From Desulfovibrio gilichinskyi (lineage in GTDB: Bacteria; Desulfobacterota; Desulfovibrionia; Desulfovibrionales; Desulfovibrionaceae), in the NCBI RefSeq assembly GCF_900177375.1, contig NZ_FWZU01000003.1, positions 372,001-436,000 of the forward strand: a DNA stretch of 64,000 bases, read 5' to 3'. The notes under the pieces were generated by a model. That model was not told the origin of the DNA and made no database searches. It worked only from the letters and a program-made list of their open reading frames with translations. The translations under genes and the position numbers were made by a program. This document shows positions 1 to 64,000 of the stretch, piece after piece; position 1 is the stretch's first letter; the number at the start of each line of letters is the position of its first letter.

Positions 1-665
1 CGTGGTCCTACTACGATAGCTCCTGCAAGAGCAACCCATCCACCTACGGAGTGAACAACTGTTGAGCCTGCAAAGTCCATGAATCCGAGGCCTTCAAGCC
101 ATCCTGCGCCGGAGTCTCCGAGCCAGAGGCTGCCCCATGCCCAGTGACCTGAAATAGGGTAGATAATCCCTGTTACTATCATAGTAACAAAGAAGTAGCT
201 GCTGAATTTTGTGCGTTCGGCAATACCACCGGAAACAATTGTAGCTGCTGTTGCGGCAAAAACAGACTGGAAGAACCAGAAGGTCAGTGTCCACTGTGCG
301 TCAGGGCTGGTCAGACCTACTCCTGCCAGACTGAATCCTGAGGTTCCTATAAAACCTGCAGCATCAATTCCGAACATGAGTCCGAAACCGAAAAGGAAAA
401 AGATAATTGAACCTGCAGCAAAGTCGAGAAAGTTTTTCATTAGGATGTTACCGGCGCTTTTAGCTCTGGTGAATCCTGCTTCAACACATGCAAAGCCTGC
501 CTGCATAAACATAACGAGTATGGCGGCAACAAGGGTCCATAAAATGTTAGCGTGGGTCTGAGTAAGATATTCTTCCCCAGCAAAAGCCGCGGTTGGCGCG
601 GCCAGCATCAGCACAGCGAGAATGGTCGAAATTTTCCGGCCTATTGATGGAAATTTGGAAATCAT
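1..665 (-). CDS. amt: Ammonium transporter Amt, N-terminal part (cut by window start)
   Basis: Reading the minus strand from an ATG at 663-665 gives about 221 codons without a stop, running off the window. The product begins with a hydrophobic signal-like segment ending in Ala-Phe-Ala, followed by hydrophobic helices and the Amt hallmark stretches QAGFACVEAGFTRAKSAGN and IVSGGIAERTKFSSY, then VVHSVGGWVALAGAIVVGP. These match the N-terminal half of Amt/MEP/Rh channels, which conduct ammonium across the inner membrane. A good Shine-Dalgarno (GGAGGA, minus strand) precedes the ATG. The gene is isolated here by the window edge; in many bacteria a PII gene (glnK) follows, which cannot be checked. 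A sigma-54 promoter lies about 50 bp upstream, which fits nitrogen control. Confidence 0.93.
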   Translation of the reverse strand, partial: MISKFPSIGRKISTILAVLMLAAPTAAFAGEEYLTQTHANILWTLVAAILVMFMQAGFACVEAGFTRAKSAGNILMKNFLDFAAGSIIFFLFGFGLMFGIDAAGFIGTSGFSLAGVGLTSPDAQWTLTFWFFQSVFAATAATIVSGGIAERTKFSSYFFVTMIVTGIIYPISGHWAWGSLWLGDSGAGWLEGLGFMDFAGSTVVHSVGGWVALAGAIVVGP

Positions 666-970
666 AAAGTCCTCCTCCAGGGTGTAAATTGCTTTAAGGA
701 TGCAGCTATCTAAGCATCTACCGTGCCAAGTATTCAACTTATTAATATAATTGAGTTTATTTAAAAGAGGGTGTTTTTTTCTATTACAAATCTGTATTAA
801 TATACTTTTTTGTGTACTTTTATGTCCTACTAATTAACAAAAAAGTAATTATTTTGTTGTATGCGTTTTGCCAGACGCTCGAAATTAACAATAATCGAGT
901 ATTATATATGATAGGAAAAAAATAAATAAAGTTGTTGACTCTTTTTGGTGAGAATGGTTACGTGTTTCCT
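666..970. other. Divergent intergenic region between amt and the aromatic operon leader
   Basis: About 300 AT-rich bases without a credible gene. It holds the amt sigma-54 promoter and, nearer the aromatic operon, an imperfect dyad with arms CTCGA (878-882) and TCGAG (895-899) and an inner ATT/AAT pair. The dyad abuts the AT-rich stretch TATTATATATGATA (900-913). I could not assign a convincing -35/-10 pair for the aromatic operon; TTGCCA (868-873) with ATAATC (891-896) at 17 bp is the best candidate and would overlap the dyad. Confidence 0.5.
712..730 (-). promoter_or_regulatory. Sigma-54 promoter of amt
   Basis: On the minus strand the sequence TTGGCACGGTAGATGCTTA has GG (727-726) and GC (715-714) separated by exactly 10 bases and matches the -24/-12 consensus (TTGGCACG-N4-TTGCW) except at one or two -12 positions. 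It ends about 47 bp before the amt start codon. Sigma-54 control of amt through an NtrC-type activator is well known in proteobacteria; no activator site was identified here. Confidence 0.8.
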
Positions 971-1069
971 ATGCAAACTTTCAACACCCTGGGCGCTAGC
1001 CATTCATTTTTTTATTACTTTTACTTTTGGTGCACCCACGCTTGTGGTCGGGTGGAGGTTTGCTCGTAA
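971..1069 (+). CDS. Aromatic leader peptide of the aro-phe-tyr-trp operon
   Basis: A 32-codon reading frame, ATG at 971 to TAA at 1067-1069. Residues 13-20 are FFYYFYFW, eight aromatic codons in a row that include all three aromatic amino acids (bases 1007-1030). It ends 35 bases before a strong intrinsic terminator and about 130 bases before the first structural gene of an operon making chorismate, Phe, Tyr and Trp. This is what leader peptides of attenuated amino acid operons look like (trpL, pheL, hisL). The start is uncertain: an in-frame GTG at 962 has the better placed ribosome site (GGTGAG, 947-952), which would give 35 codons. The downstream RNA can form rival structures (see the antiterminator and terminator entries). 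The peptide is expected to act in cis through ribosome stalling and to have no function of its own. Confidence 0.85.
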   Translation: MQTFNTLGASHSFFYYFYFWCTHACGRVEVCS

Positions 1070-1116
1070 GTAATAAAAAGTCTTAGCAAACTACCTCTAC
1101 TAAAGGGCCGCAGGCG
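1039..1116 (+). promoter_or_regulatory. Antiterminator of the aromatic attenuator
   Basis: Bases 1039-1049 (CGCTTGTGGTC) can pair over 11 positions, three of them G-U, with 1106-1116 (GGCCGCAGGCG), which is the 5' arm of the terminator at 1105-1134. Nested inside, GAGGTTTGCT (1055-1064) can pair with AGCAAA...CCTC (1085-1097) with a three-base bulge. A ribosome stalled on the aromatic codons (1007-1030) leaves these segments mostly free. A ribosome that reaches the stop codon at 1067-1069 covers 1039-1064 and would release the terminator. The pairing was worked out by eye and no folding energy was computed. Confidence 0.7.
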
Positions 1117-1143
1117 ATAACTCGCCGGCGGCCCTTTTTTTTT
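1102..1143 (+). terminator. Intrinsic terminator of the aromatic attenuator
   Basis: Stem GGGCCGC plus AGGCG around the loop ATAACT, closed by CGCC and GGCGGCCC, directly followed by nine T (1135-1143). It lies between the leader peptide and the first enzyme gene, so it must be read through for expression of the operon. Confidence 0.9.
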
Positions 1144-1202
1144 AACTGAGGTCGCCAAAGGAAAGCGGTTCTGAAGTAAGGTTAAACAACCGGAGAACTA
1201 AA

Positions 1203-2000
1203 ATGGATATCGGGAAAAAAATCAGACTTGAAAGAATTTTCAATAGAGAAACCGAAAGAACAATAATTGTTCCTATGGATCATGGTATCAGCGTCGGACC
1301 GATCGCAGGACTTGAGAATCTGCGTCAGGCTGTGGATGATATGGTCTCCGGCGGAGCCAATGCTGTTCTAGGTCACAGAGGGCTTGTCCGTTGCGGACAC
1401 CGCAGTGAAGGACAGGATGTAGGTCTTATTGTTCACCTTTCTGCAAGTACATCTCTTTCTCCCACTCCCAATGCTAAAGTTCTGGTCGGTTCTGTTGAAG
1501 ACGCTCTGCGCCGCGGTGCTGATGCCGTAAGTGTTCATGTCAATCTCGGAGATGAAAGTGAAACACAGATGCTCCGCGATCTCGGTGAAGTTTCCGCCAA
1601 GGCTACCAGTTGGGGAATGCCTGTTCTCGCTATGGTTTACGCCCGCGGTCCTAAAATTAAAAATGAATACGATCCTGAAGTTGTTGCTCATTGCGCCCGT
1701 GCCGGTGAAGAGCTTGGCGCAGATATAGTTAAAGTCTGTTACACCGGTGATCCTGAATCTTTTAGACGTGTTACTGATGGTTGTTGTATTCCGGTTGTTA
1801 TTGCAGGCGGGCCGAAGCTTGATACAACAAGGGCATTTCTCCAGATGGTTTCAGATTCAATCAGCGCAGGCGGTTCCGGTCTTTCTGTCGGGCGTAACGT
1901 TTTTCAGCATAAGAATCGCGTTAAACTGGTAAAAGCTCTCAGTAAAGTTGTTCATCAGGACGAAACTGTTGAAGCCGCTCTCGAATTTCTCGGCGAATAA
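1203..2000 (+). CDS. 2-amino-3,7-dideoxy-D-threo-hept-6-ulosonate (ADH) synthase
   Basis: A 265-residue DhnA/FbaB-type class I aldolase of the archaeal MJ0400 family, often written AroA'. The family condenses 6-deoxy-5-ketofructose 1-phosphate with L-aspartate semialdehyde, the first step of the DAHP-independent route to 3-dehydroquinate. The three catalytic positions known in MJ0400 (Asp33, Tyr153, Lys184) appear here with a constant offset of seven: Asp26 in PMDHGIS, Tyr146 in MVYARGP and the Schiff-base Lys177 in [10 protein letters not shown]. It is the first enzyme gene after the attenuator and is followed five bases later by the dehydroquinate synthase II gene, its pathway partner. A class I fructose-bisphosphate aldolase is the alternative, but the context argues strongly for ADH synthase. 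Confidence 0.93.
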
Positions 2001-2017
2001 CATAATTGGAAATAATG

Positions 2018-3001
2018 ATGAAAAAGATAATTTTTAAAGCGATTCCTTTTGATAAAGAACTTCTGACATTAGCTCTTGAGTCCGGTGTCGACGCTGTTCT
2101 TGCTGATGCTCAGCATGTCAAAGCTATTACGGAACTCGGCAGAGTTACTGTAATTACACCGGAAGATATGCCGCTTGTTTCAATTGATCAGAAAAGTGAT
2201 GAAGATATTGCGATAAATCTTGCGACGGAAGGACGTGAAGTCTGCCTTACAAAAGGGTGGGAAATTATTCCTGTAGAAAATATTCTTGCACAGGTTAAAA
2301 GTCTGGCTCTTGAGGCTGAATCTTTGGACCGTGCCAGACTTGCCGCAGGAGTTCTTGAGCGCGGAGCTGACACAATTGTTGTTTTGCCGGAAGCGGCACA
2401 TGATCTTAAGACAATTGTTGCAGAACTTAAACTCAGTCAGGGCCATATGGAATTACAAAAAGCTAAGATTACCAAAATTGAATCTGCGGGTCTCGGCCAT
2501 CGCGTCTGCGTAGATACGATCTCCATGCTAAAAAAAGGTCAGGGTATGCTGGTTGGTAATTCAAGCGGTTTTACTTTTCTTGTTCACGGTGAAACAGAAT
2601 CAAACCCTTATGTCGCGGCCCGTCCGTTCAGAGTAAATGCCGGAGCTGTGCATGCTTATGCACAAATGCCAGGAGACAGAACAACTTATTTGCAGGAACT
2701 TACTGCCGGAACCGAAGTCCTTATCGTTGATGCGACCGGAAAGACTTCTATTGCAACAGTCGGTAGGTGCAAAGTTGAAGTAAGGCCGATGCTGCTCATA
2801 ACAGCTGAAGTTGAGACTCCGCAGGGACCGGTTGTCGGTAAAGTGTTTTTGCAGAATGCAGAAACAATAAGAGTTGTAAGCGGTGAAGGCGAGCCTGTAA
2901 GCGTAGTCACAATCAAGCCCGGCGATGAAATTATGTGCCGTCTTGATGATGCTGGACGCCATTTCGGAATGCGTATTACTGAAGAGATTGTTGAGGAATA
3001 A
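2018..3001 (+). CDS. 3-dehydroquinate synthase II
   Basis: About 328 residues, related to the archaeal MJ1249 family (AroB'). This enzyme oxidatively deaminates and cyclises ADH to 3-dehydroquinate with NAD, replacing the usual AroB. Recognisable segments are the N-terminal KKIIFKAIPFDKELLTLALE, the central GMLVGNSSGFTFLVHGE and VNAGAVHAYAQMPGDRT, and the C-terminal KPGDEIMCRLDDAGRHFGM. Two adjacent ATG codons (2015, 2018) are possible starts; the second is better spaced from GGAAA at 2008-2012, and a TTG at 2006 looks unlikely. It lies between ADH synthase and pheA, and all read in one direction. Confidence 0.92.
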   Translation: MKKIIFKAIPFDKELLTLALESGVDAVLADAQHVKAITELGRVTVITPEDMPLVSIDQKSDEDIAINLATEGREVCLTKGWEIIPVENILAQVKSLALEAESLDRARLAAGVLERGADTIVVLPEAAHDLKTIVAELKLSQGHMELQKAKITKIESAGLGHRVCVDTISMLKKGQGMLVGNSSGFTFLVHGETESNPYVAARPFRVNAGAVHAYAQMPGDRTTYLQELTAGTEVLIVDATGKTSIATVGRCKVEVRPMLLITAEVETPQGPVVGKVFLQNAETIRVVSGEGEPVSVVTIKPGDEIMCRLDDAGRHFGMRITEEIVEE

Positions 3002-3005
3002 TAGA

Positions 3006-4109
3006 ATGTCAGAATCCAGCAAAAAGAATTTGAATCACTTAAGAGAAGAAATTGATACACTCGATGTTGAGATACTTGAGCTTCTCAATAAGCGAGCTGC
3101 CGCATCTCTTTCGGTAGGTAAGCTCAAAGCAGGTTCCGCAGATCAGATTTTTAAACCTTTTAGAGAGCAGGAAGTTCTCAGAGGTTTGACAGAGCGTAAT
3201 CCCGGTCCGCTTCCAAGTGAACATCTTGAGGGCATTTATCGCGAGATTATTTCTTCATCACGCAGGTTGCAGCGTCCTGAAAGAGTAGTCTATCTGGGAC
3301 CTGAAGGGACATTTTCATACTTTGCAGGATTAGAGCACATGGGACGTCAGGCTGACCTTGTCCCGAAAAATAATTTTGAAGACATTTTTGTAGCCGTTTC
3401 CAAAGGTGAAGCCGATTTAGGTATAATTCCCCTTGAAAATTCTCTAGCAGGAACAGTCGGGCAGAATGTTGATTTGTTCATGCGATACCCCGTGTATATT
3501 CAGGATGAATTGTATAGCCGTATCAGCCATGCGCTCATTACCAAAGGGGCAGGCCTGGATCAGATTAATACAGTATATTCACATATAAAAGTTTTGGAAC
3601 AGTGCGCCGGATGGTTGCGAAGCAATCTTCCTGATGTGAAGCTGGAAGCGGTTGATTCCACTGCAAAGGCGGCTTCAATGGTCGCAGAGGGTGATGATAC
3701 CTGCGCAGCTTTGGGCAACATCAAACTGGCTAATATTTTCGGACTTCATGTTGTGTCCGAAGCTGTAGAAGATTTTCCGGATAACTGGACAAGATTTTTA
3801 ATAATCGGCCCTAAACCGGGAATCGAAGGTAAAAGGGATAAAACAACTATTCTTTTCACCACTCCTGATCAGCCGGGAGCATTAGTCGGTGTTCTTAATG
3901 TTCTCTCCGGCAAAGATATTAATATGACTAAACTGGAATCCCGTCCTTTTCTCGGTGAAAAATGGAAGTATATGTTTTTTGTAGATCTTCAGGGCGATCT
4001 CAGCACTGAGGAATATGAAAGCATCATTGATGAACTCAGGTCACGCTGTCTTACTTTTAAAATTCTGGGAAGTTATCCAAGCGGATCACAGAACGGAAGT
4101 AGACTTTAG
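3006..4109 (+). CDS. pheA: Bifunctional chorismate mutase / prephenate dehydratase (P-protein)
   Basis: About 367 residues in three parts. Residues 1 to about 90 are a type II chorismate mutase helix bundle (LREEIDTLDVEILELLNKRA). The prephenate dehydratase domain follows, from YLGPEGTFSYFA through DLGIIPLENSLAGTVGQNVD. The C-terminal ACT domain carries TKLESRPF, the ESRP motif that binds phenylalanine for feedback inhibition. The ATG at 3006 is preceded by GAGGAA at a good distance and lies just past the upstream stop; longer in-frame starts would overlap the previous gene by about 80 bases. The enzyme converts chorismate to phenylpyruvate. Confidence 0.96.
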   Translation: MSESSKKNLNHLREEIDTLDVEILELLNKRAAASLSVGKLKAGSADQIFKPFREQEVLRGLTERNPGPLPSEHLEGIYREIISSSRRLQRPERVVYLGPEGTFSYFAGLEHMGRQADLVPKNNFEDIFVAVSKGEADLGIIPLENSLAGTVGQNVDLFMRYPVYIQDELYSRISHALITKGAGLDQINTVYSHIKVLEQCAGWLRSNLPDVKLEAVDSTAKAASMVAEGDDTCAALGNIKLANIFGLHVVSEAVEDFPDNWTRFLIIGPKPGIEGKRDKTTILFTTPDQPGALVGVLNVLSGKDINMTKLESRPFLGEKWKYMFFVDLQGDLSTEEYESIIDELRSRCLTFKILGSYPSGSQNGSRL

Positions 4110-4144
4110 TTCTTACAACTATTTTTAAAAAAAGGAATAAACGG

Positions 4145-5479
4145 ATGACTTCCGATAATGTAATAAAAATCAAGGCTCCTTCATCAAAGTCCATGTCTCA
4201 TAGAGCTCTTATTGCGGGGGCTTTTTCAGACGGACAGACTGTGGTGCTTGATCCTTTGGACAGTAACGATATCAATAGGACTATGGACTGCCTTTCCACC
4301 ATGGGCGCACAGTTTGATGTTGAGCAGAATTCTACTACCGTTACAGGTATGCATGATGGTCCGCACGGCGGCGTAAAAGAACCGGCTGTCCTTGAAATGA
4401 GAGATTCAGGAACTACATGCAGGCTTATCACAGCAATTGCAGGAGCTGGAAAAGGAGTTTTCCGCATTCAGGGAACGCCCAGAATGCATGATCGTCCTAT
4501 CGGAGAACTTACCAAAGCTCTTGAGTCGCAGGGCGTAAAAGTTACTTTTGCCGATAAAAACGGATATCCGCCTGTAACACTTGAATCTAACGGCTTTATC
4601 GGCGGTAATATTGAAATATCTCTTGAAGAAAGCAGCCAGTATCTTTCAGGCCTACTGCTGGCTGCCCCGTATGCACATAAAACAACTGTGATTAAAGTTG
4701 TAGGTAAAAAAGCTGTTTCATGGCCGTATGTTGCATTGACTCTTAAGGTTATGGAAGATTTTAAAATTTCATTTTCGGTAGAAGCTCTTAAGAACGGAGA
4801 GTGGAAAAAGACAAACTGGAGAAAAGTCTCTAAAGTTGTCCCCGGTGAAATACGATTTCGCGTGAATCCTTCTGATTACAAAAAAGACAATTATGAAGTT
4901 GAAGGTGACTGGAGTAACGGATCTTATTTTTTAGCTGCCGGAGCGGTTGGAACTAAACCAGTCAGGGTTAAAGGGCTTGCGATTGACTCCTTGCAGGGGG
5001 ACCGGGCAATTATTGATATTTTGAAAGCTATGGGCGCGAAGATAGAAAGCGACTCTTTCGGAGTGACAGTTTATCCTTCAAAGTTACATGGAGTTGAAGT
5101 CGATATGGGGCTGTGTCCGGATCTTGTTCCGACCGTAGCAGTTGCAGCCGCTTTTGCTGACAGTCCCACAACTATAACTAATGTAGCCCATTTGCGGATT
5201 AAAGAATGTGATAGGCTCGATGCCAGTGCTACTGAAATAATAAGAGCAGGCGGCAAAGCCGAGATCGGGGATGATTTTATTAAAATTTTTCCTGCACCGC
5301 TGAAAAAAGGTGAAAAAATAATTTTTTCGACATATGACGATCATAGACTGGCAATGAGTACAGCTATTTTCAGCTTAGCCGGAATTGACGCTGTTGCTAA
5401 GGAACCGGAATGTGTTGCAAAGTCGTTCCCTGAGTTCTGGAAGGAATGGGATAAAGTTAAAAAGGGGAATGGTTGCTAA
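4145..5479 (+). CDS. aroA: 5-enolpyruvylshikimate-3-phosphate synthase
   Basis: 444 residues, the usual length for EPSP synthase. Both ends are diagnostic: APSSKSMSHRALIAGAFSDG near the start, DSGTTCRLITAIAGA around residue 85, RIKECDRLDA and DDHRLAMSTAIFSLAG near the end. It joins shikimate 3-phosphate and PEP in the step before chorismate synthase. A purine-rich stretch (AAAAAAAGGAATAA) precedes the ATG. The next gene begins within or right after its stop codon, which points to coupled translation. The remaining shikimate genes (aroD, aroE, aroK, aroC) are not in this window. Confidence 0.96.
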   Translation: MTSDNVIKIKAPSSKSMSHRALIAGAFSDGQTVVLDPLDSNDINRTMDCLSTMGAQFDVEQNSTTVTGMHDGPHGGVKEPAVLEMRDSGTTCRLITAIAGAGKGVFRIQGTPRMHDRPIGELTKALESQGVKVTFADKNGYPPVTLESNGFIGGNIEISLEESSQYLSGLLLAAPYAHKTTVIKVVGKKAVSWPYVALTLKVMEDFKISFSVEALKNGEWKKTNWRKVSKVVPGEIRFRVNPSDYKKDNYEVEGDWSNGSYFLAAGAVGTKPVRVKGLAIDSLQGDRAIIDILKAMGAKIESDSFGVTVYPSKLHGVEVDMGLCPDLVPTVAVAAAFADSPTTITNVAHLRIKECDRLDASATEIIRAGGKAEIGDDFIKIFPAPLKKGEKIIFSTYDDHRLAMSTAIFSLAGIDAVAKEPECVAKSFPEFWKEWDKVKKGNGC

Positions 5480-5480
5480 C

Positions 5481-6257
5481 ATGGAATCTGACTTTAGCAA
5501 AATTCATAGTATTGCCGTAGTCGGTTCAAGAGGGCAGATGGGAGGGTTTCTGGCCCTTAAAGCCGAGCGGGCAGGATTGCTTGTCCATCGGTTTGATCAG
5601 CCTCTTGATGAGAAAGAAATGGCACGCCTCCTTCCCGTGAGCGATCTCGTTCTTTTATGTATTCCGGTAACGGTTATGGATGAGGTGCTTGATAAAATTG
5701 TTCCTCACATGAAAAAAGGATCTGTTTTATCAGACGTAGGATCTGTAAAAGGGCGTCCGTTGCAGCAGATGGTCAGAGCTTATGACGGTCCTGTTGTAGG
5801 AACTCACCCTTTATTCGGTGCCACTATTCCTGTTGATTTTGAGCCGACTGTTGCTCTTGTTGCAGGAAGGGAAGAAGACAAAGGCGCGCTTGAGTCTGTT
5901 AAAGATTTTTATAAACGGTTAGGATTCGGCGCATTCGCATCAACTGAAGAAGAACATGACCGGGCAATGGCAATGATTCAAAGTTTAAATTTTAGTTCCA
6001 CCATAGCTTTTTTAGCATGTGCGAGAGAACTGCCTAACATTGAAAAATTTGTGACTCCGTCATTTAGACGCAGGCTTGAGTCCGCGCGTAAAATGGTGAC
6101 ACAGGATAGTGACCTTTTTGTAACTATTTCTGATGCAAATCAGTATAGCCTTGAAGCTATTCGTCTTTTCCGTTCTTTCCTCAGCCTTGCTGCATCCGGT
6201 GATATGGACCTTCTTTCCGAACGTGCTTCTTGGTGGTGGCGTGAAAACAATACCTAG
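5481..6257 (+). CDS. tyrA: Prephenate dehydrogenase
   Basis: About 258 residues with an N-terminal Rossmann fold (AVVGSRGQMGGF), then SDLVLLCIPV, SVLSDVGSVKG and GTHPLFGATIP, all typical of TyrA. It oxidatively decarboxylates prephenate to 4-hydroxyphenylpyruvate for tyrosine synthesis. No chorismate mutase or ACT domain is fused, so the mutase activity must come from the P-protein two genes upstream. Two starts are possible: ATG 5469, overlapping aroA, or ATG 5481. The AAGGGG site at 5462-5467 is very close to the first and rather far from the second. A strong terminator follows. Confidence 0.88.
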   Translation: MESDFSKIHSIAVVGSRGQMGGFLALKAERAGLLVHRFDQPLDEKEMARLLPVSDLVLLCIPVTVMDEVLDKIVPHMKKGSVLSDVGSVKGRPLQQMVRAYDGPVVGTHPLFGATIPVDFEPTVALVAGREEDKGALESVKDFYKRLGFGAFASTEEEHDRAMAMIQSLNFSSTIAFLACARELPNIEKFVTPSFRRRLESARKMVTQDSDLFVTISDANQYSLEAIRLFRSFLSLAASGDMDLLSERASWWWRENNT

Positions 6258-6280
6258 GGAGAACTGTATTTAAAAAAGTA

Positions 6281-6316
6281 AAGCCGCATTCTCCCCAGAG
6301 GATGCGGCTTTTTTTA
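6281..6316 (+). terminator. Intrinsic terminator between tyrA and trpE
   Basis: Perfect seven-base stem GCCGCAT (6283-6289) / ATGCGGC (6302-6308) followed by seven T. It splits the long operon into a chorismate/Phe/Tyr half and a Trp half. A possible -10 GATAAT (6338-6343) sits just before trpE, but I see no convincing -35, so an internal trp promoter is only a possibility. Confidence 0.85.
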
Positions 6317-6371
6317 TATTTAGCGTTTTTTGTAAGTGATAATTTAAAAAATTTAAAAGGGAGCAGGAGAT

Positions 6372-7784
6372 ATGAAAATTGAATTGACTCAGTACGGCAA
6401 ATGGTTGCCAGCTGACGTGCAAACGCCGATCAGTCTTTACCTCGGGCTGGTTGGAAATGCACCGGGAATACTTTTAGAAAGTGCCGAAGTTGACGGAAGA
6501 CTTGGACGATACAGTCTTATCGCCTGGGATTTCAGACTTGTTCTGTCTCCAGTTCGCGGTAAATTATCTGTAGAATGTGCGGATTCTCGTCTTGCGGGGC
6601 TTGCTCAGTATTCAGGCATGGATTTTCTGGAAGGTCTTAGGGCTGTGATGAAAGCTCTGCATTTGAATCCTCAGGAGGAAGTAGGTCCACTGCCTGCTTT
6701 GACAAGAGGGCTTTACGGAACATTCGGCTATGGTCTTGCGGGAATGCTTGAACCGAAGCTGGCTGATAAAATCCCGGCGAAAGATGCCGAGGTCCGCTTG
6801 GCTCTACCTGGGCGGGTTGTTTTGTTTGATCACTTAAAACACCGTTGCTGTTTTCTTTCTCTTGATGAAGGAGCAAAGCCGGAATTCACTCCGCAGGACT
6901 TTAACAGCAAATGTGAGCCTACTGTCGTAGGTGAGCCTGTAGCTGTCCCCGGACGTGAAAAGTACATGGAAAATGTTCAAAAAGTGCGGGAATTGATTGC
7001 GGAAGGAGAGTGTATTCAGGTGGTTCTTTCCACCCGTTTCTCAGCTCCTTTCAGCGGTAATTCTTTCGATCTTTATCGCCGTCTCAGGCAGGCAAATCCA
7101 TCTCCTTTTATGTTTTACATGAAATTCAGCCGTGAAGAAATCCTGCTCGGTTCATCACCTGAAATGATGGCCCGCTGTGAACGGGGCAGGCTTGAAGTAC
7201 GCCCCATCGCCGGAACCCGTCCAAGGGGTAAAAATGCTGCTGAAGACAGAAAATATACTGCAGAGCTTCTTGCAGATCCTAAAGAAAGGGCTGAACACGT
7301 AATGCTTGTCGACCTTGGACGTAATGATCTTGGACGTATTGCCAAGCCCGGTTCTGTCACCGTTGAGAAGTTTATGCAGGTTGAATATTTCAGCCACGTT
7401 ATGCACATGACTTCATATGTAGAAGCTGATCTGCGTGACGAGTATGATGCAATTGATGTTCTGCAGGCAACTTTTCCGGCAGGAACTCTTTCCGGTGCTC
7501 CAAAAATTAGAGCAATGGAAATAATTTCTGAGCTTGAAGAAGTGCCTCGCGGTCCTTACGGCGGAGCAATCGGTTTTATAGGTCTGGATAAGGATTCAAT
7601 CAATCTTGATACAGGAATCACTATCCGTTCAATGTGGATCAGAGACGGTAAGTGTCATTGGCAGGCCGGAGCCGGACTGGTTTACGATTCCGATCCTGAA
7701 ATGGAATGGAAAGAATGTAACAATAAGGCAAGAGTTTTAAGAGAAATTTTGCAATCGGAGGGCGGCGATGTTTTTGCTTGTTGA
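6372..7784 (+). CDS. trpE: Anthranilate synthase component I
   Basis: 470 residues of the chorismate-utilising family. The N-terminal LLESAEVDGRLGRYSLI contains the LLES element that binds tryptophan for feedback inhibition. The catalytic domain shows LLGSSPEMMARCERGRL, EVRPIAGTRPRG, HVMHMTSYVEADL and FPAGTLSGAPKIRAMEI, all standard for TrpE. It makes anthranilate from chorismate using ammonia supplied by TrpG. The next gene starts 17 bases before its end, so the two subunits are translationally coupled. Confidence 0.97.
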   Translation: MKIELTQYGKWLPADVQTPISLYLGLVGNAPGILLESAEVDGRLGRYSLIAWDFRLVLSPVRGKLSVECADSRLAGLAQYSGMDFLEGLRAVMKALHLNPQEEVGPLPALTRGLYGTFGYGLAGMLEPKLADKIPAKDAEVRLALPGRVVLFDHLKHRCCFLSLDEGAKPEFTPQDFNSKCEPTVVGEPVAVPGREKYMENVQKVRELIAEGECIQVVLSTRFSAPFSGNSFDLYRRLRQANPSPFMFYMKFSREEILLGSSPEMMARCERGRLEVRPIAGTRPRGKNAAEDRKYTAELLADPKERAEHVMLVDLGRNDLGRIAKPGSVTVEKFMQVEYFSHVMHMTSYVEADLRDEYDAIDVLQATFPAGTLSGAPKIRAMEIISELEEVPRGPYGGAIGFIGLDKDSINLDTGITIRSMWIRDGKCHWQAGAGLVYDSDPEMEWKECNNKARVLREILQSEGGDVFAC

Positions 7785-8340
7785 TAATTTTGATTCGTTC
7801 ACATTCAATCTGGTTCAGGCTTTTCAGCAGCTCGGAGCTGATCCGCTTGTACTGAGAAATGATCGCGAGGAAATTCTGGAGCTTGCTGAATCCGGAAAGC
7901 TTAAAATGGTCTGCCTTTCCCCGGGGCCGAGCAATCCTGAAAACGCAGGACTCAGTCTTGAGTTTCTGGCCAGACTTCCTAAAGAAATTCCTGTTCTGGG
8001 AGTTTGTTTAGGGCATCAGACTATCGGCCATTTTGCAGGAGCTTCCGTTGTGCGTGCGGGCCGCATTATGCATGGTAAAACTTCAATGATTTATCACAAT
8101 AATGATGGACTGTTCAGCGGACTAGATAATCCTTTTGAAGTCTGCCGTTACCACTCTTTAGTAGTGAATGTTGATGAAGCTCCTGATCTTCTGGAACTGA
8201 CCGCATGGACTGATCAGCAGGAAGTCATGGGGCTTCGCTATAAAGATCGCCCTTGGGCTGGAGTTCAGTTTCATCCGGAGTCTATTTTAACTCCTGACGG
8301 ACCGAAACTTTTGAAGAACTTCCTTGAGGGAAATATTTAA
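7768..8340 (+). CDS. trpG: Anthranilate synthase component II (glutamine amidotransferase)
   Basis: 190-residue class I glutamine amidotransferase. Cys80 in GVCLGHQTIGHFAGA is the nucleophile, and FHPESIL near the C-terminus carries the catalytic His-Glu pair. The N-terminal LLVDNFDSFTFNLVQ is typical of TrpG/PabA. It overlaps trpE by 17 bases. It ends without a fused TrpD domain, unlike the enterobacterial TrpGD. Context makes the tryptophan role clear, though a shared role in folate synthesis is possible. Confidence 0.96.
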   Translation: MFLLVDNFDSFTFNLVQAFQQLGADPLVLRNDREEILELAESGKLKMVCLSPGPSNPENAGLSLEFLARLPKEIPVLGVCLGHQTIGHFAGASVVRAGRIMHGKTSMIYHNNDGLFSGLDNPFEVCRYHSLVVNVDEAPDLLELTAWTDQQEVMGLRYKDRPWAGVQFHPESILTPDGPKLLKNFLEGNI

Positions 8341-8376
8341 TCAACCATCATTAATCTAAGGGATAGGGTTAGTAAA

Positions 8377-9366
8377 ATGGCGGACTGTGTAACCTCGGCT
8401 CTGACAGAGCTTACTTTCGGCAGAGACCTTTCAACAGAGCTGGCGGATTGTGTCTTTACCTCCCTTTTTGCAGGGGAAATATCTCCAGTACAGGCCGGAG
8501 CTCTGCTCATGGGGCTTAGGGTAAAAGGAGAGACTGCAACGGAAGTAGCTTCAGGCGTAAAAGCAGCACTTAAAGAATCTAAACTTGTTAAAGGGTTGAG
8601 CGGGCAGCTTATAGATACATGCGGAACAGGCGGTGACGGCAGTAACAGCTTTAACTGTTCAACCGCCGTGGCTCTGTATCTGGCAGATATGGGCTATAAG
8701 GTAGTTAAACACGGGAATAGAGCGGTATCTTCTTCCTGCGGTAGCGCGGATATTCTTGAAGAGCTTGAAATTCCTATAACGACTGTGGCCGAAGATGTTC
8801 CTGACGTTCTAGGACGTGACAATTTTGTCTTCCTCTTTGCTCCTAATTACCATCCTGCTTTCGGGAAAGTCGCACCGATCAGAAAAGAACTCGGTATTCC
8901 GACTCTTTTCAACCTCATGGGGCCGCTTTTAAATCCTGCCCGTCCGACGCACCAGATCCTTGGTGTCGGCAGACCTGAAATAATGCGCCTTATGGCGGAA
9001 GTTCTGACTTTGACGGATGTTGGCAGGGCTTACGTTGTGCATGGAGCAGGTAATTTTGATGAGCTGACTCCTTTCGGTATTAATAAAGCTGTTCTTGTAG
9101 AAAACGGAAAACTCACTGAACTTGAAATTGATCCTGCTGATTATGGCTTCACTCTTTCAACTCCTGCGGATGTAGCAGTTACAGACCGTAAAAATGCAGG
9201 AGAAACTATCCGTAAGATTCTAACCGGAAAAGCTCCTCAACCTATGCTTGATATGGTTGCACTAAATCTCGGGGCCGCACTTTCACTGCTTGATGGAATC
9301 AGCCTTGCTGACGGTATTGCAAAAGCAAAATCAAAAGTCGCAGTCGGCGTCAGCAAGGAGTATTAG
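8377..9366 (+). CDS. trpD: Anthranilate phosphoribosyltransferase
   Basis: 329 residues. [17 protein letters not shown] binds the PRPP pyrophosphate, and [20 protein letters not shown] is the second substrate loop, both typical of Trp[14 protein letters not shown] and [14 protein letters not shown] are also conserved. It transfers phosphoribose to anthranilate. It lies 36 bases after trpG and three bases before trpC in the same operon. Confidence 0.97.
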
Positions 9367-9369
9367 GAG

Positions 9370-10161
9370 ATGCTTGAGAAGTTTCGTATAGCCAAACAAA
9401 GCGAAGTGGATATGCTACGTAATGCTGAATCGAAGGGGATTCTGCCCGATCCTTATGCCGGAGTTCGCCCTTCATTTGCCGACGCGATCAGGCGTGATGG
9501 TTCAGGTATGAAAGTTATTGCCGAATATAAACGGGCTTCACCTTCCAAAGGTGATATCAATCTCGGACTGACTGCTGCCGAGGTGGCAAATATGTATGCC
9601 GGAGGCGGAGCTTCTGCAATTTCAGTTTTAACAGAAGAGCAGTATTTTAAAGGTAATATCGCTTATTTAGACGAAATAAAATCTTGCGGACTGCCGATGC
9701 TTCGCAAAGATTTTCTGGTTGATCCGCTCCAGATTGTGCAGACCGCGTCAACTCCTGCTTCAGCACTATTAATTATAGTACGCATGTTTACTGACGACGG
9801 GCTGCTGAAGGAAATGATTGATAAAACTCATGAAGCCGGACTTGACGGCGTTGTTGAGGCTTTTGATATGGCTGACCTTATGCGGGCTAAAAAAGCCGGA
9901 GCGCGAGTAATTCAGATTAACAACCGCGACCTTGATACTCTGGGAATCGACATGAGCAGGTCGGTAGATTTTATCAAGGAACGTGATGACAGCGAAATCT
10001 GGATTTGTGCCAGCGGCATTAATGAACCGGATGATTGCGTAAAAATGGCAGAACTCGGTTATGACAGCGTGTTAGTCGGTACATCCATAATGTCGAGCCC
10101 AAGCCCGCAGGATAAACTGAGTTCGTTAGTCGCGGGAGCTAAGTGTGGAGCTTTGCGATGA
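9370..10161 (+). CDS. trpC: Indole-3-glycerol phosphate synthase
   Basis: 263-residue TIM barrel. Signature IAEYKRASPSKGDI near residue 55, LRKDFLVDPLQI at strand 3, IQINNRDLDTL, and the C-terminal SVLVGTSIM phosphate site. It closes the indole ring. It is a stand-alone enzyme, not fused to TrpF as in enterobacteria. AAGGAG at 9355-9360 is well placed for the ATG at 9370. Its TGA overlaps the trpF ATG (ATGA). Confidence 0.96.
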   Translation: MLEKFRIAKQSEVDMLRNAESKGILPDPYAGVRPSFADAIRRDGSGMKVIAEYKRASPSKGDINLGLTAAEVANMYAGGGASAISVLTEEQYFKGNIAYLDEIKSCGLPMLRKDFLVDPLQIVQTASTPASALLIIVRMFTDDGLLKEMIDKTHEAGLDGVVEAFDMADLMRAKKAGARVIQINNRDLDTLGIDMSRSVDFIKERDDSEIWICASGINEPDDCVKMAELGYDSVLVGTSIMSSPSPQDKLSSLVAGAKCGALR

Positions 10162-10796
10162 ATATGCTTATTAAAGTTTGCGGCATGACCAGAAAGGAAG
10201 ATGTGGCAAGTTGCGAAGAGCTTGGCGCTGATTTTCTGGGGTTCATTTTTCATCCTTCCAGCCCGCGGTGTGTGGATGCGGAATTTGCCCGTTCTGTTGA
10301 GCTTTCCACAGCTGAAAAAGTTGGTGTGTTTGTAAAGCAGAGCGCAACTGAAGTGCTTGAAACTATGAAGAATGGAAAACTTAATTTCGCACAGCTTCAC
10401 GGCGGACAGAATGAAGAGTTTTGTAAAGCTGTCGGCAGGGAGCGAGTGATAAAAGTGCTCTGGCCTCAGCGGTATGATTCGGTAAAGGAGTTTCAGGATG
10501 ATATTGATCGGTATACACCTTTTTGCCGCTATATGCTTTTTGATGCCGGAAGTTCCGGCGGCGGGCATGGCAAACCGCTCGATTTTTCAGTTTTTTCAGA
10601 AGTTAAAATTCCGAACCCGTGGCTTTTAGCCGGGGGGCTTTCAGCAAAAAATCTGCTTGAAGCCATAAGCAGTGCAAAGCCTAGTGGTGTTGATTTGAAT
10701 TCCGGTGTGGAAGTCAGCCCCGGCATTAAAGATATAAATAAATTGAGTGCAGCTTTTGTTTCAGTGCACTTAGCAAATAAGAGGAACCAGTCATGA
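10158..10796 (+). CDS. trpF: Phosphoribosylanthranilate isomerase
   Basis: About 212 residues. KVCGMTRKEDV at the N-terminus holds the catalytic Cys, followed by GFIFHPSSPR, AQLHGGQNEEF and LAGGLSAKNL with a phosphate-binding end. It performs the Amadori rearrangement before TrpC. The ATG at 10158 overlaps the trpC stop and has GGAG eight bases upstream; a GTG at 10143 is less likely. It overlaps trpB by four bases. Confidence 0.95.
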   Translation: MNMLIKVCGMTRKEDVASCEELGADFLGFIFHPSSPRCVDAEFARSVELSTAEKVGVFVKQSATEVLETMKNGKLNFAQLHGGQNEEFCKAVGRERVIKVLWPQRYDSVKEFQDDIDRYTPFCRYMLFDAGSSGGGHGKPLDFSVFSEVKIPNPWLLAGGLSAKNLLEAISSAKPSGVDLNSGVEVSPGIKDINKLSAAFVSVHLANKRNQS

Positions 10797-11971
10797 AAAG
10801 AGGATACTTTGGAGATTTCGGCGGACAGTTTGTACCGGAGCTGCTTATGCCTCCGCTGCTTGAGCTTGAAGAGGACATGGGCAAAATTTTAAAGTCGGCT
10901 GAATTCCAACAGGAATTTACCAGTTTGCTTACAAACTTTGTCGGTCGTCCTACAGCTCTTACTCATTGTGCTAATCTTTCACGTGATCTCGGTTTCAACC
11001 TCTGGCTGAAACGTGAAGATCTAGCTCATACAGGTGCTCATAAAATCAACAACACAGTAGGGCAGGCGTTGTTGACAAAGATGATGGGTAAACCACGGAT
11101 GATAGCTGAAACAGGAGCAGGTCAGCATGGGGTTGCAACCGCGACAGCCGCAGCACTTCTTGATCTTGAGTGTGAAATTTATATGGGCGCAGTTGACGTT
11201 AAACGTCAGTCTCACAATGTTCGCCGCATGGAGCTTTTCGGAGCGAAGTGCATTCCGGTTGAATCCGGCACACGAACTTTAAAAGACGCAATAAACGCAG
11301 CACTTCGCATGTGGATCGCAAATCAGCGCACTACTCATTATTGCTTCGGAACAGCTGCCGGACCGCATCCGTTCCCGCTTCTCGTAAGAGAATTCCAGTC
11401 TGTAATCGGTCGCGAAGCAAAACAGCAGTTTAAAGAGCGTACAGGTGAGATGCCGTACATGGTAGTTGCCTGCGTAGGCGGAGGCTCTAATGCAATCGGT
11501 ATGTTCCATGAATTTGTGAATGAAAAATCCGTTAAAATTGTGGGAGTAGAAGCTGCCGGAACAGGTGAACCCGGATGTTTTAATTCCGCTCCGATTAACC
11601 TTGGAACTCCCGGCGTTCTGCATGGAGCGCACTCTCTGTTGTTGCAGTCAGAGGACGGACAGATACTTCCATCCCATTCCATTTCCGCCGGACTTGATTA
11701 CCCTGGAGTAGGGCCTGAGCATGTTCATCTTCATGCATCCGGAAGAGTCCAGTATGGAATGGCTAACGACAGTCAGGCTATAAATGCTTTTAAGATGCTT
11801 TGCCATAATGAAGGTATTCTTCCTGCTCTTGAAAGTTCTCACGCTGTCGCATGGGCAATCGAGAACAAAGATTCTATTCCTAAAGGTGCAAACGTAATAG
11901 TTAACCTTTCCGGTCGCGGCGATAAAGATATGGATATTTTTGAAGATTACCTCAAGCAGCACGGAAAATAG
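10793..11971 (+). CDS. trpB: Tryptophan synthase beta chain
   Basis: 392 residues of the pyridoxal-phosphate fold II family. Lys84 in LAHTGAHKINNTVGQ is the Schiff-base lysine. ETGAGQHGVATAT, CVGGGSNAIGMFHEF (PLP phosphate loop) and the C-terminal NLSGRGDKDMDIF are all conserved. N-terminal GYFGDFGGQFVPELLMPPL identifies the canonical TrpB1 type rather than TrpB2. It condenses indole with serine. Its start overlaps the trpF stop by four bases. Confidence 0.98.
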   Translation: MKRGYFGDFGGQFVPELLMPPLLELEEDMGKILKSAEFQQEFTSLLTNFVGRPTALTHCANLSRDLGFNLWLKREDLAHTGAHKINNTVGQALLTKMMGKPRMIAETGAGQHGVATATAAALLDLECEIYMGAVDVKRQSHNVRRMELFGAKCIPVESGTRTLKDAINAALRMWIANQRTTHYCFGTAAGPHPFPLLVREFQSVIGREAKQQFKERTGEMPYMVVACVGGGSNAIGMFHEFVNEKSVKIVGVEAAGTGEPGCFNSAPINLGTPGVLHGAHSLLLQSEDGQILPSHSISAGLDYPGVGPEHVHLHASGRVQYGMANDSQAINAFKMLCHNEGILPALESSHAVAWAIENKDSIPKGANVIVNLSGRGDKDMDIFEDYLKQHGK

Positions 11972-11984
11972 CGGAGCAAATAAA

Positions 11985-12752
11985 ATGAGTATTACAACAC
12001 TTGCCGATAAAATAAATGAAGCTAATGCAAAGGGGCGCACAGCTCTTATTCCTTTTCTTCCCGGTGGATATCCTGACAAAGAAAAATTCTGGAAAGAAAT
12101 TCTTGAACTGGATGCCAACGGCGCGGACATAATCGAAATAGGAATGCCTTTTTCCGATCCTGTTGCTGACGGTCCTGTTGTTGAAGCTGCTTCCCTTAAA
12201 TGCCTTGATGCCGGAGTTAATCTGAAGTGGATTCTTGAAGGTTTGGCAAAGGTCCGCTCGCAGATAAATGCAGGAATCGTGCTCATGGGATATTACAACC
12301 CGGTACTTCAATACGGCCTTGAAAAGTTTGCAAAGGATGCCAACGCTGCGGGTGTAAACGGTTTGATTATTGCCGATTTGCCTTACGAAGAAGGTGTTGA
12401 ATTCCGTGATTTACTTGTCAAAAACGAAGTAGCTCTAGTCCCGCTGGTAGGGCTTAACACATCCCCTGAACGTATGAAACTTTACGCAGATGGTGGGAAC
12501 GGTTTCTGTTATTTTGTTTCGGTGCTTGGAACAACCGGTGATCGTGATTCATTGCCTGAAGAAATTAAGGTCGGCCTTAAGCACGCAAAAGAAATATTTA
12601 ATATTCCTGTCGCTCTTGGGTTCGGGCTGAAACATCCGTCACAGCTAACGCAGCTTGAAGGGCTGGTTGACGCGGCAGTGTTCGGTTCTGCTCTTATACG
12701 TCATCTTGATGATGGGAAAAGTTGTGCTGAATTTATGAAGGTTTGGAAGTAG
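11985..12752 (+). CDS. trpA: Tryptophan synthase alpha chain
   Basis: About 255 residues. IEIGMPFSDPVADGPVVE holds the catalytic Glu, and LPYEEGVEFRDLL, VLGTTGDRDSLP and ALGFGLKHPSQL are typical. It cleaves indole-3-glycerol phosphate and channels indole to TrpB. The ATG at 11985 follows GGAG and lies 13 bases after the trpB stop; longer in-frame starts lie inside trpB. It is the last gene of the operon. Confidence 0.97.
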   Translation: MSITTLADKINEANAKGRTALIPFLPGGYPDKEKFWKEILELDANGADIIEIGMPFSDPVADGPVVEAASLKCLDAGVNLKWILEGLAKVRSQINAGIVLMGYYNPVLQYGLEKFAKDANAAGVNGLIIADLPYEEGVEFRDLLVKNEVALVPLVGLNTSPERMKLYADGGNGFCYFVSVLGTTGDRDSLPEEIKVGLKHAKEIFNIPVALGFGLKHPSQLTQLEGLVDAAVFGSALIRHLDDGKSCAEFMKVWK

Positions 12753-12780
12753 GAAAGATTGAAATAAGTCTGTAACTAAC

Positions 12781-12814
12781 AGAGGGGGAACTTTTTTAGG
12801 AAAGTTTCCTCTCT
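12781..12814 (+). terminator. Probable terminator after trpA
   Basis: Thirteen-base stem with two G-U pairs, AGAGGGGGAACTT (12781-12793) against AAGTTTCCTCTCT (12802-12814). A T-rich stretch follows only about 20 bases later, so termination may be partial. Nothing else is seen between trpA and the convergent gene at 12852. Confidence 0.55.
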
Positions 12815-12851
12815 GGACTCGTCTTCAAAAATTTTTATTTGGGGGAGTTTT

Positions 12852-13514
12852 TTAATTTTTGTTGGTAGGTTTTGTCTTTTTAATCATGTCAATTAGTTTT
12901 GGCATTTCAGTCATGGGATTTGTCAAAGGAACATGCGAAGTTATTCTGCTTGCGTAAGGTAAAAGGTGCCCAGTTGTATCTAAATTATTGCAGTTATTTA
13001 TTGCTGATTCTAAATTAGCACAGAATATTTCTGCTTCTTGCCTATTTCTGGGCATTGGCTTTTCATAGATACTATATTTCTGTTTTAGAAAATTTTCTGC
13101 TTCTGTCGCATTCATGAATGACTTTGCTCTTTCAGCAAAATGCAAAATATACCAATATTCAATTGAGGGATAATTAAAGAATACAGCCCATTTTGTTTTT
13201 TTGTTTGAAAGTTTTTTGGCTGAATTTTGCAGTGTAATGAGACTGTTAATCTTGGTTTCTGATAATTGTGTATTTTCAAGATCTGTTAAAAAAAATACAG
13301 CGTCAAAACTCGTAGGACATATTTGAATATGTTTTTGCGCAGCTTCAATTGAATTTAGTTTTCTTGCATCTATTTTTATGGTGTTCGATTTAGATGAAAC
13401 ACAGCTGTTCAAAACATATTTCGCGTAGTTTATTTCCGTCTTTCCATCACAAATTAATAAAATATTTATATTTTGGCGGCGCTGATTTTTTGGTGTGATC
13501 TTTGGACGTGCCAT
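12852..13514 (-). CDS. RloB-like protein (putative TOPRIM-type nuclease)
   Basis: 220 residues. ICDGKTEINYAKYV (21-34) corresponds to the N-terminal (C/V)EGxTE motif of RloB/OLD TOPRIM domains, here with Asp in place of the first Glu. FFLTDLEN (75-82) sits where the acidic DxD-like motif is expected. NYPSIEYWYILHF (114-126) matches the RloB signature NPxFExWxLLHF, and NPMTEMPKLIDMI is the usual C-terminal motif. Its ATG shares one base with the stop of the ATPase gene upstream (TAATG), so the two are coupled. RloB partners of RloA-type ATPases occur in restriction-modification loci and resemble the OLD and PARIS families. A defence role is inference. The gene is AT-richer than its surroundings. 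Confidence 0.8.
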   Translation of the reverse strand: MARPKITPKNQRRQNINILLICDGKTEINYAKYVLNSCVSSKSNTIKIDARKLNSIEAAQKHIQICPTSFDAVFFLTDLENTQLSETKINSLITLQNSAKKLSNKKTKWAVFFNYPSIEYWYILHFAERAKSFMNATEAENFLKQKYSIYEKPMPRNRQEAEIFCANLESAINNCNNLDTTGHLLPYASRITSHVPLTNPMTEMPKLIDMIKKTKPTNKN

Positions 13515-14803
13515 TATAAGCCACCGTCCCAGTCGACCTCTGGAACTGCGCCGAATCGCCCATCAAGGTAATCTTTATAAAGTTTTTGTCCGCGATCATT
13601 TTTAGCGACTGACCCAACGCCCTTAAATTCAGACAGGCTGAAAAGCCTTGTTTCAAAGGTTTCTTTATCCTTTTCAGTAAAATAAATTTCGTCTGGGCGG
13701 AGTAGGGTTTTGTCCATGACGGTTACGTCGTGGGTTGCAAAAATTAATTGTGCGCCATTGGGGTTTGTTTCTTTATTCGTGAATAGTTGGATTATCTTTC
13801 GGACTAGGTAGGGGTGCAAGGCACTGTTAAATTCGTCAAGAATCAGCTGTGTTCCCATTTTAAGTGACATAATGATTGAACTTGATATATTGAAAATTGT
13901 TTGGGTTCCATTTGATTCCTCATTCTGCAAATCTAATGAGGTTTTATTACCGTGAATGTCTAGATGTATAAAATTTGTTGTTAACAGTGAATTGAACCAT
14001 TTATCAGGAGAATTCAAAACATATTCCTCGATGGGAGTATTTTTCTTAGAATTATTCTTTTTTTTAAATGAAATGTCATGGATATTAATATCAGCAGATT
14101 TTAGAAGAGAAATGATTTGCTCTTTTTCAATGACTTTAGAGTTAACAACATTAGCTGTAATTAAACTAGGGAAGTTAGCAGTGTGAGATATTAGCAACCT
14201 GTTAAACCATGTAGTAATATCCTTAAATGTCGATATTTCACCTTTGTTATCTAAATATGCAAGAGCTGTTTGTTGGTTATTAATCTCCGCTTTCCACATA
14301 TCTAGAAATTTTTTTTGTGGGTGGATTGAACGGTGAAGATCTATCTTGTTTTGTTTCCTGTTAATAAGGATTACTTCCCTTGCTCCTTTTGTGTTGGGAA
14401 TTACAGTCAATTTTTCACGGATAATTTTTTCTGGAACAAGTTCAAGCCAATATTGATACATATGCCCATTTATAGCGGTGAATTTTGTCCTGAAACAAGT
14501 TGGCTTGTTGGTGTAGATCGGATTTAAGCGGAAGCGGTTGTCTTCAAATAAGTCATCTTTTTGTCTAAGGGCAGAAGTTTGAATAATTTCTTTCAAGGAA
14601 GACAATGCCTTCAAAATATTACTCTTCCCAGAAGCATTAGCTCCCAAAATTGCAACACAAGGCAAAGCTTCCGGCTCACGTTTAATACCTGTCTGCAAGA
14701 TGTTATAGTTATCATCTTTTTTGCTCTTAATAGCCGGCTGCATATATAAAGTCTGCTCTTCTCCGATAGAACGAAAATTAGCGACACTGAATTCTAATAA
14801 CAT
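13514..14803 (-). CDS. RloA-like AAA/ABC-type ATPase
   Basis: 429 residues of the SMC/OLD-like ATP-binding family. N-terminal LLEFSVANFRSIGEEQTL, Walker A GANASGKS (54-61), an ABC-like signature EESNGTQTIF (295-304), Walker B LILDEFNSALHP (320-331) and a switch histidine in FATHDV (355-360). The middle (about 110-290) is a variable helical insert. With the downstream RloB-like protein it forms a two-gene ATPase/TOPRIM-like module. OLD, PARIS AriA/AriB and Septu are other ATPase-nuclease pairs of this general build, with which it should not be equated without a profile search. Two dyads lie upstream of the start. Its AT-rich composition between the trp operon and a two-component locus suggests acquisition by transfer. 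Confidence 0.82.
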   Translation of the reverse strand: MLLEFSVANFRSIGEEQTLYMQPAIKSKKDDNYNILQTGIKREPEALPCVAILGANASGKSNILKALSSLKEIIQTSALRQKDDLFEDNRFRLNPIYTNKPTCFRTKFTAINGHMYQYWLELVPEKIIREKLTVIPNTKGAREVILINRKQNKIDLHRSIHPQKKFLDMWKAEINNQQTALAYLDNKGEISTFKDITTWFNRLLISHTANFPSLITANVVNSKVIEKEQIISLLKSADINIHDISFKKKNNSKKNTPIEEYVLNSPDKWFNSLLTTNFIHLDIHGNKTSLDLQNEESNGTQTIFNISSSIIMSLKMGTQLILDEFNSALHPYLVRKIIQLFTNKETNPNGAQLIFATHDVTVMDKTLLRPDEIYFTEKDKETFETRLFSLSEFKGVGSVAKNDRGQKLYKDYLDGRFGAVPEVDWDGGL

Positions 14804-14841
14804 GTGAACACTCTCTCAGAGTTTGTTTTGATAATTATTTA

Positions 14842-14878
14842 ATGTTCAAGATGTATATGAACATATGGAAATTTTCCA
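14842..14878. promoter_or_regulatory. Two inverted repeats upstream of the RloA-like gene
   Basis: ATGTTCA (14842-14848) and TGAACAT (14858-14864) form a perfect seven-base dyad with a nine-base spacer. TGGAAATTTTCCA (14866-14878) is a second perfect dyad. Both lie 39-75 bases before the ATPase start codon, a position suited to a repressor operator. No known regulator was recognised. Confidence 0.45.
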
Positions 14879-15013
14879 GAAAATGGAAGGAAAAGTTCTA
14901 ATGAAGTAAAAAATGTCGTGTTTGGATGAATTTTATGAAGATGTAATTAAATTTAGCTTAGGGAAGTTTGCGCCAGTTTAAGTGCTAGGAACATTGCTTT
15001 AAAGTGTCAGTCA

Positions 15014-15880
15014 TTACTTTCCCTGTTTAAAAGCAATCTTCCAGTTTTTAACCTTATCATTGATCACGCCTGACTGCCTAAGAGCTCGTTCAATGGTTCC
15101 GTTTTTTCTTAGAATTTCAAGCCCTTTTTCCAGAGCTTCGTAAACTCTTTTCCCTTGCGGGTTTATTTTAGAAACCATGAAATGTCTGCTGTAGGGTAAT
15201 ACTATTTTAGCGTTTGGTATGGGGTACAAGTCACCGGTTTTATCTTGTAGCGTCAGGTCATTGGTTCTCGGGAATTCTAAAATAGTAAAATCTGCCCGGT
15301 TTCTGTTGATCATTTTAAATAGCAGATCATATTTCGGCGCAGTTTGCATGTCTTTGAATCCGAAACTTTTTAATAAAGCTATATCTATAGTCCATGTGTG
15401 TTCCACCAAAGGAATTTTGTTTTTAAGATCATCTTCTACATTTGTGGATGTTAAGAGTGGCGAACCTTTTTTTACGTAAATCCCTTTTTGAAATTCTCCC
15501 CGACGTATAATCGGAGATGTTTTGTATACAGAGTCATCAAAATCCTGCTCCCACATGTCTGAGGAATAAACTATAGCATGGCCTTTTTTTACTTCTGCCA
15601 GACTTCGTCCCGGATTAGGGCAGGAAATATATACAAAATCAGCGTCTATGCCGCCTAAATGCAGAGCCTGGCGTAAGAGAAGAAGGGATATAGCCGGGCG
15701 GGAAGAGTACGGTGAACTGTAATCAGAAATAGAAAGGGGATCTCCACCTCTGTATTCTATCAGTTTTTGATAATTATATTCAGTGCTTGTATTCCCAGCA
15801 ATGGAAATACGTTCCTTTGCTATTGTTTGCATCGGGAATAGTAATATGGTCAGGCAAAGGAGGAAATAATATATTTTCAC
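15014..15880 (-). CDS. Periplasmic solute-binding-like protein (SBP family 3 type)
   Basis: 288 residues from a GTG start. A signal peptide is clear (KIYYFLLCLTILLFP, cleavage near TIAKE). The rest resembles extracellular solute-binding family 3: YISCPNPGRSLAEVKKGHA, IYVKKGSPL, a hinge around FKMINRNRADFTILE and a C-terminal ALEKGLEILRKNGTIERAL typical of these proteins. No ABC permease or ATPase is next to it. It lies 71 bases downstream of the histidine kinase on the same strand and may belong to that operon as a periplasmic sensor or accessory. The ligand is unknown. Confidence 0.7.
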   Translation of the reverse strand: MKIYYFLLCLTILLFPMQTIAKERISIAGNTSTEYNYQKLIEYRGGDPLSISDYSSPYSSRPAISLLLLRQALHLGGIDADFVYISCPNPGRSLAEVKKGHAIVYSSDMWEQDFDDSVYKTSPIIRRGEFQKGIYVKKGSPLLTSTNVEDDLKNKIPLVEHTWTIDIALLKSFGFKDMQTAPKYDLLFKMINRNRADFTILEFPRTNDLTLQDKTGDLYPIPNAKIVLPYSRHFMVSKINPQGKRVYEALEKGLEILRKNGTIERALRQSGVINDKVKNWKIAFKQGK

Positions 15881-15951
15881 ATCATTACGGAGTTATAGTT
15901 ATAAAAAGTGAACGCTTACCATTACAATATTGTTAGAGTAAAAGTAAAGCC

Positions 15952-17349
15952 TTAGGCTTTTGTCGTCGGCAGGGTTACTTTGATTGTGAATCCATGTTCA
16001 GAATTCTCTGCCTGAATGTGCCCTTGGTGCATGTTGGTAATTTTCAAGGCGGCAGCAAGACCTAAACCGTATCCCGGGGTGTCGTGACCTTTTAATCTGT
16101 GGAACGGGTTGAATATTTCTTCAAGTTCTTCTTCCGGAACCGGTTCATGCGTATTGGTTATTTCTATTATTGCTTTATTTAAGCGGTTATTCTTATTTTC
16201 AACGCATAGATTTATTCTGATAATTCCATTTTTTTCAGTATATTTAAACGCGTTTCCAATAATATTATCAAGTATTATCTTGATAGAGTTTTGGTTGCAG
16301 TCATTTATGCTAACGCTTTCAAGGTGGCTGATTATTTCAAATTTTTTATGATCGGCGGTCGGCTGGTATTGGCGTAGCAGATCCTGTATCAGTAAACTCA
16401 GGTCAACAGATTCATCCATCGGCGGAGCTGTGTGCATATCCAGTTTTGAAAATTCTATGATTTTACCGATAAGTGTGTCCATATGGATGATTTCTGACTG
16501 CATTCCGCTGATGAGCACTTCGCATTGATCTGCTTTGTCGTCATTTATCCTTTCTCTTAGCATTTCCAATGAAATTCCCATCCGTGCAAGCGGGCTTCTC
16601 ATTTCATGAGATACGTTGGCAGTAAGTTCTCTGTTACTTTTAATTGTTTTTTCAAGGCTTTCAGCCATGTGATTGAAAGTTTTGGCAAGATCTGCAACTT
16701 CATCTTTACCACGAACTTTTACTCGCTGCGTTAAATCTCCTTGTCCAAGTTTAGCCGCGGATATAGTAAGTTTTTTTATAGGTCCGATTATGCGCAGGGC
16801 CAGCGGAAAAAGGAAAATTGCTGCCAGTATTGTGATAAAAAGTTGCCCGCGCAGAAACCATGTTTCTTCTTCGAATTGTCTCCAAGGATGAAATAAATGG
16901 TAAGTAAAAGGGTATCCTTCAGGAATGTCGGAAGTGTAAGTTCCATAGACGGATTTTGTGTCTTTACGGCGTTCTTTATATATGTATACGCCTGCCGGAG
17001 TCTTTGCAGGTTCGCCGGCCAAGTGTTGGGTCAGGTTAGGGATTTCTTCTTTTGATGATGCAACAATTTCTGAATATGGTCCGGTAATCCAAATATCAGC
17101 TTTGAAAGATTTGCTGAGGGTTTTAAGTATTGGAGTCAGAATTATTCTTTCCTGCTCAGGTGAAAGACTCTTTGTCGAAATTTCCATTTCTGTGAGGTCT
17201 TTTATGGCCATTAATTGGCTTTCAGTTCTCCTTACGTGGGGACTGTCAGCCCATCTGGTGTGGAGTATCCATATGACAGTAAACTCAGAAATCATGAGCA
17301 CCAGCAGAAAAGCTAGAAATATTTTAAGATAAAGCCTGCTTATTTTCAT
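15952..17349 (-). CDS. Membrane sensor histidine kinase (CpxA-like)
   Basis: 465 residues. TM1 at about 9-29, a periplasmic sensor domain of about 135 residues, TM2 at about 168-188, HAMP at 190-240, and a HisKA domain with phospho-acceptor His248 in NVSHEMRSPLARMG. The HATPase domain shows N-box DNIIGNAFKYTEKNG and GYGLGLAAALKI. It starts within the stop of the response-regulator gene (ATGA), so the pair is coupled. The layout is that of CpxA-type kinases. The divergent RND efflux operon is the likely target, which is inference from position. The sensor domain gives no ligand clue by eye. Confidence 0.9.
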   Translation of the reverse strand: MKISRLYLKIFLAFLLVLMISEFTVIWILHTRWADSPHVRRTESQLMAIKDLTEMEISTKSLSPEQERIILTPILKTLSKSFKADIWITGPYSEIVASSKEEIPNLTQHLAGEPAKTPAGVYIYKERRKDTKSVYGTYTSDIPEGYPFTYHLFHPWRQFEEETWFLRGQLFITILAAIFLFPLALRIIGPIKKLTISAAKLGQGDLTQRVKVRGKDEVADLAKTFNHMAESLEKTIKSNRELTANVSHEMRSPLARMGISLEMLRERINDDKADQCEVLISGMQSEIIHMDTLIGKIIEFSKLDMHTAPPMDESVDLSLLIQDLLRQYQPTADHKKFEIISHLESVSINDCNQNSIKIILDNIIGNAFKYTEKNGIIRINLCVENKNNRLNKAIIEITNTHEPVPEEELEEIFNPFHRLKGHDTPGYGLGLAAALKITNMHQGHIQAENSEHGFTIKVTLPTTKA

Positions 17350-18056
17350 TTTTCACCAACGAACATATATCCGGTTCCCCATACTGTTCTTATGCGTGAT
17401 TCATGTTCCGGGTATGGTTTAAGCAATGCTCTAAGTTTGCTGATATGAACATCAATGCTGCGGTCAAAGGCATTAAAATCTTTTCCCCAGACTAAAGTCA
17501 TCAGATCATCACGGGTAAGCGGAGTTCCGTGGTTACTCATCAAGGCCTGCAACAGTTTAAATTCTGTTGAAGACAGTTCCAGCTGTTCCTCTCCGATTTC
17601 AAGTCTTTGATGGGCTATGCTCAGGGTTAGTCCGGCTACTTTTATAACTCCTGAGTTGTTTTTAGTATCGCCGTTTCGTTCTGAATCTCTTGCACGGCGA
17701 AGTACCGCTTTGATACGGGCTAACAGTTCACGGGGATTGAATGGTTTGGGTATGTAATCATCAGCACCAAGTTCAAGACCTACAATACGGTCAGTATCTT
17801 CACCTTTTGCTGTAAGCATAATTACCGGGACATTTGAATGCGGGCGCAGCTCTCGCAATACTTCAAGTCCGTCTTTACCGGGCATCATAATATCCAGAAT
17901 TACGAGTGACGGTGATTCTCTTTTGACCGTTTCAACTGTTTTTTCGCCCGATGGAAGAGTTAAAATTTTAAAGCCGTATCCATCAAGATATTGGGTGAGC
18001 AAGTCTCTAAGTTTAGAGTCATCATCGATAATTAGTATGGACAGTTGTTTTACCAT
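17346..18056 (-). CDS. OmpR-family response regulator
   Basis: 236 residues. Receiver domain with acidic IIDDDSKL (9-16), phospho-acceptor Asp55 in VILDIMMPGKDG and Lys in MLTAKGEDTDR. C-terminal winged helix with STEFKLLQALMSNHG and DRSIDVHISKLRALL. Overlaps the kinase gene by four bases. A 148-base divergent region separates it from the first efflux gene, the arrangement usual for a regulator and its target. I saw no repeated binding half-site that I would trust. Confidence 0.93.
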   Translation of the reverse strand: MVKQLSILIIDDDSKLRDLLTQYLDGYGFKILTLPSGEKTVETVKRESPSLVILDIMMPGKDGLEVLRELRPHSNVPVIMLTAKGEDTDRIVGLELGADDYIPKPFNPRELLARIKAVLRRARDSERNGDTKNNSGVIKVAGLTLSIAHQRLEIGEEQLELSSTEFKLLQALMSNHGTPLTRDDLMTLVWGKDFNAFDRSIDVHISKLRALLKPYPEHESRIRTVWGTGYMFVGEK

Positions 18057-18117
18057 ATTACGGGAGTACCCTTACAGCTCATTCCATGGAAGGGCGAAAC
18101 TGTTCTTTTTACAATTA

Positions 18118-18145
18118 TTAACAATTTTTATCATCACGGTAATAC
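18118..18145 (+). promoter_or_regulatory. Possible promoter of the RND efflux operon
   Basis: TTAACA (18118-18123) and TAATAC (18140-18145) separated by 16 bases resemble a sigma-70 promoter, 60 bases before the outer-membrane lipoprotein start. The match is moderate and was not tested against alternatives. Confidence 0.35.
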
Positions 18146-18204
18146 TCTTTTATCACTCTTGATATATTAGAATGAAAAATGGAATGCAACGGAGATTTAA
18201 ATTT

Positions 18205-19710
18205 ATGCCTTCATATCAGTATAAAATGTTTATATACAGCTTGATTGCTGTTTTCGGATTATCTGCATGCTCACCTTTCAGGCCGGACTCACGAGAAGGC
18301 GTGACAATGGGTTTACCACTTGCTTATACGCTTTACTCCGCTGAACCTCAGAATCTCGGCAAGTGGTGGGAAAGTCTCGGCAATGCGGAACTTAACAGCT
18401 TGGTGGAAGAAGCTCTCACAGATGATTTTAATGTCCGGATAGCATGGGCGAAACTTCGTCAGCTACGGGCTACGGCTATAAAAGAAGGGGCCGCAAAATA
18501 TCCCACTCTTGACGGTTCTGCCGGGTATACCGGAACGAAGACCGGTTCAGACGGGACTGAAGGTACAAAAGGCTCCACCTCTACAGATACTCATAAGCTC
18601 GGGCTCGCAGCGGCATACGAAATAGATGTATGGGGAAAAATTGAAGCGAACGCCAAGTCCGGTGATCTTGATTATCTGGCTTCCCGCGAAGCCGTTAATA
18701 CTGCGGCAATGAGCGTTGCCGCGGAAGTTGTATCCCGCTGGCTGGAAATTCAGACGCAACGTCATAAAAAAGCGATTCTTTATAATCAGCTTGAAACTAA
18801 CAAAGTTTATTTGGAACTTATTGAACTAAGATTTAGAAACTCTTTGGCAACCGCCTTGGATGTTTATCAGCAACGTGAGACCGTTGCCCGTGTTAAAGCT
18901 CTAATTCCGCCGGTTGAATCAAAGGAAAGACTTTTACTTAATGAGTTGGCTCTTCTTCTGGGTCGCCCTGCCGGAACAGTTGACGTTGCAACTGCTGATT
19001 ATCCGGTTCTTACTCCTATACCCGGTGTCGGTTTACCTTTTGATCTGCTTGCCAACAGACCTGATATCCGCGCGGCAGGACTTGCTCTGAAATCTTCTGA
19101 CTGGGCTGTTGCTGCTGCAAGGGCTGACAGGCTTCCGAATTTTAATATTTCAGGAAATGCGGCCCTGACCAGTGTTCAGATTGCTAATATTTATAGCGGA
19201 TGGTTGATCGGACTTGCCGCTTCCATTGCCGGACCAATTTTTGATGGCGGGTTAAGATCTGCTGAAGTTGATAGAACCAGAGCTGTGGTCGAAGAAAAAC
19301 TTCTTAACTATAAGAGCACTGTTTATACCGCTTACAAAGAAGTTCAGGATGCTTTGATTCAAGAGACATGGCAGCAGAAATATATTGCAGCTCGTAAGAA
19401 TCAGCTCGAGGCGGCAAAAACAAATCTGGATGAAGCCGGTTCGCGTTATCTGCAGGGGCTTGAAGATTATCTACCCGTACTTACAGCTCTTGTAAGTGTG
19501 CAAAATCTTGAAATAAATATTGTCGGAGATGAGGCAGATCTTTTATTGTACAGAGTTAAGCTTTATCGCGCTCTCGGTGGAAGTTGGACAGATTCGCTTA
19601 CTTCAGCGGATGAACTTCCGGCAGACGAAGAGAGCAAATCTGCTAACCGCATTAATTCTGACGTATCCGGCAAAACTGTTACAGATATAAAACCAGTTTC
19701 TACGAAATAA
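18205..19710 (+). CDS. RND efflux outer-membrane lipoprotein, NodT family
   Basis: About 501 residues. The lipoprotein signal FIYSLIAVFGLSACSPF ends in the lipobox LSAC, so the mature protein is lipid-anchored. NodT/OprM features follow: KWWESLGNAELNSLVEEAL, AAAYEIDVWGKIEA, LLANRPDIRAAGLAL and GPIFDGGLRSAEVD. It is the trimeric outer-membrane channel of a tripartite pump. The ATG at 18205 is preceded by GGAGA at nine bases; earlier in-frame ATGs (18172, 18184) lack such a site. First gene of an operon with the adaptor (12 bases later) and the inner-membrane pump. Confidence 0.93.
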   Translation: MPSYQYKMFIYSLIAVFGLSACSPFRPDSREGVTMGLPLAYTLYSAEPQNLGKWWESLGNAELNSLVEEALTDDFNVRIAWAKLRQLRATAIKEGAAKYPTLDGSAGYTGTKTGSDGTEGTKGSTSTDTHKLGLAAAYEIDVWGKIEANAKSGDLDYLASREAVNTAAMSVAAEVVSRWLEIQTQRHKKAILYNQLETNKVYLELIELRFRNSLATALDVYQQRETVARVKALIPPVESKERLLLNELALLLGRPAGTVDVATADYPVLTPIPGVGLPFDLLANRPDIRAAGLALKSSDWAVAAARADRLPNFNISGNAALTSVQIANIYSGWLIGLAASIAGPIFDGGLRSAEVDRTRAVVEEKLLNYKSTVYTAYKEVQDALIQETWQQKYIAARKNQLEAAKTNLDEAGSRYLQGLEDYLPVLTALVSVQNLEINIVGDEADLLLYRVKLYRALGGSWTDSLTSADELPADEESKSANRINSDVSGKTVTDIKPVSTK

Positions 19711-19722
19711 GGAAATTTAGAT

Positions 19723-20931
19723 ATGACCAAGCAAATTATGTATTATGTCAAGAACATAGGTCTCAAAGGAATTGTACCTATTCTCATAATTGTCATTGCC
19801 GTATTCGGAGCGCGTCTTTTGATTTCTACTAAACCTGTTGCAACAAAAAAGCCTCCTGTCGTTTCTGCTCCGTTGGTGAATGTGATGGTTGTAAAAGCGA
19901 AAGATTACAACATTTGGACCCCGGTTATGGGAACAGTTCAGGCAGCTTGTAAAATAAGCCTTGAACCCCAAGTTGCCGGTAAGGTTATTTCCGTAAGCGA
20001 TAAATTTATTCCCGGTGGATATTTTGAAAAAGGGCAGGAAATACTACGGATTGATCCGCTTGATTACGAGCTTGAAGTTAAACAGCAGGAAGCCAGTGTT
20101 GTTGATGCTGACTATAACTTAAAGGTTGAGCAGGGACACCAGAAAGTGGCAGGCAGAGAGTGGAAGCTTTTAAAAAAATCTTCAGGCGGAACAGCGCAGG
20201 AAGCTACTCTGGCTCTTAGAAAACCACATCTGGAGAAGGCTGAAGCTGATTACTCCTCAGCCAAGGCAAAACTGCAGCAGGCTCGTGTTAATCTTTCTCG
20301 TACAATTGTAAGAGCTCCATTTTCCGCAATGATTGAAAGTAAAGTTGCAGACCTTGGTGCCAACCTCGGCGAACAGGAAGAAATTGCTACTTTGGTTGGA
20401 ACTGAGGAGTTCTGGGTGATGGTTTCTGTTCCGGTTGACAGGTTGGACAGGCTGGTTTTTCCTAATGCCGCTAACGGCTTTAAGGGGTCTGTAGCCCGTG
20501 TAATTTCCGGCAGTGGAGAAAGTTCATTTGAAAGAGAAGGGCATCTGCTTCGACTCTTACCTTCTCTAGAATCACAGGGACGAATGGCTCGCGTCATTGT
20601 CACCGTTGAAGATCCTTTGAATCTTAAAGGTAAAGAAGGTGTCCAGCCATTGCTGCTTGGCAGCTATATAAATGTTTCCATCGACAGTGGGCACCTTAAT
20701 AATGTTTTTGCCATTCCCCGTACAGCGTATCGTGACGATAATACCCTGTGGATAATGAGCAGCTCCGGGACTCTTGAAATTAGGAAAGTTGATGCTGTCT
20801 GGCGCGATAAGAATTTTATTTATCTTGGAGCAGGTCTCACTGACGGTGAAAAATTAGTCACAACTGATATTTCAACTCCTTTGAAAGGAATGAATCTGCG
20901 TGAAAATGTTTCTGTTAAAGGGAAGGAATAA
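19723..20931 (+). CDS. RND efflux periplasmic adaptor (membrane fusion protein)
   Basis: 402 residues. One N-terminal membrane segment (GIVPILIIVIAVFGARLL), then a lipoyl-like half motif (SLEPQVAGKVISVSDKF), an alpha hairpin (residues about 115-190), a second lipoyl half (RTIVRAPFSAMIESK) and beta-barrel domains. This is the HlyD/AcrA layout. It links the outer-membrane channel to the pump and starts 12 bases after the preceding stop. Substrate not predictable. Confidence 0.93.
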   Translation: MTKQIMYYVKNIGLKGIVPILIIVIAVFGARLLISTKPVATKKPPVVSAPLVNVMVVKAKDYNIWTPVMGTVQAACKISLEPQVAGKVISVSDKFIPGGYFEKGQEILRIDPLDYELEVKQQEASVVDADYNLKVEQGHQKVAGREWKLLKKSSGGTAQEATLALRKPHLEKAEADYSSAKAKLQQARVNLSRTIVRAPFSAMIESKVADLGANLGEQEEIATLVGTEEFWVMVSVPVDRLDRLVFPNAANGFKGSVARVISGSGESSFEREGHLLRLLPSLESQGRMARVIVTVEDPLNLKGKEGVQPLLLGSYINVSIDSGHLNNVFAIPRTAYRDDNTLWIMSSSGTLEIRKVDAVWRDKNFIYLGAGLTDGEKLVTTDISTPLKGMNLRENVSVKGKE

Positions 20932-20936
20932 CAGCA

Positions 20937-23900
20937 ATGGCTGATAATAGTAAAATAAATACCGGAGCCATCGGATGGATGGCAGGAAACTCTGTTGCCG
21001 CAAACTTGGTAATGATTGTTTTGCTTGTCGGCGGTCTTTTGATGGGGCTCCACATAAAGCAGGAGGTCTTTCCTGAATTTTCTGAAGACACCGTAACTGT
21101 TTCCGTTTCTTATAATGGAGCAAGCCCGGAGGAAGTCGAGCAAGGCATCATTTTAGCTATAGAAGAGGCCGTTTCAGGGCTAGACGGGGTTAAAGAAGTT
21201 ACCAGCTCCGCATCTGAAGGAAGAGCCTCTGTTGTTATAGAAGCTGTTGAAGGGTACAATCTTCAACAGTTAACCCAAGATATAAAAAGTGAAGTTGACC
21301 GCATTTCCTCTTTTCCGAAAGAAGCTGAAGAGCCGGAGGTAAAGGAAGTTACTCATAAACGTCAGGTACTGTCGCTGATGGTTTACGGTAATGACAATAT
21401 TTTAACTTTGCGCAAACTTGCAGAGGAATTACGACAAGAGCTTATCAACAATCCCGGTATTACTCAGGTTGATCTTTCCGAAGTAAGCGACCTTCAGGTT
21501 ACAATAGAAATTCCTCAGGATAAACTGCGTGAATATAATCTGACTCTTACAGATGTTGCTAAAACTCTTAATGATGCCTCTGTTGAATTACCCGGAGGAG
21601 GTATTAAAACTGCATCAGGCGAAATTCTTGTAAGATTTAAAGAGCGTAAGGATTATGCCCGTGAATTTGCACGTATACCGGTTGTAGTTGGAAATGATGG
21701 AACACAGGTCCGGCTGGAAGATATTGCAGATGTAAAAGAAGATTTTCAGAATGAAGACAACATTACCTCATACAACGGATTGCCTGCCGTTCGTCTAAAT
21801 GTTTTCAGGGTAGGCAAGCAAACTCCTATAACTGTTTCAGATGCCGTTCATGCAACTCTTGAAAGATTTAATCGCAGCCTGCCTGCCGGTGTGCATGTTG
21901 ATGTGCGCTCTGATTCATCTGATGTTTTCAAGCAACGTATGAATCTGCTTCTTAAAAATGGTTTCATGGGATTGATTCTTGTATTCGTTGTGCTGGCTTT
22001 GTTTTTAGATCCAAGGCTCGCCTTCTGGGTTTCCATGGGAATCCCTATTTCGTTTCTAGGCTCAATGCTGATTCTCGGTCCTGCAGATGCAAGTATCAAT
22101 ATGATATCTATGTTTGCCTTTATTATCTCTCTCGGTATTGTTGTTGATGATGCCATTGTTGTCGGTGAAAATGTTTATACCATGCGACAAGATGGAATGT
22201 CATGGCGGCAGGCAGCTTTTGAAGGGGCAAAAGGTATTGCTATGCCTGTAACGTTCAGTGTTCTCACCAACATCGTTGCGTTCATGCCGTTGTTTTTTAT
22301 TCCCGGAATTATGGGGAAAATTTTTAAAATTATTCCGCTGGTAGTATGCAGCGTTTTTGCTATTTCGTTAATTGAAAGTCTTTTTGTCCTGCCTGCTCAT
22401 CTTGCACATGGCGGCGAGAGAAAACCTGGCAAAATAATGTCTTTTGTAATGGAAAAACAGAAGATAATTTCCAACGGACTTTTGGTATTTATTGAAAAAG
22501 TATACCGCCCGTTTCTTGATAGAGCTGTCGCATGGAAATATTTGACTTTTGCTCTTGGTTTGGCCTGTCTTTTGATTTCCTTTGCATATGTCAAAAGCGG
22601 CAGACTGGGTTTTACCATGTTCCCTAAAATTGAATCTGACTCTGCCTACTTAACTGTTGATTTGCCTTATGGAACAGCAAAAGAAATAACAATGAAAGTG
22701 CGGGAAAGAGTTATTAAGGCCGCTGAAGTTGTTAAAGATGAGAACGGCGGGGACAAGCTCGTTCGCGGTATTTATGCCAAAATAGGTGGCACAGGCAGAA
22801 GCGGGACAGGTGGAAGTCATGTGCTTAAAGTTCAGGTCTTTCTGGCAGATGCAGATACCCGTCCGATCCCGACGGATCTATTTGTAAAAAAATGGCGCAA
22901 ACAACTGGGACCGATTGTCGGGGCGGAATCCGTATTATTTGAATCTGACCGCGGAGGCCCGGGGTCTGGCGGATCTCTTGAAATTGAACTCAGCCACACT
23001 GATATAAATGTTCTGGATAGAGCTGCTGAGAGCCTTGCAGAAGCGTTAAGCCATTATCCCAAAGTAAAAGATATTGATGATGGTTATTCACCGGGGAAAA
23101 GACAGCTTGATTTTGAGCTGCTTCCAGCAGGGAGAAGTCTTGGACTGACCTCTCAAAGCGTTGCCTCTCAGGTTCGTGCCTCTTATTACGGGGCTGAAGT
23201 TCTGCGGCAGCAGCGCGGAAGAGACGAAGTAAAGGTTATGGTACGTTTCCCTAGAGCAGAAAGGGTTTCGGAATATAGTCTTGAAGAGATGTTGATCAGA
23301 ACTCCGAGCGGAGCAGATGTTCCGCTGCGTGAAGTCGTGAGAATTAAAGACGGACGAGCATATACTTCGATCAATCGCAGAGATGGACGAAGGGTTATCT
23401 CTGTAACTGCGGATGTAAATCCTCGCAAGGAAACTTCGCAGGTTATAGCTTCTGTAGTAAAAGATGTTCTTCCGCAACTGAAGGCAGATTATCCTGGACT
23501 GGATTTTTCGTTTGAAGGAAAACAGGCTGATATGCAGGAAAGTACGGACAGTCTGTTTACAGGACTGTTCATGGCTGTGCTTGGTATTTATGCTTTGCTG
23601 GCAATTCCTTTCAGGAGTTACTTTCAGCCGCTTATTATTATGATATGTATTCCGTTCGGCATTGTCGGGGCTGTTATCGGGCATATTTTGCTGGGTTACA
23701 GTCTCAGCCTCACGAGTCTTTTCGGGATAGTTGCCTTGAGCGGGGTCGTAGTTAACGATTCACTTGTCTTTATCGACTATACCAATGAGATGCGTAAAAA
23801 AGGACATTGTGCTTATGATGCTGTTCTTGAGGCCGGAACGGCCCGCTTCCGGCCGATCATGCTGACGACTTTAACCACATTCGGCGGACTTGCCCCGATG

Positions 23901-24131
23901 ATTCTTGAAACATCAAGGCAGGCACGGTTTCTCATTCCAATGGCGATATCATTAGGTTTCGGAATAATTTTCGCCACAGCCATTACTCTGGTCTTGGTCC
24001 CGTCAGTTTATATGATATTTGAAGATATCCGGCGTGTATTAAGAAATCTTTTCGGACTTGCTCCGCACGGCGAAAATATGGACATTATCGAAAATATTCC
24101 GGTAACGCATTGTGAACATAAGCCGGATTAA
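20937..24131 (+). CDS. RND multidrug efflux permease, AcrB family
   Basis: 1064 residues, the normal size for the proton-driven inner-membrane RND pump. Twelve membrane segments and two large periplasmic loops are evident. Conserved elements include VFPEFSEDTVTVSVSYNGAS near the start, GIVVDDAIVVGENVYT with the paired Asp of the proton relay in TM4, LLAIPFRSYFQPL and GVVVNDSLVFIDYTNEMR in the second half, and RFRPIMLTTLTTFGGLAPM. Last gene of the efflux operon and followed by a strong terminator. Antibiotic, bile or metal substrates cannot be distinguished; it lacks the obvious marks of the heavy-metal HME class. Confidence 0.94.
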   Translation: MADNSKINTGAIGWMAGNSVAANLVMIVLLVGGLLMGLHIKQEVFPEFSEDTVTVSVSYNGASPEEVEQGIILAIEEAVSGLDGVKEVTSSASEGRASVVIEAVEGYNLQQLTQDIKSEVDRISSFPKEAEEPEVKEVTHKRQVLSLMVYGNDNILTLRKLAEELRQELINNPGITQVDLSEVSDLQVTIEIPQDKLREYNLTLTDVAKTLNDASVELPGGGIKTASGEILVRFKERKDYAREFARIPVVVGNDGTQVRLEDIADVKEDFQNEDNITSYNGLPAVRLNVFRVGKQTPITVSDAVHATLERFNRSLPAGVHVDVRSDSSDVFKQRMNLLLKNGFMGLILVFVVLALFLDPRLAFWVSMGIPISFLGSMLILGPADASINMISMFAFIISLGIVVDDAIVVGENVYTMRQDGMSWRQAAFEGAKGIAMPVTFSVLTNIVAFMPLFFIPGIMGKIFKIIPLVVCSVFAISLIESLFVLPAHLAHGGERKPGKIMSFVMEKQKIISNGLLVFIEKVYRPFLDRAVAWKYLTFALGLACLLISFAYVKSGRLGFTMFPKIESDSAYLTVDLPYGTAKEITMKVRERVIKAAEVVKDENGGDKLVRGIYAKIGGTGRSGTGGSHVLKVQVFLADADTRPIPTDLFVKKWRKQLGPIVGAESVLFESDRGGPGSGGSLEIELSHTDINVLDRAAESLAEALSHYPKVKDIDDGYSPGKRQLDFELLPAGRSLGLTSQSVASQVRASYYGAEVLRQQRGRDEVKVMVRFPRAERVSEYSLEEMLIRTPSGADVPLREVVRIKDGRAYTSINRRDGRRVISVTADVNPRKETSQVIASVVKDVLPQLKADYPGLDFSFEGKQADMQESTDSLFTGLFMAVLGIYALLAIPFRSYFQPLIIMICIPFGIVGAVIGHILLGYSLSLTSLFGIVALSGVVVNDSLVFIDYTNEMRKKGHCAYDAVLEAGTARFRPIMLTTLTTFGGLAPMILETSRQARFLIPMAISLGFGIIFATAITLVLVPSVYMIFEDIRRVLRNLFGLAPHGENMDIIENIPVTHCEHKPD

Positions 24132-24147
24132 TTCAGCTCAGTTAACT

Positions 24148-24187
24148 AAACGTCCCGCTCAAAATTATTTGAGCGGGACGTTTTTTT
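24148..24187 (+). terminator. Terminator of the RND operon
   Basis: Near-perfect stem ACGTCCCGCTCAAA / TTTGAGCGGGACGT around the loop ATTA, followed by seven T in all. Confidence 0.92.
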
Positions 24188-24284
24188 GATGCGGGTGAGT
24201 GATGTATTAGTATAGCCAGGATAAAAAAATGTTAGCTAATCCTAGACCGTGGAATTTTAAGCAATAATACTGTAAGCTCCCCTC

Positions 24285-25697
24285 ATGTCACAACGCCCTA
24301 TACTTGTACTTCAGATGCAGCGGATGGGAGATTTAATTCTTTCTTTTCCTCTTTTTCTGTGGCTTGAACGAACTTACCCCGGCCATCCCATATGGGTTGT
24401 GGCGGAGGAGAAGTTCTTCCGTCCTCTCATGTCTATAAGTCCTAAGGTTACTTATTTTCCCTGGGCTGGATTAAAGTTCCTTCGTAAGGAAAAGTACGAG
24501 CTGATCATAAATCTGAGTATTCGTGAGCAGGCCGCCGCTCTTGCCGGGGAACTTAGGGCGGAGGCGAAGTTCGGGCCTGTTCTCGGCTTGGACGGCTCTT
24601 TTCGTATTCTCGGTGACTGGCAGCTTTACCGCGCAAGCGTGGTGCAGAATAATAGGCATAATAGATTTCACTGGGCAGACCTCAATGCGCTTGACTGCAT
24701 TCCGTTAAGCCGGATTTCGAAAACTTCATGGCCTGACCCGCGAACTCTGCAAAGTGACAGCGGACGCATAGGGTTGTTTCTTGGAGCAAGTGAGGAATCT
24801 AAGCGGCCAAGTGTAGAGTTCTGGGCTAAGCTTTGTTCTGAAATACTTGGGCGGGGGTTGAAACCAGTCCTTTTCGGCGGTCCGCTCGATAAAGGGCTTG
24901 GAACAGATGTCGCACGCACCTTCGGCGGTCCTGTGCTTGATATGACGGGTAAGCTTAACCTCGGTGAACTTGCTGCGGTGGGGCAGTCTCTACAGCTTTT
25001 TATTACGCCTGATACAGGTCCGATGCATCTTGCCGCTTGGTCCGGGTTAAAAGTACTTAATCTTTCCATGGGGAATGTTAACCCTTGTGAAACAGGTCCG
25101 TATCAGAATAATCATTATGTGTTGCGGTCCACTATGAGTTGTGCTCTTGGATGCTGGACTTGCGTGCGGGATAGGCTGCATTGTCATGATCCTTTTAATC
25201 CTTCGCGTATAGCCTCGGTTGCAAAGAGTATGATTCGTAATGACAGGGCGGCTTTGTATAAGACAAAATTGCCGGGGTTGCGGCTTTACTCTTCATCCAG
25301 AAGCGGCGGCGGCTTGTATAATCTGCTTCATATAAGCGGGCGTACAACAGAGTCCGGAGAGACTCTCGGCCGTTTCTGGCAGGAATTTTTCGGCATGTCC
25401 TTCGGGCTGTGGGATTGTAGCGGCGCAGAAAAAATTTGGGCTGAGCTCTGTGACAACCAGCCTCTTCTTGTTCGTAAAATGTGCTCGTATTTACCTCTAT
25501 TTGGTAAGGAGTTCAGCAAAGGACTTGCGAAAAGTGCTCCTCTTTCTGAAAATTTCTGGAATTCATGTCCTCTTCTCTTCCGTCAATTCGCCGGTTATAT
25601 TCATCTTTTCCTGCAAAATAATGATTATGACCGTGCCTCATGGATTAAAGTTTTATCCCTCTATGAAAAACTGGCTGCCATAGTCAGTAAAAAGTAA
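24285..25697 (+). CDS. Glycosyltransferase family 9 (heptosyltransferase-like)
   Basis: 470 residues. N-terminal ILVLQMQRMGDLILSFPLF and the C-terminal FITPDTGPMHLAAWSGL motif are typical of GT9 ADP-heptose:LPS heptosyltransferases. The region CALGCWTCVRDRLHCHDPF is Cys-rich and may bind a metal. The C-terminal 150 residues extend beyond the usual GT9 length (about 350) and are unrecognised. No clear Shine-Dalgarno precedes the ATG. It stands between the efflux operon and the flagellar operon. LPS core synthesis is the default role; modification of flagella is conceivable but unsupported. Confidence 0.8.
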   Translation: MSQRPILVLQMQRMGDLILSFPLFLWLERTYPGHPIWVVAEEKFFRPLMSISPKVTYFPWAGLKFLRKEKYELIINLSIREQAAALAGELRAEAKFGPVLGLDGSFRILGDWQLYRASVVQNNRHNRFHWADLNALDCIPLSRISKTSWPDPRTLQSDSGRIGLFLGASEESKRPSVEFWAKLCSEILGRGLKPVLFGGPLDKGLGTDVARTFGGPVLDMTGKLNLGELAAVGQSLQLFITPDTGPMHLAAWSGLKVLNLSMGNVNPCETGPYQNNHYVLRSTMSCALGCWTCVRDRLHCHDPFNPSRIASVAKSMIRNDRAALYKTKLPGLRLYSSSRSGGGLYNLLHISGRTTESGETLGRFWQEFFGMSFGLWDCSGAEKIWAELCDNQPLLVRKMCSYLPLFGKEFSKGLAKSAPLSENFWNSCPLLFRQFAGYIHLFLQNNDYDRASWIKVLSLYEKLAAIVSKK

Positions 25698-25768
25698 CTC
25701 TCCCTGAACTATTTTTCCTTATATGGAAGAAAATACCTGCTCTTTGTCGAAATGCTCATTTATAACAT

Positions 25769-25810
25769 ATTGAAATAATGTATTTTCAATTTTGGCACGC
25801 CTTATGAAAG
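25769..25810 (+). promoter_or_regulatory. Sigma-54-like promoter of fliK-flgD-flgE with adjacent dyad
   Basis: TTGGCACGCCTTATGAAAG (from 25792) matches the -24 element perfectly; GG (25794-25795) is followed after 10 bases by GA rather than GC at -12. Just upstream, ATTGAAA (25769-25775) and TTTCAAT (25784-25790) form a perfect dyad with an eight-base spacer. Sigma-54 control of middle flagellar genes is common. Confidence 0.6.
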
Positions 25811-25832
25811 AAGAAGCGCGAGGAGCTAGAAA

Positions 25833-27674
25833 ATGAAAATACTTCCATATCTTGAACAAAGTACTCAGACGACAGGTATAACTACAGACAGAACCCCCTT
25901 GCTTGAGAATTCATATCGTTCTTCTATGTTCGATAATTTCTTATATTCAAGTGATGGAGCTGCGGAGAGTGTTTACCAGCCTGTACAGCAAGCTATAGCT
26001 GAAATTCGTTCTGCCCCTGAAGAAGTGGTCCGTCGTGAAGACGTCAGAAGCGCATCTGAAAATTTGGAATCAGCTGCACGTGATGTTTCGCTTGAATCAG
26101 TCAAAAAGGAACCGCAAGATTTGCAGGTAAGCCGTGAAGACTGGAATAAAATCAAGGACGAGCTGAAAAAATACGGTGTTGATAAGAAGGATATTGCTGA
26201 TCTGGAAGAAAAGGTCATGAGTGAAGGCGGTATCACTTATGGTGTATTGGTTACCGAGCTTTCAAGTATGATGCAGTCTCAGAAAGGGGTAACACTGACT
26301 CCTGTTCAAAAGCAGAATATGGATTCGATTTTTGCAAAGCTCGGTTTTAATCCAGATGAATCCAAGAATATGCTTGCAGATATTTCTAAGGGAAAGATGG
26401 GGGATGTTCTGAAGAAGATGCAGGACAAGCTGACAGCTCTTTCCGATTCGCAAGATCTCCAGTTTTCGGAAGATGAAACAAAGACTTTAAGTTTGCTGTT
26501 CAAACTTTCCGACGAAAACAGCTCTAAGGTTGCTCAGTTTTTTACTAAGGAAGGGGCAACTGCCGGTGTTATCAAGCAGGGTTTCTCTCTTTTAAAGGAT
26601 GCTCTTGTTGAACAAAGTGCAAAACAGGATGCAAAGGATCTTAATCTTGTTAAAACTGTAGCCTCTTCACTTCAGAAAGCTATGGATCAAGCTTCTGATC
26701 AAAGTCCTGATAACGTTAGAATGGCTTCTGCTAAAGTAATCAGCGATTCACTTGGAGTCGGGAAAGAAATCGGTGAAAAGACAGCATCCAATACAGCTGC
26801 ATCTCAGGGGGAAGCAGGTGATTCTGCTATAACCAATAAGAATTCTGCCGACCACTCGACTGATAAAAATTCAGCCAACACTACACACAGCTCTGAAAAT
26901 AAATCCAATAACGGGTTGAATAATCAGGCCAAGGGTGGTTTTGAAGGCAACCCTCAGAATAATCCACAGCATAATAATTCTGCTGCAAGTGATACTAAGT
27001 ACACTAACAAGCATTGGCTTGAAAATATTCTTTCTGATTCTAAAGATGTTGGCACCTGGAATAACTTTTTCGGCAAGCTCACAGACAGTTCTATAACTAA
27101 AAGCGAATCTTCGATACTCGGCGATGCTTTAGGCGGTGGCGGAGTGCTCGGTACGCTTAAGAATGCTGCAAATGCTGCCCAGTCAGGCAAGGCCACAGGA
27201 ATGTGGGAACAAACTGCCCGGTCTAATGTTCTTGAGCAGGTCCAGCAGGGGGCTTTTAAGAATTTGGGGCAGGGCACAAAACAGCTTACCCTTAAACTTA
27301 ATCCTCTCGACCTCGGAACTGTTAACGTTATGATTCAGGTCCATAATAAGGACGTTAAGGCTGTTATCAGAGCAGATAATCCAGATACTGCCAGAATGAT
27401 TGCAGACCAGCTTGAGTCCGTTAAGCATGCTCTGGAACAACAGGGACTTAAGGTCGATAAGCTTGAAGTGCAAACAGGGCTTGCTGACAGTCAGACACAA
27501 TCTTCATGGAATGGCGCACAGGATCATAACACTGCTCATTATCAGGAGATGATGGCTGGAATGAAGAAACGTTGGCACGATTTACGAAGTGGCGGAACCT
27601 CTTTGGCCCAGGATGTGCAGAATATAGAGCATACGGCAACAATTTCCCAAAGCGGTCTACACGTAGTCGCTTAA
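25833..27674 (+). CDS. fliK: Flagellar hook-length control protein FliK
   Basis: 613 residues. The C-terminal Flg_hook domain (about 460-560) is clear: QLTLKLNPLDLGTVNVMIQV and DNPDTARMIADQLESVKHAL. The middle is low in complexity, Asn/Ser-rich around 325-385, as expected for the ruler region of FliK. It is secreted during hook growth and switches the export apparatus at the right length. GAGGAG precedes the ATG. It heads an operon with flgD (22 bases later) and flgE. Confidence 0.9.
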   Translation: MKILPYLEQSTQTTGITTDRTPLLENSYRSSMFDNFLYSSDGAAESVYQPVQQAIAEIRSAPEEVVRREDVRSASENLESAARDVSLESVKKEPQDLQVSREDWNKIKDELKKYGVDKKDIADLEEKVMSEGGITYGVLVTELSSMMQSQKGVTLTPVQKQNMDSIFAKLGFNPDESKNMLADISKGKMGDVLKKMQDKLTALSDSQDLQFSEDETKTLSLLFKLSDENSSKVAQFFTKEGATAGVIKQGFSLLKDALVEQSAKQDAKDLNLVKTVASSLQKAMDQASDQSPDNVRMASAKVISDSLGVGKEIGEKTASNTAASQGEAGDSAITNKNSADHSTDKNSANTTHSSENKSNNGLNNQAKGGFEGNPQNNPQHNNSAASDTKYTNKHWLENILSDSKDVGTWNNFFGKLTDSSITKSESSILGDALGGGGVLGTLKNAANAAQSGKATGMWEQTARSNVLEQVQQGAFKNLGQGTKQLTLKLNPLDLGTVNVMIQVHNKDVKAVIRADNPDTARMIADQLESVKHALEQQGLKVDKLEVQTGLADSQTQSSWNGAQDHNTAHYQEMMAGMKKRWHDLRSGGTSLAQDVQNIEHTATISQSGLHVVA

Positions 27675-27696
27675 CGAAAAATAAGAGGTAAGAGTC

Positions 27697-28449
27697 ATGG
27701 GATATGTAGGGTACAGTAACTTACTGGGCAGGGCTGAAGCCGATATGGCTGCAAGCAACGAAACGGAGCATAAAACTTCACTGGGTAACGATGATTTCTT
27801 AAAACTTCTCTTGACCCAGATGCAGAATCAAGACCCTGCAAATCCTATGGATGATAAAGAGTACATGGCTCAAATCGCACAATTTTCCAGCCTTGAGCAG
27901 CTTACAAAAGTAAATACTTCTTTAGAAAGTATGCTCACTAACAGTTCTCAGGAACAAATGGTTTCCGCGGTAAGCTTTATAGGTAAAGAAGTTAAGGCTG
28001 AAGGTTACAGCGTTAGCCGCTCCGAAGGCAAAATCAGTAAGATTTTTTACGGACTAGGTGAACCTGTCGCAAGCGCATTTATCAATATTTACGATGCCGA
28101 CAAGAACCTTGTCAGAACAGAAAAGATCGGCTCAAAAGCCAAAGGCACCTACGAATTTGAGTGGGATGGGAAAGATTGGTCTGGCAAGGACGTTAAAGAC
28201 GGTGTTTACAACATCGCAATGGCTGCTGAAGATGTCAACGGCAAGCCGGTAATGATTAAAACAGAAGTAAGTGGAGAAGTGACAGGAATTGTCTCAGAAA
28301 ATGGTCAACAATTCCTGCACCTTAAGGACGGTCGTTTTATCAACTTTCTTAATATTAGTGAAGTTGTCAGTCCCACGGTTGTTGCGGACAGTTCTGGCAA
28401 AACTGATGATTCAGGCAAAACTGATGATTCAGCAAAAACTGGAAGTTAA
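27697..28449 (+). CDS. flgD: Flagellar hook assembly scaffold FlgD
   Basis: 250 residues. N-terminal FLKLLLTQMQNQDPANPMDD and AQFSSLEQLTKVN are the FlgD signature; the central part is the Tudor/FN3-like hook-cap fold with FEWDGKDWSGKDVKDGVYNI. The last 20 residues are a hydrophilic tail encoded by an 18-base tandem repeat. It caps the growing hook and is discarded afterwards. It sits between fliK and flgE, its functional partners. Confidence 0.95.
   Translation: MGYVGYSNLLGRAEADMAASNETEHKTSLGNDDFLKLLLTQMQNQDPANPMDDKEYMAQIAQFSSLEQLTKVNTSLESMLTNSSQEQMVSAVSFIGKEVKAEGYSVSRSEGKISKIFYGLGEPVASAFINIYDADKNLVRTEKIGSKAKGTYEFEWDGKDWSGKDVKDGVYNIAMAAEDVNGKPVMIKTEVSGEVTGIVSENGQQFLHLKDGRFINFLNISEVVSPTVVADSSGKTDDSGKTDDSAKTGS
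28396..28441 (+). repeat. 18-base tandem repeat at the 3' end of flgD
   Basis: Two exact copies of GGCAAAACTGATGATTCA (28396-28413, 28414-28431) plus a partial third with one base missing and one added. Together they encode repeated Gly/Ala-Lys-Thr-Asp-Asp-Ser units. In-frame copy changes would vary the tail length. Confidence 0.85.
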
Positions 28450-28488
28450 AAGCAACCACGAGTCAACGGGACTTAAAGGAGGTTTCTC

Positions 28489-30129
28489 ATGGGTTTATCA
28501 GCATCATTATTCTCAGGTATCACAGGATTGCAGGCACACGGCGACAAGATGTCTGTCCTCGGTAACAACATTGCAAACGTCAACACGGTCGGTTTTAAAA
28601 GTGCTAAGATGCATTTTGAAGACGCTATCAGTCAGGATATGTCCACTGCGACAGGTATTGCTCAGGTCGGTCGCGGTGTTCAGGTAGGGGCAATTTATGC
28701 CGACTTTGCACAGGGCTCATTTGAGACAACTTCTGAATCAACTGACCTTGCAATCGGTGGAAAGGGATTTTTCATAGTTAAACCGAAAGAAGAGGAAACT
28801 ACTTATTACAGTAGAGCCGGTAACTTTCGTTTTGACAAAGACGGGTATCTGACAGATCCTCACGGTTACGTTCTACAAGGATGGCAGGTTCAGCATTCCA
28901 CAGGTGGTATTGCTACAGGAAATTCAACGACCACCACTAACAAAGTTCGTACTGTGGGTGTTCCTACAGATATCAGATTAGAGAATTTCCAATCTGCGCC
29001 GCAGGCTACCAGCCGTGTCAATATGATCACTAACCTTGATTCCGGAGAGGAGAGCCATTCAGACAGTAAGAATAATCCTTATTTCTCACTCTTTGAATCG
29101 TGGAATGGGACAGCAACTCCGCCGCTCGGGGATTCGCTTTACGGCTATCAGTCAACTATTAAGGTTTATGATGCTAACGGCTCGTCTCATAATGTCACGG
29201 TCTATTATGATCAGGTTACGCTTAGTAATGCCGGTGGTAAGAAGGTTTGGGAATTTATTGTAACCAGCCAGCCGAATGAAGATGGACGAGTTTTAAGTAA
29301 TTCCAATTTTTCTACAACTTCTGCCGCAGGTCTTTTGATGACCGGAACCATGACTTTTGACGCAGCCGGTGATATGACCGGAATCTCAGCTTTTACCCTT
29401 AAAAGCGGAGTAGGCGCAGGTGGCGTTAAGAATCTATCCAACTGGACTCTTGCGAATTTCTCGCAGGATGGTCTCCCTGTCCTGACAGCCAACTTTTTGT
29501 CAACTTCCAACGCCAGTTTTACTAATTCAGTACAGCCTACGACAATTGAAATGAATTTTGGGCTGACAAATCAGGATCTATCGGGAAGTGGTGTAACCAA
29601 GGGATGGAATACAGGCTCTGCTGCAATCACAAATGCTTCGCAGATAGGAACAGATATTACCGATATTACCCGTGTACCTAACTTTGGGAAAGTCGAGAAA
29701 AGTGCTCTGTCCTCAACTAGTTACAGTACCGGCTCAACCACCCTGTTTATGTCTCAGGATGGATACACAGCAGGATTCCTGCAGAGTGTATCAGTAAGTA
29801 GAGACGGTGTTCTGACAGGTAGGTATTCAAATGGACAGATACAGGAACTTTTTGTCTTGACTCTTGCTGACTTTAATAACCAGTGGGGGCTAAGGCGGGA
29901 AGGCGGTAACCTCTTCTCGCAAACCAGAGAATCAGGTGATGCCTTGACAGGTTTGCCTAATTCCGGTGGTAAGGGGTCGATTGCTTCAAACTCTCTGGAA
30001 GCTTCAAACGTTGACCTTGCCGTAGAGTTTGTAAATATGATTACCACTCAGCGTGGTTTCCAGGCAAACTCCAAGGTTATCACAACAACTGATACAATGA
30101 TGGGTGAACTTATCCAGCTCAAACGTTAA
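28489..30129 (+). CDS. flgE: Flagellar hook protein FlgE
   Basis: 546 residues. N-terminal LFSGITGLQAHGDKMSVLGN and NIANVNTVGFKSAKMHFEDA belong to the flagellar rod/hook family; the C-terminal NSLEASNVDLAVEFVNMITT and GFQANSKVITTTDTMMGELI complete the D0 coiled coil. The middle (about 150-450) is the variable exposed domain, larger than in E. coli FlgE (402 residues) but usual for this order. AAAGGAGG precedes the ATG. Last gene of the fliK-flgD-flgE operon, followed by an 18-bp terminator stem. Confidence 0.95.
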   Translation: MGLSASLFSGITGLQAHGDKMSVLGNNIANVNTVGFKSAKMHFEDAISQDMSTATGIAQVGRGVQVGAIYADFAQGSFETTSESTDLAIGGKGFFIVKPKEEETTYYSRAGNFRFDKDGYLTDPHGYVLQGWQVQHSTGGIATGNSTTTTNKVRTVGVPTDIRLENFQSAPQATSRVNMITNLDSGEESHSDSKNNPYFSLFESWNGTATPPLGDSLYGYQSTIKVYDANGSSHNVTVYYDQVTLSNAGGKKVWEFIVTSQPNEDGRVLSNSNFSTTSAAGLLMTGTMTFDAAGDMTGISAFTLKSGVGAGGVKNLSNWTLANFSQDGLPVLTANFLSTSNASFTNSVQPTTIEMNFGLTNQDLSGSGVTKGWNTGSAAITNASQIGTDITDITRVPNFGKVEKSALSSTSYSTGSTTLFMSQDGYTAGFLQSVSVSRDGVLTGRYSNGQIQELFVLTLADFNNQWGLRREGGNLFSQTRESGDALTGLPNSGGKGSIASNSLEASNVDLAVEFVNMITTQRGFQANSKVITTTDTMMGELIQLKR

Positions 30130-30229
30130 TAAAAACTGATGTACTTTGAGAATATGCTGAAAATATAAGAAAGCTCCTTTCTTACAACCTCCGTAGCCGG
30201 GATTGACTCCCCTGACTACACAGGTACCT

Positions 30230-30280
30230 GAAATCCTTGCTCCCGATCGTGCCGTATCGGGAGCAAGGATTTCTCTATTT
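30230..30280 (+). terminator. Terminator of fliK-flgD-flgE
   Basis: Perfect 18-bp inverted repeat GAAATCCTTGCTCCCGAT (30230-30247) / ATCGGGAGCAAGGATTTC (30256-30273) followed by TCTATTTTA. Confidence 0.88.
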
Positions 30281-30452
30281 TATGCCTGCCGAAATAATGA
30301 CTGCTTCAATCTGATTTTACTTTACCTACCGTTTTATCACTTAAATGAAATTAACTCAGTGAAATGTTAAAAGATTTATAAATTAAGATGGTTGTATAGC
30401 GACAATGGTTTTATCAGAAGGGGAAAAAATTGACGTGTAACCTTTAGAGCCG

Positions 30453-30500
30453 TCGGTAAAAAATGACCGATATTGCTTAAGTTTTAAAGTCTAGACTTTA
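30453..30500. promoter_or_regulatory. Dyads upstream of the flagellin sigma-54 promoter
   Basis: TCGGT (30453-30457) pairs with ACCGA (30466-30470), spacer eight. TAAAGTCTAGACTTTA (30485-30500) is a perfect 16-base palindrome. Their centres are about 81 and 51 bases upstream of the -24 element, positions suited to an enhancer-binding flagellar activator. No match to a named FleQ/FlrC site is claimed. Confidence 0.45.
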
Positions 30501-30541
30501 TCTATCGTTATAAATGTTTATATTTGTTAATAAAAGTGTTT

Positions 30542-30558
30542 TTGGCATTATGGTTGCT
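30542..30558 (+). promoter_or_regulatory. Sigma-54 promoter of flagellin
   Basis: TTGGCATTATGGTTGCT has GG (30544-30545) and GC (30556-30557) exactly 10 bases apart and matches the consensus TTGGCACG-N4-TTGCW closely. The transcript would start near 30569, about 40 bases before the flagellin ATG. No good sigma-28 promoter was found, so flagellin looks sigma-54-dependent here. Confidence 0.85.
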
Positions 30559-30608
30559 GAAGGTAAGTTAACAAAACGGAATTTTGTGAACAACACGGAG
30601 GTTCAGAT

Positions 30609-31481
30609 ATGTCCTTAATCATCAATCACAACCTTATGGCCATGACCGCTCAACGCAATTTAGATACAGCGTACGGCAACTTAGGCGTCTCCACCCGGCG
30701 CTTGTCATCCGGCTTAAGAGTAGGAACCGCAGCAGACGATGCTGCCGGGTTAGCAATTCGCGAACTTATGCGTGCTGATGTTAAATCTTTGAATCAGGGT
30801 ATGCGAAACGCCAATGACGCGATTTCCATGATTCAGACTGCAGACGGAGCATTACAGGTTATCGATGAAAAGCTCATCCGCATGAAAGAACTTGCAACCC
30901 AGGCCTCGACCGGTACTTATAACTCCGATCAGCGTCTGATTATCGACTCAGAATTTCAGGCAATGGCTTCGGAAATTACCCGAATCGCCAACGCTACAGA
31001 CTTTAACGGAATCCATCTGTTAAACGGTAACCTTTCCGGAGCAGCCTCAGCCCATAATGGTAACGGGTTGCATTCAACCGGTCCTATGAAGGTTCACTTT
31101 GGAACAGGTAATGATAGTTCCGAAGACTATTACTACATTTCAGTCGGCACCGCTACAGCCTCGGCTCTCGGAGTACAAACAGCAATTTCAACTCAGGCTT
31201 TGGCACAGCAGGCTCTGGATAAGTTGAATCAGGCGATCATATCCAAAGATAAGATTCGTGCTAATCTCGGTGCTATGCAGAACAGGTTGGAAAACACTAT
31301 TACCAACCTTTCCATTCAGGCTGAAAACATTCAGGCTTCAGAATCACGTATTTCTGACGTAGACGTTGCAAGCGAAATGACTGAATTCGTTCGTAACCAG
31401 ATTCTCACTCAGTCAGCTGTGGCAATGTTGTCACAGGCCAACTCGCTACCGAAGATGGCAATGCAGCTCATTGGCGGATAA
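30609..31481 (+). CDS. fliC: Flagellin
   Basis: 290 residues. N-terminal D0/D1: SLIINHNLMAMTAQRNLDTA, LSSGLRVGTAADDAAGLAIR and NDAISMIQTADGALQVIDE. C-terminal: MQNRLENTITNLSIQAENIQ and MTEFVRNQILTQSAVAMLSQ. The central variable domain is very short, so the filament surface domain is minimal. GGAGG lies eight bases before the ATG. It is monocistronic, with its own sigma-54 promoter and terminator. Confidence 0.97.
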   Translation: MSLIINHNLMAMTAQRNLDTAYGNLGVSTRRLSSGLRVGTAADDAAGLAIRELMRADVKSLNQGMRNANDAISMIQTADGALQVIDEKLIRMKELATQASTGTYNSDQRLIIDSEFQAMASEITRIANATDFNGIHLLNGNLSGAASAHNGNGLHSTGPMKVHFGTGNDSSEDYYYISVGTATASALGVQTAISTQALAQQALDKLNQAIISKDKIRANLGAMQNRLENTITNLSIQAENIQASESRISDVDVASEMTEFVRNQILTQSAVAMLSQANSLPKMAMQLIGG

Positions 31482-31503
31482 CGCATGACATATTGGGTGA
31501 CGA

Positions 31504-31556
31504 TTAAGGACTGTGGAGGTGGCTGATCACCGCCTCCCGGTCCTTAACCTTTTGGG
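31504..31556 (+). terminator. Probable terminator of flagellin
   Basis: TTAAGGAC (31504-31511) pairs with GTCCTTAA (31540-31547), with an inner GGAGG/CCTCC and GGTG/CACC extension. Only a short CCTTTT follows, so the U-tract is weak. Confidence 0.65.
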
Positions 31557-31608
31557 GCAGGTAGTAAAATAAAATTTTATAAAAAGAGTTGTCTTTATTC
31601 TGGAATGA

Positions 31609-32313
31609 TCAATCTTCGTTTTTCTTAGAATTTAAATAAACAATTGCCGTTGCAGCAGCTATCTGTTCAGCTTTTTTCAGACTTGTCCCGTCAGCTTCAA
31701 ATTTCTTGCCATTCGGCAGATTCAGTTCAACTTGAAATACTTTTTCATGCTCAGGCCCTTCAGTTCCTGAAAGTGTGTATGTAGGGCGTTCTTTAAAGAG
31801 AGCCTGTGTTATTTCCTGCAGTTTGCTTTTAAAATCTTTGGATGTTTCAACTTCGAAAGATTCAGGCCATTTATCTTTAAATATTCTCATAATGAAATCG
31901 TGGGCCTCTTGATATCCTCCGTCAATGAATACAGCCCCTATAACCGCTTCCATTGTATCTGCAAGCAGTGACGATCTCAGTCTGCCACCCTGAGACTCTT
32001 CCCCTTTGCCAAGTCTGGAAAAATTATTTAACCCTAATTCAAGAGCGATTGTTGAAAGACTTTTTTCCTTTACCAGTTTAGATCTGATTTTGGTTAACTG
32101 TCCTTCATGCGCATCATTAAATCTCTTGAAAAGTTCTTCGGTTACGCATAATTCAAGAACTGCGTCTCCGAGAAATTCGAGTCGCTCATTGTCTTCGCAT
32201 GGTTCAAGCTGTTCATTTGCCCATGAACTGTGGGTTAATGCCGTTGTTAAATGCTTGACTTGCGAAAATCGATAGTGGATACATTGCTGTAGGGGTAAGT
32301 ATTCTTCTTCCAT
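31609..32313 (-). CDS. rnc: Ribonuclease III
   Basis: 234 residues. The RNase III signature NERLEFLGDAVLELCVTEEL (about 42-61) holds the metal-binding acidic residues, and a second acidic cluster is at LLADTMEAVIGAVFIDGG. The C-terminal double-stranded RNA-binding domain includes LPNGKKFEADGTSLKKAEQI. It processes rRNA and structured mRNAs. It is divergent from the CoA-ligase gene with only 33 bases between start codons, and no clear ribosome site precedes either. Confidence 0.96.
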   Translation of the reverse strand: MEEEYLPLQQCIHYRFSQVKHLTTALTHSSWANEQLEPCEDNERLEFLGDAVLELCVTEELFKRFNDAHEGQLTKIRSKLVKEKSLSTIALELGLNNFSRLGKGEESQGGRLRSSLLADTMEAVIGAVFIDGGYQEAHDFIMRIFKDKWPESFEVETSKDFKSKLQEITQALFKERPTYTLSGTEGPEHEKVFQVELNLPNGKKFEADGTSLKKAEQIAAATAIVYLNSKKNED

Positions 32314-32346
32314 AAAAAACCTGCTTAAATTTATAGTAAATTAATA

Positions 32347-34455
32347 ATGCACTCTTATTCATCGCTAGAGGCTCTATTTGAGCCAGCGTCTATTGCTATT
32401 ATCGGAGCAACCTCAGATCCGGCTGATCCTGGAAGTATCGTTGCGGCCAATCTTCTTAACTCAGGATATAAGGGCAAAATCTTTCCAGTCAATGCCGAAG
32501 GTGAAGAAGTTCTCGGAATAAAGGCTTTTTCTTCAATTTCTATGATTCCACGATTTACGGATCTGGCTGTTATCTGCCTGTCTCCGGCAGAGGTGCTGGG
32601 GGCGGTTGAAATGCTGGCTGAGCTTCCTGTCCGCGCCGCAATCGTAACCTCTTCCGGTTTCGGGGAGACTGGGCGCGAAGGGTACATGCTTGAGCAGCAT
32701 CTTGCTAAAATGGCTAAAAATACCGGTATGATTATACTTGGACCTAATTGCCTCGGGCTCATGAATCCATCGCTGGCACTTAACGCCAGTCTTTCGGTAG
32801 ATTATACTAAGAAGGGAAATATTGCATTTTTTTCTCAGTCCGGAGCTCTTTGCAATACTGCGCTGGATTGGGCCAACAGTGAAGGCGTCGGTTTTTCTAA
32901 ATTTATCAGTCTGGGTAACAAAGCGGTGCTTAGCGAATCTACAATGCTAAGATATCTTGCTAATGATCCGGATACGAAAGTTATTGTCGGTTATTGTGAA
33001 ACACTCGAGGACGGGCAGGATTTTTTAAGAGTTGCCTATGATACAACCTGTAAGAAACCTGTGATCTTACTTCGGGCCGGCGGTACATCGTCCGGTGCAA
33101 AAGCTGCGTCAGCTCATTCAGGGGCCTTAACCGGGGCAACTTGCGCATACAACGCCGCTTTCCGTCAGGCAGGAGTGCTGCAGGCGGTTGATATCGAGGA
33201 TATGTTCAATCTGGCTCACGCTTTTTCCTGCCAGCCGCTTCCAAATGGACCAAGTGTCGCAATTGTTACTAATTCCGGCGGACCCGGAATAATTGCCGCT
33301 GATATGTGTGAAAAGGGAAGTCTTACGGTTTCATGTCCTTCAAATTCCACAATTGATGAAATGAAAAGTTTTCTAAAGCCTTATGCCTCGTTGTATAATC
33401 CTGTGGATATGATCGGCGATGCCACTGCCGAAACATATGCAAAGACGCTTAAAGCTGTAATTGAAGATGATGTCTTCGATTCTGTTTTGGTAATTCTTAC
33501 ACCTGTCGCAAAGGTTGCAGCAGAAGTGGAAAAAGTTGCCGAGGTGATTCTTGCTGCTGCGCAGAGTTCTCCTAAGCCGATTGTTGCTTGTTTTATGGGG
33601 GGGCATTCTGTCAGCGGAGCACGAGCTTTGCTTCGCGACGGTGGGATTCCATGTTATGATTTTCCTGAGGCGGCAGTCAGAAGCCTTGATGCGTTGACGC
33701 ACTGCCACAGGTGGCAAAGTAAAGACTGGCCCATTGAGGTCTGTTTCAGACGGGATATTGCAAAGGCACAAAGCATTGTGGCTAATTCCAGAAGAATCGG
33801 ACTTATGGAACTTGTTGAACTTGATGCACAGTATCTGGCCTCGGCTTATGAACTTCCGGTTCCGGAAACAGTTTTGGCCCGCACATCTAATCAGGCTGCT
33901 AAGGCCGCTAAGCGGATCGGTTATCCTGTTGTCCTTAAAATTGCTTCACCTCAGATATCCAGAAAAGATGAACTTGGACTGATTGCAACAAATCTCAATA
34001 CTCCTCAAGAATTGCGACGGGCTTTTTTAGAGATAACTTCCCGCGCAGCCAGAAGATGTAAAGATGCGTATATTACAGGTTGCCTTGTTCAGGCTATGGG
34101 CCCCAAAGACTCACATGAAGTCGTCATTTCATTCAGACGGGATGCCCAGTTCGGCCCCTTGATCAGTTTTTCTCTTGGCGGTATTCACGCTGATATGCTT
34201 GGGGATGTTTCATCAAGGCTGGCACCGTTAGCCCTTAATGACGCGCAGGAAATGATCCGTGAAGTTAAGGCTTATCCTATTTTACGCGGAGCCAGAGCAG
34301 GGACTGCAATTGATTTAGGCTGCCTTGAAGATATCCTGCTTATGGTTTCTCAAATGGCGTCAGATCTGCCGGAAATTCAGGAAGCAGAATTCAGCCCTGT
34401 TATTGCGGGACCTGACGGGGCGGTTGTCGCCAATATGCGTATGACTATCGGTTAA
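32347..34455 (+). CDS. ADP-forming acetyl/acyl-CoA synthetase, fused alpha-beta
   Basis: 702 residues. Order: CoA-binding Rossmann domain (about 1-130, FEPASIAIIGATSDPADPGS), two ligase-CoA flavodoxin-like domains with the phospho-histidine His257 in AASAHSGALTG, and a C-terminal ATP-grasp domain (about 480-702, YPVVLKIASPQISRKDELGL). The enzyme family links acyl-CoA hydrolysis to ATP formation, or activates the acid in reverse. The N-terminus starts at the right place for the family although no Shine-Dalgarno is seen. The phosphotransacetylase-like gene follows 26 bases later. The acyl substrate is unknown; acetate is the usual assumption. Confidence 0.92.
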   Translation: MHSYSSLEALFEPASIAIIGATSDPADPGSIVAANLLNSGYKGKIFPVNAEGEEVLGIKAFSSISMIPRFTDLAVICLSPAEVLGAVEMLAELPVRAAIVTSSGFGETGREGYMLEQHLAKMAKNTGMIILGPNCLGLMNPSLALNASLSVDYTKKGNIAFFSQSGALCNTALDWANSEGVGFSKFISLGNKAVLSESTMLRYLANDPDTKVIVGYCETLEDGQDFLRVAYDTTCKKPVILLRAGGTSSGAKAASAHSGALTGATCAYNAAFRQAGVLQAVDIEDMFNLAHAFSCQPLPNGPSVAIVTNSGGPGIIAADMCEKGSLTVSCPSNSTIDEMKSFLKPYASLYNPVDMIGDATAETYAKTLKAVIEDDVFDSVLVILTPVAKVAAEVEKVAEVILAAAQSSPKPIVACFMGGHSVSGARALLRDGGIPCYDFPEAAVRSLDALTHCHRWQSKDWPIEVCFRRDIAKAQSIVANSRRIGLMELVELDAQYLASAYELPVPETVLARTSNQAAKAAKRIGYPVVLKIASPQISRKDELGLIATNLNTPQELRRAFLEITSRAARRCKDAYITGCLVQAMGPKDSHEVVISFRRDAQFGPLISFSLGGIHADMLGDVSSRLAPLALNDAQEMIREVKAYPILRGARAGTAIDLGCLEDILLMVSQMASDLPEIQEAEFSPVIAGPDGAVVANMRMTIG

Positions 34456-34481
34456 AATTTCAAATATAAGGAGTAACCTTC

Positions 34482-35549
34482 ATGCCCGGTTTATATATAG
34501 GCTCCACCAGCGGATATTCCGGTAAGAATATGATCGTTATGGGCCTTGGTCTATATTTTCAGAAAGCAGGCATCAGCCTTGGTTATATGAAGCCTGTCGG
34601 AGCTATTCCGGTTGAAGTTGACGGATGTTTAGGTGATGAAGATGCATTCTTTATTCAAGAGGTTTTAGGTGTTTCTAATCCCGCTAAAGTTGTCACTCCG
34701 GTTGTAGTTACCCATGATTTTAAAGTTCAGGCTTTTAACGGAAAATGTGAAGATCATGTTGAACCTATAGTTCAGGCTTACGAAAAAATAAGCGCGGATA
34801 AGGATCTTACCCTTGTCGCCGGATCCGGTTCAATGAACTCTGGCAAATACTGCGGAGTTGACGGGATTCATCTTGTTAAAACTCTGGGAATCAAATGCAT
34901 TGTTATTGATAGATTCCAAAAAGAATTGAACTATGATTATCTGGTAGTGCTTAAAGAAACCTTAGGTGACAGCATGATCGGGGTAATTTTAAATGATATC
35001 CCGCCTACTTTTATGGATGAAATTACCTCACTCATTAAACCTTTTCTCGAAAGAAAAGGAGTTAAAGTGCTAGGAGTAATTCCTAAAGATTCACTCATGG
35101 GAACGATTAAAGTCTGTGATCTGGCAGAGCACCTCGGCGGAAAAATTATTTCTGCTCACAGTAAAAAAGAGCAGCCGGTTGAAAGTTTTCTGATTGGTAC
35201 TATGCAGGTCGAAAACTTTATGACCCATTTTCGCAAGCACCGTAATTCCGCTGTTATTGTCGGCGGTGACAGGTCTGATGTTCAGCTTGTCGCGCTTGAG
35301 GGCGAATGTCCATGTCTTGTGCTGACCGGAAATCTTTACCCTAATGATATTATTTTAACCCGCTCAGAGATTTTAGGGACTCCCATAATTGTTGTGCGGG
35401 ACGATACCTTTTCAGTAGCGAAAAAAATGGAAGACATTCTATCGCGGCATAAACTGCGCGAACCTGCTAAAATCAAGCATGGCGCGGAACTTGTAGCGTC
35501 GCATATCGATTTTGCATACATAAAGAAAGAACTTGATCTAAAATACTAG
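34482..35549 (+). CDS. Phosphotransacetylase-family protein with DRTGG domain
   Basis: 355 residues. The N-terminal LYIGSTSGYSGKNMIVMGLG is a P-loop dethiobiotin/cobyrinate-synthase-like fold, as in the N-terminal region of long Pta enzymes. The C-terminal part (about 215-325, VGGDRSDVQLVALEGECPCL) is a DRTGG domain. The catalytic Pta domain is absent, so it is probably regulatory or an accessory rather than an active phosphotransacetylase. It follows the ADP-forming CoA ligase, a pairing that suggests control of acetyl-CoA/acetate flux. AAGGAG precedes the ATG and a strong terminator follows. Confidence 0.8.
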   Translation: MPGLYIGSTSGYSGKNMIVMGLGLYFQKAGISLGYMKPVGAIPVEVDGCLGDEDAFFIQEVLGVSNPAKVVTPVVVTHDFKVQAFNGKCEDHVEPIVQAYEKISADKDLTLVAGSGSMNSGKYCGVDGIHLVKTLGIKCIVIDRFQKELNYDYLVVLKETLGDSMIGVILNDIPPTFMDEITSLIKPFLERKGVKVLGVIPKDSLMGTIKVCDLAEHLGGKIISAHSKKEQPVESFLIGTMQVENFMTHFRKHRNSAVIVGGDRSDVQLVALEGECPCLVLTGNLYPNDIILTRSEILGTPIIVVRDDTFSVAKKMEDILSRHKLREPAKIKHGAELVASHIDFAYIKKELDLKY

Positions 35550-35559
35550 TTATAAACTA

Positions 35560-35595
35560 AGCCCCGCATGTCATAACGTGCGGGGCTGTTTTTTT
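35560..35595 (+). terminator. Terminator after the DRTGG gene
   Basis: Stem AGCCCCGCA / TGCGGGGCT (35560-35568, 35579-35587) followed by a T-rich run to 35595. It lies between convergent genes and may serve both. Confidence 0.88.
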
Positions 35596-36217
35596 ATGTA
35601 AAAAACGGATTATTCCGTTTTTCGTGAATTACAGTGGTCATGGGGCCGTGTCCTGAATGAATCTGAGTCTCATCTGGCAGAATAAAGATTCTGTTTCGTA
35701 TGGAATTTAGCAAAGTTTCACTGTCTCCGCCGGGAAAATCTGTCCGGCCCACTGCTATCATAAATATTACATCTCCGACGAATACGCAGTTTAGAGCAGG
35801 GAAGAAATATGAAAGGCTGCCTCGTGTGTGCCCGGGGGTGTCCAGCACCATCATCGGCTGATCAAATATAAACTGTTTTCCGGGTTTAAGGTCTGTCGCT
35901 TTAAAGTCATGCAGTTGCGGGAACTCTTTTGATCCTCCGTAGGAGAAAGAAACTTCGTTTAAGTACATGTCTTCGATATTTCCAAAAACCTCCGCTCCGG
36001 TCAATTGTTGCAGCTCGCCCACTCCGCCGATGTGATCAAGATGCATATGAGTCAGGTAGATGGCTGTAACATTGAGATTTCTGGTTTTGATTGCCTCCAA
36101 AAGAGGGAAAGGTTCCGGCGCACAGTCTATTACGATTGCATCTTTGCCGGAAGTCAGCAGGTAGCAGTTTGTTTCAAGTGGTCCTAGAATAAACGTTTCA
36201 ACTGCAATATTTGTCAT
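35594..36217 (-). CDS. Metallo-beta-lactamase-fold hydrolase (glyoxalase II-like)
   Basis: 207 residues. Metal motif THMHLDHIGG (HxHxDH), then DTPGHTRGSLSYFF, VFVGDVIF and HSGHGP supply the remaining His/Asp ligands. Short YcbL-type proteins of this size are often annotated as hydroxyacylglutathione hydrolases, but they lack the C-terminal substrate domain of true glyoxalase II, so the substrate is unknown. It has no same-strand neighbour here and converges on the DRTGG gene. Confidence 0.87.
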   Translation of the reverse strand: MTNIAVETFILGPLETNCYLLTSGKDAIVIDCAPEPFPLLEAIKTRNLNVTAIYLTHMHLDHIGGVGELQQLTGAEVFGNIEDMYLNEVSFSYGGSKEFPQLHDFKATDLKPGKQFIFDQPMMVLDTPGHTRGSLSYFFPALNCVFVGDVIFMIAVGRTDFPGGDSETLLNSIRNRIFILPDETQIHSGHGPMTTVIHEKRNNPFFT

Positions 36218-36303
36218 TTTACAATCCTTGACTGTGTACAGGCCATATAGTGAACTTAAATTTATTTTTTATTAGAATAATTAATAATTAAACAGGATTA
36301 AAG

Positions 36304-37482
36304 ATGCTTTACTTTTTAGGAAACTGTCAAATGGATTTTCTAAGTCGCGCCGTTACTGAGCTCGGACACGATTGCATATATAGAGTTCTTGCGTCGCCTT
36401 TTACATATAATAGTTCCCCGGGAATCATTCCGCACGAGTTGCTTGAGAAGGATCAAACTTTCGGTCTTGCAGATTTTTATCATGATCGCAGTCTGTTTAA
36501 TCAGTTTGAAATGATTTCTGCTGATGATGAACCAGAAGCAATAGTAATTAACCTGTTTCACGAAAGCAGTCCTCTTTTTATTGAAAAAGAGCAGAAATAT
36601 ATATTTTTTATTGATCCGAAAGCTTGGACATATCATCCATCTTTTGAGGAGTGGATGAAAGCCGGATTCGGTATGATTCAGACAAATCCTGCTACGTACT
36701 TAAAACGATATGAAGAGATGATTAAAAATCTTCGCTTGAAGTTTCCGCAGGTGCCTATTCTTGTTGTTTCAAGGTTGTCCCATTATCCCGCGTTTGGCCC
36801 GGAACCATATTCTTACCTTGAGGGGTGGAATGATCTTTGGAAATACAGCGGTCAAATCTTTAATCGATGGGAAAACAATATTTCTGATTTAACTGTTGTT
36901 GATATGGATAGAATTTTTGCAGGAATTTGGTCCGCATCTGAAAAAAGGATTGAAGCTCATTGTCCTTTTTTAAAATTTAAGCTGACAGAAAAAGATAATG
37001 TAATAACCGGACTTCATGCCAGTCGCGATGTTGAACATATAGGTTCAATGTGGCCAGTTTTAGCCAAAAAGATCACTGAATTTGTTGAGAAAGGTAAAAT
37101 AAGTTACTGCGCAGAGGAAGTCATACCTGCTGAGTGGAAAAGGTCGTGGCAGCCAGAGAAATATCAGGATGAAGAATTGCTTAAAATGCTCGGGTCAGGA
37201 GCTAATTATCTTTGCGCCAGGGCAATCGGGAGCTTTTTTATTAATCACGAGCATGATTACACAGAATTATTGGTAAAAACAGCGCAGTACACACCTGTAT
37301 GCCATAACACGTTGCATATGATTAAAACTTATGGGCGAATTTGGAGAAATCCGGATCTTGCGCTGTGGTGCAATGTTCATCGTGAAAATGTACTGAAATT
37401 TACTGCAAACGGGCCGCTTTACACGCAGGATTATATTGAGCGGCTTAATGAAGTGGAGAAGTTTGCTTCAGGCAAAGCGTAA
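36304..37482 (+). CDS. Uncharacterised protein with an N-terminal GNCQ motif
   Basis: 392 residues. It starts LYFLGNCQMDFLSRAVTELG. The GNCQ beginning recalls WcbI-type and SGNH-like proteins of polysaccharide modification; IVINLFHESSPLF and VPILVVSRLSH would be the following strands, and LHASRDVEHIG could carry a late catalytic His. No signal peptide or membrane segment is seen. The last 130 residues have no match I know. AGGA precedes the ATG, and a perfect 32-base palindrome follows the stop. Family placement is tentative. Confidence 0.55.
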   Translation: MLYFLGNCQMDFLSRAVTELGHDCIYRVLASPFTYNSSPGIIPHELLEKDQTFGLADFYHDRSLFNQFEMISADDEPEAIVINLFHESSPLFIEKEQKYIFFIDPKAWTYHPSFEEWMKAGFGMIQTNPATYLKRYEEMIKNLRLKFPQVPILVVSRLSHYPAFGPEPYSYLEGWNDLWKYSGQIFNRWENNISDLTVVDMDRIFAGIWSASEKRIEAHCPFLKFKLTEKDNVITGLHASRDVEHIGSMWPVLAKKITEFVEKGKISYCAEEVIPAEWKRSWQPEKYQDEELLKMLGSGANYLCARAIGSFFINHEHDYTELLVKTAQYTPVCHNTLHMIKTYGRIWRNPDLALWCNVHRENVLKFTANGPLYTQDYIERLNEVEKFASGKA

Positions 37483-37515
37483 ATGTAATAAATTATTCCG
37501 GACAGTAAATTGTAA

Positions 37516-37547
37516 AATCCCGTTGAAGAATATTCTTCAACGGGATT
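37516..37547 (+). terminator. Inverted repeat between convergent genes, probable terminator
   Basis: Perfect palindrome with 15-base arms (AATCCCGTTGAAGAA and its complement) around TA. The T-tract is weak on the plus strand (GTGTTTAAC), as on the other strand. It probably ends transcription of the GNCQ gene and perhaps of the glycine cleavage operon. Confidence 0.6.
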
Positions 37548-37588
37548 GTGTTTAACTTTGGTAAGCAGTCTTCTGCTATGTCGGTAAA

Positions 37589-38980
37589 CTATTTTGGTAA
37601 TTGTTTATCAGCTTTCAATGCACCAAGTAAGGCTTCATCAAGTGAAGGATGGGGGAAGATTACTTTATGCAGATCTTCTTCGGTCCAAGCTTCCTGAACA
37701 ATCATTGCGGCCGCAGTTGTAAAGCCGGAGACGTGGTGTCCCACAGCTGTAATACCTGCAACCTTATCATCCAGCCATACAACTTTCACAAAGCCTTGTG
37801 TCGAGGCGTAAGACTGCGCAATGGGGTTAGCAACAAGCGGAAATGATGAAACTTTTATTTCGCCTTTTCCTTCAAGGTCTTTGACCATCAGCCCTACACG
37901 CATGGTTTCCGGTGAACCGTACAGAATAGAAGGGACAGGAGCATGTGTGTACGGCCCCTTGTCTTTTCCGGTAATTCTGCGCACAACATATCCGGCCTGA
38001 TGGCTGGCTGCGTGAGCGAGTAAAACATTACCGTTAAGGTCACCGATTGCATAAACATTGGGCGCGGCTTCGAGGTTTTCATTAATTTTAACAAAACCGG
38101 GACCAACGGTTGAAGCTCCGCAGTTCTCCAGACCCAGGTCTTTTGAATTGGGTCGTCTTCCTACAGCTATAAGAGCTTTGTCCGCGATTATTTCTTCACC
38201 GTCTTCAGTGCGTAAAACAGCTTTGCCGTTTTCAGCAGTAACGGATTTTACTTTCACGCCGAGTTTAATATTCCACTTGTTACGCTTGAAAACTGAATGC
38301 AAAGTTTTGGAGACCTCCGGGTCTTCATACATTGCTATTCTGTCGAGAGCGTCAACAACTGTGATTTCAGTTCCGGTTCTGTGGGCAATTTGAGCCATTT
38401 CAAGGCCGATAAACCCCGCTCCGATAACGAGAAGTGACTTAGTCATTTCAGTAAGAGCAAGAAACCCTGTGTTGTCTAAAACAGTCTCATTATCAGGTTC
38501 AAGTCCGGGGAAAACAGTTGGGTGGGAACCTGTAGCGAGTACAAGGTTTTTATACTCCAGCACCGCTGTTTCATTATGGTGGGAAACTTCCACTTTTCCC
38601 TGCTCAATGATCTTTGCCGCAGCATGGTAAAAATCAATGTTCAGAGCTTTCAGTTTTTGCGCCATTGCTTTACGGGTAGCACCTGTAAAGCGGTCTTTTT
38701 TAGTACAAAGAGCTTCAAAATCTATTTCAATATTACCTGTAGCTATTTTAGCTTTGACCTGCGCGGCGAGGTCTTCAACCGGAGAAGTTGCTCCCAGATA
38801 CAGCTTTGTGGGGATGCAGCCGACATTTAAGCAGGTTCCGCCGAGCAGATCTTTTTCTACCAAGGCAACTTTTATTCCGAGTGCAGCCGCTTCCGTTGCT
38901 GCGTCAAAACCGCCCGGTCCGGCTCCTACGACCACGAGGTCGTAGGAACGGGGTCCGGCTGGTAAATTAGTTAATGTCAT
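37589..38980 (-). CDS. lpdA: Dihydrolipoyl dehydrogenase (L-protein)
   Basis: 463 residues. FAD-binding VVVGAGPGGFDAATEAAAL, redox-active disulfide Cys50-Cys55 in GGTCLNVGCIPTK, NAD-binding VIGAGFIGLEMAQIA, second FAD motif YAIGDLNG and the C-terminal HPSLDEALLGAL, where the usual sequence is HPTLSE. It reoxidises the lipoyl arm of GcvH. The gene overlaps gcvPB by 14 bases and closes the glycine cleavage operon, so a dedicated glycine-system role is likely. Confidence 0.95.
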   Translation of the reverse strand: MTLTNLPAGPRSYDLVVVGAGPGGFDAATEAAALGIKVALVEKDLLGGTCLNVGCIPTKLYLGATSPVEDLAAQVKAKIATGNIEIDFEALCTKKDRFTGATRKAMAQKLKALNIDFYHAAAKIIEQGKVEVSHHNETAVLEYKNLVLATGSHPTVFPGLEPDNETVLDNTGFLALTEMTKSLLVIGAGFIGLEMAQIAHRTGTEITVVDALDRIAMYEDPEVSKTLHSVFKRNKWNIKLGVKVKSVTAENGKAVLRTEDGEEIIADKALIAVGRRPNSKDLGLENCGASTVGPGFVKINENLEAAPNVYAIGDLNGNVLLAHAASHQAGYVVRRITGKDKGPYTHAPVPSILYGSPETMRVGLMVKDLEGKGEIKVSSFPLVANPIAQSYASTQGFVKVVWLDDKVAGITAVGHHVSGFTTAAAMIVQEAWTEEDLHKVIFPHPSLDEALLGALKADKQLPK

Positions 38981-40412
38981 CAGTGATCACCATGTCGCGA
39001 GCAGCTTTAGTTTCATCCAGTCTGCTGACTGAAAGGGTAACCGGAGCGTTCGTAATGAAATCAGGATTTTCTTCTGCGATTTTTGCAATTTCAATCAGAT
39101 CATCGACAAAGCGGTCCAGCGTTTCCTTACTTTCTGTTTCAGTAGGCTCGATCATCATACATTCCTTAACAATAAGAGGGAAGTAGATGGTGGGAGCATG
39201 GTGCCCCTTATCGAGAAGAGCTTTTGCAACATCCAGTGCGCGAACTCCGTTTTTAGCCTGATTCACAGCTGAAAGAACGAATTCGTGCATGCAGGTGCGG
39301 TTGTATGGAACTTCAAAGTAGTCTTCGAGTCTTTTGCGCATATAGTTCGCACTGAGAACTGCATTTTCTGTAGCTCTGATGAGACCTTCACGTCCTAAGC
39401 GGAGCATGTAGGCATATGCTTTAAGATAAACTCCGAAGTTGCCATAGAAAGGTGCCACAAAACCGATTGATTTAGGAGCATCGTATGAAAGGTAGTACTG
39501 ACCGTCTTCAAGTTTTTTAACCCTTGAAACAGGCAGGAAAGGGGTCAGTTTTTCACAAACACCGACAGGTCCGGAGCCGGGACCGCCTCCGCCGTGAGGA
39601 GTAGCGAAAGTTTTATGCAGATTTAAATGAACAACATCAAATCCTGCATCACCGACTCTCATTTTACCCATGATAGCGTTCATGTTTGCTCCGTCATAAT
39701 AGAGCAGAGCATCTTTTTCATGAATCATTTTAACTATTTCAGGGAGGTGTTTTTCGAACAGTCCAAGAGTGTTCGGACAGGTCATCATAACTGCCGCAAC
39801 TTCATCATCCAGAACTTCTGCGAGTGCTTCAGGAGTAATAATTCCGTTATTTGATTCAACAGAAACAACTTCGTATCCGGCGATTGAAGCCGATGCAGGG
39901 TTGGTTCCGTGAGCTGAGTCAGGGCATATTACTTTAGTTTTTTTATTACCTTTATCTCTATGGTAGGCGGAAATAATCATAACACCGGTCAGTTCGCCGT
40001 GTGCTCCTGCCATAGGATGCATGGTGAAGTCTGCCATACCGCAAAGTTCGCTCAGCAGTCTTTCTGTTTCAAAAATGACTTCTAGCGCGCCCTGACAATG
40101 ACGTCCGGCTCCTTTGAGCTGGGATATAGCTGGGTGCAGTCTTGCAAACCCTGGCAGAGCTGCAACCTGTTCTGTGAATTTAGGATTGTATTTCATTGTG
40201 CATGAACCGAGAGGATAGAAATTGGAATCTACCCCGAAGTTTTTCATGGACAACTTTGTGAAATGGCGAACTACATCAAGTTCGGAAAGGGAAGGCATGC
40301 CTGAGCTTTCGCGGAGCAGTTCTGCCGGAATGAAGTCTTCTATGTTGCTTGCGGGTTTTTCAGGCCACACACCTTCGCGACCGGATACGGATTTTTTGAA
40401 TACGGTTTTCAT
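38967..40412 (-). CDS. gcvPB: Glycine dehydrogenase (decarboxylating) subunit 2
   Basis: 481 residues. The PLP lysine is Lys267 in VHLNLHKTFATPHGGGG, followed by the glycine-rich loop. PLGSCTMKYNPKF and SAHGTNPASASIAGYEV are typical of the C-terminal half of P-protein. It works with subunit 1 to decarboxylate glycine onto lipoyl-GcvH, or to carboxylate in the reductive direction used by some sulfate reducers. One-base overlap with gcvPA (TAATG). Confidence 0.97.
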   Translation of the reverse strand: MKTVFKKSVSGREGVWPEKPASNIEDFIPAELLRESSGMPSLSELDVVRHFTKLSMKNFGVDSNFYPLGSCTMKYNPKFTEQVAALPGFARLHPAISQLKGAGRHCQGALEVIFETERLLSELCGMADFTMHPMAGAHGELTGVMIISAYHRDKGNKKTKVICPDSAHGTNPASASIAGYEVVSVESNNGIITPEALAEVLDDEVAAVMMTCPNTLGLFEKHLPEIVKMIHEKDALLYYDGANMNAIMGKMRVGDAGFDVVHLNLHKTFATPHGGGGPGSGPVGVCEKLTPFLPVSRVKKLEDGQYYLSYDAPKSIGFVAPFYGNFGVYLKAYAYMLRLGREGLIRATENAVLSANYMRKRLEDYFEVPYNRTCMHEFVLSAVNQAKNGVRALDVAKALLDKGHHAPTIYFPLIVKECMMIEPTETESKETLDRFVDDLIEIAKIAEENPDFITNAPVTLSVSRLDETKAARDMVITDDIN

Positions 40413-41743
40413 TAGATTGCCCCCCGCAGTATTTCAGCAAAAATGCCGATTTGCTCTTCCGTGGTCTTTTCAGTGCAGGCTACAAGCAGTCCGTTTTCAA
40501 GACCTTCATAGTAGCGTCCGAGAGGGAAGCCCGGGATAATGCCGCGCTCGGTAAGTTTGTCTATAATTTCAAATGCGTTAACCGGAAGGGTAATTGCAAA
40601 CTCGTTACCGAAAGGTCCCTTGGTGAAAAGCTCTACGCCGGTGATTGAGGTCAGTTTTTCTGCTGCGTAATGTGCACGCTCAATTGAAAGTAAAGCTGTA
40701 CGGCGAAGTCCTTCTTCCCCGAGCAGGCAGAGATGAATAAGAGTACGAAGAGCACATAACGCCTGATTCGAGCAGATATTTGAGGTCGCTTTCTGTCTTC
40801 TGATGTGCTGTTCTCTTGCTTGAAGAGTCAGAACATAACCTGTTCTGCCTTCACCGTCTTCAGTCCGTCCTACCACGCGTCCGGGCATCTGGCGGACAAG
40901 GTCTTTGGAACATGTCATGATTCCGAGGTAAGGACCGCCGAAGGAGAGAGGCTGGCCTATGCTTTGTCCTTCTGCAACGGCAATGTCAGCACCCATTTGT
41001 CCGGGGGTCTTTAAGACCGCCTGCAGTACCGGGTAGGCTGACATGATCGTAACGGCTTTATGTTCATGAGCAGTAGCGAAAAGATCTGTGAAGTCATTTA
41101 CTGAGCCGAAAAAGTTAGGGTTCTGAACGATTACAGCTGCGGTATCTTTATCGATTGCGGCTGTGAGTGATTTGATGTTTGTCCGCCCGTGATTGTGTGG
41201 AACAGTCACCAGTTCAAGGTTCAAATTGCCTGTATATGAGTCCAGCATTACCCTGTAAATGGGGTTCAGCGCTTCACTGACTATGATTTTGCGACGTTTA
41301 GTTTTGCGGACAGCCATAAGGGTTGCTTCATACAAAGCAGTTCCGCCATCGTATACAGACGCATTGGAGTAATCAAGACCCATAAGTCTTGCCATTGCTG
41401 TCTGGTATTCAAAAATAGCCTGCAAAGTTCCTTGAGAAGCTTCCGGCTGATACGGTGTATATGCGGTGTAAAATTCGCTGCGGGAAACAAGGGCATCAAC
41501 TGCGGTAGGGATGAAGTGGTCGTAAAATCCGGCTCCGAGAAAGCTGGTTAAATCTGTGGTGTTTCTTGCAGCCAGTTTTTCCATATTTTGCAGAACAGCC
41601 ATTTCGCTCTTACCTTTAGGAAGGTCAAAGCTTTTAGGTCTGAGTTCTGCCGGAATTTCAGCGAACAAGTCATCCACGGAGTTTACGCCGATCACATCAA
41701 GCATTTCCCGTACTTCTTCCGGGGAATGGGGTACGTAAGGCAT
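40412..41743 (-). CDS. gcvPA: Glycine dehydrogenase (decarboxylating) subunit 1
   Basis: 443 residues, matching the N-terminal half of P-protein: FLGAGFYDHFIPTAVDALVS, AYTPYQPEASQGTLQAIFEY, YDGGTALYEATLMAV and FGGPYLGIMTC. GGAGG precedes the ATG. It is separated from gcvH by 93 bases that hold a terminator-like hairpin. Confidence 0.97.
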   Translation of the reverse strand: MPYVPHSPEEVREMLDVIGVNSVDDLFAEIPAELRPKSFDLPKGKSEMAVLQNMEKLAARNTTDLTSFLGAGFYDHFIPTAVDALVSRSEFYTAYTPYQPEASQGTLQAIFEYQTAMARLMGLDYSNASVYDGGTALYEATLMAVRKTKRRKIIVSEALNPIYRVMLDSYTGNLNLELVTVPHNHGRTNIKSLTAAIDKDTAAVIVQNPNFFGSVNDFTDLFATAHEHKAVTIMSAYPVLQAVLKTPGQMGADIAVAEGQSIGQPLSFGGPYLGIMTCSKDLVRQMPGRVVGRTEDGEGRTGYVLTLQAREQHIRRQKATSNICSNQALCALRTLIHLCLLGEEGLRRTALLSIERAHYAAEKLTSITGVELFTKGPFGNEFAITLPVNAFEIIDKLTERGIIPGFPLGRYYEGLENGLLVACTEKTTEEQIGIFAEILRGAI

Positions 41744-41749
41744 TTAAAC

Positions 41750-41802
41750 CTCCGATAAAAAAGTTACTTCCCCGCCAGCCACTTGAGGCATGCGGGGAAG
41801 AT
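41750..41802 (-). terminator. Intercistronic terminator-like hairpin between gcvH and gcvPA
   Basis: On the minus strand CTTCCCCGC pairs with GCGGGGAAG (41800-41792 with 41775-41767) and is followed by TAACTTTTTTATC. Partial termination here would give more GcvH than P-protein. Confidence 0.65.
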
Positions 41803-41836
41803 TCAGTTAACTATATAAGGTAGCGGTGTACCTGAA

Positions 41837-42217
41837 TTAATGGGCGTCTTCTTCGGTTACTTCCTGGTAGGCAGCAGCGTCTAAAAGATCGTCGGTCGAT
41901 CCGGTGATTTTGACTTTGACCAGCCAGCCTTCGCCATAGGGATCGTCATTTACTTTTTCAGGTGCGTCTTCAAGGCTTTCGTTAACAGCGATAACTTCAC
42001 ATGCTACAGGCATGTAAACTTCACTGGCGGCTTTAACAGATTCGATAGAGCCGAATTCGTCTCCAGCTTCAAATGTATCGCCTTCCTGCGGTAATTCTAT
42101 GAAAGTAAGATCTCCAAGCTGCTCCTGAGCAAATTGGGTGATACCGATGGTTCCGTTTTCGCCGTCGACTTTCAGCCATTCGTGAGATTTGGCGTAAAGA
42201 AGTTCCTGAGGGATCAT
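41837..42217 (-). CDS. gcvH: Glycine cleavage system H protein
   Basis: 126 residues. Lys62 in SIESVKAASEVYMPV is the lipoylation site. HEWLKVDGENGTIGIT and FIELPQEGDTFEAGDEFGSI are also conserved. It carries the aminomethyl group between the P, T and L proteins. First gene of the gcvH-gcvPA-gcvPB-lpdA operon. AAGGAGG precedes the ATG. No gcvT is in the window. Confidence 0.97.
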   Translation of the reverse strand: MIPQELLYAKSHEWLKVDGENGTIGITQFAQEQLGDLTFIELPQEGDTFEAGDEFGSIESVKAASEVYMPVACEVIAVNESLEDAPEKVNDDPYGEGWLVKVKITGSTDDLLDAAAYQEVTEEDAH

Positions 42218-42564
42218 GAAGCCTCCTTTATGAGTGCTCTGTATTTTATGTTATTTATGAGTAGTCCATTCAGAGGACTTTTTTCTGATAGCATTCCTGC
42301 TTAAGAAATAAAAGTCTTACTGATAGGGTAATTCAATAAAATATGCCTGCAAAATTAACAAAAAAAAGATAAATAATGAATTTGTGCAAGTGATAATGGT
42401 TCTATTCGTGTTACCAAAGCTTGTCTTTTGACGAAAAAAAGCATACGCAAATGAAAGTATTTTCTTTTAAATGTATATGTTTATTTTGATTTAAAATATT
42501 AAAGATGTTTTGTGATCTGCGTAATATCTTTAAATGATAAACTATTCTTGTGGAGCGTTCTTTG
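42218..42564. other. Divergent intergenic region gcvH / methyltransferase
   Basis: 347 AT-rich bases. On the gcvH side a small hairpin AGTCC...GGACT (minus strand, near 42265-42281) lies about 50 bases before the start. I looked for the conserved cores of a glycine riboswitch and did not see them. No promoter could be assigned with confidence on either strand. Confidence 0.5.
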
Positions 42565-43233
42565 ATGGACTGGACTTCAGGTGATAGAGAAATTATTTTA
42601 GTTAACACCGCAGGGCGCGAGTGGAAGGTAGAACGTACCGCCGACCTTGAGAGTCTGTGGGAATCTATCGGTGAAGATGATTTCGGTGAAGACGAACGGT
42701 TGCCTTACTGGGCAGAGCTTTGGCCTGCAAGCGTTTTGCTGGGTGAATGGCTTTACCGCAACCAATCCTTAATTAACGGCAAGAAGTGTCTCGATCTTGG
42801 TTGCGGACTCGGTTTAACAGCTATTATCGGCGCGTCACTCGGCGCGGACGTTGTTGCATTTGACTATGAATTTCCTCCACTTATTTTCGCAAAAGAAAAT
42901 GCCGTTTTAAACGGAACTCCTTCCCCCCTTTGGTTGCAGATGGATTGGCGTGAGATTGCTTTAGCCGATAATTCATTTGATTATATATGGGGCGGGGACA
43001 TTCTTTATGAAAAAAGATTTTTTGGTCCGCTGGAAAAATTGTTCAAACGGGTGCTGAAACCTGATGGAAAAATCTGGATGGCGGAGCCTGTGAGAGATGT
43101 TTCAACTCCTGTATGGAAAAAGCTTGAAAAGCTAGGTTGGAACACATCTTTGCCTCTGACTGAAAAAGCTGCCTGTTGCAGTGCTGAAATGACAGTTAAT
43201 ATTCGGGAAGTTGTTCCCGGCACATCTAATTAA
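42565..43233 (+). CDS. Class I SAM-dependent methyltransferase (METTL21/Nnt1-like)
   Basis: About 222 residues. [18 protein letters not shown] followed by [20 protein letters not shown] (motif I) and VVAFDYEF is the pattern of the METTL21/Nnt1 group, which methylates lysines of proteins. [20 protein letters not shown] corresponds to the post-I DxxY region. The target is unknown. GGAG lies nine bases before the ATG at 42565; a GTG at 42550 is an alternative. The nickel regulator gene starts 14 bases downstream, so they are probably cotranscribed. Confidence 0.8.
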
Positions 43234-43247
43234 TATGGAGGACTAAA

Positions 43248-43667
43248 ATGGGTAAAACTATACGTTTCGGGGTTTCTCTTGATTCAGATCTGCTGGAAAA
43301 ATTCGATAAACTGTGTGATGAAAAAAGTTATCAGACACGCTCTGAAGCCATCAGAGATCTTATCCGCAATATGCTGGTCGAGAAAGAATGGGACGAGACT
43401 GACGGTCAAATGGCCGGAACTTTATCATTAGTATACGATCATCATCAAAGCGGCCTTTCACAAAGGCTTACCGAATTGCAGCATGACAGCCACAGCCTTA
43501 TCATGTCCACGCTGCATGTTCATTTAGATCATGACAACTGTCTGGAAGTTATTATTTTAAAAGGTGACGGCAAGGAAATCAAAGAACTTGCTCACAGACT
43601 TATTTCTACCAAAGGAGTCAAGCACGGTAAACTCGGACTGACTACTACCGGAGAAACTCTCGTATAA
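43248..43667 (+). CDS. nikR: Nickel-responsive regulator NikR
   Basis: 139 residues. N-terminal ribbon-helix-helix ([20 protein letters not shown]) and C-terminal ACT-like metal domain. The square-planar nickel ligands of E. coli NikR (His76, His87, His89, Cys95) are all present with an offset of three: His79, His90, His92, Cys98. It represses nickel uptake genes when nickel is plentiful. No nickel transporter or hydrogenase gene is adjacent. GGAGG precedes the ATG. Confidence 0.95.
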
Positions 43668-43737
43668 ATTATTCCCGCCGCTAAGTTTTGCGGGTGGATT
43701 AAATAAGGCTTCAGCACTTTGATGCCGATGGAGTAAA

Positions 43738-44505
43738 ATGGAAGACGTTCAGAACAGTCCTTCTCAAGTGGCCATGTCAATTGACAGGGTCGGAGTCCGT
43801 GACCTTACCCTGCCTTTGCTCGTTAAAGACCGTGCGGCCAAGAGCCAGAATACCATGGCTAAAGTAGCTCTTTCGGTTGATTTGCCTGCCCATTTCAAGG
43901 GTACGCATATGAGCAGATTTATTGAAGCTCTTGAAGATTGGTCGGAAGAACTTGATTATAAAAGTTTCTTTAATCTTTTGAGTGATATTTTGAAAAGGCT
44001 GGAAGCTAAAAGTGCCCACGCAGAACTCTGCTTTCCCTTTTGCCTGCAAAAGACTTCTCCCGTCAGCGGGCGCAAGGGGATCATGAGTTATGACTGTTCT
44101 GTTGAGGGTGAACTGATCGGCGGGCAACTGGAATTTACGCTAGGTGTAAAAGTTCCTGTAATGACAGTTTGCCCATGTTCAAAAGCAATCAGTGATGAGG
44201 GTGCGCACAGCCAGCGTGCTGTAGTACACATCAAGACACGTTCAAAAGGATTTGTCTGGATCGAAGACTTGATAGAAATTGCGGAACGCTCCGGCTCGTC
44301 ACAAGTCTACTCACTCCTTAAGAGAGAAGACGAAAAATACGTTACCGAAAAATCTTTTTCAAATCCCACATTTGTTGAAGATGTTGTGAGAAATGCCGCT
44401 AATGGTCTTGAAAAACAGCCTAAAATAACATGGTATAAAGTTGACGTGGAAAGTTTTGAATCAATTCACAACCATTGTGCTTTTGCAAGTATTGAAAAAA
44501 AATAA
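43738..44505 (+). CDS. folE2: GTP cyclohydrolase I type 2 (FolE2)
   Basis: 255 residues. [17 protein letters not shown] at the N-terminus and [20 protein letters not shown] with the conserved Cys145 identify the FolE2/MptA family. It makes 7,8-dihydroneopterin triphosphate from GTP for folate or queuosine-type pathways, and can use metals other than zinc. That is of interest next to nikR. GGAG precedes the ATG. A small hairpin (CCCGC/GCGGG, 43674-43694) lies in the 70-base gap after nikR. Confidence 0.94.
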
Positions 44506-44612
44506 ATCGCTATATTAAATATAGGTAGCAGGGGAGTTATACTCCGCTTGTTACTGACAATAGCCGCTGTTGCTTCCTCGGAATTTGAGGTGGGCGATGG
44601 CGGCAAGTTGTT

Positions 44613-45071
44613 TTATTGTTGCATGGACTCAAATATTGTCCGCAGATGTTCAATCCTTTTTCTATTTGCGGAAAAATCTGAATATCCGATGCGAGATGCT
44701 GAGCGAACTGCAATTTCGCCATTCTCTTCTTGGTAAAAACATTCCAAATCATCTACAAAGCGCATAATACGGCTTGTAAATTCTGCGTGAAGGTAAGTTC
44801 CTTCCTGAGTAATAACTTTGCCTCCTTCCATTTGCTCAATACTTTTTTTAAGCTTTTCCATCACGTTTTTAATATTGCCATGAGCTTTGAGCGGATCGAT
44901 TTTATGTTCAGGATCGGCTGCCTGTGAAGAAACGCAATTAGGGCTGGATGGGCATGCTGCGAACTCTCCGTTTACAACACCCAGATTATCAGGTCTTTTT
45001 GCGGAGCAGGCGGATATAAAAAGAATCGCCAGCAGAACTAAAACGCAAAGTATAATTAGTTTGTATGTCAT
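44613..45071 (-). CDS. DUF1499 lipoprotein
   Basis: About 152 residues. Lipoprotein signal YKLIILCVLVLLAILFISAC ends in the lipobox ISAC. The DUF1499 signature CPSSPNCVSSQA follows, and RIMRFVDDLECFY and ASRIGYSDFSANRKRIEHL complete the domain. Function unknown. The ATG at 45071 fits the signal peptide; a TTG at 45107 would put an odd polar extension in front. No strong ribosome site is seen. Isolated gene. Confidence 0.8.
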   Translation of the reverse strand: MTYKLIILCVLVLLAILFISACSAKRPDNLGVVNGEFAACPSSPNCVSSQAADPEHKIDPLKAHGNIKNVMEKLKKSIEQMEGGKVITQEGTYLHAEFTSRIMRFVDDLECFYQEENGEIAVRSASRIGYSDFSANRKRIEHLRTIFESMQQ

Positions 45072-45116
45072 ACTGGAACAGTAAGGTGTTTTGAGTGAAA
45101 CAGGCAAGCTATGAAA

Positions 45117-45155
45117 TAAAAAAAGGGTCAGCAGTTTTTCTGCCGACCCTTTTGT
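45117..45155 (-). terminator. Terminator of the rhodanese gene
   Basis: On the minus strand AAAAGGGTCGGCAG pairs with CTGCTGACCCTTTT around AAAAA, with one mismatch, and is followed by TTTATTTC. It could also act in the other direction. Confidence 0.82.
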
Positions 45156-45175
45156 GTTTCAAAAAGATTCAGAAA

Positions 45176-45610
45176 CTATTTTGTTTCAACTGCGTGATTC
45201 CAGCCACCCTGACCATTTGTCAAAATGAATAGGCGATATGACGGGACGCCGTTTGCATTAAGATAGTCAACTGTGCGTTCTGCTCCGCCCTGACCGCGTG
45301 GGCAGATAACGACAACAGGCTTTGTACTTGATTTCAGTTCCGGGAGTGCAGCATCAAGTTTAGCTTTATCTTCGCTTGATTTTACCGGGAATGCGCAAGT
45401 TTCAATAGCACCTTTAATGTGATGAACATTGAATTCGTCAGCAATCTGAATGTCAACAATTGTTACTGCCGCATTTTGATCAATAGCGTTCTGCAATGAA
45501 TCAGAACTCATGTAATTATATTGATCCTTCATAGCAAAAGCCGCGCTGGCAATAAGTAGAATCATAAGAACGGCAGAGCAGGTGCATAAAATTTTTTTGG
45601 GCGCAAACAT
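45176..45610 (-). CDS. Exported rhodanese-domain protein
   Basis: 144 residues. Signal peptide (ILCTCSAVLMILLIASAAFA, cleavage before MKDQ), then a single rhodanese domain. The active-site loop is VVVICPRGQGGAERTV with Cys103. It would handle sulfane sulfur or related groups in the periplasm, plausible in a sulfate reducer, but the substrate is not known. It is monocistronic with its own terminator. Confidence 0.85.
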   Translation of the reverse strand: MFAPKKILCTCSAVLMILLIASAAFAMKDQYNYMSSDSLQNAIDQNAAVTIVDIQIADEFNVHHIKGAIETCAFPVKSSEDKAKLDAALPELKSSTKPVVVICPRGQGGAERTVDYLNANGVPSYRLFILTNGQGGWNHAVETK

Positions 45611-45913
45611 AGTTTTCTCCTTTTGAGTGTGATCAGAGTTAGACGATCATATATATGCATGTGGATTGAAAAGGTCTAATCTTAATAATGGATGGATCAA
45701 GAGTTTTGGCATCTACATCTCTGATATAAGAGCTTTGTAACTTAGAAGGAATGCAGGGTTGTTTGAATAGTAGTTGCTATGCAGAGTGATATTCTAATAA
45801 AAAAGTAAACAAATAGCTAAGCACTTATAATAGAAAATTATTTGTCTTCGGCCTCCTCGCAGTCTCAAGCCTGAAAGTTGGGACTGCGCAGGCTGTTTTC
45901 GCTGTGGACGCTT
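45611..45913. other. Intergenic region rhodanese / Rrf2 regulator
   Basis: 303 bases without a gene. It holds one hairpin, GCAGTCTCAA (45859-45868) with TTGGGACTGC (45878-45887), one G-U pair, 26 bases past the end of the Rrf2 gene. No U-tract follows on either strand, so it may stabilise the mRNA end rather than terminate. The rest is AT-rich and featureless. Confidence 0.5.
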
Positions 45914-46345
45914 TTAAAACGGGCTACTTTTAATACAGAACACTCCTTCTTTCAGAATATCTGCTAAACTTATTTCATCCAGCGCGGCGTACATTGCTTT
46001 GCTTGCTTTGATCCAGACTTCGCGGGTAGGGCAGTCATCAATTCTCTGGCAGAGTTTGTCGCTTTCCAGACATTCTACAAGCGCAGCTTCACCTTCAAGG
46101 CTTCTAACAATGGCACCTATTGAAATGTCTTTCGGAATCATGGACAGTGTATGTCCACCGCCGGGGCCGCGTTTACTGGATATGAAACCGGCTTTTTTCA
46201 GTTCACGAATCAGTTTTTCAAGATATTTCGTGGAAAGTCCCTGACGACTGGCAATATCACTTATGCGAACCGGTCCTTTGTCGCAGTGCATTGCAATGTC
46301 GAGCATCATTCTTGTTCCGTATCTGCTTCTGGTAGTAAGTCTCAT
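45914..46345 (-). CDS. Rrf2-family transcriptional regulator
   Basis: 143 residues. Winged-helix DNA-binding domain (MRLTTRSRYGTRMMLDIAMH, LSTKYLEKLIRELKKAGFI, SKRGPGGGHTLSM). Three cysteines in LVECLESDKLCQRIDDCPTR match the Fe-S ligand spacing of IscR-type members (C-x7-C-x5-C by count here), so iron-sulfur sensing is likely. No isc or suf genes are adjacent. A dyad CTAAC...GTTAG lies about 60 bases upstream. Confidence 0.88.
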   Translation of the reverse strand: MRLTTRSRYGTRMMLDIAMHCDKGPVRISDIASRQGLSTKYLEKLIRELKKAGFISSKRGPGGGHTLSMIPKDISIGAIVRSLEGEAALVECLESDKLCQRIDDCPTREVWIKASKAMYAALDEISLADILKEGVFCIKSSPF

Positions 46346-46402
46346 GATCAGTTCCTTGTTTTTCTAACAGCATTAGGAAAGTAACGTTGTCCGGTCAAGT
46401 CG

Positions 46403-46421
46403 CTAACGTCATTAAAGTTAG
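46403..46421. promoter_or_regulatory. Inverted repeat upstream of the Rrf2 gene
   Basis: CTAAC (46403-46407) and GTTAG (46417-46421) with a nine-base spacer, 58 bases upstream of the Rrf2 start and in the divergent region shared with the FAD oxidoreductase. Possible autoregulatory site. Short arms make chance occurrence possible. Confidence 0.3.
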
Positions 46422-46584
46422 TCTAGATTATAAGTTTTTCTATTCAACTGATAGCAGTATTCATCTTAAAAAGTAAAAAAAAATTTATGTGTTGTTTTCT
46501 TGATTGACCTTAGGTAAAAGCGTATATTGGGATGTTTGCGCGTCTTGCGTTGACGCTGATAAGAAGACCAATCTGGAGAAAATT

Positions 46585-47988
46585 ATGTGCTCGAACAGTA
46601 CCGTGAAGAAAGAGTTTGATGTTATTATCGTTGGCGGCGGACCTGCGGGGCTTTTCGCTGCTTACTATCTTGGTGAAAACACAAACCTTGATGTTCTTGT
46701 AATCGAAAAAGGAAAACCTTCACTTAAAAGAAATTGTCCCATAACCGGAGATCAGGAATGTATTAAATGCAAACCTTGTAATATCCTTTCCGGTGTCGGC
46801 GGAGCAGGGCTGTTTTCCGACGGTAAACTTAATTACATACATAAGCTCGGTAAAACTGATTTAACTCAGTTTATGACTGTTTCTAAAGCAAAAGAGCTTA
46901 TTGATGAGACTGAAGAAATCTTTAACCGGTTCAATATGGACGGGAAAGTTTTCCCGACTGATATGAATGCAGCTAAAGAGATTCGCAAAAATGCACTTAA
47001 AAACGGCATTGACCTTCTCCTGATTAAGCAAAAGCATCTTGGAAGTGATAATCTTCCTAATCATATTGCGGCAATGGCTGAATATGTCAAAAAATGCGGC
47101 GTAACCTTTCATACTTCGGAAGAAGTTAAAGATATATTGATTGAAGACGGGGCTCTCGCCGGAGTTGTTACAAGCCGTGATGAATATCGCGCTAAAAATG
47201 TAATTCTTGCTCCTGGAAGAGTCGGTTCTGAATGGATGGGAAGTCTTGCTAAACGTCACGACCTTGCCATTACCCAGCGCGGTATTGAAGTCGGAGTGCG
47301 TGTTGAAGTTCATGCTGATATCATGCGTGATCTCTGTGATGTTATTTATGACCCCACGTTCTTTATCCGCACCACTACGTATGATGATCAGGTTCGTACA
47401 TTCTGTACTAATCAGGGTGGTTTCATTGCGCTTGAAAACTATCAGGATTTTGTGTGTGTCAACGGCCACGCCTACATGGATAAAAAATCAGAAAATACGA
47501 ACTTTGCATTTCTCTCTAAAGTAGTGCTTGAAGAACCTGTGACGGATAACCATGCATATGGTGAATCTATAGGTAAGCTTGCAACTATTATCGGTGGTGG
47601 AAAACCTATTTTGCAGCGTTTCGGAGATTTAAAACGCGGCCGCCGCTCAACATGGAATCGCGTTCATAACAGTTTTATTGAACCTACCATGAAAAATGTC
47701 ACCTGCGGTGATATCGCAATGGCTCTTCCTGAGCGTATTGTACGGAATATCGTGGAAGGTCTTGAAAAACTTAATGAAGTTATTCCGGGTGTGGCGAATG
47801 AAGAAACTTTGCTCTATGCTCCTGAGATTAAATTCTTTTCAACACAGGTGGAAACAAGCAATATGCTTGAAACTGCTTATGAAGGTCTGTTTGTTGCTGG
47901 AGACGGTCCGGGAGTCGCCGGAAATATTGTTTCCGCTTCTGCTACCGGTCTCATTCCAGCCAAGGAAATTGCCCGCAGGAACAGCTGA
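46585..47988 (+). CDS. FAD-dependent oxidoreductase (COG2509-like)
   Basis: About 467 residues. N-terminal FDVIIVGGGPAGLFAAYYL is the FAD dinucleotide fold. A cysteine cluster in RNCPITGDQECIKCKPCNIL (C-x8-C-x2-C-x2-C) is striking and could hold a metal or cluster. LSGVGGAGLFSDGKLNY and the C-terminal GLFVAGDGPGVAGNIVSASA are typical of the COG2509 dehydrogenase group. The ATG at 46585 has GGAG six bases upstream; longer in-frame starts lack support. Substrate unknown. Divergent from the Rrf2 gene and followed by a strong terminator. Confidence 0.82.
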   Translation: MCSNSTVKKEFDVIIVGGGPAGLFAAYYLGENTNLDVLVIEKGKPSLKRNCPITGDQECIKCKPCNILSGVGGAGLFSDGKLNYIHKLGKTDLTQFMTVSKAKELIDETEEIFNRFNMDGKVFPTDMNAAKEIRKNALKNGIDLLLIKQKHLGSDNLPNHIAAMAEYVKKCGVTFHTSEEVKDILIEDGALAGVVTSRDEYRAKNVILAPGRVGSEWMGSLAKRHDLAITQRGIEVGVRVEVHADIMRDLCDVIYDPTFFIRTTTYDDQVRTFCTNQGGFIALENYQDFVCVNGHAYMDKKSENTNFAFLSKVVLEEPVTDNHAYGESIGKLATIIGGGKPILQRFGDLKRGRRSTWNRVHNSFIEPTMKNVTCGDIAMALPERIVRNIVEGLEKLNEVIPGVANEETLLYAPEIKFFSTQVETSNMLETAYEGLFVAGDGPGVAGNIVSASATGLIPAKEIARRNS

Positions 47989-48042
47989 CTTGATTAAATT
48001 ATAAAAACGGCTTCTTGCCGCATATTTTGACTAAAATACATA

Positions 48043-48078
48043 ATCCGCCGGATGCGAATACATCCGGCGGATTTTTTT
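48043..48078 (+). terminator. Terminator of the FAD oxidoreductase gene
   Basis: Twelve-base perfect stem ATCCGCCGGATG / CATCCGGCGGAT with loop CGAATA, followed by T (48072-48078). Confidence 0.93.
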
Positions 48079-48245
48079 ATTCACGGATGATGCTTCTATA
48101 TAAATATACGCAACTATGACCTTATAATGGTGACACATATTACTGAGTATGTTACCGATTTTTAAACACTCTCTTTCATGTTTTCTCTTGGCACAGCCTT
48201 TTTAAATTAATTCGTGATGACAATCTTATAAAATAGAGGTCCGTT

Positions 48246-49652
48246 ATGGTTAATGAGGTTTCATCAGATAACCAGTCTACAAATATAGTTTTTGTTCTGC
48301 TCATTTCTGTTTCCGCAGCTCTAGGCGGTTTTCTTTTCGGATTTGATACATCCGTAATCAACGGTGCTGTGATTGCTTTGGGGGAACATTTTAACGTCGG
48401 ACCTGTTCTTATAGGGCTGTCTGTTTCGCTGGCTCTCATGGGGTCGGCGGTTGGAGCGTTGTCCTCCGGGTGCATTTCAGATCGTTACGGCAGAGTGAAA
48501 CCAATGCTGATTGCCGCGGTAATGTTTACTGCAAGCGGCATAGGGTCAGGACTTCCGTATTCAGTTTGGGATTTTATTTTCTGGCGTTTTGTCGGTGGAG
48601 TCGGAATCGGTCTTGCCAGTGCAATTACTCCTGCTTATATCGCGGAGATTTCACCGGCTCACTTGCGTGGACGGTTCGGTTCTCTCCAGCAGTTAGCTAT
48701 TGTGACTGGAATTTTTGTCGCTATGGTCAGTAACTACTTGCTGGTTAAGATTGCCGGCGGATCTGCCGGTATGGATTTATGGTTAGGAGCCGAAACATGG
48801 CGCTGGATGTTCTGGGCTGAAGTTCCACCCGCCGTGTTATACGGTGTTGCTGCTTTGATTATACCGGAGTCTCCCCGCTATCTGATCGGAACAGGTTGTG
48901 AGCGTGAGGCAGAAAGTGTTTTGTTTAAAGTTCTGGGAAAGGATGTCCTCAAAAAAATAGATGAAATTAAAAACTCACTTAAAACAGAAAAAGGCTCTTC
49001 CTTTTCTGATTTGAAAGGACGGTACGGATTTTCACCCATTATCTGGGTAGGATTCGGACTTTCAATACTTCAGCAGTTTGTCGGTATTAATGTGATTTTT
49101 TATTATGGCAGCATGCTCTGGCGCAGTGTTGGTTTTTCAGAAGAAAATTCTTTGTGGATCACAGTGATTACCGGAGTTGTAAATGTTGTGACCACTCTTG
49201 TGGCTATTGCTTTTATCGACCGTGTTGGGCGCAAACCTTTACTTCTTATAGGTTCCGCCGGGATGCTGGTGACTCTGGGGGTGCTTGCTTACATTTTTGC
49301 TTACGCTCCGCTCGACGCGGCAGGCCATCCTGCTTTAAGCGGCTCTTCAGCTACAACAGCCCTTTTTGCTGCAAATCTGTATGTATTCTGTTTCGGTTTT
49401 TCGTGGGGCCCTGTCGTGTGGGTTCTGCTCGGGGAAATGTTTAATAATCGCGTAAGAGCTTCTGCTCTTGCTTTGAGCGCAGGTGCGCAGTGGATAGCTA
49501 ACTTTTTAGTTTCAGCTTCTTTTCCCTCAATGGTTGCATGGGCCGGACTTGGAAGAACTTATTCCATTTATGCATTTTTTGCCGCTGTTTCATTTTTCTT
49601 TGTAATGTTTTGTGTGCGTGAAACCCGCGGGAAGGAACTGGAAGAAATGTAA
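48246..49652 (+). CDS. MFS sugar transporter (sugar porter family)
   Basis: 468 residues with about 12 membrane segments. Sugar porter motifs are present: GGFLFGFDTSVINGAVIALG in TM1, SDRYGRVKPM after TM2, AYIAEISPAHLRG, PESPRYLIGTG before the central loop, LQQFVGINVIFYYG in TM7 and DRVGRKPLL. It is related to XylE/GalP-type proton symporters. The substrate is probably a hexose or pentose but not determinable. No metabolic gene is adjacent. Confidence 0.92.
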   Translation: MVNEVSSDNQSTNIVFVLLISVSAALGGFLFGFDTSVINGAVIALGEHFNVGPVLIGLSVSLALMGSAVGALSSGCISDRYGRVKPMLIAAVMFTASGIGSGLPYSVWDFIFWRFVGGVGIGLASAITPAYIAEISPAHLRGRFGSLQQLAIVTGIFVAMVSNYLLVKIAGGSAGMDLWLGAETWRWMFWAEVPPAVLYGVAALIIPESPRYLIGTGCEREAESVLFKVLGKDVLKKIDEIKNSLKTEKGSSFSDLKGRYGFSPIIWVGFGLSILQQFVGINVIFYYGSMLWRSVGFSEENSLWITVITGVVNVVTTLVAIAFIDRVGRKPLLLIGSAGMLVTLGVLAYIFAYAPLDAAGHPALSGSSATTALFAANLYVFCFGFSWGPVVWVLLGEMFNNRVRASALALSAGAQWIANFLVSASFPSMVAWAGLGRTYSIYAFFAAVSFFFVMFCVRETRGKELEEM

Positions 49653-49724
49653 TAAGGTGAAAATTCCTATTTTAGGTGGTTTTATTGTGATTTCACAACA
49701 AAAATCAACTTGTATATTGACTTT

Positions 49725-49742
49725 GTGTCATTTCATTGACAC
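49725..49742. promoter_or_regulatory. Operator-like dyad upstream of the sigma-54 activator gene
   Basis: GTGTCA (49725-49730) and TGACAC (49737-49742) form a perfect dyad with a six-base spacer. It overlaps two possible -35 hexamers (TTGACT 49717, TTGACA 49736). A second small dyad, TTGTGA/TCACAA, lies about 35 bases upstream. The regulator is unknown. Confidence 0.45.
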
Positions 49743-49853
49743 TGAATATATAGACTTTCTCTCAACTGTCTGAAAAATAAGTAATCCGGTCTAAGACGGG
49801 ATGCTTGGAACGTTATTTTATCAGTTCCCCGGATAGTAAATTTCGGAGGCCAG

Positions 49854-50870
49854 ATGGCTCTTAATCTTGATGGAATAATCGGTAACAGTGTTACGCTCAA
49901 GGATGTTTTTAGAATCCTTGGAAAAGTTGCGCCTACTGACAGTACCGTGCTGGTGACCGGGGAATCCGGTACGGGTAAGGAACTTATCGTCAGAGCACTG
50001 CATCATAACAGTAAACGCAGGGGTAAACCTTTTGTTCCTGTTAACTGCGGCGCAATTCCCAGGGAGTTGCTTGAGTCAGAACTTTTCGGGCACGAAAAAG
50101 GTGCCTTCACTCACGCAATCCGTTCACGGCCGGGCAGATTTGAACTGGCTGACGGCGGAACTATTTTCCTTGATGAAATCGGCGAAATGGATCTCAGCCT
50201 GCAAGTTAAGATTTTAAGAGTTTTGCAGGAAAAGGAAATTGAGCGGGTCGGCGGTACACAGATCAAAAAAGTGGATGTCAGAATTGTTGCTGCAACCAAT
50301 AGGGATCTGGAAGCCGAAGTTGCTGCCGGAAGATTTCGCGAAGATCTTTTTTACCGTTTAAATGTTATTCCGATGCATCTGCCTCCCTTGCGTGAAAGGG
50401 GAGGGGATGTTCTCATTCTGGCTAAGCATTTTCTTGCAGGTTTCTGCTCCGGAAAAGACAGATGTACTTTGAAGCTGAGTCCGGAAACTGCGGATATGCT
50501 GGTTTCTTATTCCTGGCCCGGCAATGTCCGTGAGCTGGAGAATTTCATGGAGAGGCTGTCTATCCTATGTGATGAGGATGAAGTCACTCCGGATGATCTG
50601 CCTGAGAAAATACTGAAGGATGTCGGAGCTGAACCGAAAGTTAAAGTTGCGGCACTTGTTCAGCCTGCGGGTTTTACGTGGCCTACTTTAGAAGATATGA
50701 ACGAGCACAGTTCCGATGGTCTTAAAGATTTTCTTGACCAGATTGAAGATAGAATTCTTCTTGAAGCTTTGCAGAAAGCGGATGGCGTCAAAAACAAGGC
50801 CGCAGAACTTCTTGGAGTTAAACGAACAACTCTCATTGAGAAAATCAAGAAAAGAAATCTGGAAGCGTAA
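49854..50870 (+). CDS. Sigma-54-dependent activator without receiver domain, GAFTHA variant
   Basis: 338 residues. The AAA+ domain starts at once (IIGNSVTLKDVF), Walker A GESGTGKE (36-43), Walker B GGTIFLDEIGEMD and the arginine finger region RFREDLFYRLNVIP. The sigma-54 contact loop, normally GAFTGA, reads GAFTHA (83-88, bases 50100-50117). A Fis-type helix-turn-helix ends the protein (NKAAELLGVKRTTLIEKIKK). With no N-terminal sensor it must be controlled by its level or by partner proteins, as with PspF. CGGAGG precedes the ATG. The large TPR gene starts 47 bases downstream. Confidence 0.9.
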   Translation: MALNLDGIIGNSVTLKDVFRILGKVAPTDSTVLVTGESGTGKELIVRALHHNSKRRGKPFVPVNCGAIPRELLESELFGHEKGAFTHAIRSRPGRFELADGGTIFLDEIGEMDLSLQVKILRVLQEKEIERVGGTQIKKVDVRIVAATNRDLEAEVAAGRFREDLFYRLNVIPMHLPPLRERGGDVLILAKHFLAGFCSGKDRCTLKLSPETADMLVSYSWPGNVRELENFMERLSILCDEDEVTPDDLPEKILKDVGAEPKVKVAALVQPAGFTWPTLEDMNEHSSDGLKDFLDQIEDRILLEALQKADGVKNKAAELLGVKRTTLIEKIKKRNLEA

Positions 50871-50917
50871 AGATTATTTCATTTTTATTTGTTGATTATG
50901 CAGGGTAGGCAAGAATA

Positions 50918-53900
50918 TTGCAGAAATACCGGATTGTGACGATCAGCAGTTTTACCGGAATACTCCGGACACTCTTGATGGCGGCCTTTATTTGGCTCGC
51001 CTGCCCTCATTCTGGTTTGGCTATGCAGTATTATATCAATACCAAGTCAGACATGGATTCCCTTCGTCTTGTCTTTGATCAGAAGAATCTTGATAGTTCC
51101 GTACGCCGAACCGGACGTCAGCAGATTACAATTTCATTCCCGGCAGGCTCATTAAAAGGCGAAAAAGCTCCTGCACCTATGCCCTTATCAGGCATGCGTG
51201 TGGTTGATTCCGTTAAAATAGGTGCAAACTCTATTGTTATCGGGACCAGAATGAGCGGCTTCGGATTTATCCGTCTTCCGGGTGGAAACGGGGAAATGGT
51301 TTTGCAGTTTTTCCGTGATCCCATTGGTTCCAAATGGCGTTCTCCGGTTGATAACGCAAAACTCGCTGCGGCTCAGAAAACTAAAGCCGATGCTCAAAAG
51401 GCTGAGGCTGCTAAAAAAGCCGCCGCCCAAAGATCCGCTGCTCAACAGGCTGCCGCCAGAAAATCAGCTGCTCAAAAAACTATTGATCAAAATATAGTGG
51501 ATCAACAGAAAGCTGTTTCTGACGCTAAACCTCCGATTCTTGAGGAAATTGATATTACTCCCGAAAATGACGGGCAGGCTATTCCCATCAAAAATGATAC
51601 TGTTTCGCCTGATTCCGGCCCCAGACGTCCTTTCTATTCTGTTCCATACACTTATCGCTCGCCTGTTTCAAAAGTCGGGCCGGAAGATGCGGCTGTTGTT
51701 GATACTTCGAGTCCACCGTCCAGAGCAGGTGGTGATTCCAGTCCTGTGACAGAACGTGTGGCCGTAGAGTTGCCTGCCGGATCATCCGGAGGGACAGTCG
51801 GAGGCATAGTTGCGCCGCCACCTCCATTCAATAACGAAGGCGCTATTTCCGGCCAGACCCAGCCTGTTGAAGATCAGACTGGCGGCTCTGCTTCGGGCGC
51901 AATAACGCCTCCTGAACCCGTGCAAGCTGCGGCAAATTCGATAGATGGTGGAACTGCGGTTGAAGTTGTCTCCCCACCTCCACCTCTACCTCCGGCACAG
52001 GTGTCAGGTTCGGTGGCAACTCCTCCAGAGCCAAGTGTTGCGGCTGCTCCGGGCGCAGGAGATGCTGAGATAAATTACGGGGAAGTTTATAACAGTACGG
52101 ACGTGGCGGAAAAGCCTATGGATAGTACTGATGCATATCCTACAGAAGACGCTGCTAAAGGAAAAGATGGTGAGTCAAAAGAGCTGACTTTGGAAGATAA
52201 GATAAAAATAGCCAAAGGTCTTTTGCTTGCTGCTGAAACAGCCCTTGAAGACGGGGAGATTCAGGCCGCGGTTGATGGGTTTAAAGACGTTGCTGCAATG
52301 TCTTATTTGCCTAAAGATTTGAGAATTAAAGCGGTATACGGCAAAGCTGAGGCTCTGACTGAACTTCATAAAGACGACCTTAAAAATAATTTCGGCACCG
52401 TTTCCAGTTCATGGATGGAAGCCATGAATTCGGACACCAACTCTCCCAATGTGCCGATGGCATTGCTTAATCTTGGTCTTGTAAATTTGAAAGCCGGAAA
52501 TATGCCTGAGGCAAAAGCTTACTTTAATCTATTGAAATCTCAGTATCCGAACGATTTGAATATTCCGTATATCAGTTATTACTGGGGGGAATATTATTTA
52601 GGGATGCATGAGTATGAGAAAGCTGCGGACCAGTTTCAAAATCTGGTTCAGAGTTACCCGGACAGCAAGGTTGTGCGCGAGGCTGCTCTTGGACTTGCCA
52701 AATCTTTGAACGCTTTGGGATATAACAAGCAGGCATACCAGATCATTGATTATATTGATAAACGTTGGCCCAGATATTATATTGAAGATCTCAACTTTTT
52801 GCTGATGGCGGCTAACACCCAGAACAAACTCGGGAAGCTTGATGATGCCAAGAAAAATTATTGGGCGTTTTACAATCTTAATCCTGAATCAAAAGAGAAT
52901 GATACAGTCTTAGCCCGTATCGGGGATATTTATCTTAAATCTGATGATATGAGAGCTGCAAAAGAAATTTATGAGAAAGCGGCGAAGGATTATCCTGATG
53001 AAGAGGGCGGCCTTGTCTCCAAGATGCGTCTTGCTGAGGAAGGCATTTATGACGACCCGAACATGAACCAGATGGATAAAGTTTTTGATCGTCCTTATAA
53101 TCTCAGACCTCAGAAAATTTATACTGAGATTGTTAAGAATCATCCTGACAGTCCCCTTGCTCCGCTGGCTCAGCTCAAGCTTGCAATGTGGTATTACTGG
53201 AATAAAAAATATGGAGACTGTCTTGGAGCTGTACAGGACTTTATGGATAAATATCCTAGAAGCTCTATGCATGATAAAGCCAGTGAATTAGGATACAGAG
53301 TTTTTGATAAAGCTGTTCCTGATTTGGTAAAAGATGAAAATTACGGCAGAGTTGTTAAGTTCTGGGATTCTTATGCCAAGAAAAATAATGATGGTGACGG
53401 TGTCAGCGATGAGACTCGGCTGGGCGTTGCCTTAAGTTACTGGAAAAAAGAACAACCTGATGCAGCTCTGAAGCTGATAGATCGTTATCTGAAAGAGAAG
53501 CAGATTCCTAAATATTCCGCTATGGCACTTGATATGGCTCTTGGAATATATGTGGATGGTCAGGAGTGGAGTAAGGTTTCAGAACTCGCTGATATGGTTC
53601 AAAAGAATTGGGATATTGATCCCAAGCAAAAAGCCCATATTGAATACGCCAATGCAATGGCATATGAAAATCTTGGTGAGACAGAATCAAGTACGCCTCT
53701 CTGGGCCGGGCTTGCCGCTAATTTACAGCTTCCGGAATCTTCAAGAGCTTACGCCATGTACTATATGGCAAAGTCTGCTATGAAGCAGAAGGAACTGAAA
53801 AAAGTATTTGTTTACTCTCAGGAAGCCCTTTCAATGCTGCTTGAAACAGGCGGCGATAGAGAGAAGATTAAAGATTGTATTTTAATGACTATCTATGCGG

Positions 53901-54172
53901 CCGAAAGTTCCGGCAGGTATAGAGAGGCTCTTCAGTGGGCTTCCGAGTATGATAAGTATATTCCTATTTCAGATCCGGAGTGGGCTTCTTCCCGTTTTAG
54001 ACTGGCTCAACTTTATGAAAAAGCCGGGGCTACTGCTGAATGGAAAAAATTGATGGAAGAAGTTGCCAAGAAAAGTCCTGACGGTCTATATGGACGCTTG
54101 GCTAAATCCGCTCTTGAAACCAGTAAAATCGAGCGAGACGCATCAAAATTTGTGCCGAGTCCTTCTATGTAA
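50918..54172 (+). CDS. Large exported TPR protein with Ala- and Pro-rich linker
   Basis: 1084 residues from a TTG start. Signal peptide (about 1-36, ILRTLLMAAFIWLACPHSGLA). Residues 37-140 form a beta-rich domain (SLRLVFDQK, FGFIRLPGGNGEMVLQFF) that recalls AMIN domains, which bind peptidoglycan or assist secretins; this match is tentative. Residues 146-190 are Ala/Gln/Lys-rich, 200-400 Pro/Gly/Ser-rich with repeated APPPP-, TPPEP- and SPPPP-like units. From about 410 to the end are many TPR-like units (YYLGMHEYEKAADQFQNLV, IYLKSDDMRAAKEIYEKAA). It probably acts as a periplasmic scaffold spanning the cell wall. An ATG at 50978 is a possible but shorter-signal start. Confidence 0.75.
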   Translation: MQKYRIVTISSFTGILRTLLMAAFIWLACPHSGLAMQYYINTKSDMDSLRLVFDQKNLDSSVRRTGRQQITISFPAGSLKGEKAPAPMPLSGMRVVDSVKIGANSIVIGTRMSGFGFIRLPGGNGEMVLQFFRDPIGSKWRSPVDNAKLAAAQKTKADAQKAEAAKKAAAQRSAAQQAAARKSAAQKTIDQNIVDQQKAVSDAKPPILEEIDITPENDGQAIPIKNDTVSPDSGPRRPFYSVPYTYRSPVSKVGPEDAAVVDTSSPPSRAGGDSSPVTERVAVELPAGSSGGTVGGIVAPPPPFNNEGAISGQTQPVEDQTGGSASGAITPPEPVQAAANSIDGGTAVEVVSPPPPLPPAQVSGSVATPPEPSVAAAPGAGDAEINYGEVYNSTDVAEKPMDSTDAYPTEDAAKGKDGESKELTLEDKIKIAKGLLLAAETALEDGEIQAAVDGFKDVAAMSYLPKDLRIKAVYGKAEALTELHKDDLKNNFGTVSSSWMEAMNSDTNSPNVPMALLNLGLVNLKAGNMPEAKAYFNLLKSQYPNDLNIPYISYYWGEYYLGMHEYEKAADQFQNLVQSYPDSKVVREAALGLAKSLNALGYNKQAYQIIDYIDKRWPRYYIEDLNFLLMAANTQNKLGKLDDAKKNYWAFYNLNPESKENDTVLARIGDIYLKSDDMRAAKEIYEKAAKDYPDEEGGLVSKMRLAEEGIYDDPNMNQMDKVFDRPYNLRPQKIYTEIVKNHPDSPLAPLAQLKLAMWYYWNKKYGDCLGAVQDFMDKYPRSSMHDKASELGYRVFDKAVPDLVKDENYGRVVKFWDSYAKKNNDGDGVSDETRLGVALSYWKKEQPDAALKLIDRYLKEKQIPKYSAMALDMALGIYVDGQEWSKVSELADMVQKNWDIDPKQKAHIEYANAMAYENLGETESSTPLWAGLAANLQLPESSRAYAMYYMAKSAMKQKELKKVFVYSQEALSMLLETGGDREKIKDCILMTIYAAESSGRYREALQWASEYDKYIPISDPEWASSRFRLAQLYEKAGATAEWKKLMEEVAKKSPDGLYGRLAKSALETSKIERDASKFVPSPSM

Positions 54173-54214
54173 TCGGCAGCAGTTTTTGATTAGATCTTCT
54201 GGAGGCAGATGGGC

Positions 54215-55027
54215 ATGGACAGAAAACCGATTGTTGCCGGACGTTTTTATACCGAGAATCCGCAGGAGCTCAGAAGCGAATTAGAGCAGTTTGTGGGAAA
54301 GGTTAAAAAGAAATCTAAAGGGCCGCATGACAGGCTGGTGATGGTTCCTCACGCCGGATATGTTTTTTCCGGTGAAACCTGCGGTAAAACTCTGGCTGCT
54401 GCCTCTCTGGCTTCGACAGTAATTCTATTAGGTCCGAATCATACCGGACTTGGCGCGCCTTTGTCGGTCTGGTCTAAAGGGAGCTGGAATTTTCCCGGAG
54501 GCAAGCTCGATGTGGACGAAAATCTGGCAGCGGAGCTTATTGAAAGCGGAGCCGGCTTTGTTCACAATGAAGCAGCTCATAACAGAGAGCATTCTCTTGA
54601 AGTTCTTATTCCTTTTCTTAATTACGTTAATCCGGCAATTAAAATTGTTCCTGTCACTGTTGCCGAATCATCAATTAAATCATTAAAAAAAGCCGGAGAA
54701 GCACTGGCAGAAATTATTGAACGCAGTCAGATGGATGTTTCAATAGTCGTCAGCTCCGACATGAGCCATTTTATCAGTTCCGATATGGCCAAGAAACTTG
54801 ATTCAATTGCGCTTGAAGCCGTGATCAGGATGGACCCTGAAGAGTTCTATTCGGAAATAGTTTCAAATAATATAAGTATGTGCGGAGTTCTTCCCATGAC
54901 GCTAGCCATGTATGCTGTGCGTAAGGCCGGGGCTGTTCGCGGTAAACTTCTTGAATATACTAATTCCGGTAAAGTCACTGGGGATTATGAAAGTGTTGTC
55001 GCTTATGCGGGAATAATTATTTCATAA
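54215..55027 (+). CDS. MEMO-family protein (AmmeMemoRadiSam system protein B)
   Basis: About 270 residues. RKPIVAGRFYTENPQELRSE, MVPHAGYVFSGETCGKTLAA, LLGPNHTGLG, HNREHSLEVLIPFLNYV and VVSSDMSHFI supply the conserved His/Asp/Cys set of the MEMO fold, related to extradiol dioxygenases. In many bacteria it is encoded with AMMECR1 and a radical SAM protein; neither is here. The enzymatic role is unknown. GGAGG is nine bases before the ATG at 54215 and only three before an ATG at 54209. It follows the TPR gene by about 40 bases. Confidence 0.9.
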   Translation: MDRKPIVAGRFYTENPQELRSELEQFVGKVKKKSKGPHDRLVMVPHAGYVFSGETCGKTLAAASLASTVILLGPNHTGLGAPLSVWSKGSWNFPGGKLDVDENLAAELIESGAGFVHNEAAHNREHSLEVLIPFLNYVNPAIKIVPVTVAESSIKSLKKAGEALAEIIERSQMDVSIVVSSDMSHFISSDMAKKLDSIALEAVIRMDPEEFYSEIVSNNISMCGVLPMTLAMYAVRKAGAVRGKLLEYTNSGKVTGDYESVVAYAGIIIS

Positions 55028-55061
55028 ACAGAGTGTCTTTGTTTGGAAATGGTTTATTTAG

Positions 55062-55093
55062 CGGTCGTTATTATTCATAATGGCCGTTTTTTT
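55062..55093 (+). terminator. Terminator after the MEMO gene
   Basis: Nine-base stem with two G-U pairs, CGGTCGTTA / TAATGGCCG, followed by seven T (55087-55093). Confidence 0.82.
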
Positions 55094-55151
55094 GTGGGTT
55101 TAAATAACCCTTTTATTTTAGCTGATTATCTCTGTTATTAAAATTAAACGG

Positions 55152-55190
55152 TGGCAACAGGTTGCCATTGTCGCTAAGCGGCATTATCAG
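55152..55190 (+). promoter_or_regulatory. Operator-like palindrome and possible promoter of the hydantoinase-bio operon
   Basis: TGGCAACAGGTTGCCA (55152-55167) is a perfect palindrome with 7-base arms. Its right arm overlaps TTGCCA (55162-55167), which stands 17 bases before TATCAG (55185-55190), a moderate sigma-70 promoter. A repressor bound here would block it. It does not resemble the BirA operator (TTGTTAAC type) or the BioR site. Confidence 0.4.
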
Positions 55191-55262
55191 TACTGAGCGT
55201 CGGTTACAGATATGTTCCCGAATTTGTTGAATCTGGAATAATAATGATCGAAGGATATACAA

Positions 55263-56918
55263 ATGAATTTTGAAAACGGCTATGCAATCGGAATTGATAC
55301 AGGTGGAACATACACTGATACCGTTGTGGTGAAGTGTGCTGATTTAAGTGTTGTTGCGACTGCTAAATCGCCGACCACTCATCATGATTTGAGCCTCGGT
55401 CTGGCTGCATCTCTTGATGAGGTGTTAAAGAAAAGTAAAGTTGACCCTGCGGAAGTGAATCTTGTTGCGGTTTCAACAACTCTTGCGACAAATGCCGTTG
55501 TGGAAAATAAAGGGGCCAGAGTCGGCCTGTTCAGTATCGGTTCGTCCAAGGCTGTTAAGCTGCCTGTTGTTACTGCACGCTACGTCAAAGGCGGACATAA
55601 AGTCACAGGTGATGAAGTTGATCCGCTTGATATCGAGTCACTTGTTGACGGCGTAATGAATATGAAAGGGTATGTGGACAGTTATGCTGTTTGCTCTGCC
55701 ATGAGTATCAAGAATCCCGCCCATGAAATTATTGCAGAAAAAGCTATTTCACTTACTGATCCTAAGCCGGTGTTCTGCTCCCATAGAATAAGCACCAAAG
55801 CCGGCCATGCTGAACGCTCCGCAACAACAGTGCTGAACGCCCGTCTCATGCCTGTTATGTCCGAATTTCTCAAAGGTGTCAGCGCGGTACTTAATGAACG
55901 CAGTCTTGGCGGATATGTTGTTGTCATCCGCGGAAATGCTACTTCAATGAGCATGGAAAAGGCTACCAAACGTGCTGCGGATACCTTTGCAAGCGGACCT
56001 GCATCCACAGCCTACTACGGCTGTATTTATTCTCCCGCGAAGGATGCACTTATTGTTGATGTGGGCGGAACAACTACCGATGTTACTCTAATCAGAAATT
56101 CACAGCCTACCATTCAGGAAAACGGCAGTACTATCGGTGACTGGGAAACTCATGTTGAAGCTGTGGAAATGTTTACCGTTGGTATAGGCGGCGACAGTTA
56201 TTCACGCGTTAACCGTTCCGGAAAGCTTGAAATAGGCCCCGGCAGGGTTGTACCTTTATGTATGGCCGGGGAGATTCCGCTTCCTGAAAAATGGATGGGT
56301 GCAGGAAACGATTCCCGGTTGATTAAGCTCGGACCTGCCGCTTCAGATGTTTCTGATGACGCAATTCTCAGTTATCTTTCAGAAAATGGACCGTCTACTT
56401 TTGGTCAACTTATGGCCGGGCTTGATCTCGGTGAAATTTCACTAGGAAGTAAGCTTGAGAAACTCGTGCGGGAACAGTTGATTGATGAAGTAGGTTTTAC
56501 GCCGACTGATGCACTTCATGTGCTTGATAAAATAAAAATCGGCAATCGTGATATGTCTGTTTCTGCCGCAAAAGTTCTCGGTGCCTTATTTGAAATGAGC
56601 AGCGAAGAATTTTCAGAAAAAGTTTTGAACGATACGCGCTTTAAAATCGAAAATGCGATGCTGGAGCATATTGTACGTAAAGAAATCGGCGGGAATATGG
56701 CCGGTATCGTTGCCGGACGTTCTGCCAGCAAGCTGGTCAGCTTTGATGTTTCCCTTAATCTTCCCATTGTCGGAATCGGCGCAGCGGCTGATTGTCTGCT
56801 GTCGGAAGTTGCTGAAGAATTACATACCGAAGCTGTTTTTCCTGAGTATCATGAGGTCGGAAACGCTCTCGGCGCAGTGAGAATGGCTCTTGATAATATG
56901 AACAAGGAGAGTGAGTAA
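55263..56918 (+). CDS. Hydantoinase/oxoprolinase family protein
   Basis: 551 residues. N-terminal AIGIDTGGTYTDTVVV is the phosphate-binding loop of the ASKHA ATPase fold; STTLATNAVVENKGARVGLF and IVDVGGTTTDVTLIRN are characteristic of HyuA/oxoprolinase A proteins. It would use ATP to open a lactam-type ring, but no HyuB partner is adjacent and it is shorter than full HyuA (about 690 residues). The substrate is unknown. It begins a tight run of five genes ending with bioD-bioA-bioB; the next ATG shares one base with its stop (TAATG). This links it to biotin synthesis by position only. Confidence 0.85.
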   Translation: MNFENGYAIGIDTGGTYTDTVVVKCADLSVVATAKSPTTHHDLSLGLAASLDEVLKKSKVDPAEVNLVAVSTTLATNAVVENKGARVGLFSIGSSKAVKLPVVTARYVKGGHKVTGDEVDPLDIESLVDGVMNMKGYVDSYAVCSAMSIKNPAHEIIAEKAISLTDPKPVFCSHRISTKAGHAERSATTVLNARLMPVMSEFLKGVSAVLNERSLGGYVVVIRGNATSMSMEKATKRAADTFASGPASTAYYGCIYSPAKDALIVDVGGTTTDVTLIRNSQPTIQENGSTIGDWETHVEAVEMFTVGIGGDSYSRVNRSGKLEIGPGRVVPLCMAGEIPLPEKWMGAGNDSRLIKLGPAASDVSDDAILSYLSENGPSTFGQLMAGLDLGEISLGSKLEKLVREQLIDEVGFTPTDALHVLDKIKIGNRDMSVSAAKVLGALFEMSSEEFSEKVLNDTRFKIENAMLEHIVRKEIGGNMAGIVAGRSASKLVSFDVSLNLPIVGIGAAADCLLSEVAEELHTEAVFPEYHEVGNALGAVRMALDNMNKESE

Positions 56919-57274
56919 TGTTTGATCGTCAACCTTCTGCATGGGAATACTGCCTCGAAGGGGCAAGTGAGAATACCGAAGTTGAAGTTGTCCATGGCTG
57001 GGTTTTTAAGGAAGGCAAGTGGGTTACTCATGCATGGTGTGAATTCGCTGATAGAGTTATTGATCTGACTGAGTCAACTCATTCCATGCCTAAATTTGAA
57101 TATTATTTGAAACACATGGTCAGTGATGAGCGTTGCAAAAGATACTCACGCTTAGAATTTTTCACTCTGGTCGGTGACGAAAAGCATTTCGGACCATATG
57201 ATAAAGAATTCTTTTTTGCTGAAACATCAGATGAAGATCCTATTGATGTGATTGCGGCAAACAAAGCAAAATAA
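56918..57274 (+). CDS. Conserved-looking protein of unknown function in the bio operon
   Basis: 118 residues, acidic, no signal or membrane segment. VVHGWVFKEGKWVTHAWCEF followed by DRVIDLTES resembles the His...Asp core strands of small transglutaminase/papain-like folds with Cys/His/Asp, though the Cys here is on the wrong side. I do not recognise a named family. It overlaps the preceding stop by one base, and bioD follows 11 bases after it, so it is certainly cotranscribed with both. Confidence 0.6.
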   Translation: MFDRQPSAWEYCLEGASENTEVEVVHGWVFKEGKWVTHAWCEFADRVIDLTESTHSMPKFEYYLKHMVSDERCKRYSRLEFFTLVGDEKHFGPYDKEFFFAETSDEDPIDVIAANKAK

Positions 57275-57285
57275 GGCTGGTTGTT

Positions 57286-58032
57286 GTGAATACTGATATT
57301 TCCGGTTTATTTGTAACCGGAGTCGGAACTGATGTAGGTAAAACAGTTGTCACAGCCGGACTTGTACGATTGCTGCAAGGCGCTGGGTATAAAGTATTAC
57401 CCGTTAAGCCTGTACAGTCCGGCGGGATTAATAATTCCCACGGCAAAATGGATTCTCCGGATGGAGAAGTTTATAAAAGTGCGGGAGCTGTCTGGGATAT
57501 TGATAAACAGTGCCCGTATATATTTGAGCCCGCCTGTTCTCCGCATCTTGCTGCGCGGCTGTCCGGAGTTGCGCTTGATGTTGTCGATATCGCAGATAAA
57601 GTACGACAGCTGGAAGGTTCGGCAACATTGATTGCGGAAGGTGCCGGAGGAATATTTGTCCCGTTGAACGGTGAACGGACCATGCTGGATCTGATGAAAG
57701 AACTTTCCTATCCGGTAGTTCTGGTTGCCGGAAACAAACTTGGCGTTATTAACGATACTTTGCTTTCCCTTGCCGCATTAAAACAAGCCGGAGTAAAAAC
57801 TGCCGGGGTTATCATGACTTCCAGCGCGGGGCCTGAGCCTTTAGAATTCGGCATGGCGGAAGAGAATATCCGTTCTATTGAATCTTTCTCCGGTATTAAA
57901 GTGCTTGCTTCTATTCCGTATATTCCGAATTGGAATCCGTCCGAACTCCGTTGCTGGATCGAAGTGGATCGCGCGTTAGCAAGAATTGACCTGAATTCAT
58001 TCGCAAAGAGTCCTGACGGCTCTACTGAGTAA
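57286..58032 (+). CDS. bioD: Dethiobiotin synthase
   Basis: 248 residues from a GTG start. P-loop [28 protein letters not shown] and [14 protein letters not shown] are the BioD signatures. It closes the ureido ring of dethiobiotin from DAPA, CO2 and ATP. bioA begins two bases after its stop. Confidence 0.95.
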
Positions 58033-58034
58033 TA

Positions 58035-59318
58035 ATGAATAATATAGAATCTATGCTTGCCTTTGACCGCGAGCATCTTTGGCATCCCTATACTTCTGCC
58101 GTAAATCCTCTGACCGCCTATCCTGTCGCTAAAACCGACGGTGTAAGGATAATCCTTGAAGACGGTAGAGAGCTGATTGACGGGATGGCTTCGTGGTGGT
58201 GTGCTATTCACGGGTATAATAACCCTGTACTGAATAAAGCTGTTTGTGATCAGGCGCAGACAATGTCTCATGTCATGTTCGGCGGTCTTACTCATGAACC
58301 TGCTGTTTCTCTCGCACGTAAGCTTATTGATCTTTCGCCGGCTCCGCTACAGCATGTATTTTTTGCTGATTCAGGTTCTGTTTCTGTAGAAGTTGCCCTT
58401 AAAATGGCTATTCAGTATTTTCAGGCTACCGGAAAAACAGAAAAGAATAGAATTATGACAATACGCAACGGGTATCACGGTGACACTCTGGGTGCTATGT
58501 CTGTGTGTGATCCGGTAAACGGAATGCATTCGTTGTTTGCGTCAGTTCTTCCGAAACATATTTTTGCAGATGCTCCTTGCTGCGGTTATGAAGACGGTTG
58601 CTCGGATGCTGATTTTGCTGATTTTAAAATTAAGATTGAAACTCACGCACATGAACTTGCTGCTGTGATCTTAGAGCCTGTTGTGCAGGGCGCGGGGGGG
58701 ATGCGCTTTTATTCTCCGCAATATCTTAAAAGAGTTCGGCAAGCATGTGATGAACATGATGTACTGCTGATCTGTGATGAAATTGCAACCGGATTTTGCC
58801 GCGCAGGGGCTATGTTTGCCAGTGAGATTGCCGGAATATGCCCTGATATAATGTGCGTAGGAAAGGCCATAACCGGCGGCTATATGACTCTTGCAGCAAC
58901 TCTTGCTACTGCTAAAGTGGCAGAGGGAATTTCGTCAGACGGCGGTGTTTTTATGCATGGGCCTACTTTTATGGCGAACCCTCTTGCCTGCGCTGTTGCC
59001 AATGCGGCCCTTGATTTGCTTGTGGAAAGTAACTGGCAGGAGCGCATACCGCAGATCACAGCTATGCTTCGAGCGGGATTTACCCCTTGTGCAAAGCTTT
59101 CTACTGTTGCGGATGTGCGCTGTCTCGGTGCTATCGGCGTTGTTGAAATGAAAAATCCTGTGGATTTGGATGCCATACAGCGTGAATTTGTTAAGCGCGG
59201 TGTTTGGGTAAGGCCTTTTGGTAAGCTTATTTATATTATGCCGCCTTATATTATTTCCAACCTTGAGCTTGAAGCTCTCACTTCCGCTATTTGCGAAGTG
59301 GTCAGTTTGCAGAGGTAA
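58035..59318 (+). CDS. bioA: Adenosylmethionine-8-amino-7-oxononanoate aminotransferase
   Basis: 427 residues, class III aminotransferase. HLWHPYTS near the start is typical of Bio[51 protein letters not shown] and the PLP lysine in [16 protein letters not shown] are present. It makes DAPA using SAM (or lysine in some species) as amino donor. It sits between bioD and bioB. Confidence 0.96.
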
Positions 59319-59323
59319 TTTTG

Positions 59324-60313
59324 ATGGATAGACAGGAAAAACTGGCTTTGTGGGACTGTGTCCACGCAGGTGAAGCCATAGATAAATATATAGCCCTTGC
59401 AGTTCTCAGAGCATCGCATGGAGAACTTGCTGAAATTCTTCACGCTGCGCATCATGTTACCACGCACCGTTTCGGCAATGAAATTAGTTTATGTTCCATA
59501 GCAAATGTGCGGAGTGGAAACTGTTCTGAAAATTGTTCATTCTGCGCTCAGTCCAGCCATTTTAAGGGAGTGCCTGCTCCGAAATATCCGCTTATGTCCG
59601 TTGATGAGATAAAAAAATGCGCTGAAAAAGGTGGAAAAGCCCCTGTTGAATTTTTCAGTTATGTTACCAGCGGCAGGGCTCTTGACGATAAATCTTTGGA
59701 TAATGTTTGCGAAGCGGTGCGTGGAATGAACCCGTCAAAAGGATCTTTCAACCATTGTGCTTCTCTTGGTTGCCTAAGCTTTGAATCTTTACAGAAGCTT
59801 AAAGATTCAGGGGTTACGCGTTACCATCATAACCTTGAGTCCTCTGAGAGCTTTTTCCCTTCTGTGTGTACTACACATACTTATGCGGAAAGAATCAGAA
59901 CCGTACGTGATGCAAGGCGAGCAGGACTTCAAGTATGTTGTGGCGGACTTTTGGGACTTGGCGAAAGTCTTGAGCAACGAGTGGAGCTTGCAATGGCTAT
60001 TGCTGCTGAGAAAGTTGATTCAATTCCGCTTAACTTTCTGGTTCCGATTCCCGGTACGCCAATGGAAGATCGTCCACAGCTGGAACCGCTTGAAATTTTA
60101 CTCAACATCGCTATGTTTCGTCTTGTAAATCCCGATTCAGAAGTAAGAATGGCCGCCGGACGCGGTGCTTTGCGCTCTCTGCAGTCATTTATATTCCATG
60201 CAGGATGTAACGGTCTTATGGTCGGAGATTTTCTGACTGTTTCAGGGCAGGGACTTGAAAATGACCTTACAATGCTCAGTGATCTTGGACTGACGGTAAA
60301 GAGGAAAGGTTAA
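59324..60313 (+). CDS. bioB: Biotin synthase
   Basis: About 329 residues, radical SAM enzyme. The Fe4S4 ligands are Cys67, Cys71 and Cys74 in GNCSENCSFCAQSSHF. FNHCASLGCLSFESLQKL, YHHNLESSESFF and VCCGGLLGLGES are family motifs. It inserts sulfur into dethiobiotin. The ATG at 59324 follows AGAGG at a normal distance; a longer start at 59291 lies inside bioA. Last gene of the operon, followed by a terminator. bioF and the early pimeloyl genes are not in the window. Confidence 0.96.
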   Translation: MDRQEKLALWDCVHAGEAIDKYIALAVLRASHGELAEILHAAHHVTTHRFGNEISLCSIANVRSGNCSENCSFCAQSSHFKGVPAPKYPLMSVDEIKKCAEKGGKAPVEFFSYVTSGRALDDKSLDNVCEAVRGMNPSKGSFNHCASLGCLSFESLQKLKDSGVTRYHHNLESSESFFPSVCTTHTYAERIRTVRDARRAGLQVCCGGLLGLGESLEQRVELAMAIAAEKVDSIPLNFLVPIPGTPMEDRPQLEPLEILLNIAMFRLVNPDSEVRMAAGRGALRSLQSFIFHAGCNGLMVGDFLTVSGQGLENDLTMLSDLGLTVKRKG

Positions 60314-60344
60314 CGGGAAAATCTGAGAAATGGTCGCTTAAAAT

Positions 60345-60397
60345 TAAAAGATCAAATTTACGAAACAATATTTGTTCGTAGATTTGATCTTTTTTTA
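60345..60397 (+). terminator. Terminator of the bio operon
   Basis: Stem AAAGATCAAATTTACGAA against TTCGTAGATTTGATCTTT, with one mismatch, around a loop of about 10 bases, then a run of T to 60397. Confidence 0.88.
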
Positions 60398-60429
60398 TGA
60401 GGCTATTCTGCTTATATTTTAATATCGTA

Positions 60430-61086
60430 CTATATTGAGTGCTGTAGAACCGTAGCAACATAGTCCTGAATTTTGACAAGAATTTCCGGAGCAGGCTTAT
60501 CAAAGGTTAAGCCGAGTGCTATTTTACGTGTATCTTTTGTGGCTCTTTGAACTTTGCAGGGGATGAATCCTTTATCATTTTCAATAAAATATGGGCAAAA
60601 TATTTTAACATCATCTCCGATTTCAGGGAAAAATGAATTATCATCTTTAAGATAGGTGATTCCGCATCCGCTACTACTCAAATCCTCAACAATTGCCAGA
60701 GTCTTTTGCTCACCGATCATTATCTCAGCTTCCAGGAAACAATTGATTCTCCTATGTCTTCTGAGATTGTATGTTTCTACGCGATTAGGATATTTTAAGA
60801 AAAGTATTTTGTCAGGCGAGTTGATCAATTTGATGATGCTGGTTTTAAATCCGGAGGCAACACCTTCAAATATGTACCTGACAGTGGCTTCATTTCCAGG
60901 GTAGAGGTATTCTGACCAGATTGATTTGTCATTTGGATGAACCATCGGTTCTTTGAGGAGTATATATTTAGACGGGTCTCCTCCTATAACAATGGAAGGA
61001 GCTTTGTCATTAAGGCCGCCGAGTTCAATGGCAACTCGTAATCCCGGAGTACATGCTGCTTTCAGTTTTGCACTTTGATTCATCAT
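60430..61086 (-). CDS. PilZ-domain c-di-GMP receptor
   Basis: 218 residues. The N-terminal half (about 20-105) resembles the YcgR-N flagellar-brake domain. The C-terminal half is PilZ: the RxxxR element in NLRRHRRINCFLEAEI and the D/NxSxxG element in VEDLSSSGCGITYL, which together bind c-di-GMP. YcgR-type proteins slow flagella or affect secretion in response to c-di-GMP. Its ATG overlaps the stop of the TPR gene (ATGA). Confidence 0.87.
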   Translation of the reverse strand: MMNQSAKLKAACTPGLRVAIELGGLNDKAPSIVIGGDPSKYILLKEPMVHPNDKSIWSEYLYPGNEATVRYIFEGVASGFKTSIIKLINSPDKILFLKYPNRVETYNLRRHRRINCFLEAEIMIGEQKTLAIVEDLSSSGCGITYLKDDNSFFPEIGDDVKIFCPYFIENDKGFIPCKVQRATKDTRKIALGLTFDKPAPEILVKIQDYVATVLQHSI

Positions 61087-61817
61087 TTTCCCGTTTGTTT
61101 GATTATATATTTTTTAAATTTATGTGCCCACTCAAGGTTTGGCTGAATAGCTAATGCCTTATCAATATGCTTTAAGGCCCTGCCAGTATTTCCTGAATCA
61201 AAATATGCTCTTGCAAGATTGAAATGCAGGTTTTCATCATTTTTATTAATTTCCAACGCTTTTTTGTAGAAATTGATAGATTCCTCAAAAAGTTCCTGCT
61301 TGCGTAGAGCTATAGCAAAGATATTAAATTCTTTTCTTTGTGATTCTAAAAAGACTGCATCACTGTTTAAGAGTTTGCTAACTATTTTAGAAAGCTTTTG
61401 GAAGTTTTGCTTATTGCATAAGATTGAGCCTATTCCCAGACTTGCTTTCGGATTTTCAGGGTCCAGCAGGAGTGCTTTTGCAAAATATTGTTCAGCCTCG
61501 TCCAGATTTCCTTCGGAAAACAATTCTTCTCCCTTTAAAATTTTAGCTTGCAGAGATCTTAATGCAGGGATTGTTTTCTTTTCATAATAGTCCATTTCAG
61601 GAGTAAAAGTTGTTAAAAATTGTCGCTTTGTTAAACTGGTTACAAGTCCTGAAGGAACATGCTGCTGATTTAACGGCTGTACATGGTATTCATCAATTTC
61701 TGAACGGGTTACGTAGTAAAATGTCTTATGAGCTGCTTTCTGAAGGGTTGTGCCTGTTCCGGTCTTTTCTTCGGTGTTTTTTGAATAGACGCCCAGCACT
61801 TGATTTATTTCAGTCAT
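61083..61817 (-). CDS. TPR-repeat protein coupled to the PilZ gene
   Basis: 244 residues without signal peptide. The first 85 residues are polar and unrecognised. From about 90 there are four or so TPR units: GEELFSEGNLDEAEQYFAKA, ALRKQELFEESINFYKKALE and LARAYFDSGNTGRALKHIDK. The overlap with the PilZ gene (four bases) implies coupled synthesis, so it may be the partner or scaffold of the c-di-GMP receptor. AGGG precedes the ATG. Confidence 0.8.
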   Translation of the reverse strand: MTEINQVLGVYSKNTEEKTGTGTTLQKAAHKTFYYVTRSEIDEYHVQPLNQQHVPSGLVTSLTKRQFLTTFTPEMDYYEKKTIPALRSLQAKILKGEELFSEGNLDEAEQYFAKALLLDPENPKASLGIGSILCNKQNFQKLSKIVSKLLNSDAVFLESQRKEFNIFAIALRKQELFEESINFYKKALEINKNDENLHFNLARAYFDSGNTGRALKHIDKALAIQPNLEWAHKFKKYIIKQTGK

Positions 61818-62014
61818 AATATTTTTCCCTAAAGAGTGATCGGATAGCCGTAATGAGCAAAATTAGAAAATTAAATTTTTTAAGATACGCAAAAGAACTA
61901 AATATGAATATTTATAAAAATCAAATTATTTTCTAATTAAAATTTAATATTATTCGTGTTTTTGAAGAAAAAAATGCTTTTTCAACAAATTTAGAGAAAA
62001 TGGAGGGTATATCA

Positions 62015-62066
62015 GATAAAAACCATTTTTGATTTCGTTTAAATAAAATCAAAAATGGTTTTTATC
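62015..62066 (-). terminator. Perfect 21-bp inverted repeat after the opp genes
   Basis: GATAAAAACCATTTTTGATTT (21 bases, 62015-62035) and its exact complement (62046-62066) around a 10-base loop. The stem ends in AAAAACC/GGTTTTT, so it can act as an intrinsic terminator for the opp genes ending at 62110 and, in the other direction, insulate them. The other approximately 200 bases up to the TPR gene are very AT-rich with nothing recognisable. Confidence 0.7.
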
Positions 62067-62109
62067 CAAAGTATTATAAGCAGGTTTATAAACTATGTCG
62101 ATTAGAATG

Positions 62110-63123
62110 TTAAATTCTTCCTTCTTCAAAGGCGTGACATGCAACTAATCCTTCCGCACCGACTTGAACGGCTTGCGGTATTTCTTCACGACAGCGGTCA
62201 TTAGCATGAGGGCATCTGCCGTTAAAGACACAGCCTGTTGGTAGATTAATCGGGGTCGGGACATCACCGGAAAGGTGAATATGCTTTTTACGCTTTCCGC
62301 CAAGGGTCGGTATTGCTGAGAGGAGAGCTTGCGTATACGGATGTTTCGGTGATGAAAAAAGTTCTTTTGCAGGTGCAAGTTCACATAAGCATCCTAGGTA
62401 CATAACAGCAACTCTTGTACTGATATGTTCAACAACAGAAAGGTCATGGCTGATGAACAGGTAGGTCAGATTGCGTTCTTCCTGTGCGTCCATCAGCAGG
62501 TTCAGAACCTGAGCCTGGATAGAAACATCAAGAGCCGCAATCGGTTCGTCTGCTACGATGAATTCAGGGTCTACAGCCAGTGCACGGGCAATGCTGATAC
62601 GCTGCCTCTGACCGCCTGAGAACTCATGCGGATAGTTATTTGCCCATTCGGGGTCCATGCCTACACTTTTCATTACATTATGAAGGCGTTCTTTAGCCTC
62701 CCCGCGGGAGATTCCTTTATTGTGAAAGTAGATCGGTTCTTCAATGATCTGGCGAACTCTCATGCGAGGATTAAGGGATGCATAAGGATCCTGAAAAACC
62801 ATCTGCATTTTTTTGCGGAACGGCAGCATTTTCGATGAGGACAGCTTATCGATGCGCTGTCCGTCGTAATAAATTTCACCGCTGTTAGGAGGGTACAGTC
62901 CCATAACGGTTCTTGCCAGTGTTGATTTACCGCAACCGGATTCACCTACCACGCTCAAGGTTTCGCCTTTTTTTATTGCAAAGCTGACGTTATTTACAGC
63001 CTGAACAATTGTGTGCTGGCGAGTGATGCGCCCTTTTTCTATTGATAACTGATCAAGCAATCCTCCGGAAATATCAAAGTGCTTAACCAGATTTTTTACT
63101 TCTACAAGGGAGTCGGTCTTCAT
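62110..63123 (-). CDS. Oligopeptide/dipeptide ABC transporter ATPase (OppF/DppF type)
   Basis: 337 residues. Walker A VVGESGCGKSTLART, signature FSGGQRQRISIARAL, Walker B FIVADEPIAALDVS and switch HDLSVVEHISTRV. The C-terminal oligopeptide-type extension has the Cys-rich GCVFNGRCPHANDRC, which in this family can bind an Fe-S cluster. It pairs with the second ATPase 12 bases upstream on the same strand. Permease and binding protein must lie beyond the window. Peptide, nickel or other solute specificity cannot be told. Confidence 0.93.
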   Translation of the reverse strand: MKTDSLVEVKNLVKHFDISGGLLDQLSIEKGRITRQHTIVQAVNNVSFAIKKGETLSVVGESGCGKSTLARTVMGLYPPNSGEIYYDGQRIDKLSSSKMLPFRKKMQMVFQDPYASLNPRMRVRQIIEEPIYFHNKGISRGEAKERLHNVMKSVGMDPEWANNYPHEFSGGQRQRISIARALAVDPEFIVADEPIAALDVSIQAQVLNLLMDAQEERNLTYLFISHDLSVVEHISTRVAVMYLGCLCELAPAKELFSSPKHPYTQALLSAIPTLGGKRKKHIHLSGDVPTPINLPTGCVFNGRCPHANDRCREEIPQAVQVGAEGLVACHAFEEGRI

Positions 63124-63135
63124 GACGATTCTCTA

Positions 63136-64000
63136 TTATTTATCGGCATGGTGGCAGGCCACCAGAATACCGGATTTATTTTCAATAAGTTTAGGAATTT
63201 CTATTTTACAAATATCTGTACAGATTGAGCACCTTGAGTGGAACGGACAACCTGAAGGCATGTGCAGTAAAGAAGGCATGGCTCCGGGAATCTGAGTCAA
63301 TCTGTCGCCGGAACCTCCGCTCTGCGGCAGAGCCGCAATAAGTCCCTTAGTATAAGGATGAGCAGGATTTCCTGTAACCTGACTGGTGAGACCTGTTTCA
63401 ACAATACTTCCTGCATACATAACGGCAATTCTCTGCGTGACTTCTGAAACAACGGCAAGGTCATGAGTAATAAGGATGAGTGCCATATCATCAGACTGGC
63501 AAAGCTCAAGGAGCAGGTCCATTATCTCAGCCTGAATAGTAACATCAAGAGCTGTTGTAGGTTCATCCGCAATAATCAAAGACGGCTCAGTGAGCAGTGA
63601 AATTGCAATTACAATGCGCTGCCGCATTCCGCCGGAAAACTCATGCGGGTACTGGCTGAGCCTTTTGCGTGGAGATGGGATATAAACTTTTTTAAGTTTT
63701 TCAAGAGCAATCTCTTCAGCTTCTTTGTGGCTGACATCCATATGGGCCAGAACTGTCTCGATCATCTGGGTGCCGATGGTCAGAACCGGATTAAGGGTCA
63801 TCATCGGGTCCTGAAAAATCATTGAAATTCTGTTGCCGCGAATCTGACGCATCTCTTCGTCAGGAAGTTTAGCCAGATTTTTACCTTCAAACAGAATTGA
63901 GCCTTTTGAGATATGGCCAGGCTGTGAAATAAGATTAATGATTGAAAAACCGGTAACGGATTTTCCTGCTCCGGATTCTCCCACCAGCCCCAGTCTTTCG
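63136..64000 (-). CDS. Oligopeptide/dipeptide ABC transporter ATPase (OppD/DppD type), cut by window end
   Basis: At least 288 residues, the N-terminus lying beyond base 64000. The frame enters with ERLGLVGESGAGKSVTGFS (Walker A), so the GTG at 63984 is an internal Val and not a start. FSGGMRQRIVIAISLL, LIIADEPTTALDVT, ITHDLAVVSEV and the Cys-containing tail GCPFHSRCSICTDIC follow. It is the first ATPase of the pair. Confidence 0.93.
   Translation of the reverse strand, partial: ERLGLVGESGAGKSVTGFSIINLISQPGHISKGSILFEGKNLAKLPDEEMRQIRGNRISMIFQDPMMTLNPVLTIGTQMIETVLAHMDVSHKEAEEIALEKLKKVYIPSPRKRLSQYPHEFSGGMRQRIVIAISLLTEPSLIIADEPTTALDVTIQAEIMDLLLELCQSDDMALILITHDLAVVSEVTQRIAVMYAGSIVETGLTSQVTGNPAHPYTKGLIAALPQSGGSGDRLTQIPGAMPSLLHMPSGCPFHSRCSICTDICKIEIPKLIENKSGILVACHHADK

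Follow-up and report, generated by a model that had tools for sequence, protein, structure and literature searches.

The closest described relatives of the element reported here are the leader peptide attenuators of Escherichia coli. In trpL, a short leader with codons for the product of the operon precedes mutually exclusive antiterminator and terminator structures, and the outcome depends on whether the ribosome stalls in the leader or is released, a logic that the present element would match; trpL senses Trp alone, through two codons, whereas the leader analysed here has codons for Phe, Tyr and Trp. The pheL attenuator, also located on an aromatic operon, has Phe codons and senses Phe alone. 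The leader of ilvGMEDA, ilvL, combines in one peptide Leu, Val and Ile codons, the three end products being related, and exerts three-way control; it is the precedent for multi-input sensing, with other amino acids and another RNA, and the view in the initial annotation that known leaders sense one or two amino acids is accordingly too strong. We know of no family of code-swapped ilvL copies. The rnTrpL/peTrpL attenuator of Sinorhizobium meliloti responds to Trp only. Attenuators in the proteobacteria were reportedly surveyed in 2004.

The kind of device is therefore known (trpL, pheL, ilvL), and an attenuator at the corresponding operon of Desulfovibrio vulgaris was already listed in 2005: a database-derived table gives a putative attenuator before aroA'>aroB'>aroQ-pheA>aroF>tyrA>[trp operon] (PMC1173090, Table 7). 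The operon type and the position are shared with the present locus, and the Nitratidesulfovibrio members of our set (L172, L173) have the leader, whereas Table 7 and its context describe neither a leader peptide with its codon run nor the conservation or the mechanism of the element. Among the titles and abstract openings of the open literature (subscription literature lay outside the search), we found no Phe-Tyr-Trp leader, no order-wide conservation and no code-swapped copies.

The locus

The window, i.e. the whole 64,000-base stretch that was analysed, contains at 1203-12752 a 12-gene operon for Phe, Tyr and Trp synthesis, preceded by what we read, with a probability of roughly 0.9, as a ribosome-mediated transcription attenuator with three inputs. 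The reading builds on computed properties, namely the leader, the stems and their exclusivity, covariation, conservation of the three-residue code and the fit between the code and the controlled gene. The features of the locus are as follows.

935-964, + strand: predicted promoter, -35 TTGACT (935-940), spacer of 18, -10 TACGTG (959-964), start predicted at or close to the A of the leader ATG
971-1069, + strand: leader peptide ORF, 32 codons, MQTFNTLGASHSFFYYFYFWCTHACGRVEVCS (ORF reading; similar leaders in relatives)
1007-1030, + strand: sensor, eight consecutive aromatic codons FFYYFYFW (sole run of at least five in the window)
1039-1049, + strand: antiterminator 5' strand (R2), where the leader ORF encodes Ala-Cys-Gly (folding, covariation)
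1051-1064, + strand: nested antiterminator stem, 5' strand, ending two bases before the leader stop codon (folding)
1085-1101, + strand: nested antiterminator stem, 3' strand, bulge at 1090-1092 (folding)
1106-1116, + strand: R3, partner of R2 (antiterminator) or of the 3' arm of the terminator (folding, covariation)
1102-1142, + strand: intrinsic terminator, stem 1102-1137, U-run to 1142 (folding; relatives; R3:R4 covariation)
1203-2000, + strand: ADH synthase (2-amino-3,7-dideoxy-D-threo-hept-6-ulosonate synthase), gene 1 of the operon (TIGR01949 above the cut-off)
2036-6257, + strand: DHQ synthase II, chorismate mutase-prephenate dehydratase (pheA), EPSP synthase (aroA), prephenate dehydrogenase (tyrA)
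6372-12752, + strand: trpE, trpG, trpD, trpC, trpF, trpB, trpA

The gene content of the 12 genes agrees with the earlier proposal that the operon covers all three aromatic amino acids. The next gene upstream of the leader, for an ammonium transporter, is divergent and lies on the opposite strand, so that the terminator at 1102-1142 can act only on the operon's own transcript; a role as the terminator of an upstream gene is thereby ruled out. On the other side of the trp operon, at 12852-14803 on the - strand, lie genes for an RloB-like protein and an AAA ATPase that match the PADLOC models AbiLii and AbiLi and, judging by these matches, likely form an AbiL anti-phage defence pair.

The leader and the alternative RNA structures

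The 32-codon leader at 971-1069 and its eight aromatic codons at 1007-1030 were recovered exactly as initially annotated, in positions and in residues. FFYYFYFW is the sole run of at least five consecutive Phe, Tyr or Trp codons in all six frames of the 64,000 bases. The antiterminator RNA (1033-1118), when folded alone, has an energy of -33.9 kcal/mol (z -4.0, with none of 200 shuffles as low), and the terminator (RNA 1080-1143 folded) consists of 15 bp within 1102-1137 at -28.7 kcal/mol (z -5.4, none of 200 shuffles), followed by U's. The 11 bp between 1039-1049 and 1106-1116 that had been proposed from the sequence were found by folding. The segment 1106-1116 is common to the antiterminator and the terminator, which makes the two structures mutually exclusive. 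Two elements of the earlier description were extended: the proposed nested stem (1055-1064/1085-1097) is present and is longer, 1051-1064 pairing with 1085-1089 and 1093-1101, and the proposed terminator (1105-1134) is the core of a stem that spans 1102-1137. The leader stop codon (1067-1069) closely follows the 5' strand of the nested stem, towards the loop.

A simple automatic scan of the window reported no terminators, probably because a one-base mismatch splits the stem. No Rfam family, the T-box included, matched the window at gathering score; the pheL model (Phe_leader, RF01859) reached just 16 bits against a cut-off of 55 and Trp_leader was not listed up to E 5. A T-box or another known RNA family is ruled out by this absence of matches at the cut-off.

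Conservation of the three-residue code

ADH synthase genes were searched in 98 relatives (91 matched), in 395 genomes of the phylum (106 at E 1e-80), in 247 genomes of the family (230 at E 1e-80) and on named contigs, where the best 80 loci were kept. The matches were examined in part: 30 loci and 94 further listed places from the search of the 98 relatives, 28 new loci from the phylum search, the 80 named-contig loci, and 12 loci and six listed places from the family search; 53 further stretches supplied downstream genes for loci already in the set. The resulting 304 loci correspond to 226 distinct ADH synthase genes, and the 450 nt upstream of each were scanned for short ORFs. The set contains 84 trp-containing operons, i.e. 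83 and that of the window, whose own locus in the set was too short to show trp.

An upstream short ORF with at least 6 aromatic codons among 8 consecutive ones precedes all 84 trp-containing operons examined, compared with 2 of 84 on the antisense strand and 1 of 840 shuffles. A chance run of T-rich codons is ruled out by these controls and by the six-frame uniqueness of the run in the window. Phe, Tyr and Trp codons occur together in the run in all 84, such that the aromatic run, the conservation of which in relatives had been named as a check of the proposal, is retained along with its three-residue composition. The order of the codons varies (YFFWYFYF, FYFWYWF, FSQYWYYWF and others) and the composition is constant; variants in the genus of the window include FFYYFYFW, YFYFFYFW and YFFYFFYFW.

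The combination of a strongly aromatic peptide with Ala-Cys-Gly-like residues conserved after the run would also fit nascent-peptide arrest of the TnaC type, in which the peptide senses the free amino acid in the exit tunnel rather than tRNA charging. We consider this very improbable: it is the composition of the run that is conserved and not the order of the residues, the pairing of R2 accounts for the Ala-Cys-Gly segment and, presumably, a biosynthetic operon needs to sense shortage rather than excess.

Aromatic leaders before ADH synthase also occur elsewhere in the phylum (L229, L132, L133, L147-L152), for instance in Candidatus Desulfofervidaceae; several of these have a Shine-Dalgarno (SD)-like sequence and a longer gap to the terminator, and they probably represent a different RNA chassis.

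Covariation of the two stems

Leaders were retained for alignment if they had the run, a terminator of -12 kcal/mol or lower and R2 near the run; 159 passed this filter. Thinning at 80% identity reduced them to 95, and the alignment comprises 93 of these, all except L148 and L230. In these 93 sequences, the selection of which by predicted terminator and by a duplex close to the run leans towards pairing, 94.1% of the R2:R3 cells are standard pairs (36-44% in slid versions), with 37 double changes versus 12.3 in shuffled alignments, and 92.6% of the R3:R4 cells are paired (25-66% in slid versions), with 63 double changes versus 11.3. For both helices, the covariation exceeds all 500 shuffles and all slid controls. 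The compensatory changes that the initial annotation asked for in the two stems are thus present, with 6 of the 11 pairs of R2:R3 and 11 of the 13 pairs of R3:R4 altered on both sides.

The energy of the R2:R3 duplex beats shuffles at p≤0.05 in 75 of 79 operons, and a terminator hairpin of -9 kcal/mol or lower with a U-run was detected in 79 of the 83 other trp-containing operons. The scanner missed the terminator in the remaining four, three of which (L047, L173, L195) have the leader approximately 400 nt upstream; L172, a relative with the same leader as these three, has a hairpin of -30.4 kcal/mol. The nested stem is supported in only 41 of 78 cases, in which the segment separating R2 from R3 has a better fold than its shuffles (p≤0.05).

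Ribosome position and the switch

The effect of the ribosome was modelled by folding the RNA outside an assumed footprint, before the 3' arm of the terminator is made. Of the 79 operons modelled, R2:R3 forms in 79 when the ribosome stands on the first aromatic codon, in 79 for the middle codon and in 75 for the last one, and in none when the ribosome has reached the stop codon (for the window, 0.84, 0.84 and 0.89 versus 0.00). The model is consistent with the geometry predicted at the outset, in which a stalled ribosome would spare the antiterminator and a ribosome at the stop codon would destroy it. Together with an ORF that contains codons for the products, a terminator before the first gene and a covarying antiterminator, this modelled stall geometry matches what is expected of an attenuator.

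Some details count against the reading. In the window, the run ends with the Trp codon, and the footprint of a ribosome stalled on it would extend into the first bases of R2. Furthermore, the mean probability that R3 has any upstream partner, which is 0.87, 0.87 and 0.58 for the three stalls, remains 0.29 with the ribosome at the stop codon (0.42 in the window); by the same measure, E. coli trpL yields 0.62 for the stall and 0.01 for the stop. In the model without a ribosome, the mean is 0.82 here versus 0.30 in trpL, and R2:R3 forms in 71 of 79 operons, so that the 1:2 protector stem of trpL is lacking by this model. This sets the element apart from the trpL subtype and not from ribosome-mediated attenuators in general, which need no such stem. 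The untranslated leader is therefore predicted to be read through, opposite to E. coli trp, and poor initiation of the leader would leave the operon on.

Once the transcript is complete, the terminator prevails on average even if a ribosome is stalled in the leader (mean p(R3:R4) 0.83-0.90), which implies that the switch would be decided during RNA synthesis, as in trp. This strength of the terminator is what one would expect of a plain constitutive terminator, or of a leader that performs no regulatory switching. Such an interpretation is the least probable of those weighed here, given that R2 covaries with R3, the aromatic run is conserved, the geometry fits and the code agrees with the gene.

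For the three-input attenuator, we infer the following sequence of events, from the transcription start through ribosome stalling to termination in the cell. RNA polymerase would start at or beside the leader AUG, and the first ribosome would translate the leader. A shortage of charged tRNA for Phe, Tyr or Trp would stall the ribosome within 1007-1030, R2 would pair with R3, the terminator would be blocked and the 12-gene operon would be read, which amounts to OR logic. With all three plentiful, the ribosome would reach the stop codon and occupy the nested stem together with the end of R2. This would leave R3 to pair with its 3' arm, and transcription would end at about 1138-1142.

Start of the RNA

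At a distance of 26-46 nt ahead of the leader's ATG, a TTGAC motif was seen in 80 of the 84 trp-containing operons, in 24 of the 27 stand-alone ADH synthase genes and in 4 of the 29 trp-less operons (4/84, 0/27 and 1/29, respectively, in a control window). When the leaders are aligned on the -35 element, a TA at +24/+25 and a C preceding the ATG are conserved, which puts the predicted start at or close to the A of that ATG. The full -10 element is weak (4 of 6 positions in 25 of 84), as is the TACGTG of the window, and the promoter scan of the window is near chance, with 4 found and 2.0 expected; the other candidates upstream are at 868-895 and 885-912. SD-like sequences precede 5 of 84 leaders of trp-containing operons, 7 of 27 stand-alone and 15 of 29 trp-less ones, compared with 151 of 175 ADH synthase genes themselves. 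These sequence features suggest that initiation is likely leaderless in most of the trp-containing and stand-alone leaders, with the AUG at the predicted start, whereas trpL has its own 5' UTR. In S. meliloti, the transcript of the rnTrpL attenuator is reported to begin at its 5' end with the leader ATG, i.e. to be leaderless, in the part of the source that concerns it (PMC7298713); there, the start is reported and here it is predicted.

The leader code and the controlled gene

Operons were classified as trp-less when DHQ synthase was present and no trpE was found in at least 8 kb of downstream sequence. Excluded from the comparison of types were five second genes of ADH synthase tandems (the upstream sequence of which lies inside the first ADH synthase), four genes for which little upstream sequence was available, 10 that were not assigned to a type and 34 operons in which the trp status was not seen; 32 of these 34 have a run (23 with Phe, Tyr and Trp, eight with Phe and Tyr, one with Phe and Trp).

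A run of at least 5 of 8 precedes 32 of the 33 trp-less operons (22 with all three residues, 10 with Phe and Tyr) and 27 of the 56 stand-alone ADH synthases (8 Phe only, 2 Tyr only, 13 Phe and Tyr, 4 all three). The lack of such a run before the other 29 of the 56 stand-alone genes is a point against the reading. When runs of 4 are counted, 23 of 38 stand-alone leaders consist to at least 80% of one residue, compared with 0 of 84 and 0 of 33 for the two types of operons. A Trp codon is present in 84 of 84 trp-containing operons versus 22 of 32 trp-less operons (Fisher P 8e-7, uncorrected for kinship) and versus 4 of 27 stand-alone genes with a run (Fisher P 5e-20, likewise uncorrected). The code does not strictly track gene content since 22 of the 32 trp-less operons retain the Trp codon. 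In a tree of 128 ADH synthase proteins (FastTree), the Phe-dominated and the Tyr-dominated labels require 5 changes each, with at least 3 changes of either label on starred branches. The sensor codons in relatives thus often differ in step with the controlled gene.

These comparisons bear on the possibility that mainly one or two amino acids are sensed and that the other codons in the run came about through T-richness or through Phe/Tyr interchange by single base changes. The codons for Phe and Tyr are one base apart and interchange within the genus, and Trp contributes just 17.5% of the aromatic codons in trp-containing operons. T-richness, however, yields no Trp codons, and yet Trp is present in all 84 of these operons and rare in the stand-alone leaders; pure-Phe, Tyr-dominated and Trp leaders occur elsewhere. 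Restricted sensing therefore appears unlikely, and we retain the reading in which all three amino acids are sensed.

E. coli trp has TrpR, whereas none of the 17 genomes of the window's genus contains TrpR (PF01371). TrpR regulons are treated in PMC5343134.

Copies of the RNA before other genes

The attenuator before the operon would be one member of a modular family: a common RNA chassis, fitted with different codon runs, precedes different genes. A covariance model of the leader RNA matches 91 of 96 relatives at E 0.01; the window's own genome has one strong copy, and the next match scores 20 bits. From the listing produced with this model, 20 places away from ADH synthase were examined.

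Twelve of the 20 (L335-L342, L344, L345, L347, L350) precede one kind of sodium:solute symporter (SSF; PF00474 for L339, the others by the same N-terminal sequence), and 11 of these 12 leaders are Phe-rich (e.g. YFFFFFFNF), with L344 mixed Phe/Tyr. When the symporter was followed by its protein at 26 loci, Phe-dominated leaders were found at 11 and no aromatic leader at nine (L372-L374, L378, L380, L381, L383-L385); four loci of two genomes gave two Tyr-dominated leaders, each read from both tandem genes, and two (L369, L386) were read inside a neighbouring gene. Two genomes of a single genus have the Tyr-rich leader MNSYFYAYYGYR ahead of SSF symporters arranged in tandem (L379/L387 and L382/L388). 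Judging by the leaders, the symporter is a candidate transporter of aromatic amino acids, mostly Phe.

At another six of the 20 places, the gene behind the leader encodes a TRAP-type binding protein (PF03480 for L348); the leader is Trp-rich in five of them (e.g. WWWQWW) and has a single Trp in L346. A scan of 30 TRAP loci, in three of which the gene start was not found, yielded a Trp-rich leader (at least two Trp side by side or a similar pattern, by visual inspection with no shuffle control) in 13 of 27; the TRAP copy in the window's own genome (L403) has no Trp-rich leader. Trp-rich leaders before TRAP-type binding proteins were seen at L343, L348, L351, L352, L354 and L389-L394, at L343 together with TRAP permease-like genes. 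The codes make the TRAP system behind such leaders a candidate for the uptake of tryptophan or indole compounds.

The remaining two of the 20 places precede trpE with Trp leaders (Pfam for L349 only). A test on separate trpE genes, set before the data were gathered, used a genus in which the ADH synthase operon lacks trp (8 genomes checked). A Trp-rich short ORF, recognised from the short ORFs alone and not by the RNA model, precedes trpE in 19 of 20 regions, 14 with WWW and five with two Trp; the remaining region, cut at 248 nt, has none. The five two-Trp cases (L432, L435-L438) are weaker because an unrelated second ORF with two Trp occurs in 8 of the 20 regions. Many of the WWW leaders before trpE (L419-L438) end in an RGGDVRA-like segment, and they are perhaps carried on an RNA chassis other than the one modelled.

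Implications

We lean towards a wider reading, in which a leaderless, default-on, re-codable attenuator chassis has been copied across the aromatic network of the Desulfovibrionales, with a Phe-Tyr-Trp code for the all-in-one operon, Phe or Tyr for the stand-alone ADH synthase isozymes, Phe or Tyr for the symporter, and Trp for the TRAP transporter and separate trp genes, and does the work that in E. coli falls to TrpR/TyrR and the feedback-regulated DAHP synthase isozymes. If the three-input reading is correct, one attenuator watches all three aromatic amino acids for an operon that contains all three end branches. The modular family would be the larger finding and the one most worth testing. 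It would constitute a natural experiment, in which repeatedly changed codes on one scaffold predict the role of the isozyme or transporter behind each leader, in the present data a symporter for Phe and a TRAP system for Trp. Codon swaps could serve to test the rules that govern sensor specificity. For the biology of this group of bacteria, the attenuator family suggests how aromatic synthesis may be regulated without TrpR.
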